Shown: piece after piece, positions 1-21,464 of the stretch
How the letters are laid out: every line of letters starts with the position of its first letter
How positions within the stretch are numbered: the stretch's first letter is position 1
Made by a program: the position numbers and the translations under genes
Source of the DNA: a virus
Reading direction: 5' to 3' (one strand)
Length of the DNA stretch: 21,464 nt
Virus record (IMG/VR): IMGVR_UViG_3300038825_000279
Span: 1-21,464 of that record
The notes under the pieces: generated by a model
The model's input: only the letters and a program-made list of their open reading frames with translations
Told to the model about the DNA's origin: nothing
Database searches by the model: none

Positions 1-137
1 ACATCCTAGAAACACAATCTCGTATCACAAGACTTGAATCTGCTGTTAATACTCAAGCTGTGTCTATGGCTAGAATTGATGAGAATATTAAAGCTATTCG
101 TGGTGCAGTAGAGGCTATGGCAAAAAGGCAGGACTAA
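1..137 (+). CDS. C-terminal end of a coiled-coil protein (partial)
   Basis: An open frame enters from the left edge (first full codon at base 3) and stops at TAA 135-137, giving 44 residues with no stop before it. The visible part is a heptad-like helix rich in Ile, Leu, Ala and charged residues (for example ITRLESAVN and ARIDENIKAIR), so it is probably the coiled-coil tail of a larger or small structural or lysis protein. Its stop overlaps the next start codon in a TAATG junction, which ties it to the lysis genes by translational coupling. The protein family cannot be told from this fragment. Confidence 0.6.
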   Translation, partial: ILETQSRITRLESAVNTQAVSMARIDENIKAIRGAVEAMAKRQD

Positions 138-484
138 TGGAAAACTTAAAGCTACCTATAGCTCTTGCTATGGCAATGGCAGCACAGCTTGCTGGTGGTG
201 TCTGGTGGGTATCTCAACAGGCAGCTACTATTTCCTCACTAGAGGAGACAGTAAGTCAGCTTGGTTCTCGTATGGCAATTGAGGATAATATAAATCTCAA
301 GCGTGATGTTGCCGCTAACTCCACAGAGTTAGAGTACGTTTGGGGTGAAGTAGAAGAACTGTGGCAAGAAATTGCAGTTATGACTAAGGCCATTGGTGAG
401 ATTAATAAGATTAAGCAACGGATAGCTGTTATTGAAAGTGAGTTACGGTACATAAATAGAGACCACAGAGACATGGAAAAATAG
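137..484 (+). CDS. membrane-anchored coiled-coil protein, spanin-like
   Basis: 115 residues. An N-terminal hydrophobic segment (about residues 5-27, LPIALAMAMAAQLAGGVWWV) looks like a single membrane anchor. It is followed by a long charged helical region (about 30-112) with heptad spacing, predicted coiled coil. This architecture, next to two holin genes at the end of the late operon, is that of an inner-membrane spanin or another accessory lysis protein; no specific family is recognised, so the lysis role is inference from shape and position. It starts at ATG 137, overlapping the preceding stop by one base, and ends nine bases before the next start. Confidence 0.65.
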   Translation: MENLKLPIALAMAMAAQLAGGVWWVSQQAATISSLEETVSQLGSRMAIEDNINLKRDVAANSTELEYVWGEVEELWQEIAVMTKAIGEINKIKQRIAVIESELRYINRDHRDMEK

Positions 485-492
485 GGGAAATA

Positions 493-696
493 ATGATGGC
501 AAAGACAATACTTGATGATTGGAAAATTCTACCAAGGCTAATGATGCTGGTGACAACCATTATGTATATACGTTGCCTAGAGTGGGCATTATTTCAACCT
601 GATCTGTCAGTGTCTCAGGCGGGTTTAATATCAGTTGTAACTGGGGCTTTCACAGGAAGTTTCGGCATCTGGATGGGTAAGGAGTCGAATAAATGA
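493..696 (+). CDS. small holin-like membrane protein
   Basis: 67 residues with two hydrophobic segments (about 12-32 and 43-61) separated by a short loop and ending in a charged tail (WMGKESNK). Small proteins with this pattern and with a glycine-rich second helix (GAFTGSFGIWMG) occur as holin or antiholin genes in many alphaproteobacterial phages. The start ATG 493 lies behind a purine-rich Shine-Dalgarno (AGGGGAAAT); an ATGATG start leaves a one-codon ambiguity. The stop overlaps the next gene (ATGA, four bases), which is itself a 3TM holin, so the pair may act as holin and antiholin. The holin call is by topology and context, not by a catalytic motif. Confidence 0.65.
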   Translation: MMAKTILDDWKILPRLMMLVTTIMYIRCLEWALFQPDLSVSQAGLISVVTGAFTGSFGIWMGKESNK

Positions 697-1043
697 TAGG
701 TCAACTCATAAGTTCCCTCGGTGGACTAGCTGCTAGTGTCATCGACAGTAAGACACAACTTAAGCTAACCGAAGCTGAGATAAAGAAGAAGCAACTGACG
801 GGTGAGATCGACTGGGACATCGAAGCTATCCGTGCGACACAGAACTCATGGAAAGACGAATGGATCACCCTACTGTTCTCTATCCCCCTGATACTAGCCT
901 TCTGTGGTGACTGGGGTAATCAGATCGTACAAGCTGGGTTTACTTCACTTGAGGCTATGCCAACGTGGTATCAAGTTTCGCTGGGGGGTATTGTGAGCGC
1001 AAGCATAGGTCTCCGGTCTATCTCTAAGTTCTACAATAAGTAA
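693..1043 (+). CDS. holin, 3TM gene-transfer-agent type
   Basis: 116 residues. The N-terminal amphipathic stretch (residues 1-30) and a charged linker lead to the block SWKDEWITLLFSIP (about 52-65), then hydrophobic segments at about 57-75, 81-90 and 95-108. The Q-x-SW-x-DE-(hydrophobic) pattern is the mark of the 'holin of 3TMs' family (GTA_holin_3TM) used to release gene-transfer agents and phages from alphaproteobacteria. It would permeabilise the inner membrane at the end of infection and give the cell-wall hydrolase access to peptidoglycan. It starts within the previous gene's stop codon and is the last gene of the rightward transcript, being followed by a strong terminator 20 bases on. 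Confidence 0.8.
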   Translation: MIGQLISSLGGLAASVIDSKTQLKLTEAEIKKKQLTGEIDWDIEAIRATQNSWKDEWITLLFSIPLILAFCGDWGNQIVQAGFTSLEAMPTWYQVSLGGIVSASIGLRSISKFYNK

Positions 1044-1062
1044 TACATAACACAAGACACAA

Positions 1063-1102
1063 AAAAGCCGTAGGTATCCACTCAAGGACGCCTACGGCTT
1101 TT
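1063..1102. terminator. bidirectional rho-independent terminator
   Basis: A perfect 12-bp stem (AAAAGCCGTAGG at 1063-1074 with CCTACGGCTTTT at 1091-1102) around a 16-base loop, with A and T runs on the flanks so that a U-tract follows the hairpin on either strand. It sits exactly between two converging units: the + strand lysis genes ending at 1043 and the minus-strand early block ending at 1109. Confidence 0.92.
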
Positions 1103-1108
1103 CTGATT

Positions 1109-1243
1109 CTAGTCTAGGTCTCCCATAACAGCAGCTAGACCTTGGTATAACGTCTCTATGTCGATCTTTAGCTTCCCCACAGTGTAAGTTACCCAAAGTA
1201 GGACTAGGCTGTTTAACAGCATCAACCCCTCAAATAGTGTCAT
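1109..1243 (-). CDS. 44-residue single-pass membrane protein
   Basis: Begins at ATG 1243, overlapping the phoH stop codon in a TAATG junction, and ends at TAG 1109, right before the terminator stem. The product starts with a hydrophobic helix (about residues 3-22, rich in Leu and Val: LFEGLMLLNSLVLLWVTYTV) followed by a short soluble tail (GKLKIDIETLYQ). It is the last gene of the early block. No family is recognised. Translational coupling to phoH, a clean frame and the membrane-helix composition argue that it is real; its function is unknown. Confidence 0.6.
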   Translation of the reverse strand: MTLFEGLMLLNSLVLLWVTYTVGKLKIDIETLYQGLAAVMGDLD

Positions 1244-1947
1244 TAGATACCCTCCTCCATGAATGTCTTAACCCACATTGCTGTGATGCCTGATCGTACA
1301 ATATCCTCAACACCAAACTCAATCACTGGCACAGGTAACATATGCTTCTTAGCCAAGTGGATCACCTTTGATAACCCATCGGCCTCCTTAAGGTCACTCT
1401 GCATAACGTCACCATTGAGAACGATTGTCGTCCCTTCTCCCACACGGGTCAGAACCATCTTAAGTTCGTGCAGTGTGATGTTCTGTGTTTCATCGACAAT
1501 TATGAAGGCATTATCGAAGCTACGCCCACGCATGAGTGCAAGAGGTGCCATCTCAATGTTGCCATTCTTGATCCCTGTTTCCACTGTCCCCTTACCAAGG
1601 TGCTTCTCCAAAACATCCAAGACAGGCAAAGCCCAAGGCATAGTCTTCTCATTTAGGTCTCCCTTCAAGAACCCAAGCTCCTTACCCACGGCAACATGAG
1701 GACGTGTGATAACGATCTTGTCAATCTGCTTTGTAGTGTACAGGTCAGAGGCATACGTTGCTGTAACATACGTCTTACCAGTACCAGCAGGGCCAAGGAT
1801 AAACACCTGCTTATTCCCCTGTAGAGCTTCTATCAGAGCCTTTTGCTTGATAGTCTTAGCGACAAGGCCAGAGGTAGACTTTTTGTCGGCCCCTTTGTAG
1901 TTAGTCTTTCTTCTTGATCTAGTGGGCTTCTCGGGGAAGTCGTCCAT
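1243..1947 (-). CDS. phoH: PhoH-family P-loop ATPase
   Basis: 234 residues. Walker A GPAGTGKT at 52-59 and Walker B FIIVDETQN around 148-156 with the PhoH-type motif TRPHVAVGKELGFLKGD (about 81-97) identify the C-terminal ATPase domain of PhoH. The first 30 residues are a basic, disordered-looking extension. PhoH is widespread in marine phages; the bacterial protein is linked to phosphate stress and RNA metabolism, but its phage role is not settled. The gene overlaps the glutaredoxin stop (TAATG at 1947) and is coupled to the small membrane protein downstream. Confidence 0.93.
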   Translation of the reverse strand: MDDFPEKPTRSRRKTNYKGADKKSTSGLVAKTIKQKALIEALQGNKQVFILGPAGTGKTYVTATYASDLYTTKQIDKIVITRPHVAVGKELGFLKGDLNEKTMPWALPVLDVLEKHLGKGTVETGIKNGNIEMAPLALMRGRSFDNAFIIVDETQNITLHELKMVLTRVGEGTTIVLNGDVMQSDLKEADGLSKVIHLAKKHMLPVPVIEFGVEDIVRSGITAMWVKTFMEEGI

Positions 1948-2183
1948 TAGCGTTGTTCCTTTTCCAGTAGTTCCTTTAGTTCCGTGTAGCCACCTACATA
2001 ATTTCCACTGGGGGTAAATATCTGTGGTACTGTGGTTATACCAGCCCTCTTAATCAAAGTTAAAACCCACCTTGAGCTTTGGGAGTGTACGTTATATTCT
2101 GTGTAAGGGTAGCCACTGCCCTTGAGTAAAGCCTTAGCTGAATCACAGAAGTTGCATTGTTCACGGGTGATGATGGTGTACAT
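1947..2183 (-). CDS. glutaredoxin
   Basis: 78 residues with a complete thioredoxin-fold glutaredoxin core: dithiol active site CNFC (residues 10-13), the cis-proline block TTVPQIF (about 50-56) and the glycine pair GGY near residue 65. It would pass electrons to the ribonucleotide reductase encoded immediately upstream, whose C-terminal tail carries the cysteine pair that needs re-reduction; that pairing is inference from adjacency and known class II RNR biochemistry. The start ATG 2183 has a GGAG Shine-Dalgarno. The gene lies 46 bases after the RNR stop. Confidence 0.9.
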   Translation of the reverse strand: MYTIITREQCNFCDSAKALLKGSGYPYTEYNVHSQSSRWVLTLIKRAGITTVPQIFTPSGNYVGGYTELKELLEKEQR

Positions 2184-2229
2184 GGGTGTCTCCTAGTAAG
2201 CAGTTTATACACTTGCTCAGGTGCTTTGG

Positions 2230-4131
2230 TTACACTAGGTCTACGATCTCACAGCTATCTCCAGAACAAGCTAATGTCTGGCTACCTGCTGTATTATCCT
2301 CACTCTCGTAGTCTGAGAGTTCATCCCAGTTTAGACTGGTTGGCATGAGAGCCTTAAGCTCTTCGTACTGTGACTTGTCACACTCTTGATAAGGAGCCTG
2401 TTGGTATGTGTGTTCGTTATACGGTAGGAACGACACACCAGACATTTCATCAAAGTGCTTGTACACAAATGCACCCACTTCAAACCATTCGTCAGCCCGT
2501 ACATTAATTGTCACGGAGGGCTTATGCTCACACCAGTGTCGCTGATACATCAACCATGTCTCTAGTTGGTCGATAGCAGACATATCAGAGGTACACACGG
2601 CTCCATCAGGGGCTTTCTGTGGGAAGCTAAACACCACTGTAGTGTCAGGCTTCATCACGCATGGTTCATTTGGTACACCACGATCCTTGAGGAAGTTCGT
2701 CAGTGGATCTTTGATGTCACCACGCACAGTACGAATGTAATAAGGTGAGTGACGAGCATGGATACCACTAGCAGAGTCAACAAGTTGGGAGACAGTGCCA
2801 CTAGGTTTGACACAAGTGATAGCAGCAGCAACAGGGATACCAAGAAGTTCAGCCCACTCAGCGTTTGTATTAACAGCGACATTTTTGAGATGCTCCAATG
2901 TTTTTGCTAACCCACCATTCTTGAGTGTCATTAGCTGATTGTCCATAATACCTGTGAGGCTAACCCCCAACAGGCGTTCTTCTTCTGTGTTGTCCTTCCA
3001 TTCCTTCGATAGGTACGGAAAGTGAGTATAGGTACTTTGGATCGTACCTAAGATGGTAGCAAGTTTTACCTTGCGCTCTAGGTCGTCTATAGTATCGGTG
3101 GCACGGACAACGCACTCCGTTAGGTTACAAAACTGAGAATCACGCAAAATTATTTCGCTGCAAGGATTCGTGCCGAAGTCTCGATCTGCATCCCTACGTC
3201 CGTTCTTTGCTGCCTGTACCTTAGCCGCTTGACGGTTGAAGATACCACGTTCACCACTGCCGCTTTCCACTAGGGCTTGCCACTCACGCATGAAAGAGAT
3301 GCTGTCGGGCTTCTCAGTGTACGAAACAGAGTTGTTAGCCAAAGCTCGTTGTGGATCGTTCTCCCACCATGCACCTGACTTAGCGTGACGCATACGGTCA
3401 TCTGAGAGGTTGCTCAGGGAGATCATAGCTGATCGACGTACACCACCTACAACTACCACTTCACCGATCTTACACATGATGTCGTGACATTCGATAGATG
3501 ATAGCTTACGACCTGTAGCGTTCTTGAACGTGTGGATCACAAAGTTAAACAAGTCGATCAATGGCGCTGGGCCAGAGGCACGACCACCGAAGGTCTTAAG
3601 TCTTGCACCCGCCGGACGAACCTTAGATGTATCCCACTTGGGAACCTCACCGCTGTACAACAAAGCAATAAGCTGACGTAGAGCCTTAGCCCAACCCTCC
3701 TTGCTATCTTTAACCACAATGGTTGTGTCGCTGTTAAACATCTGATCTGGCACTTCTGGTAGCTTGTTGATGTACTGACGCTCAACTGAGAACCCTACAC
3801 CTGTACCACACAACAAGATAAACATAGCTTGGTCGAAGCTCTTGATGTTCTTGACTGCCAGATAGCTACAGTTGTACATAGCAGTATTGTCACGGAGGGC
3901 TGCTGGCCCTGCTGTCATAAGAGACCGCATTGAGGGCATAACGTCAAGCGATAGGATAGCTTGCTCTAGTTGGTCAATGTATGTGTTGTCACCAGCCACA
4001 GGACGCACGATGTTATCCATGTAACGTGCTACGGTTTCGCTGTAGGACTCCCGACCTTTGCCATCAAAGTATTTAGCATACCGTGACTTGTGGATAAAGG
4101 CTTGGTAGTCTGTTGGTAGTTGGTTGCTCAT
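2230..4131 (-). CDS. nrdJ: adenosylcobalamin-dependent (class II) ribonucleotide reductase
   Basis: 633 residues. It reduces ribonucleotides to deoxyribonucleotides with vitamin B12 coenzyme as radical source. The visible catalytic set matches monomeric class II ribonucleoside-triphosphate reductase: first redox cysteine in MYNCSY (C88), radical block NPCSEI (N322, C324, E326), second redox cysteine in QFCNLTE (C335, 11 residues on, the same spacing as in the lactobacillar enzyme), substrate loop PSGTVSQLVDSASGIHARH, and the C-terminal shuttle pair CSGDSC. It is about 100 residues shorter than the lactobacillar enzyme. It overlaps the DUF1127 gene by four bases and is followed by glutaredoxin. 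It makes phage DNA synthesis depend on host cobalamin but not on oxygen. Confidence 0.92.
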   Translation of the reverse strand: MSNQLPTDYQAFIHKSRYAKYFDGKGRESYSETVARYMDNIVRPVAGDNTYIDQLEQAILSLDVMPSMRSLMTAGPAALRDNTAMYNCSYLAVKNIKSFDQAMFILLCGTGVGFSVERQYINKLPEVPDQMFNSDTTIVVKDSKEGWAKALRQLIALLYSGEVPKWDTSKVRPAGARLKTFGGRASGPAPLIDLFNFVIHTFKNATGRKLSSIECHDIMCKIGEVVVVGGVRRSAMISLSNLSDDRMRHAKSGAWWENDPQRALANNSVSYTEKPDSISFMREWQALVESGSGERGIFNRQAAKVQAAKNGRRDADRDFGTNPCSEIILRDSQFCNLTECVVRATDTIDDLERKVKLATILGTIQSTYTHFPYLSKEWKDNTEEERLLGVSLTGIMDNQLMTLKNGGLAKTLEHLKNVAVNTNAEWAELLGIPVAAAITCVKPSGTVSQLVDSASGIHARHSPYYIRTVRGDIKDPLTNFLKDRGVPNEPCVMKPDTTVVFSFPQKAPDGAVCTSDMSAIDQLETWLMYQRHWCEHKPSVTINVRADEWFEVGAFVYKHFDEMSGVSFLPYNEHTYQQAPYQECDKSQYEELKALMPTSLNWDELSDYESEDNTAGSQTLACSGDSCEIVDLV

Positions 4132-4325
4132 TCGCCACGTCCTCGCATAGTTTTATCTTCTTCTAGCCAGACCATACGGTCAATGTCTTCTCGACTAATG
4201 CCAATGTCCTTTAGTTCCCTATCGGACAATCGGTTCAATACTTTGATTGCCTGACGGTGTTCTGACCACATCACTGCGTACCGCATGAACCTCACGAATA
4301 TATTGTTTACCCATCTCTTCTTCAT
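4128..4325 (-). CDS. DUF1127 (YjiS-like) small protein
   Basis: 65 residues, basic N-terminal helix followed by the DUF1127 signature: RQAIKVLNRLSDRELKDIGI and then SREDIDRMV. This fold is common in alpha- and gammaproteobacterial chromosomes, where members have been tied to RNA turnover and to phosphate and carbon metabolism; it is unusual in a phage operon for nucleotide supply. Both ends overlap neighbours by four bases (ATGA), MazG upstream and RNR downstream, so it is made in step with them. Its N-terminus has an FVRFMRYAVMW stretch that could be amphipathic. Function in the phage is unknown. Confidence 0.85.
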   Translation of the reverse strand: MKKRWVNNIFVRFMRYAVMWSEHRQAIKVLNRLSDRELKDIGISREDIDRMVWLEEDKTMRGRGE

Positions 4326-4678
4326 CGGTTATCTCCTGATCCCTTAATCACACCACGCTTGGCACGATCATTCAACTTATCCATGTTAGTCTCCATTACC
4401 TCTGGCAGGTTACTGTAGAAGTAATTAGCCAAGGCTGTCGTGTAAAACAGAACGTCACCTAGCTCTTTGACGATCTCTTTCTGGTTAACCTTAGTATCGT
4501 CACGGAGGTACTTCTTTACCTTCTCGGCTACCTCCCCTGCTTCCCCTACGAGACCCAAAGCATTTTCCACTAGGCGGGTCTCACCTTTTGTCGTGATCTT
4601 ACCTTCAACCCAATAGGAATACTCCATCGGTGTAACATTAACAATGCTGAAAGCATCAATGTCTTCTTGCGTAATCAT
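4322..4678 (-). CDS. mazG: MazG-like nucleotide pyrophosphohydrolase
   Basis: 118 residues. The metal-binding pattern of the MazG/all-alpha NTP pyrophosphatase family is present: GEAGEVAEKVKK (about 45-56) and then KEIVKELGDVLFY (about 67-79), i.e. E-x2-E followed by E-x2-D. It would cleave NTPs or dNTPs to monophosphates plus pyrophosphate; in marine phages it is often carried with RNR and ThyX. In some phages it has been proposed to act on ppGpp, but nothing here tells which substrate is used. It overlaps the methyltransferase gene before it and the DUF1127 gene after it by four bases each. Confidence 0.88.
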   Translation of the reverse strand: MITQEDIDAFSIVNVTPMEYSYWVEGKITTKGETRLVENALGLVGEAGEVAEKVKKYLRDDTKVNQKEIVKELGDVLFYTTALANYFYSNLPEVMETNMDKLNDRAKRGVIKGSGDNR

Positions 4679-5241
4679 ACTGTTCTCCCATAGAACTCTG
4701 TCTGTTTAGCAGGATCTCTGGCCATGTCAAATAGATACCAAGCGCAGTTGTCTTTACCTACGCTTTTACTACCTTCAATCCATTTGACCCTACCTATGCT
4801 CACTACCTTAACGCAATACGACATCAAGATAGCTGACTGTTTCGTGTGCATCCAATCGGCATCAAAGAGTAGCCATGTTGGACACATCTGCATCCACCCT
4901 TCGATGAATGGGTGCAGTAGTTTTCTGTCCCAAGGTGGGTTGGTGATACACAAGTCTGCACCACCGAAAGCCATAAATAAGTTCAAGAAGTCTTGCTCAC
5001 CCATGTTAATAGAATCATGGACGCAAACTCTTGGGTCTCTCGGCTCAATATCACAAGCAAAGATACACTCGCCATGACCATCTGTCAGATCATCTATGTG
5101 GTCTATCAGACGCCCATCTCCCGCACAAGGCTCGTAGTAGTCAAACGAGTAAGGCAAGTGCGGGATCAGAGGTTCAACGGCTGACCTTGGTGTCGGGTAG
5201 TAGTCCCTCGGTACTCTTTCAAAGTCACTACGCTTGCCCAT
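4675..5241 (-). CDS. SAM-dependent DNA methyltransferase, N6-adenine type
   Basis: 188 residues. The SAM-binding motif EPCAGDGRL (37-45) and catalytic motif NPPW (101-104) identify a class I amino-methyltransferase of the N6-adenine group; the N-terminal YYPTPRSAVEPL is also typical of phage and plasmid members. There is no room for a large target-recognition domain, so sequence specificity is unclear. It could protect phage DNA from host restriction. It starts 14 bases inside the end of the metallophosphoesterase gene and overlaps mazG by four bases. A role on RNA or another substrate cannot be excluded. Confidence 0.82.
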   Translation of the reverse strand: MGKRSDFERVPRDYYPTPRSAVEPLIPHLPYSFDYYEPCAGDGRLIDHIDDLTDGHGECIFACDIEPRDPRVCVHDSINMGEQDFLNLFMAFGGADLCITNPPWDRKLLHPFIEGWMQMCPTWLLFDADWMHTKQSAILMSYCVKVVSIGRVKWIEGSKSVGKDNCAWYLFDMARDPAKQTEFYGRTV

Positions 5242-6007
5242 ACATAGCCTTTAGTCGTGACTGGGAAACAAACTCTGGATCATACATACCGTTCTCTACC
5301 TCCCGTTTAACTACTATGCCAGACCACCACTCCTTGTTGGCTTGACCTGCCCATCCTTCTGCTGCACCTTTGTAGCACCCCGCAACAAGACCGATAACTC
5401 CGTTAGGGTGTGAAGCGTCCTTAAACTTAAGATCACGTTTATGACTATGACCACAAGTAGAACTATGGTGCCTGTGAGCCAGTAGTGCATTAGCATGGTG
5501 CATACCAGACATAGCAGACCCAAAGTTACCACTGCTAAAGAAGTGAGCATACGAGACCCCATCGTAATCAGCAATAGCTGGGGCTGAGTTCTCATACTCG
5601 TGGTACTCATCGAACCACCTGTTAGTCTGAAGGTGGTCAAAAGATATGCCATACTTCGAGCCTTCAAGTCTAGGATCGTGTTTGATAGCTTTCTTAATCC
5701 TGTTCTCATGGTTTCCCTCAAACCCTATGTAAGCTGGTCGTTTTCGTCGGTGGTGTCTGAACTTCCATCGAATACGCTCTTGTGCATCGTTGTAGTGTTC
5801 GATGTCTGCCTCATAGCTTTGACTGACGATTGCCTCTGGGTAACGAGTGTCAAATGTATTTAATGACCGCATATCAGCGCCATCACCCAAGTCAACGACA
5901 TAATCAGGCTTGAGGTCATACAAGAACTCACCTAACCAGTTAAACCTCTCGTTACTCACACTGGGATCAACGTGAGCGCATGAGAAGACTACGACTGTTT
6001 TACTCAT
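5228..6007 (-). CDS. calcineurin-like metallophosphoesterase
   Basis: 259 residues. The order of metal-site motifs is that of the calcineurin-like fold: VVFSCAHVD (residues 6-14), DLGD (39-42), GNHE (98-101), a middle histidine in YAHFFSSG, and CGHSHKRD near residue 190. The usual first Asp of the D-x-H motif is replaced by Cys (C10-A-H12), so one metal ligand may be changed. Substrate is unknown; related phage enzymes are annotated only as putative phosphatases or nucleases. It starts five bases after the 40-residue gene's sense codons (overlap of eight bases) and overlaps the methyltransferase by 14 bases. Confidence 0.82.
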   Translation of the reverse strand: MSKTVVVFSCAHVDPSVSNERFNWLGEFLYDLKPDYVVDLGDGADMRSLNTFDTRYPEAIVSQSYEADIEHYNDAQERIRWKFRHHRRKRPAYIGFEGNHENRIKKAIKHDPRLEGSKYGISFDHLQTNRWFDEYHEYENSAPAIADYDGVSYAHFFSSGNFGSAMSGMHHANALLAHRHHSSTCGHSHKRDLKFKDASHPNGVIGLVAGCYKGAAEGWAGQANKEWWSGIVVKREVENGMYDPEFVSQSRLKAMYGQA

Positions 6008-6122
6008 CCGCTTCCTCCAACTCTAGTTCAATAAGGGCAGCACTAATATGAAACCCAAGCTCCTCAAGCTGGTCTTTACTAAGTTTCTGTAGTGCAGTCA
6101 ACAGACTGTTTACTTCAACCAT
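6000..6122 (-). CDS. 40-residue hypothetical protein
   Basis: Starts at ATG 6122 inside the last codons of the endonuclease I gene and stops at TAA 6000, overlapping the metallophosphoesterase start. The product is acidic and helical (Leu, Glu and Lys rich: LTALQKLSKDQLEELGF), with no recognisable motif. An AAGGAT sequence about 11 bases upstream can act as ribosome binding site. It fills an otherwise empty 100-base gap with an overlap at each end, as other genes here do, which is the main argument that it is expressed. Confidence 0.5.
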   Translation of the reverse strand: MVEVNSLLTALQKLSKDQLEELGFHISAALIELELEEADE

Positions 6123-6505
6123 TCGTCTGGTATCCTTTTATCTGCGTAGATGAACCCGTACTTGTCGCACCAATCACCATAAGTTGTCCTTGAACCCTTG
6201 TTGATCTTACCCCTAGAGTTACTAAACACAAATCGTATGTCTAGGCTGGGGTGTTGCTCCTTGATCTTCAAGTGCTTCTTTCTATCGGCGGCTACAAACC
6301 TACCCTTGGACTCGATTATAATACCGTTAGGCAGAATAAAATCTGGGGTGTAAGTCTTATTCTCAAGTAAGGTCCACTTAATCTTTAGTGTTTCATACTC
6401 AAAACTTACACCCCGCTTATTTAAGTCAACGGAAATATCATCTTCTAGTCCTGATCTGTAGCCATTCCTTATTGCGTGTTGTCTACGCTTGCTGGTGGCT
6501 CCCAC
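6110..6505 (-). CDS. phage endonuclease I (T7 gp3-like Holliday junction resolvase)
   Basis: 131 residues, closely similar to T7 endonuclease I: YRSGLEDDI (E21), TYTPDFILPNG (D55) and IIIESKGRF (E65, K67) give the full catalytic set at almost the same residue numbers as in T7, followed by the DRKKHLKIKEQHPSLDIRFVF block and GSRTTYGDWCDKYGF. The enzyme cuts branched DNA such as Holliday junctions and, in T7, helps degrade host DNA. The likely start is GTG 6505 with a GGGGGAG Shine-Dalgarno, 37 bases inside the exonuclease gene. It sits in the same order next to the exonuclease and SSB as in T7-like replication modules. Confidence 0.95.
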   Translation of the reverse strand: MGATSKRRQHAIRNGYRSGLEDDISVDLNKRGVSFEYETLKIKWTLLENKTYTPDFILPNGIIIESKGRFVAADRKKHLKIKEQHPSLDIRFVFSNSRGKINKGSRTTYGDWCDKYGFIYADKRIPDEWLK

Positions 6506-7185
6506 AACTCCCCCTCTTCCCTCCGTAGCCAGAGTAGCCTAGCGTTTTCTATTGCAAGGTCTAAGTCCCCACCATATGCCTCTAAACAGGTTTCCCAAAG
6601 ACTCTGTTCAGAGTCACAATCTACCAGCAGTTTCTCTGCCTTCTTGGGGCCAATTCCCGGTACACCCTTTATGTTGTCAGCGGGGTCTCCGGTTAACAAC
6701 TGGGTATAAAAGAACTTAGTCCCTGACCACCAATCTACTTCAGACCACCCTTTTGTAAAGTTGTAGTGATAACAGGGTATCTGTAGCATGTCCTTGTCAA
6801 TGGACGCCACAATGGTTGTAGAGCCACACTTAGTTGCAGCTATGCCAATTAGATCATCAGCCTCCTCCCCTTCGCTAACCACTGCTGCGTAACTATCAAT
6901 AAGGTATTGCCTAGTTAGTTCTAAGTACTTTGGCCTATCCTTACCCTGCCTGTTCTCTTTGTATGGGGCAGCTTTTGCTATCTCGTACCTGAAGTTGTTC
7001 TTGCCAGTTAGGTAAACTATGTAGTCATTAGAGCTTACGGGAAATGTGCAAGTCGCTTCCAGCACATCCCCCATAATCTCCTCTGTCTTATTTATAGCAT
7101 CTAAAGGCAAGTCCTTATCTTTTGAGGCGGCTGCTTGATAAGCAATTATATCACCGTCTATAAGAACCTTTCCACCCTTCATCAA
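6469..7185 (-). CDS. 5'-3' exonuclease (FEN / T7 gp6-like)
   Basis: 238 residues. The metal-binding acidic motifs of the 5'-nuclease family are visible: VLIDGDIIAY (D10, D12), EGEEADDLIG near residue 108 and SIDKDMLQ near 133, plus the helix-hairpin-helix block LTGDPADNIKGVPGIGPKKAEKLL (split here as LTGDPADNIKG and VPGIGPKKAE, about 165-190). It would remove RNA primers and take part in host DNA breakdown and recombination. The start ATG 7185 overlaps the 66-residue gene's stop by four bases; an ATGATG makes the first residue uncertain. Confidence 0.92.
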   Translation of the reverse strand: MMKGGKVLIDGDIIAYQAAASKDKDLPLDAINKTEEIMGDVLEATCTFPVSSNDYIVYLTGKNNFRYEIAKAAPYKENRQGKDRPKYLELTRQYLIDSYAAVVSEGEEADDLIGIAATKCGSTTIVASIDKDMLQIPCYHYNFTKGWSEVDWWSGTKFFYTQLLTGDPADNIKGVPGIGPKKAEKLLVDCDSEQSLWETCLEAYGGDLDLAIENARLLWLRREEGELWEPPASVDNTQ

Positions 7186-7382
7186 ATACCCCCAAATACC
7201 ATTTGACCATCGTCTCGCTCAAAGGCAACGTCTTCTACATATGTGTAGCCTCCAGCCCTTGCTGCCTCTGCAAACGTGTTGGCTAAGGCGTATAAGTCGT
7301 CAACCTCTTGTCGAACCAAAGTTGTGCTGCCGTAGAAGCCATCTTCTTCACTGTCGTGTTCGAAGGTGATTGTTACTTTCAT
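7182..7382 (-). CDS. 66-residue hypothetical protein
   Basis: A small acidic protein (MKVTITFEHDSEEDGFYGS at the start, then a helix DDLYALANTFAEAARAGG and a closing YVEDVAFERDDGQ). No family is recognised. It begins four bases after the SSB stop and overlaps the exonuclease start by four bases, so it is embedded in the replication operon. The alternation of beta-like ends and a central helix suggests a small alpha/beta fold. It may be an accessory replication or host-takeover protein, but nothing in the sequence shows this. Confidence 0.7.
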   Translation of the reverse strand: MKVTITFEHDSEEDGFYGSTTLVRQEVDDLYALANTFAEAARAGGYTYVEDVAFERDDGQMVFGGI

Positions 7383-7386
7383 GTTT

Positions 7387-7935
7387 TTATCCTACCATAA
7401 AAAGTTGATCGTCTTCTGAGGGTCCACCTTCAGAATAGGGAACGTGGTTTGTAACCCCAATGTTTAGTAACCTTACGCCAGACCCGTTAGAGTAAGTGTC
7501 GAACTGGACCTTGGCCTCAGTACCGTTGCCCAACGGGCCATCTTCGCTAAAGACCCAAGCCCTCTTATTCTCAACCCCTTCAGTCAAGTTGACGACCCCC
7601 GGCGCTCCACCATAGTCCTTTTCAAAAGGTTTCCCGTTTCGATCCGTGAATGTCTTAACGTCAGTTACCCCACGTTTAAGTTTCATATACTTACCGATTC
7701 CGAACTGAGCGTCACCGTCGATAATTCGTGGGTTGTTCATAACGGTTTCTTGTAGACCGTCTTGAAGAAGCTCTTCAATCTGGGAAGGGTCAGTAAAATA
7801 GGCTTGTACAATGTACTGTCCACCCTTATCAGAGATAGCCTTAGCTATTCGGTTTCCCCTTGGGTCGCCATAGTCAGCGTTTTCGGGGAAGACCTTGGCA
7901 TATTGCAGTACCATATCCATAGTGTATTTTGTCAT
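7387..7935 (-). CDS. probable single-stranded DNA-binding protein
   Basis: 182 residues from ATG 7935, chosen because GAGGAA lies eight bases upstream; an in-frame ATG at 7953 has no ribosome binding site and lies too near the promoter. No signature motif decides the function. The call comes from position (directly between the polymerase and the exonuclease/endonuclease I genes, as in T7-like modules), the basic KYMKLKRG patch, a beta-rich middle (KAQFGIG-type strands, KRAWVFSEDG) and the very acidic C-terminal end (EGGPSEDDQLFMVG) with a near-terminal Phe, typical of SSB-type proteins. It has its own upstream promoter-like element, suggesting high expression. Confidence 0.6.
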   Translation of the reverse strand: MTKYTMDMVLQYAKVFPENADYGDPRGNRIAKAISDKGGQYIVQAYFTDPSQIEELLQDGLQETVMNNPRIIDGDAQFGIGKYMKLKRGVTDVKTFTDRNGKPFEKDYGGAPGVVNLTEGVENKRAWVFSEDGPLGNGTEAKVQFDTYSNGSGVRLLNIGVTNHVPYSEGGPSEDDQLFMVG

Positions 7936-7960
7936 GTGTCGAGTTCCTCGCATGTTGCTG

Positions 7961-7998
7961 TATAGTATAATAGGGGCCCTAACTTAAAAAAGTTTCCT
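7961..7998 (-). promoter_or_regulatory. phage promoter-like element, copy C (upstream of SSB gene)
   Basis: On the minus strand: AGGAAAC, exactly 15 bases, CCCC, then TATTATACTATA. It shares the long block AGGAAACTTTTTT with the copy before the terminase genes and the same spacing with the copy before the primase gene. It lies in the 68-base gap after the DNA polymerase gene and about 25 bases before the SSB start. The AT-rich end looks like a -10 region, but no normally spaced sigma-70 -35 box is present (a TTGACT lies too far upstream). Confidence 0.7.
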
Positions 7999-8022
7999 AA
8001 AGTCAAGAATTTTATTATGCCC

Positions 8023-9873
8023 CTAGTGAATTTCAGCGTAAGTGTTGCCGAACTGCACATCTGTGCCTAACGGTACATTTAACTGAAGGTTTTTGTTTAA
8101 TATTTCCATGGCGCCCTTCATTGTAGCTTCTGCATATTTTTCCTCCCCTTCCTTAACCAAGGCTATAATCTCATCGTGAAACTGTCCGATAACCTTTACG
8201 CCGTTCTTCCTACAGTCAGCCACCCAAGTATCAAAACAGAATACTCCAGTACCCTGATTTAAGGTGGAGAACCTATCTTTCTCGTTACGAAGAGCGTACC
8301 AGAACCTAGACACAGGGTTCCACAACCATAAGCTGTCTATACACTCTTGAGTTTTAGTTTCCTCGGCAACCTGTGTGACAGCCTTGTTGCGTTCCCAGAA
8401 GGCATCTAGCAGAGCCTTAGCCTCTTTCAAGGTCATCCCTGTCTCACGAGCCAGCTTAGAGGCTCCGATGCCGTAGGTAGCACTATAATTAACCACCTTG
8501 TAATTCTTACGCAGGGCCTTCAAGCTACGCACCCCAGAGTTGTGCAAGTCTATGTCCTCCTGTGTTATTACCCCAGCAAACTTTGCTAAGTCTAAGTGTG
8601 GATCAAAGCCTTCACGGCTCATCTCCTCAACATACTCTGGATCATGCGGTTGCATGTAGTGTCGTTTAGTAGTGTCCTCAAGGGATGTCATATCTGCACC
8701 ACACAAAGTATAACCCTCTGGTGAGGTAAGACACCCTCGAATATCAGCACCGTATGGCTTCTCCACACCGGGAAGATTAACCAAGGGTTTAGCGTGACGA
8801 AAACGCAAGGTGTTGGTAAAACCTGCGATACTAGCTTGCACATAGCCCCCCTGCTCTGCGTTCAGCATACCCTTAATAATACCCAATCGGTGAGAGAGTA
8901 CAGCTAGACCGTCTAAGATAGCTACAGCAGGGTCTTTATCCACTAACTTTAATACAGACGGACAAAGTTCTCCGTTGACGGTAACTTGCTCAACATTACG
9001 ATCTTCGCTGTCACCCTTACCCTTGACGAACTTGTAACTCTGTGGCTCCCACCCAAGGCTAGTTAGCCAAGCCTTTACCTGTGGTGAGGAGTTAGGGTTG
9101 GCCTTTTCTGTCTTGTGTACAACACGCAAACTGACAGTGGTAGATGGTACTTTATACTCCTCGCAAAGGTTGTACCATGTTTCACCAGCGACAGATATTT
9201 CCCCGTTCTTCTTTTCCATTCGGTCTGGGCTGGGTTTAACCACATCCTTATACTTAACTACCATTGGCATGGCGTCTGCAAGCTGCTTAATCTTATCCTC
9301 TTTTAAGGCCTCCCACTCCGCTAAGTGTGCCTTTGCTTTTGGTACATCTAATTTCCACTGTAGCCCCTCTTGCTCTGCCGCGCAGTCCAACTTGAAGGTG
9401 AGGTAGTCTAATAACCGTTCCTTATCCTCTGGTTGATCTTTGTACAGCTTGTTGAGTTTACGACTGAGGTCTTTCCACAACTTAGAGTTGATCTTAACAT
9501 CTTCTTGACAGCGGTGCTTATAGTCCTCGACAGACAGGTTTTCCCAATCGGTAATCTTTGGCTTGGGTACACCATACTCTTCGCCATAGAGGTCTAGGTT
9601 GTGACGTGTACGGTGGTGGTCGATATACCAAGCAACAGCAAGGGTGTCTATCAGTCGGGCTTTAACCTTGATACCCAATACGCTTTCTACTGCGGGTACA
9701 TCGAACCTTACAATGTTGTGTCCAATAAGGGTGTCGTCACCCATAAAGAACCTACGCATTTCATCATAGTCATGCGTAGAGTTGACCGTCTCACCTAAGT
9801 CATCAGACCAAGATAAGACGTGTATTTTTGTACTGTTTAGTCCATCCGTTTCAATATCAAATATTCTGTTCAC
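8023..9873 (-). CDS. family A DNA polymerase (T7-like) with 3'-5' exonuclease domain
   Basis: 616 residues. The proofreading domain has FDIETD (D6, E8), LIGHNIVRFD (about 49-58) and RCQEDVKIN (D125). The polymerase domain has motif A GADMTSLED (D394), motif B RKNYKVVNYSATYG (R455, K459, Y463, Y467) and motif C GQFHDEII (H566, D567, E568). Tyr at the position equal to E. coli Pol I residue 762 is the T7-like state. It is shorter than T7 polymerase (704). The start is GTG 9873, overlapping the primase-helicase stop in a GTGA junction, so the two replisome proteins are coupled. Confidence 0.96.
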   Translation of the reverse strand: MNRIFDIETDGLNSTKIHVLSWSDDLGETVNSTHDYDEMRRFFMGDDTLIGHNIVRFDVPAVESVLGIKVKARLIDTLAVAWYIDHHRTRHNLDLYGEEYGVPKPKITDWENLSVEDYKHRCQEDVKINSKLWKDLSRKLNKLYKDQPEDKERLLDYLTFKLDCAAEQEGLQWKLDVPKAKAHLAEWEALKEDKIKQLADAMPMVVKYKDVVKPSPDRMEKKNGEISVAGETWYNLCEEYKVPSTTVSLRVVHKTEKANPNSSPQVKAWLTSLGWEPQSYKFVKGKGDSEDRNVEQVTVNGELCPSVLKLVDKDPAVAILDGLAVLSHRLGIIKGMLNAEQGGYVQASIAGFTNTLRFRHAKPLVNLPGVEKPYGADIRGCLTSPEGYTLCGADMTSLEDTTKRHYMQPHDPEYVEEMSREGFDPHLDLAKFAGVITQEDIDLHNSGVRSLKALRKNYKVVNYSATYGIGASKLARETGMTLKEAKALLDAFWERNKAVTQVAEETKTQECIDSLWLWNPVSRFWYALRNEKDRFSTLNQGTGVFCFDTWVADCRKNGVKVIGQFHDEIIALVKEGEEKYAEATMKGAMEILNKNLQLNVPLGTDVQFGNTYAEIH

Positions 9874-11489
9874 TCATTTACCTCTCTAAGTTTAAACGTA
9901 TCCGTGCTAAATCGTAGCTTTCCAGCTAAACCTTCGACTGACGCTGGTCGGTTCTTTTGCACTACAATAGAAGTAGTGTTTCTGTCGATTAATGTATCAG
10001 CCTCTTTGTCACGGGATAGGTCAATAAGAACGCTGGCCCGTTGTGCAATCATTCTGCAATATTTGGGGTCTCCCTCTTCGTTAGTGTGTGCGATTGTAAC
10101 AATACCTACATCAAGTTCGGCAGCTAGTTTTGATAGTCGAATTGAAAGGTCAGCCAGCATACTCTCCTTACTGTCGTCGGAACTACCTACAACTACATCT
10201 TGAATAGGTTCAAAGAAGATATACTTACACTCACAAGCCTGACTGAAGTAACGTATTTGCTCACACAACTCGTTGACACCCTGTCCATCTTGTAGAAAAA
10301 ACTGATACAGCAACCCATCTTTAGTAAGATTAGTGATAGTCTCCTTAACAAGCCCTTCTGCACCCTCCTCATCAATAAGATCACGGCGTGTAAGGTTTAG
10401 GTCAGCTTCATACGAGACTAAACCCAAAAGGCTGCGTAGCTTAGTTTCCTCCAAATGCCAAGTGGCAATGGGGATACCCTGCTTTAGCATGCTGTACTCT
10501 AGTAATCGCATAACCTCAGTCTTACCAATTCCTGTGGGGGCCTTGATAACCGTGAAGTGCCCTTGCATCAAACCTAAAATCTTATCATCCAAAGCCTTTA
10601 TGCCTGTGGGGACATAGTTGTGTGTAGGAGAGTTCTCAAACAAGTCAAGGAACTGCTCAGTAGTGTTTAGGACGTTATCTGGCACATATTTAGAAGCATT
10701 GAACCAAGCACTGACAAACTCTTTAGATGCACCACCAACTAGGAAATCATTAGCATCCTTAAACTTGTTGTGAGATACCCGAAAGACCTTAGATGGAAAC
10801 ATCTTACAAATCTTATCCGCAATCTCATTGCCAGCCTTATCATTATCAACAGATAGAACCAAGCGGTCGAAGGAGTCCAAGTAGGGCTTGCAGACCTCCC
10901 ACAAGGACTTACTCGGGGTTGCTGAGGGTAATGATACAACAGGGGATAGATAACCATCCCGATTGTTTAACATCTGATAAGCTGACAGAGCATCAATCTC
11001 ACCTTCTGTAATGGTTAGGGTCTTTGAACAACCAGCGGTAAAGAAGTTCATACCGAACAGCTCTTCAGTCTTAAAGCCCTTTGACACATAGAAGTCCTTT
11101 TCCTTTAGGTCACGGGTTTTAATTCCACCGGAGGGGTACACATACTCCTGACTAGCCCCCTTCTTATAAGTCCTCACGTTATAGGTTTCCATTGTGCGCT
11201 CGGATATGCCACGCATTGAAGCATATTCCCACGCACCCCTGTCCTTAGCCGCCTCCTTTACGGGGGCTTTCTCTACTACAAAGATGTCTTCGTCCTTGGT
11301 TTTAACTGCTCCCAATGGCGGGTACTCCTTCTCTGCCCAATCAAACTTAGGTTTACTTGACGGGTAATTGGTCCTGCAAGAAAAGCAAAGACCAAAACCT
11401 TTTGTGTTATATGAGAACGCGTCGCTACTGCCACAATCAACATAAGGGCATGGTAGACTTTTAATGTTCTCGTACTCTTCTTTAGACAT
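9870..11489 (-). CDS. bifunctional DNA primase-helicase (T7 gp4-like)
   Basis: 539 residues. A zinc-binding domain (C14, C19, C35, C38) is followed by a Toprim primase core with TEGEID (161-166) and DNDKAG (215-220), then a DnaB-type helicase with Walker A APTGIGKT (317-324), a Walker B region KYIFFEP and the helicase H-motif block GIVTIAHTNEEGD. It unwinds the fork and lays down primers for the polymerase encoded next. Translation starts at ATG 11489 behind AGAGAGG. A promoter-like element and a conserved leader lie just upstream, making this the head of the replication transcript. Confidence 0.96.
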   Translation of the reverse strand: MSKEEYENIKSLPCPYVDCGSSDAFSYNTKGFGLCFSCRTNYPSSKPKFDWAEKEYPPLGAVKTKDEDIFVVEKAPVKEAAKDRGAWEYASMRGISERTMETYNVRTYKKGASQEYVYPSGGIKTRDLKEKDFYVSKGFKTEELFGMNFFTAGCSKTLTITEGEIDALSAYQMLNNRDGYLSPVVSLPSATPSKSLWEVCKPYLDSFDRLVLSVDNDKAGNEIADKICKMFPSKVFRVSHNKFKDANDFLVGGASKEFVSAWFNASKYVPDNVLNTTEQFLDLFENSPTHNYVPTGIKALDDKILGLMQGHFTVIKAPTGIGKTEVMRLLEYSMLKQGIPIATWHLEETKLRSLLGLVSYEADLNLTRRDLIDEEGAEGLVKETITNLTKDGLLYQFFLQDGQGVNELCEQIRYFSQACECKYIFFEPIQDVVVGSSDDSKESMLADLSIRLSKLAAELDVGIVTIAHTNEEGDPKYCRMIAQRASVLIDLSRDKEADTLIDRNTTSIVVQKNRPASVEGLAGKLRFSTDTFKLREVNE

Positions 11490-11504
11490 ACTATAGCCTC
11501 TCTT

Positions 11505-11523
11505 TCTACTGGTTGACCTTAAC
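11505..11523 (-). promoter_or_regulatory. conserved 19-base leader element before primase-helicase
   Basis: Reads GTTAAGGTCAACCAGTAGA on the minus strand, then a purine-rich Shine-Dalgarno and TATAG directly before the ATG. The identical 19 bases, the same Shine-Dalgarno-like run and TATAG recur on the + strand at 18570-18588, at the same 23-base distance from the TATATATATG block. It would lie in the 5' untranslated RNA if transcription starts at the AT block, so it may act as a DNA operator or as an RNA element. Confidence 0.65.
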
Positions 11524-11546
11524 GCAGGGCCTTAACAAAAGGGGTA

Positions 11547-11584
11547 CATATATATATAGGGGCCTTAAACCCAGTTTGTTTCCT
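11547..11584 (-). promoter_or_regulatory. phage promoter-like element, copy B (upstream of primase-helicase)
   Basis: On the minus strand: AGGAAAC (11584-11578), 15 bases, then CCCCTATATATATATG (11562-11547). The 16-base AT block is identical to that of the copy before the terminase genes, and the internal spacing is the same in all three copies. A TTGACA overlaps the upstream edge but is 25 bases from the TATATA, too far for a standard sigma-70 promoter. It lies in the 123-base gap between the sigma-like gene and the primase gene. Confidence 0.72.
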
Positions 11585-11612
11585 GTCAAAATCAAACTTA
11601 TCTCAAGTGTTG

Positions 11613-12248
11613 CTATAATGGAACTATGTCCCTCAGCTTTTCCATTAGTTGTTTCTCCCTTTTAGATATGGCGGGTTTCTGCACTTGCATGAATTCTGCT
11701 ATCTCTCCCTGAGTCATGTCCTCTACAAACCTCATGTGTAGGTATAGGTTTTCAGTGTCATTTAGGTTCTCTTCAAGGGCCTTCTTAAACTTCTCATTGA
11801 AGTCCTTTTCCTCGTAATCCGCCTCGTAGGAATTACCAACCATGTGACCTGCCTCAATGGTAACTACCTGAGCTTTTAGGGTGTTCCTAAGATGCTCCAC
11901 CCCTTGTTCGCTCCAGTTGTGATTATCACCAATGTCCTCCACGTTTAAGTTTCTAGCTAACTTTCGTGAAACCTTTGACGCAGGGATGTGTACTGGAAAT
12001 AGACCCAAGTTAAGGTAATCATGCATCCTTGTATTAGCGTTCCTGTACAGGTCGCCCCAGTGGTCGGAAGGTTGCTCTCCAAGCTCCTCTAGCTTTCTGA
12101 TTGTCTCTATAGACTCTAGCACCCCCTCACTTACCAAGTCTTCAAAATGCACATGGTTTACTTTGTACTTACGGGCGAGTCGCTGACACATCTTAACTAC
12201 TTCGCTCATGTTTATCTTACCAGAGGTTTGTGAATCTTCCTTATTCAT
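11613..12248 (-). CDS. sigma-70-family RNA polymerase sigma factor
   Basis: 211 residues. The N-terminal half resembles sigma region 2 (ARKYKVNHVHFEDLVSEGVL and a following helix with YRNANTRMHDYLNL); PVHIPASKVSRKLARNL (about 84-100) resembles the start of region 3; and the C-terminal half ends in a region 4-type helix-turn-helix (YLHMRFVEDMTQGEIAEFM then VQKPAISKREKQLMEKL). It would direct host RNA polymerase to phage promoters. The gene overlaps the DUF3310 gene by four bases and lies directly before promoter-like element B. Sequence divergence is high, so specificity cannot be read off. Confidence 0.8.
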   Translation of the reverse strand: MNKEDSQTSGKINMSEVVKMCQRLARKYKVNHVHFEDLVSEGVLESIETIRKLEELGEQPSDHWGDLYRNANTRMHDYLNLGLFPVHIPASKVSRKLARNLNVEDIGDNHNWSEQGVEHLRNTLKAQVVTIEAGHMVGNSYEADYEEKDFNEKFKKALEENLNDTENLYLHMRFVEDMTQGEIAEFMQVQKPAISKREKQLMEKLRDIVPL

Positions 12249-12556
12249 AGCTTGTCCTTACCCTCCAGTTGATTGATACGCATCTGTGCATAACGTATGA
12301 CCTTCTCAAGGTCTGTGATCTCACACCGAGCCTTGCTCATTCCCTCGTAGGGTTTGTAACCTGCACGACTGGCATACTTGATGATATTCCCACGCCAGAA
12401 CTCAAAGCCATTCTGCATAATATATGTGATAGGTTCTATTTTCCATCGTGCGTAGTGCTTAGGTTCATTCACGATGTCTGCTGTATGTTCTGCCATTACG
12501 CTCTCCTTAAAGTCTTCATGTTCTTTCATAAGTCTCTTCCATTCACTTTTAATCAT
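12245..12556 (-). CDS. DUF3310 family protein
   Basis: 103 residues. The core VNEPKHYARWKIEPITYIM, then FWRGNIIKYASRAGYK and a helix EITDLEKVIRYAQMRI, is the pattern of DUF3310, a small family frequent in phages and sometimes labelled nucleotide kinase-like without biochemical proof. Two starts are possible: ATG 12556 with GGAGGA overlapping the preceding stop, or ATG 12496 with AAGGAG six bases upstream, which begins just before the conserved core. Both have good Shine-Dalgarno sequences, so two protein forms may be made. Function unknown. Confidence 0.8.
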   Translation of the reverse strand: MIKSEWKRLMKEHEDFKESVMAEHTADIVNEPKHYARWKIEPITYIMQNGFEFWRGNIIKYASRAGYKPYEGMSKARCEITDLEKVIRYAQMRINQLEGKDKL

Positions 12557-12687
12557 TCTTCCTCCAGACAGAAACTACACCATGTGTCTCTACTTGCATT
12601 ACCACAACTGACACACTTGCGCCACTTATTCTTTTCATCACGTTCTTGAGATGCCTTACGTTCCTCTGGTGTCATGGGCCTAATCAT
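12553..12687 (-). CDS. 44-residue zinc-ribbon protein
   Basis: Starts at ATG 12687, overlapping the stop of the preceding 56-residue gene, and ends at TGA 12553, overlapping the DUF3310 start (ATGA). After a charged N-terminal helix (TPEERKASQERDEKNKW) it has two CxxC knuckles, CVSCG and CSFC, 11 residues apart, which is a classic four-cysteine zinc ribbon. Such small ribbons bind nucleic acid or protein. The paired cysteines and the overlaps at both ends make it very likely real; no more specific role can be given. Confidence 0.75.
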   Translation of the reverse strand: MIRPMTPEERKASQERDEKNKWRKCVSCGNASRDTWCSFCLEEE

Positions 12688-12850
12688 TGTTTGTCTCCCA
12701 GTATAAGCCAGCCTTAATCAGCGACACAAAGCCTACGTTAAAGATAGCAGCAAATGTCTTGGGGTCACACTCTACCTGCAACGTAGCACTGCCATCCTCA
12801 TGCTCAGTTATTTCAGTTATCTTGACGGGTTCATTTACATACTCACTCAT
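12680..12850 (-). CDS. 56-residue hypothetical protein
   Basis: ATG 12850 lies in the last bases of thyX (overlap of eight bases) and the frame ends at TAG 12680. The product has a beta-hairpin-like start (EPVKITEITEHEDGSATLQV) then FAAIFNVGFVSLIKAGL and ends WETNND. No family is recognised. Coupling on both sides supports expression. It lies between ThyX and the zinc-ribbon protein, but there is no evidence for a nucleotide-related function. Confidence 0.65.
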   Translation of the reverse strand: MSEYVNEPVKITEITEHEDGSATLQVECDPKTFAAIFNVGFVSLIKAGLYWETNND

Positions 12851-13484
12851 CTCTAAGTGCCACCCATGATACAGGAAACAGGTCTTCCATCTTTAGGCTG
12901 ATGGCCCATGCTACCTCTTGTGTCTCTGCCTGTGTGTCAGACTTACAGCGAAGGCGACACATATCAGCAAAGGCATCTAGGCTACCTGACCAATACCACT
13001 CTGTCATGGTGGACTGTGGGAGTTCCATACGGGCTTGTTCTGGTGCTACACCCTGCGCTAGAAGGTCTTTGTAGGATTTAAGTGCTGCCCAACCTGAACT
13101 ACCCCAATCACCTACATTTACGACACCGTCAGAGCCTTGCTTCTTGTCAGCACTACGTCCACGCCATGCGTAAGGAGTGTATAACTCAGGCTCATCATCG
13201 ACATACCTGCGGCTGATCTCATTCCAACGCAGGAACTTATGCTTCACAAGTTGCCGTGCGACAAAGATCGGAGCCTTGATGTGGAAGCTGGCGAAGCAGT
13301 GACCGAATGGACTGATGTGCTTGTGACTAGCTAAATAACGGATCAGCTTTGCATCTTTCTCTTTGAGCTTGGGTGGCCCCCACGCATCATCCTCTAGCTC
13401 GCTGGTCTTACCAAACGACACACGGGCTGCGTTAACGACAGACAAGTCGCTACCCATGTGGTCAATGTATGTTGCTTTAATCAT
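12843..13484 (-). CDS. thyX: flavin-dependent thymidylate synthase ThyX
   Basis: 213 residues. It methylates dUMP to dTMP using FAD, NADPH and methylene-tetrahydrofolate. Evidence is the order VVNAARVSFGK (about 16-26), LASHKHISPFGHC (51-63) and the signature region RQLVKHKFLRWNEISRRY (77-94), then a C-terminal helix around CRLRCKSDTQAETQEVAWAI. The signature is a variant: the usual RHRxxSxxExSxR reads KHKFLRWNEISRR, with Lys for both Arg and Arg for the first Ser. It overlaps the small genes on both sides and complements RNR in making dTTP. Confidence 0.9.
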   Translation of the reverse strand: MIKATYIDHMGSDLSVVNAARVSFGKTSELEDDAWGPPKLKEKDAKLIRYLASHKHISPFGHCFASFHIKAPIFVARQLVKHKFLRWNEISRRYVDDEPELYTPYAWRGRSADKKQGSDGVVNVGDWGSSGWAALKSYKDLLAQGVAPEQARMELPQSTMTEWYWSGSLDAFADMCRLRCKSDTQAETQEVAWAISLKMEDLFPVSWVALRDE

Positions 13485-13648
13485 TAGAACGGCACCTCAC
13501 CTTTTCCATTGCGGGGGTCATTGAAGTAACCCTTCGCTAAATACTCCAGCCGTGGATCAAGTAGTTCCTCTAGCTCACGGATGATTGACTTGGGACGGAT
13601 ACCCATCTCTTCCAAGTGTTGCTCAAGTGTCATGTTAAACATTCTCAT
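13484..13648 (-). CDS. 54-residue hypothetical protein
   Basis: ATG 13648 overlaps the hydrolase stop (ATGA) and follows GAAGGG; a longer upstream reading of the frame lacks a ribosome binding site and would lie inside the hydrolase gene. The product is a charged helical protein (LEQHLEEMGIRPKSIIREL, then LLDPRLEYLAKGYF) ending in DPRNGKGEVPF. The stop overlaps the thyX start (TAATG). No family is recognised. Its last codons contain one copy-like match of the dispersed TTTCCA-GGGGGTC motif. Confidence 0.6.
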   Translation of the reverse strand: MRMFNMTLEQHLEEMGIRPKSIIRELEELLDPRLEYLAKGYFNDPRNGKGEVPF

Positions 13649-14055
13649 TTCCCTTCGGGTGCTGTGTAAAAAACGTGTGTGCCAATGCGACCATCTCGGT
13701 GGTAACTTTTGGCCCAATATGGTGATACTGAGGTAGTATGATAGTGGGTAGAAGTCAAGCCTATTCGATCACCTTTTAGCACTGATTTAGCTATAGTCTC
13801 TGCTATATCAATGGCTTGTCTGTCGAAGACGTTGCCAGTGTACTTGCGATAATCATCAGATTTTCCATCGTGGGTGAACGAGAACTGCTTGTGTTGGAAG
13901 ACAACGGCACAGATTTCGTCGGGCCAACGGGGTGATTCTACCCTAGTCATTACGACTTCAGCAACGGCCCTCTGTCCTTCCAGAGGTTCACTACGGCTCT
14001 CAAAGAAGACCGCTGCTGCTAGACACATTAGGGGTGTCAAGACTGAATACCCCAC
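13645..14055 (-). CDS. SleB-type cell-wall hydrolase (probable endolysin)
   Basis: 136 residues. The block LAAAVFFESRSEPLEGQRAV then AEVVMTRV and the later VVFQHKQFSFTHDG match the Hydrolase_2/SleB family, with the catalytic Glu in FFESR. It would cut the glycan strands of peptidoglycan. No signal peptide is visible, so export would rely on the holins, whose genes lie at the other end of the block on the opposite strand. The likely start is GTG 14055, 19 bases inside the preceding HTH gene; an internal Met (residue 10) is possible. It is placed with early genes, not in the lysis cassette. Confidence 0.82.
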   Translation of the reverse strand: MGYSVLTPLMCLAAAVFFESRSEPLEGQRAVAEVVMTRVESPRWPDEICAVVFQHKQFSFTHDGKSDDYRKYTGNVFDRQAIDIAETIAKSVLKGDRIGLTSTHYHTTSVSPYWAKSYHRDGRIGTHVFYTAPEGK

Positions 14056-14213
14056 TTGATCTTGGCTTCTGTTAAGACCTGTCTAACTTCCCATTCCTCG
14101 CAACCAAGTAGGTTAGCAACCTCAATGCAAGAAAATCCAGCTTGCCTTAACTTGATAGCCTTAATCTTTTGCCGGATTAAAAGCTCGGGTGTTTGCTCAA
14201 GGGGTCTACCCAT
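14037..14213 (-). CDS. 58-residue helix-turn-helix protein
   Basis: ATG 14213 directly abuts the stop of the WYL_2-like gene and has GGAGG upstream; it ends at TGA 14037. The sequence KAIKLRQAGFSCIEVANLLG followed by CEEWEVRQVLTEAKI is a helix-turn-helix of the kind found in small phage regulators and terminase-like N-termini. It could bind DNA as a dimer. Its neighbour two genes upstream encodes a second, unrelated HTH protein of the same size. Targets are unknown. Confidence 0.7.
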   Translation of the reverse strand: MGRPLEQTPELLIRQKIKAIKLRQAGFSCIEVANLLGCEEWEVRQVLTEAKIKWGIQS

Positions 14214-14471
14214 TTACACTACCTCCAAAACTGAGTCTTCGTGGAAACACTTCCAACTATTCTCAGACACAGAGAAGATGGGGATGTAACCATTGGCCTT
14301 CATAGTCTCGCTGATAACACGTCCTCTAGCATTACCAATGATATGTGAGGCTGGACGAAAGAGTCCATTGACCTTACGCTCACTACCGTCTTTCTTGATA
14401 AAGGTAACTGTAGCAAACTTGGTGCCACGGGCCTTGATGATGTTACGAACTGTTGCTTTATCCATAGTCAT
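14214..14471 (-). CDS. WYL_2 / Sm-like beta-barrel small protein
   Basis: 85 residues from ATG 14471, chosen because AAGGAG lies seven bases upstream; the longer open frame to 14564 runs back through the preceding gene. The pattern ATVTFIKKDGSERKVNG (about 17-33), then a Gly-rich turn, and a closing GYIPIFSVSENSWKCFHED resembles the WYL_2 (formerly DUF2693) SH3-like barrel family, seen in phages. Members may bind nucleic acid. One copy of the TTTCCACTGAGGGGGTC repeat lies between the previous stop and this Shine-Dalgarno. Confidence 0.65.
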   Translation of the reverse strand: MTMDKATVRNIIKARGTKFATVTFIKKDGSERKVNGLFRPASHIIGNARGRVISETMKANGYIPIFSVSENSWKCFHEDSVLEVV

Positions 14472-14484
14472 GTTACTCTCCTTA

Positions 14485-14502
14485 ATTTCCACTGAGGGGG
14501 TC
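14485..14502 (-). repeat. single copy of the 18-base motif at a gene junction
   Basis: Plus strand ATTTCCACTGAGGGGGTC, differing by two bases from copies 2 and 4 of the cluster at 15819-15953. It fills exactly the space between the stop codon of the 55-residue HTH gene (14503-14505) and the AAGGAG of the next gene. Confidence 0.75.
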
Positions 14503-14670
14503 TCAGTCTTTCCAACCATCTTCCGATATAATGATCTTTCTAACCTGATTCTCGCTGATGTCAAGCTCTCTCGCTATGTCATCCATGCTCATGCCATCGT
14601 AGTATAACCACATAACATTTTCCTCTAGTGGTATTACATCAATGATTGTTGTTGCTTTTACTTTACCCAT
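14503..14670 (-). CDS. 55-residue helix-turn-helix protein
   Basis: Starts at ATG 14670, one base overlapping the previous stop (TAATG), and ends at TGA 14503. The middle has a clear helix-turn-helix: YYDGMSMDDIARELDISENQ followed by VRKII, similar to the recognition helices of resolvases and sigma region 4. It probably binds DNA and is a candidate reader of the repeat motif that follows its own stop codon; that link is inference from position only. Confidence 0.7.
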   Translation of the reverse strand: MGKVKATTIIDVIPLEENVMWLYYDGMSMDDIARELDISENQVRKIIISEDGWKD

Positions 14671-14828
14671 TATATTACTACCTTCTCTTCTGTTATAGTC
14701 ACCTTATATACCTCAGCGCAATCATCATCAAGGGCATGAAGTGCATACTCTGTGCAATCTTCTAGGGTTCCCTCGTGATACAAAGCTCCATCAATATAAA
14801 CTTCATAATAGGCTTCACGAACTTCCAT
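14670..14828 (-). CDS. 52-residue acidic hypothetical protein
   Basis: ATG 14828 follows TAAGGAG, and the stop TAA 14670-14672 overlaps the next start. The product (MEVREAYYEVYIDGALYHEG, then LEDCTEYALHALDDDCAEVY and VTITEEKVVI) has a beta-hairpin, helix, beta-strand look and a strong negative charge, as DNA-mimic or small inhibitor proteins often have, but no family is recognised. It lies directly after the metallopeptidase gene and before a helix-turn-helix gene. Confidence 0.65.
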   Translation of the reverse strand: MEVREAYYEVYIDGALYHEGTLEDCTEYALHALDDDCAEVYKVTITEEKVVI

Positions 14829-14842
14829 TAGCGAATCTCCTT

Positions 14843-14860
14843 ATTTCCATCAGTAGGGGT
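14843..14860 (-). repeat. single copy of the 18-base motif spanning the peptidase stop codon
   Basis: Plus strand ATTTCCATCAGTAGGGGT. It includes the last codons and stop of the metallopeptidase gene and runs into the TAAGGAG of the next gene, the same stop-to-Shine-Dalgarno position as the copy at 14485-14502. Confidence 0.6.
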
Positions 14861-15779
14861 AGTGTTCTTCTCGCACAAAACTTAGTGCATACTCAAGGTC
14901 TTTGAGGTCGTAGCCGTGGGACTGTAGCAGTATTGCAACACTTTTGGGACGCTCTGCAATAAGCTGCTCCATGTCGGGGTCGAAGTCTACATCGTCGTCA
15001 TCCACACAGTAGACACTATCGTCCCTGTCAAACATATCCCACTCTGGGGACACCTTGTTGGGGTCACGGGCTATAACTAGCTTGGACCAATCTGCGTTGA
15101 TGCAACTGTCAGCTACAATCTCCATGAAGTCTAGGTCTTGAGACTCTGTGCGTTGATGCTGCTTGAAGTAACCAACAGATATATTGGTACACTCTGGTAT
15201 GATGCCACGATACTCGTTGCTGTCTGTGTATGAGCCGTATGGGTCATGCTTGTAGTCACAGTCGAGTATGTCAGCAAGGCTGTCAGCGAAGGTGTCTGAG
15301 CATGTACGAACGCCTGACTGATGGGTTATGATAGAGTTGTAACCGTAGCGGTCAAAGCTGATAGCTGCGCTGATACCCTGCACGACCTCTGGTGTATGCT
15401 GCACGATGTAGCTAGAGCCACGGCACCCAACTTCTTCTGCTGTGTGTACAATGTACAAACCCTCGACACCTGCCTCGATCATACGCAGCATGATATAAAC
15501 ACCTGTAGTACAATCGGCGCCTAAGCAATTCTCGGTGGTGGTTGTAGCAAAGCCACCGGAGTCAATGACAACATTCTGTCTACCGCCATTCTTGTGTACT
15601 GTGTCATGGTGAGACATGAAGGCAACTGTGGGGTTGCCAACACGAAGAATGTAGTTGCCACGGTCATCTGGTTCGCCAAAGACGGGGCGCAGGAAACGGT
15701 TGCAGAATTTGCGCTGGGCCTTGGTTCCCTCTGGGCGCATATAAGATAGCATGTCGATGTAGTCTTTTGTTGATAGCAT
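14850..15779 (-). CDS. zinc metallopeptidase of the M20/M28/M42 type
   Basis: 309 residues. Co-catalytic dinuclear zinc ligands can be followed: SHHDTVH (H57, D59), CLGADCTTG (D89), HTAEEVG (E115, E116), SFDRYG (D143) and a late His in GYFKQHQRT. This order, H-x-D, D, EE, D, H, is that of the M20/M28/M42 aminopeptidase and deacylase clan. The C-terminal 70 residues are very acidic (CVDDDDVDFDPD). Substrate is unknown; it may trim peptides or hydrolyse an amide on a small molecule. It is the first gene of the early block, behind AAGGAA and a sigma-70-like promoter, so it is expected to be expressed early. Confidence 0.8.
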   Translation of the reverse strand: MLSTKDYIDMLSYMRPEGTKAQRKFCNRFLRPVFGEPDDRGNYILRVGNPTVAFMSHHDTVHKNGGRQNVVIDSGGFATTTTENCLGADCTTGVYIMLRMIEAGVEGLYIVHTAEEVGCRGSSYIVQHTPEVVQGISAAISFDRYGYNSIITHQSGVRTCSDTFADSLADILDCDYKHDPYGSYTDSNEYRGIIPECTNISVGYFKQHQRTESQDLDFMEIVADSCINADWSKLVIARDPNKVSPEWDMFDRDDSVYCVDDDDVDFDPDMEQLIAERPKSVAILLQSHGYDLKDLEYALSFVREEHYPY

Positions 15780-15808
15780 ATAGTATTCCTTATAGTTACA
15801 TTACTTTT

Positions 15809-15837
15809 GTAATATCAAATTCCCACGGAGGGGTCAA
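15809..15837 (-). promoter_or_regulatory. sigma-70-like promoter for the early block
   Basis: On the minus strand TTGACC (15837-15832), 17 bases, TATTAC (15814-15809), about 30 bases before the metallopeptidase ATG. The -35 box and spacer coincide with the gene-proximal copy of the 18-base motif, so a protein bound there would compete with RNA polymerase. Confidence 0.65.
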
Positions 15838-15953
15838 GGTTTATTTCCACTGTAGGGGGGTCATACATAATTCCCTCGGTGGGGTCTTAATTTCCACTGT
15901 AGGGGGTCGCGGTCATTTTCCACTGGTGGGGTCATTTTCCATCGGTGGGGGGT
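15819..15953. repeat. cluster of six imperfect 17-20-base repeats
   Basis: Plus-strand copies start at 15819, 15843, 15870, 15890, 15915 and 15934, with 19-27 bases from start to start. Consensus on the + strand is about WTTYCCACTGTAGGGGGTC; copies 2 and 4 are nearly identical, and copies 3, 5 and 6 have CGGTGGGG or TGGTGGGG in the second half. All six have the same orientation. The irregular spacing and short unit argue against CRISPR and for a protein-binding array. Confidence 0.88.
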
Positions 15954-15967
15954 ACATGAGCATATTC

Positions 15968-16053
15968 TTATATTCGAATATTTATATATGTTTATATTCT
16001 TATATGTAAATATGTTTATATTCGAATATTTATATATGTTTATATTCTTATAT
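15968..16053. repeat. two perfect 38-base AT-rich direct repeats
   Basis: Bases 15968-16005 and 16016-16053 are identical and lie 48 bases apart start to start. Each contains the perfect 12-base palindrome ATATTCGAATAT (15970-15981 and 16018-16029). The whole 15961-16075 stretch is almost pure A and T and would melt easily. Confidence 0.92.
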
Positions 16054-16092
16054 AAGCGTTCGTTTATATTTTGGGCTGGTGAAACCGGATTC

Positions 16093-16143
16093 GCCACGCC
16101 TGAGCCATTGCCACGCATGAGACATTGCCACGCCTGAGCCTGA
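16093..16143. repeat. three tandem 17-base iterons
   Basis: Units at 16093-16109, 16110-16126 and 16127-16143, each beginning GCCACGC(C/A)TGAG, with exact 17-base period and few differences. They lie 40 bases from the AT-rich repeats. Tandem iterons of this size are typical binding sites of replication initiators or partition proteins. Confidence 0.85.
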
Positions 16144-16218
16144 GTCTGTTTTGACCTATGGGTGAGTCTTAGGTTTAATTGATTGCCGGGCTTGTCCCTT
16201 CTATTGAGTCTAGGCGGC

Positions 16219-16244
16219 AAAAAACCCGCGCTATAAACGCGGGT
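16219..16244 (-). terminator. rho-independent terminator for the two-gene unit
   Basis: On the minus strand ACCCGCG, a seven-base loop, CGCGGGT, then a run of T (A run at 16219-16224 on the + strand). It lies 23 bases after the stop of the small secreted protein and insulates that unit from the repeat region. Confidence 0.88.
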
Positions 16245-16267
16245 AAATTGCTTTCAGTTGGTTTTAG

Positions 16268-16435
16268 TTAGTTATAGAATCCGGCCTCAGTAGGTGCAGC
16301 GAATTCGATATGATACCCGCCCAAACCCGCGATGAAAAAACCCGCGCCACTTGAGTCAGCATAGGTGAAAGATGAAAGCGCCGCGAGTATTGCAAGCGCG
16401 TAAAATGTCAGCGTGATTTTAGCCATGGTTTTCAT
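16268..16435 (-). CDS. small secreted protein with signal peptide
   Basis: 55 residues from ATG 16435, chosen because GAGGAG lies seven bases upstream; a longer reading overlaps the upstream gene. The first 26 residues are a clear signal peptide: basic MKTMAK, hydrophobic LTFYALAILAALSSF, and a TYA-D cleavage site. The predicted mature part is about 29 residues, glycine and aromatic rich (DSSGAGFFIAGLGGYHIEF). There is no lipobox Cys. It is followed by a terminator and preceded by the 484-residue gene with one base between them. It could be a periplasmic superinfection-exclusion or lysis-control peptide; this is speculation. No family is recognised. Confidence 0.68.
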   Translation of the reverse strand: MKTMAKITLTFYALAILAALSSFTYADSSGAGFFIAGLGGYHIEFAAPTEAGFYN

Positions 16436-16436
16436 A

Positions 16437-17891
16437 TTAAGACTCCTCAGTTTCAAATAGGTCTAATTGGCGATTTATGATTGTAACATTGCTATATTCG
16501 TCTTCTGAATATTCGAGCCATGGTTTCAACGTGAAAACTGACTCGTTGCGCTGATAGGTTTCGCCGTTGCGCTGATATTCGACTATTTTGGTGGTTATAA
16601 CGTAAAATTCAATGGCTTGCTCATATGTGCAGTCAATAGCCACAGGCGCTTTCAAGTCATTGGACCGAATATTGCCCTCGAGACACTCAAAGAAATCACC
16701 CGAGTCAATGTGAAACCACTCTTCAGACTCGTCGCAAAATACGGCGTCATCGATATGGCAGACTCCATCGCTTGTGTGGACGTAGTCGCCATGGTCAAAG
16801 CAATACTCACACACACAAGAGTCATTAGTAAGGGTAACCGAGGTTTCAACGGGTTCCATGTCGCCGCAATCATTGCAGCAAAAGTGCGAGTCGTGATAGC
16901 AAGACTCGCAATATGTTGCCTCCATACGTTCGCTATAATACGCCTCATCCTCATGGCACCCACACCCGCATTGCTCACAATGGTATTCAAAACCACCGAC
17001 GACTCCTTCAGTTGAGTCTAAGCAATATTCTGAATTCATGGCCCGGCAAATTCTAAAGTATTCGCCACAATCTTTTATAGATTGATGTTGGTCTAAGTAT
17101 GGACCGAGCCAAGAGTCACCGCCTAAACCCGCATCAACTTTCAACAGTTTGCAATTGATCCAAGACTCTTTTGCGGGTTCATCACACGCCGCGTTTTTTT
17201 CTTTTATATACTTTTGCAGTATATCGGATGCAGCATTTGAATTTGTGTAAATAGGCGCGGCCGCATAGCGTCCCTTGCGAGTTGCTACAACTACCCGCGC
17301 AAGTAATTCACCCGCGCTATTCTCCACCCATGCAATTTCGAAATCGCCTGAGCCGTATATTGACGCCGGGTGAGCTGACAAGTTGTCGAATGAATATCTC
17401 ATGCAGCTTGCAGATAGACTCTTAAATTCATGCCCTAAGCGCGGATCGGATTTAGGCGCTTGCTTCTGAGTATATACCCGCGCGAAATCTTTAGGCGTAT
17501 TGCCTGATTTAACCACCATCCCTTGCAATGGAGTTACGAATTTGTCTTTGAATACCTCAGCGAATTTAGCGCACTCAGAGTCACTTGCTATAGGCGCGAG
17601 TTTTCTAAGTAATTTACCCGGCTTGCCTATGGTACGCCGTCCACGTTCCAAGTCATCCGCGCAGGTATATATAGCCATGAGTCGTCCATCTTTAGAGTCT
17701 ACTATCGGGCTTGCCCATATAGCCAAACTGAAAGAGTCTTGAATAGGCGTGATAGCTTTTAGAGCCATTGCTAATTCGTTAAATAATCCCTCATGATAGT
17801 CAGTATCATTACAGGCAATGCTATTTTTAAACGACTCTAATAGTTTACTCTCGTGATTTATCGACTCTACATATTTAGAAGCAAGGTCCAT
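16437..17891 (-). CDS. 484-residue Cys-rich protein, likely multi-zinc, function unknown
   Basis: Start ATG 17891 behind GAGGAA. The N-terminal 160 residues are mixed helical with no motif. A central part carries LSASCMRYSF, SAHPASIYGSGDFEIAWVE, and GELLARVVV, then GPYLDQH, a set of blocks that resembles uncharacterised phage proteins from memory. From about residue 300 to 400 there are repeated CxxC knuckles (CEQCGCGC, CESC, CCNDC, CEYC, FCDESEEW) separated by 10-20 residues, like a run of treble-clef or RING/LIM-type zinc sites. The end is acidic. Codon and word use differ from neighbours (GAGTC/GACTC and CGCG rich). It may be a nucleic-acid or protein-binding regulator; not recognised. Confidence 0.8.
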   Translation of the reverse strand: MDLASKYVESINHESKLLESFKNSIACNDTDYHEGLFNELAMALKAITPIQDSFSLAIWASPIVDSKDGRLMAIYTCADDLERGRRTIGKPGKLLRKLAPIASDSECAKFAEVFKDKFVTPLQGMVVKSGNTPKDFARVYTQKQAPKSDPRLGHEFKSLSASCMRYSFDNLSAHPASIYGSGDFEIAWVENSAGELLARVVVATRKGRYAAAPIYTNSNAASDILQKYIKEKNAACDEPAKESWINCKLLKVDAGLGGDSWLGPYLDQHQSIKDCGEYFRICRAMNSEYCLDSTEGVVGGFEYHCEQCGCGCHEDEAYYSERMEATYCESCYHDSHFCCNDCGDMEPVETSVTLTNDSCVCEYCFDHGDYVHTSDGVCHIDDAVFCDESEEWFHIDSGDFFECLEGNIRSNDLKAPVAIDCTYEQAIEFYVITTKIVEYQRNGETYQRNESVFTLKPWLEYSEDEYSNVTIINRQLDLFETEES

Positions 17892-17956
17892 GGTTGATTC
17901 CTCTGTTAAATTACGGATTAGTCCACCGCCAAATTGACATATGCGACGACTCAGGT

Positions 17957-17978
17957 CAATAGCATCTGAGAGCTATTG
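17957..17978. repeat. perfect inverted repeat upstream of the Cys-rich gene
   Basis: CAATAGC (17957-17963) and GCTATTG (17972-17978) with an eight-base gap, 66 bases upstream of the Cys-rich gene's start. It could be an operator for that gene or a hairpin in its leader RNA. Confidence 0.5.
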
Positions 17979-18295
17979 TAAGCCATTTACATTGCATTAA
18001 TAGTTTTCCAGCCCGTATATGCTAGAATCTTTTTATATGTCTTAAACGGCTGTATATTGGCACTCAGGCTTATTTGTGTTTTGCAATGGGTTCAATTTGT
18101 TATGGCGCGAACGGGTGAAACTATTGCGAGTTTATGGTGATATTTGATTGCGTGGACCGGGTGCAGTGGGTGAGGCGAATCGCTTATCCGCGCGCTTAAA
18201 TTTGTTGGTTTCGCTCAGATAAACGCCAAAGAGTCAAGAGTTTATCACGTTTGTTGCATAAATGTCACTCGCATGAATTATTTTCCTCGGGTGGG

Positions 18296-18324
18296 TTTAC
18301 ATTCGATGGGACCCTTGATATTAT
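18296..18324 (+). promoter_or_regulatory. sigma-70-like promoter towards terminase genes
   Basis: TTTACA (18296-18301), 17 bases, TATTAT (18319-18324) on the + strand. RNA starting about 18331 would begin with the GGTGGG/CCCACC hairpin and carry a leader of about 415 bases before terS. Confidence 0.55.
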
Positions 18325-18384
18325 ACGCCAAACGATTCGGTGGGGGTGTTAGCCCACCCTATATCCAAAACAAAAAAAACATTA

Positions 18385-18404
18385 GTGTGACATAAATAAC
18401 ACAC
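18385..18404. promoter_or_regulatory. candidate operator, copy 1
   Basis: GTGTGACATAAATAACACAC, with five-base inverted arms (GTGTG/CACAC). A second copy with one change lies 70 bases downstream. Their position between the sigma-70-like promoter and promoter-like element A suggests binding by a regulator of late transcription. Confidence 0.5.
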
Positions 18405-18454
18405 ATGGGCTCAAACCCAACCCCACATAGCTCAAACACCCGTCATACACCAAT

Positions 18455-18474
18455 GTGTAACATAAATAACACAC
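18455..18474. promoter_or_regulatory. candidate operator, copy 2
   Basis: GTGTAACATAAATAACACAC, one base different from the copy at 18385-18404; the flanking T at 18454 and A at 18475 give TGTGT/ACACA arms. It ends 34 bases before the AGGAAAC of promoter-like element A. Confidence 0.5.
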
Positions 18475-18508
18475 AGGTTAACAAAGTGCAAAAATAAATA
18501 AAATTCTT

Positions 18509-18546
18509 AGGAAACTTTTTTGAGCTTGGGCCCCTATATATATATG
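18509..18546 (+). promoter_or_regulatory. phage promoter-like element, copy A (upstream of terminase genes)
   Basis: AGGAAAC (18509-18515), 15 bases, then CCCCTATATATATATG (18531-18546). It shares AGGAAACTTTTTT and GGGCCCCTAT with copy C and the full AT block with copy B. It is about 200 bases before terS and is the only copy on the + strand, so it is the best candidate for the main late promoter. Confidence 0.72.
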
Positions 18547-18569
18547 AAGGGGTATTCGCCCGGTCCTTA

Positions 18570-18588
18570 GTTAAGGTCAACCAGTAGA
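18570..18588 (+). promoter_or_regulatory. conserved 19-base leader element without a gene
   Basis: GTTAAGGTCAACCAGTAGA, identical to 11505-11523 (minus strand) and followed by a similar AGAAGAGG and TATAG. At the primase gene an ATG follows one base after TATAG; here GTAC takes its place and no start codon with a usable frame follows. Confidence 0.65.
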
Positions 18589-18746
18589 GAAGAGGTATAG
18601 GTACACTGTAGGTGTAGTCTATAGTCTTTACGGTGATACCCTCCACAGTCTCCTCCCCCCAACCAACCATAGTGAACCTAGTCAAACTGTAGCTCAGACG
18701 TGACTATGCCGATAGTGGGGGAAGGGCTTTATTTTGGTAGTACGAA

Positions 18747-19184
18747 ATGGCTTCTAATAAAAAACTTCCATACAGTAATGTTATCGCCAAAGTTGTTAAA
18801 CTTGGTGTCAGTCAAGGTGTGGCTGTAGCTGACATCTTGGCTGGTATCCAGAAATACCAAGATGCACCCTCCAGTCTAACTACCTTCTATAAGTTGTATG
18901 GTGGCGATATAGCAGAGGTCAAGCTCAACACTATCGGAGAAGTAGGTCAGGTAGTAGTCCAAAAGGCACTTGATGGAGACCTTAAGGCTGCTGAACTGTT
19001 TCTTCGTAGTAAAGGTGGTTGGTCTCCTACGCACACGGTAAACGAAGTTGAACGTGAGATTGACCCCGACCTAGACGAAAGTGCAGCCTCTACACTTATG
19101 TCGCTACTAGGATATAACAACGATGCCCCCGAAGAAGAAACAACCTGTACCTGTGGCGAGGAAGATAACTGCCGATGCTCTTAG
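18747..19184 (+). CDS. terS: terminase small subunit
   Basis: 145 residues. The N-terminal half looks like a DNA-binding HTH domain (SNVIAKVVKLGVSQGVAVAD, then PSSLTTFYKLYGGDIAEVK); the helical middle (GQVVVQKALDGDLKAAELFL, then RSKGGWSPT) is the usual oligomerisation part of TerS. It would recognise the packaging site and load the large subunit. The last 13 residues have four cysteines (CTCGEEDNCRC), an unusual tail that could bind zinc. No strong Shine-Dalgarno precedes ATG 18747. Its last 62 bases overlap the start of terL. First gene of the rightward late transcript. Confidence 0.82.
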   Translation: MASNKKLPYSNVIAKVVKLGVSQGVAVADILAGIQKYQDAPSSLTTFYKLYGGDIAEVKLNTIGEVGQVVVQKALDGDLKAAELFLRSKGGWSPTHTVNEVEREIDPDLDESAASTLMSLLGYNNDAPEEETTCTCGEEDNCRCS

Positions 19185-20532
19185 AGGATTACCTCAGAGT
19201 AAAGTTAAGGACATCTTCGATCAGCTAGGGCCACTCAAGACTGAGGAACTTAAGCATGACTGGATGTTTTGGGCGAGGGATAACCAACTTGAGCCTAATG
19301 ATACCGATTGGAATGTTTGGTTTATTAACGCAGGTCGTGGATTTGGTAAAACTCGTTCTGGTGTAGAGTGGGTACGAGAGAATGTTAAACGTGGTGTTAA
19401 ACGTATAGCTGCTGTAGCTTCTACCAACTCAGATATTGAACGAGTTATGGTCAAAGGTGAATCTGGTTTCCTATCGGTATGCTGGAAGGGTGACAAGACC
19501 CACAAAGGTAAGAAGATGGGGTTCCCTGAGTGGTCTCCAACTAAGCGTACACTTACATGGGAGAATGGAGCGCAAGTACAGTTCTTCTCCGCAGAGGAAC
19601 CTGAGCGTCTCCGTGGCCCACAGTTTGAGTTAGCTTGGTGTGATGAGACTGCTGCTTGGAACAAGGACATGGACACTTGGCAGATGCTACAGTTTTGTAT
19701 GCGTCTGGGTAAACACCCAAGGATCATGGTTACGACCACTCCTAAGCCAACTAAACTTATTCGTCAGATACTCAAAGACCCTAAGACTGTAGTTACCTCT
19801 GGTAGTACCTTTGATAACTCAGCCAACCTAGCTACAACATACCTCACTGCTGTTAAAGAGCAGTACGAAGGAACTAGACTAGGTAGACAAGAGCTTTATG
19901 CTGAAGTCCTAGAAGAAGCTCAAGGAGCCTTGTGGACTACAGCTATGCTAGATGACTGTTCAGTTAAACATGAGGCAGTCCCAGACCTTTCCCGTATTGT
20001 CGTTGCACTTGATCCCGCTGTTACCTCTAATGCTGAGAGTGACATGACGGGTATTATTGTCGCAGGTATTGACATTAACGGTATTGCTTATGTCCTTGGA
20101 GATTATACCGATAGGTTATCACCACAGGGTTGGGCATCTAAAGCCATCCAATTGTATCACCAGTACCAAGCTGACCGTATTGTAGCGGAAGTTAACCAAG
20201 GTGGTGATATGGTCAAACAAACGATCCACGGAGAAGACCCTACAGTACCGTATAAGGCTGTTAGAGCATCCCGTGGTAAGTTCGCTAGGGCTGAACCTGT
20301 GTCAGCACTTTATGAACGTGGTTTGGTAAAGCATGTGGCTAATCCCCCTGATGGGGCTTCGTTGAACGAATTAGAAACACAAATGAGAACATGGGAACCA
20401 CTAGGGTCGATTGGCTCCCCAGATAGACTTGATGCCTGTGTATGGGCAATTACAGACCTCTCACTTAACGGATATGCGAAACCCAAACTGACCCTCGCTT
20501 ACTCAAGTGCTAAGGGACTTTCACAGAAATAA
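19123..20532 (+). CDS. terL: terminase large subunit
   Basis: 469 residues. ATPase: Walker A GRGFGKTR (71-78), Walker B LAWCDE (170-175), motif III TTTPKP (204-209). Nuclease of RNase H type: VVALDPAV (D297), RIVAEVNQGGDMV (E356) and GSPDRLDA (D437). The segment DWMFWARDNQL (46-56) before Walker A and the nuclease pattern match the terminase group common in alphaproteobacterial phages and gene-transfer agents. It cuts and pumps DNA into the prohead. ATG 19123 gives a 62-base overlap with terS; residues 20-50 look like the family's usual N-terminus, supporting this start. Confidence 0.95.
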   Translation: MPPKKKQPVPVARKITADALRGLPQSKVKDIFDQLGPLKTEELKHDWMFWARDNQLEPNDTDWNVWFINAGRGFGKTRSGVEWVRENVKRGVKRIAAVASTNSDIERVMVKGESGFLSVCWKGDKTHKGKKMGFPEWSPTKRTLTWENGAQVQFFSAEEPERLRGPQFELAWCDETAAWNKDMDTWQMLQFCMRLGKHPRIMVTTTPKPTKLIRQILKDPKTVVTSGSTFDNSANLATTYLTAVKEQYEGTRLGRQELYAEVLEEAQGALWTTAMLDDCSVKHEAVPDLSRIVVALDPAVTSNAESDMTGIIVAGIDINGIAYVLGDYTDRLSPQGWASKAIQLYHQYQADRIVAEVNQGGDMVKQTIHGEDPTVPYKAVRASRGKFARAEPVSALYERGLVKHVANPPDGASLNELETQMRTWEPLGSIGSPDRLDACVWAITDLSLNGYAKPKLTLAYSSAKGLSQK

Positions 20533-20548
20533 TAATGGAACCTATCTC

Positions 20549-21464
20549 ATGGTTAAGAAGCTCTCAGAGGCCAAAGCTAAATCTACTCTTGGTATAGCTG
20601 GCGATAACACACATAACGGTCAAATCCGTGCTGATGAGTTTCTCCCTGAACTGCGTGGCAAGAAAGCCATTCGTAAGTATCGTGAGATGCGTGACAATGA
20701 TAGTACCGTTGGTGCTGTTATGTATTCTGTTGAGCAAATCCTTCGTGATGTTGACTTGCACGTTAAGCCTGTTGACGACAGTGATGCAGCTAAGGCTGAA
20801 GCTGACTTCGTTAAGAGCGTTCTTGATGACATGGATCATACACTAGATGACCACATTGCTGAAGCTCTGTCGTTTCTGTCGTATGGCTTCGGTTGGTTCG
20901 AGGTTATCTATAAGCGCCGTGTTGGCCCTAACGAGCGTTCCGATAAGAAACATTCTAAATATGCAGATGGTCGTATTGGTGTGCGTAAGATTGCAGCCCG
21001 TGCGCCTTGGACTATAAATAAGTTTGACGTAGATCAAAAGACTGGTGATGTTCTAGGTATTGAGCAGTCAGTCGGGCTTATGGCAAGTAAGAACTATATC
21101 CCACTTAATAAGTCCTTGTATTACCGCACTACCTCAATAAATGGTGATCCAAGTGGCCGTAGTATTCTTCGCAACGCTTATACTTCTTACGAGTACCTTA
21201 ATAACTTACAGGCTATTGAAGCCATTGCCGTTGAGCGAGAACTGGCGGGTATTCCTGTCGCTAGGATTCCTGCCGAGTATCTTTCTGGTGATGCTTCTTC
21301 TGCGCAGTCTGGATTCGTTAACAACTTGCAGCAGATCCTACGAGACGTTAAGTTCAACGAGCAGGGTTACATTATTCTGCCATCCGACACCTACCCCGAT
21401 AAAGACGGAGCGCCTTCCTCCACTAGATTAGTTGACATTGAGCTTATGGCATCCAATGGTAAAC
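20549..21464 (+). CDS. portal protein, N-terminal part (runs off window)
   Basis: An open frame of 305 codons from ATG 20549 to the window end without a stop. Blocks such as FLPELRGKKAIRKYREMRDN, VGAVMYSVEQILRDVDLHV, AEALSFLSYGFGWFEVIYKR and GRSILRNAYTSYEYLNNLQA are typical of portal proteins of the DUF935/SPP1 gp6-like kind: a helical stem region after a beta-rich wing. It forms the dodecameric ring through which DNA enters. It follows terL by 16 bases, the usual order. An upstream non-ATG start cannot be excluded because the frame stays open into terL. Confidence 0.85.
   Translation, partial: MVKKLSEAKAKSTLGIAGDNTHNGQIRADEFLPELRGKKAIRKYREMRDNDSTVGAVMYSVEQILRDVDLHVKPVDDSDAAKAEADFVKSVLDDMDHTLDDHIAEALSFLSYGFGWFEVIYKRRVGPNERSDKKHSKYADGRIGVRKIAARAPWTINKFDVDQKTGDVLGIEQSVGLMASKNYIPLNKSLYYRTTSINGDPSGRSILRNAYTSYEYLNNLQAIEAIAVERELAGIPVARIPAEYLSGDASSAQSGFVNNLQQILRDVKFNEQGYIILPSDTYPDKDGAPSSTRLVDIELMASNGK

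Follow-up and report, generated by a model that had tools for sequence, protein, structure and literature searches.

The DNA analysed here is a 21.5-kb virus contig (the window, 21,464 nucleotides), and it raises the question of why the segment at 16081–18300 is crowded with GAGTC/GACTC and CGCG. The original prediction had offered two answers, recent import from a different genome or sites under selection, for instance to time expression by methylation state. The counts behind it held on exact counting: for an estimated 25 or so GAGTC or GACTC sites inside and about 15 elsewhere, the segment contains 25 and the other 19.2 kb 14 (11.3 versus 0.73 per kb), and CGCG, put at about 15 against two or three, occurs 18 and 3 times (8.1 versus 0.16 per kb), so that the enrichment is significant for both words (Fisher p = 7e-16 and 2e-15, respectively). 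GAATC and GATTC are indeed missing from the 484-codon gene of the segment, and its Glu-Ser and Asp-Ser pairs are nearly all written with a TCN serine codon, as claimed (15 of 16). When all GANTC sites were considered, a scan statistic found 31 within 2.5 kb, whereas none of 2000 random placements exceeded 18; the nearest flanking sites lie at 15559 and 19459, and the spacing of the sites showed no helical or 10–11 bp periodicity. As the segmentation used to draw the island relies on GANTC itself and is circular for enrichment tests, the main tests were rerun on islands defined by location. The island and its parts are as follows (ORFs were called mechanically).

16088–18338, unstranded: GANTC-dense island with 31 sites, identified by counts, two-state segmentation and the scan statistic, with the same locus dense in relatives.

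15830–16080, unstranded: GGGGTCATTTTCCAC-type direct repeats together with AT-rich tandem repeats of 8 bp, found with a repeat finder, which border the island on the early-gene side.

16224–16244, minus strand: terminator-like hairpin from a pattern scan (9 pairs, 6 of them G-C, followed by a T run), placed where the transcription unit of the island ends.

16268–16456, minus strand: putative 62-aa ORF located 3' of the 484-aa gene, taken from the ORF list and the sequence; it probably begins at an internal ATG close to 16435, preceded by GAGGAGTC.

16437–17891, minus strand: gene coding for a Cys-rich 484-aa protein, with 19 GANTC sites and orthologs at the same locus in eight IMG/VR contigs.

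Family searches gave no match for the 484-aa protein and no convincing match for the 62-aa ORF, and Rfam and tRNA scans of the window returned no matches. One distant homolog of the 484-aa protein was found in Bradyrhizobium phage BDU-MI-1 (24.5% over 41%); the predicted structure had a pLDDT of 35 and was unusable. The protein ends in NRQLDLFETEES, of which the orthologs keep QL(D/E)LF, an ending that we take to resemble a sliding-clamp binding motif.

The contig is kin of the RCA roseophage CRP-6, and it has the terminase genes and gene order common to CRP-6-type roseophages. Amino-acid identity to CRP-6 is 65% for terL, 59% for the putative terS, 81% for ThyX (thyX) and 74% for the cell-wall hydrolase, and the early genes match CRP-6 at the DNA level. 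The early block is read leftward (ribonucleotide reductase, PolA, primase/helicase, a sigma-like factor, PhoH and MazG), the terminase block starts at 18.75 kb and is read rightward, and the island sits between them. The layout thus places the array upstream of the predicted terminase genes, between the early and late blocks.

18747–19184, plus strand: putative terminase small subunit gene (terS), an ORF whose homologs adjoin terL in CRP-6 and relatives.

19123–20532, plus strand: terminase large subunit gene (terL), matching Pfam Terminase_6N/6C and PHROG 979.

Since profile searches gave no convincing family match for the putative terS, it is labelled by position alone. In most relatives it is 48–68% identical to that of the window, while terL is mostly 82–98% identical, as if terS and the neighbouring island were swapped or diverging jointly. 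The island of CRP-6 is flanked by similar G-rich repeats and by TTGCANAAATGTCAC repeats (L010, 44.4–44.9 kb). Elsewhere in the window, a small methyltransferase-like protein (4675–5241, minus strand) carries EPCAGDG and NPPW motifs, matches PHROG 799 (E = 2.8e-29), falls outside the PF01555 family and is conserved, with about 600 matches in related viral contigs; a fold search with its model, which is of modest confidence, pointed to Rossmann methyltransferases (KsgA, type I MTase).

To which word does the enrichment refer? In this window the GANTC excess is carried by N = G or C, and a word restricted to GAGTC, which is a type IIS site, would fit; this candidate was rejected, as relatives also use N = A or T. 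In the coding part of their islands N is unrestricted and the flanks are near background, as expected of an enzyme or reader that acts on GANTC, and the unit is therefore GANTC and not GAGTC/GACTC. With islands defined by location, the island-to-control ratio of GANTC was 15.6-fold, the highest of 32 palindromic words and also the highest among gapped 4-base words, and GANTC was more frequent in the island than in the control in 31 of 31 loci. CGCG is a separate matter. It is high inside the islands of many relatives, but it was rejected as part of the conserved feature, being near codon-usage expectation in the 484-codon gene (z 1–2) and entirely absent from a 46-kb relative (G001), its island included. 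Outside the island CGCG is avoided (55 observed versus 272 expected), and CCNGG, CCGG, CGNCG, AATT and AAAAA are also strongly under-used there, so that the contrast in CGCG comes mainly from relaxed avoidance, which varies by lineage.

The locus was compared across 80 contigs retrieved with the terminase as bait, relatives with a common ancestry whose counts are not independent. A check for the island in relatives, proposed with the original prediction, showed the GANTC-dense stretch to be generally present where contigs reach well into the locus: it covers 2–4 kb with 30–50 copies and stops a few hundred bases short of terS, and GANTC is sparse elsewhere. In a few contigs (e.g. L069) the island is weak or is not picked out by the segmentation. 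Two long relatives (46 and 36 kb) have a single island each with no comparable cluster elsewhere, and CRP-6 carries 38 GANTC in 2.5 kb at this locus versus 31 in its other 42.4 kb, with other genes there. The occupants of the locus belong to at least five gene families, namely GP88, a DUF7227-like family (below cut-off), DUF7178, an L5-gp82-like family and the family of the 484-aa protein, which is unassigned. In the eight IMG/VR contigs, orthologs of the 484-aa gene share both locus and GANTC density. In CRP-6 and most of the relatives closest to it, GP88 genes contain 14–17 GANTC versus 6–7 expected, with weaker enrichment where GP88 occupies the locus in more distant members, and no GANTC enrichment was seen for GP88 in 14 phages that lacked a recognisable terminase of the group. 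As GP88 is the best-sampled family, its unenriched state in other phages indicates that the feature belongs to the place and not to the gene. The homolog of the 484-aa protein in BDU-MI-1 carries a single GANTC and shows no surplus of Asp/Glu-Ser pairs. These comparisons show a locus-specific array, evidently maintained by selection whatever genes occupy the locus.

Not all roseophages share it: CRP-2, CRP-4, CRP-5, CRP-7, SIO1 and ICBM2 have no comparable GANTC island, although CRP-7 infects the same host strain as CRP-6. CRP-13 (L131) is borderline (18 GANTC in 2.5 kb versus a null maximum of 17), and its weaker cluster lies at about 37–40 kb in the coat-protein region, a different place from the terminase-side island. 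The nearest chromosomal terL relatives (L136, L137 and L138, 38–45% identity) are found in Rhizobiales, Hyphomicrobiaceae and Hyphomonadaceae assemblies, with no GANTC island beside these distant terL genes; L136 gave the impression of a gene-transfer-agent type cluster. A phage contig of the group (L135, terL 74%) was binned in a Flavobacteriaceae assembly, and as it includes the margin of a GANTC-dense stretch as well as the promoter described below, it is probably a mis-binned phage. In another relative (L007, 4297–4737) an ORF near the island edge contains a tandem repeat encoding ELKPGLKP-type units.

The suggestion that the sites may be selected was strongly supported by synonymous shuffles, codon choice, conservation and dipeptide frequency. 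In dereplicated ORFs, with the island defined by location, 173 GANTC were observed inside the island versus 104 expected from the shuffles (z 11) and 54 outside versus 167 expected (z −12), which rules out codon usage as the cause of the GANTC density. Serine codons following Asp or Glu were TCN rather than AGY in a ratio of 96:16 inside and 31:110 outside, compared with 203:144 and 934:461, respectively, for other serines. Asp/Glu-Ser dipeptides, which permit an in-frame GANTC, numbered 112 versus 45 expected inside and 141 versus 191 expected outside; given this excess inside and deficit outside, the DNA word seems to influence protein sequence. At 77% nucleotide identity, 15–17 of the 19 GANTC sites of the 484-aa gene are common to orthologs, compared with about 43% for other gapped palindromes (p 0.0002–0.01), and codons whose third base is the fixed base of a GANTC were identical in 7/8 to 16/16 cases, versus a fraction of 0.57–0.77 elsewhere. 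Together, these tests show opposite selection on GANTC, which is favoured inside the island and disfavoured in the rest of the genome.

At the noncoding right end of the island stands a predicted promoter that faces the terminase genes.

18296–18324, plus strand: conserved σ70-like predicted promoter directed toward terS and terL, the top scan match, with 36 distinct copies in the group.

18334–18338, plus strand: GATTC within CGATTCG (YGAKTCG), at about +1 of the predicted promoter.

The promoter reads TTTACA-17-TATTAT in the window, or TTGACA-(about 17)-TATTAT, with GGGACCC in the spacer, and the copy in the window was the top match of an independent scan. In CRP-6 the predicted promoter lies at about 42.43–42.48 kb of L010, on the minus strand. 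A search without a GANTC requirement found GANTC 3–9 nt past the −10 element in 36 of 36 distinct copies (chance of about 0.055 per copy), a figure that shows conservation and not independent origins, the copies being related sequences. Judged by eye, 35 of the 36 fit YGAKTCG and hence the extended motif YGAKTCK. A second conserved element, CACATGAATCCAAAACAAGAAATTAC, which also contains GANTC, lies downstream of the promoter in most relatives (L055, L066, L087 and others); the version in the window is ATATCCAAAACA, in which GANTC has been lost. GcrA has been shown to prefer methylated GANTC and to associate with RNA polymerase (PMC3667746). In Caulobacter the extended motif YGAKTCK is linked to GcrA activation, while Brevundimonas GcrA has no extended-motif preference (PMC7987155), and the GANTC of Caulobacter cell-cycle promoters lies upstream of the start at a distance of up to 50 bp, in many cases between −10 and −35 (PMC4287350). 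Here GANTC is likewise associated with a σ70-type promoter, but it lies past the −10 element, at about +1 of the predicted start, and not upstream of it. One GANTC is thus fixed next to the point where transcription from this conserved σ70-type promoter is predicted to start, and the promoter faces the terminase and structural genes. Because the promoter bears GANTC at this point, methylation timing of expression, as originally proposed, is plausible.

We lean towards the reading, somewhat probable in our judgement, that the island is a selected target array for host CcrM and GcrA at the early/late control region of the phage. Host CcrM, the writer, would methylate the GANTC sites of the island and host GcrA would read them; no phage-encoded GcrA or CcrM-family (PF01555) enzyme was found in five phage records, so that the machinery would be that of the host, and both proteins have been reported to be broadly conserved across Alphaproteobacteria (PMC9437464). 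For a promoter a single site is enough, and it does not call for 30–50 across genes; the promoter alone therefore leaves the function of the array unexplained. Dense methylated GANTC might concentrate GcrA and RNA polymerase at the divergent control region or, alternatively, the array might integrate methylation across many sites; late transcription would thereby depend on host CcrM and cell-cycle state, and the purging of GANTC from the rest of the genome would leave no competing targets. Several points count against CcrM/GcrA: the site at about +1, where Caulobacter has it upstream (PMC4287350), the indifference of Brevundimonas GcrA to the extended motif (PMC7987155), the lack of asymmetry of GcrA motifs in other alphaproteobacterial phages (PMC9437464) and CRP-7, which shares its host strain with CRP-6 and has no comparable island. 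A bolder form of this reading, that a host-written, kilobase-scale methylation array is read as a unit via GcrA and RNA polymerase and gates the late programme on cell-cycle state, a DNA-level trait overriding codons and amino acids, is offered tentatively and is doubtful as a whole.

The main rival holds that the array, which adjoins the terminase genes, is a packaging-start region whose use is governed by GANTC methylation, much as phage P1 packaging needs Dam methylation of pac (PMC12707154). The P1 precedent, the position of the array directly upstream of the putative terS and the contrast between terS and terL identities, as if terS and the adjoining DNA change together, all speak for it, but 30–50 sites over 2–4 kb are far beyond the need of a packaging site, GANTC is sparse nearest terS and the conserved GANTC has a promoter context, which makes this explanation unlikely. 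The clusters of GATC in E. coli oriC bring to mind a replication origin or timing region dependent on GANTC methylation, and noncoding repeats and an AT-rich repeat array do border the island, with similar repeats beside that of CRP-6; most of the GANTC sites, however, are in protein-coding DNA outside the repeats, and a lytic phage has little to gain from origin sequestration, so that we regard an origin as decidedly improbable. A sponge or decoy, in which the multiplied sites sequester CcrM or GcrA of the host or an endonuclease directed at GANTC, would be served by an unrestricted N and by 30–50 sites per genome in many copies, which could rival the site number of the host, but titration requires no fixed place by a promoter and gives no reason for purging the rest of the genome, and an endonuclease decoy would break the phage genome; it is very improbable. 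Recent import, with the island stemming from a genome in which GAGTC/GACTC and CGCG abound, its composition not yet adapted to the new genome, is scarcely credible even though the island differs from the rest in many words (CGCG, AAAAA, AATT) and the locus is accessory with changing gene content, because the density tracks the locus across gene families that are unenriched elsewhere (which also rules out import of one foreign gene), persists where nucleotide sequences have diverged by 23%, the sites being better conserved than background, and goes with a codon choice that follows GANTC context and not codon usage alone, whereas an imported composition would be tied to genes or donor and decay with divergence. 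Of the original interpretation, the import half thus fell and the selected-sites half stood.

It is unusual for a 4-base word in a single small genome to be selected with opposite signs, and so strongly that proteins are changed, and the pattern implies a GANTC-reading activity at one phage locus and a cost of GANTC elsewhere. If the reader is CcrM/GcrA, then CRP-6 and its RCA host would be a cultured system for the sensing of the host cell cycle by a lytic phage, and the finding would be relevant to the depletion of GANTC in other marine phages, which is unexplained. The island is also a marker by which the same strategy might be spotted in other phages from sequence alone. No report of a phage GANTC island was found among the open-licence papers searched, and the accessible part of the CRP-6 description (PMC6918029) does not mention GANTC.

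Several known systems share parts of the pattern. The CcrM/GcrA promoters of Alphaproteobacteria have in common with it a σ70-type promoter with GANTC, the form YGAKTCG and the CcrM word itself (PMC3667746, PMC7987155, PMC4287350); unlike them, the present promoter is phage-borne, has its site at about +1 and is accompanied by a 2–4 kb array in coding DNA. In phages with CtrA-controlled promoters ('lytic deferment'), CtrA sites are clustered, so that sites of a host cell-cycle regulator are likewise confined to part of an alphaproteobacterial phage genome, but the regulator differs, and GcrA motifs showed no positional asymmetry in those phages (PMC9437464). Pelagiphages, in the accessible part of the report, show genome-wide GANTC depletion, a similar avoidance in phages of marine Alphaproteobacteria, with no enriched island described there (PMC9516812), whereas avoidance and enrichment occur here within one genome. 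In P1, too, host-methylation sites are clustered beside phage terminase genes (PMC12707154), as they are in the island upstream of the putative terS and terL. Short words selected across coding sequence are also familiar from HIP1, DNA uptake sequences and Chi, all of which are spread over genomes, and P1 pac spans about 160 bp with 7 GATC. In contrast to the short pac, the array described here, known from its sequence, has 30–50 GANTC over 2–4 kb, and, unlike HIP1, uptake sequences and Chi, GANTC is kept to one locus, with selection against it in the rest of the genome.

Follow-up and report, generated by a model that had tools for sequence, protein, structure and literature searches.

Phage sigma factors with late promoters of their own are known, and in lambda-like phages the cos/cosB region adjoins terS, the gene for the small terminase subunit. 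The phi29 phages use a different packaging set-up, and Rfam holds a family for the phi29 pRNA. The HK022 antiterminator RNAs putL and putR are phage RNAs of about 70 nt that act in cis just past their promoters, and they occur as two related copies in the leaders of two transcripts, each copy being the whole RNA with two stem-loops (PMC9378689). Autogenous mRNA operators include ribosomal protein leaders (PMC4538822).

We analysed a window of 21,464 nucleotides from a marine virus, comprising positions 1 to 21,464 of the IMG/VR virus record IMGVR_UViG_3300038825_000279, with a focus on the untranslated stretch in front of terS. As with HK022 put, a 20-nt element here has related copies in two predicted transcript leaders, shortly past their promoter-like blocks, and a predicted folded core that may act in cis is similar in size to put (about 70 nt). 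Unlike put, only the 20-nt element is duplicated; the core was found only before terS, once per genome, in the late operon, and it is predicted to form a single stem with two internal loops instead of two stem-loops. The leader also resembles autogenous mRNA operators in that a structured leader precedes the gene for a putative nucleic-acid-binding protein; the difference is that it heads a whole late operon.

The element GTTAAGGTCAACCAGTAGA has two exact copies in the window, at 18570-18588 on the plus strand and in the primase leader at 11505-11523 on the minus strand. At up to three mismatches there were still two matches, compared with 0.02 expected from shuffles. Each copy lies 23 nt past a TATATATATATG block (18546 to 18570 and 11547 to 11523) and is followed on its 3' side by a GAGG-like run and then TATAG. 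On the primase side, TATAGT runs into the ATG (11489) of a primase-helicase gene (9870-11489, minus strand; PHROG 239, E = 6.4e-96), whereas on the terS side GTAC comes after TATAG, with about 148 nt left before the terS ATG at 18747. The initial annotation had reported this shared series of 19-mer, GAGG-like run and TATAG at the same distance from the block in both leaders, as well as the ATG at the primase gene against GTAC and some 150 untranslated bases before terS, and both descriptions were borne out.

The promoter-like block has the form GGAAAC-N13-GGCCCCTATA and occurs three times in the window, against 0.31 expected. The copy that heads the late (terminase) operon, GGAAAC-N13-GGCCCCTATATATATATG, spans 18510-18546 (plus strand) and covaries with the primase promoter across genomes. 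A matching block precedes the primase operon (11547-11583, minus strand), and a weaker third one, without a 19-mer, lies at 7969-7997 (minus strand). The minus strand carries the genes for primase-helicase, DNA polymerase, ribonucleotide reductase, thymidylate synthase and a sigma-like protein, and the plus strand carries the terminase genes; the two 19-mer copies therefore head divergent replication and late operons.

Several other repeats were seen in the window. A TTTCCACTGNGGGGGT-like repeat has eight copies at up to three mismatches (0.46 expected), all on the plus strand, at 2002-2017, 4564-4579, 11122-11137, 13503-13518, 14486-14501, 15844-15859, 15891-15906 and 15917-15932. Upstream of the late promoter, a near-identical pair of palindromic 21-mers (GTGTGACATAAATAACACACA; 18385-18405 and 18455-18475) is kept in close relatives, and these are candidates for an operator or an origin. 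An AT-rich array with 8-nt periodicity and internal palindromes occupies 15953-16056, and a 17-nt unit, GCCACGCCTGAGCCATT, stands in three tandem copies at 16093-16143. Outside the window, in L005, L067 and their kin, CTACCCACTTAAGT and TTGTCGTTAA motifs recur ahead of terS and primase together with TTAAGTT palindromes, some of these being common to the same two leaders.

To compare these features across genomes, relatives were gathered by terL and primase queries, with 80 contigs for each. Among them the exact 19-mer was found in only two further contigs, once at each site. Counterparts in other genomes sit at a similar distance from the promoter block and are alike within a genome but unlike between genomes; a record of 43,176 bases, for instance, holds exactly two copies of its own counterpart, on opposite strands. 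Identity of the element was 0.87 between the two operons of one genome versus 0.68 between genomes. The spacer between block and element (18547-18569, plus strand, in the late operon) behaved in the opposite way, with an identity of 0.44 between the operons of one genome, close to the 0.46 of unrelated pairs, versus a mean of 0.67, taken over both operons, between genomes at the same operon. The length from block to element is nevertheless kept at 21-24 nt. Since the spacers of the two operons are so unlike, there has been no recent copying of the whole block.

In a set of five genomes, pairing each primase element with the terS element of its own genome ranked first among all 120 permutations by total alignment score, although in one genome, L132, the primase element scored better against the terS leaders of two other genomes than against its own. 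The promoter blocks follow the same pattern. Both sites were within reach in 21 contigs, and the blocks could be set in register in 15; in 13 of these 15, both promoters have the same 7 nt ahead of TATA, a result matched by none of 20,000 permutations. With one genome per promoter type, 2 of 362,880 permutations were as good. In more distant clades, other shared leader features stand in place of the element. Neither loss of the element at one site nor random drift, the two outcomes that would have counted against a role for it, was found in contigs that share the window's promoter type and extend over both sites. Compared in this way, promoter block and element form a module at the head of two divergent operons, which changes in concert in each genome around an operon-specific spacer. 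The initial annotation's proposal that the 19-base element is itself the functional part is supported by its presence at both sites in relatives and by this concerted change, which points to recognition of the site by a rapidly evolving phage factor.

Concerted change within genomes could also arise by gene conversion, with recombination between the two operon heads keeping the elements alike and the element having no function of its own. We consider this unlikely. In both copies the block and the element are conserved islands with a diverged spacer between them, and conversion would oddly have to work in tracts of some 20 nt and pass over the spacer; the constant distance from block to element also speaks against it.

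A candidate for the factor that reads the promoter is encoded next to it. Adjoining the primase promoter, a gene at 11613-12248 (minus strand) encodes a protein of the sigma-70 family (PHROG 351, E = 8.4e-14; Pfam Sigma70_r4, E = 3.5e-9), which is what a sigma-dependent promoter would call for. Of 81 testable loci, 80 have a sigma homologue upstream of primase and on its strand, and this homologue is 69% identical where the primase is 90% identical. From its recurrence and position we infer that the block is a promoter, and its reader may be the sigma-like protein that the phage itself encodes, a possibility with which the block's concerted change agrees. Phage systems of sigma factor and late promoter likewise combine a sigma-like gene with a shared promoter block, here varying in concert, but in this phage the downstream 20-nt element varies in concert as well.

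The untranslated bases before terS comprise a 5' hairpin followed by a conserved core. The hairpin domain is predicted at 18549-18642 (plus strand), where GGGGTATT in the spacer can pair with ATACCC near 18635-18642 to close the domain. In the window the predicted fold has no extra stability over shuffles (z = −0.14 for the whole leader and −1.13 for the 5' domain). Across 26 leaders, with promoter blocks picked by eye, the distance from block to core ranges from 91 to 186 nt and is usually foldable into a hairpin; z is below −2 in 14 of them, the window not being among these. At L051 (about 50-180), the 5' hairpin ahead of the core is made by an almost perfect inverted repeat, about 39 bp long as judged by eye. 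A search for tRNA and tmRNA found none. On the plus strand, no terminator-like site was found between the promoter and terS, so the core is expected to lie within the late transcript.

The core (18657-18721, plus strand) consists of three paired segments and two internal loops, in the order P1, AAC/CYGA loop, P2, GAAC/AYGUG (or GUAUG-type) loop and P3. The 5' strand of P1 (18657-18665) is followed by the invariant AACCA with the 5' strand of P2 (18665-18673, P2 itself at 18668-18673) and by the GAAC loop strand with the 5' strand of P3 (18674-18680). On the return side, 18695-18712 holds the 3' strand of P3, the AYGTG loop strand, the 3' strand of P2 (18703-18708) and the C-Y-G-A loop (18709-18712), and the 3' strand of P1 closes the core (18713-18721). 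The corresponding motif upstream of terS, AACCA-NNNN-GAAC ... AYGTG-NNNN-TGCYGA with complementary arms on both flanks, is retained in relatives down to 45-60% TerS identity.

In an alignment of 50 distinct cores (A1), 84.1% of cells were paired under the proposed structure, versus 66.1% when shuffled and 32-49% when the partners were slid, and 14 of the 17 pairs showed changes on both sides. P1 was never used for sequence selection, while P2 pairing (at least three of four) was a selection filter and its pairing rate in this alignment is inflated; without the filter, taking the best-pairing candidate per locus, all five P2 pairs formed in 45 of 56 protein-fetched loci. When a covariance model was made from the 50 cores, it gave exactly one match in each of 47 sources (507 kb, E up to 0.2), 23 of which lie outside the model, the divergent GTATG type among them. 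In the resulting alignment, which leans towards the proposed structure, 87.1% of cells were paired and 16 of 18 pairs had changed on both sides. The relative L038 has U-A in place of an otherwise invariant A-U pair. Core lengths in A1 differ by single bases (73 to 81 nt), against a reading frame, and we rejected a protein coded in the leader.

The core is closely tied to its genomic position. Pattern scans of viral contigs gave 102 stretches of the GAAC type and 62 of the GTATG type. The core lies directly before terS on the same strand in 166 of the 171 distinct DNAs with a candidate, at a gap of 21-172 nt (median 79); the other five comprise four chance matches and one fetched piece that ends before the gene. 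The contigs are fragments, many from related populations, so these counts are of non-independent events. A search of twelve records was positive in eight, with one copy each; two of the four misses (the L035 and L006 records) do hold a core, so this search under-reports the GTATG type. The primase operon lacks the core, which leaves a general operon-head role for it unsupported. Comparison of these leaders thus shows a predicted structure that covaries strongly and directly adjoins terS.

Database searches returned no described counterpart. The exact GAAC-type pattern had no match in 84,980 bacterial and archaeal genomes, and the leader had none in plasmids. The Rfam 15 covariance models gave no matches in the window at the gathering cut-off, and nothing stronger than E = 0.23 came from permissive scans around the cores of the window, CRP-6, L012 and L067; a 5S rRNA-like motif was dropped as a candidate for lack of a supporting Rfam match. 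The cultured Roseobacter phage CRP-6 has the core, with no annotation under it, and among the best 20 of 31 matching records it was the only cultured phage to cover at least 80% of the CRP-6 core. Among the papers listed by literature searches, titles and the beginnings of abstracts describe no RNA element before terS in these phages. As read from sequence, the core is a previously unlisted, strongly conserved, folded RNA-like element that recurs ahead of terS in many related marine viruses, neither annotated in CRP-6 nor matched in Rfam.

The gene behind the core (18747-19184, plus strand) is tentatively taken as terS from its position and a faint fold likeness (best PDB match Sf6 TerS, E = 1.8; VIA Z 4.1), with a predicted helical, helix-turn-helix-like N-terminal domain; Pfam and PHROGs gave nothing convincing for the protein. 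Its tail (19139-19184) is cysteine-rich (CTC...NCRCS) in the window and some relatives, a possible metal site. The gene terL follows at 19123-20532 (plus strand; PHROG 979, E = 7.1e-46). Across the two genes (18747-20532) the histories differ, terL being up to 98% identical to that of phages whose TerS is about 59% identical. Over 123 loci, core type (GAAC or GTATG) changes twice on the terS tree versus ten times on the terL tree, and supported branches force at least five of the ten. The core and terS thus travel together while terL is exchanged, and linkage alone could make core type follow terS.

Of 61 distinct terS loci that were fetched by protein and have 300 nt or more of upstream sequence, 56 contain the core motif, and the five without it belong to one clade. 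Where TerS of this clade aligns over its whole length, it is 75-78% identical to that of CRP-6. These phages keep the promoter-like block and the 5' hairpin, after which the terS ATG follows directly or after a short unrelated stretch, and the covariance model found no core elsewhere in their records (the longest being 35,998 bases). The core is therefore not universally required, and as it can be missing while TerS stays, a regulatory role is likelier than an essential part in packaging.

Among the more specific readings of the core, one is that it blocks the ribosome-binding site of terS and acts on the translation of that gene alone. In the window, P1's 3' strand and the sequence following it (GGGGGAAGGG) are indeed purine-rich, but in CRP-6 the purine-rich run near the ATG is outside the core, and we rejected this improbable reading on the gap to the terS start, which varies from 21 to 172 nt.

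We think it still less probable that the core is a DNA packaging site (cos or pac) recognised by TerS, its pairing being incidental dyad symmetry. Like lambda-type cos/cosB, the core stands directly upstream of terS, as 166 of the 171 candidates do, and is inherited with it; 56 of 135 contig ends fall within 1 kb upstream, versus about 20 expected, and the stem mismatches have no strand bias. The ends, however, are spread over about 1 kb with no single point, and long hairpins could break assemblies. Unlike in cos/cosB, stem sequences change freely with compensation while complementarity stays, so that the loops and not the dyads are invariant, and a site needed wherever TerS is used would not be missing from 5 of 61 distinct protein-fetched loci whose TerS remains so close to that of CRP-6.

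A packaging RNA that works with the terminase like the phi29 pRNA seems highly improbable. Both would be small phage RNAs tied to packaging genes, here by place and ancestry, and the core has its own promoter-like block upstream and a compact fold. Unlike the pRNA, it has no Rfam family match and no separate terminator-like site after it on the plus strand, and its natural absence from a terS-bearing clade argues against a role required for packaging.

The least credible account, which the initial annotation had offered as its other option, is that recombination duplicated the promoter with its leader, whose gene was then lost, leaving decaying debris before terS; the 19-mer, GAGG run and TATAG are common to both leaders, but we rejected it since the spacers do not match (0.44 within genomes, no higher than the 0.46 of unrelated leaders), relatives keep the same arrangement with no gene there, and the rest of the leader is a conserved structure.

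In the explanation that we prefer and consider probable, a late-operon leader combines a concerted module of promoter and element with a conserved RNA-like core that regulates in cis. The stretch at 18570-18746 would be the 5' part of an untranslated, structured leader of about 200 nt with two layers. The first, promoter and 20-nt element, would be common to both operons and drift in concert; the phage's own sigma-like protein would read the promoter, and the 19-base element would be a site for a phage factor just past promoter escape in both operons. The second, hairpin and core, would belong to the late operon only, where the core may function at the RNA level, in cis within the late transcript, with a bound protein tuning late expression. 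The core most likely acts as single-stranded RNA, because its stems vary freely and its loops do not. Its stems hold 25 G-U and 22 A-C mismatches, and counts so nearly equal favour neither strand, whereas a purely RNA-level structure might show a bias. The most likely reading of these patterns is an RNA regulator that acts in cis where the late operon begins.

Two options lead for the role of the core, namely TerS or another phage protein binding the late mRNA, or a put-like effect on transcription. We would tentatively place first the binding of TerS or another phage protein to its own late mRNA, at somewhat short of an even chance. Antitermination or elongation control of the put type is possible at a lower level of confidence, and something else again is possible to about the same degree, if anything slightly more so. 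It is rather doubtful, but conceivable, that the core represents a phage RNA of a new class that acts together with the terminase. TerS or the motor would then read an RNA fold at the head of the late transcript, and the start of packaging or late expression would be coupled to an RNA that is specific to terS and passed on with it as a cassette, terL being exchanged.

The CRP-6-type marine phages are an abundant group (PMC6918029). Their late operon is headed by a strongly conserved, covarying leader element that comes with a natural control, a terS-bearing clade without the core. Conservation of the spacer by operon and of the element by genome points clearly to a phage factor that acts in trans with drifting specificity, and which protein reads these leaders is a directly testable question in a cultured phage.
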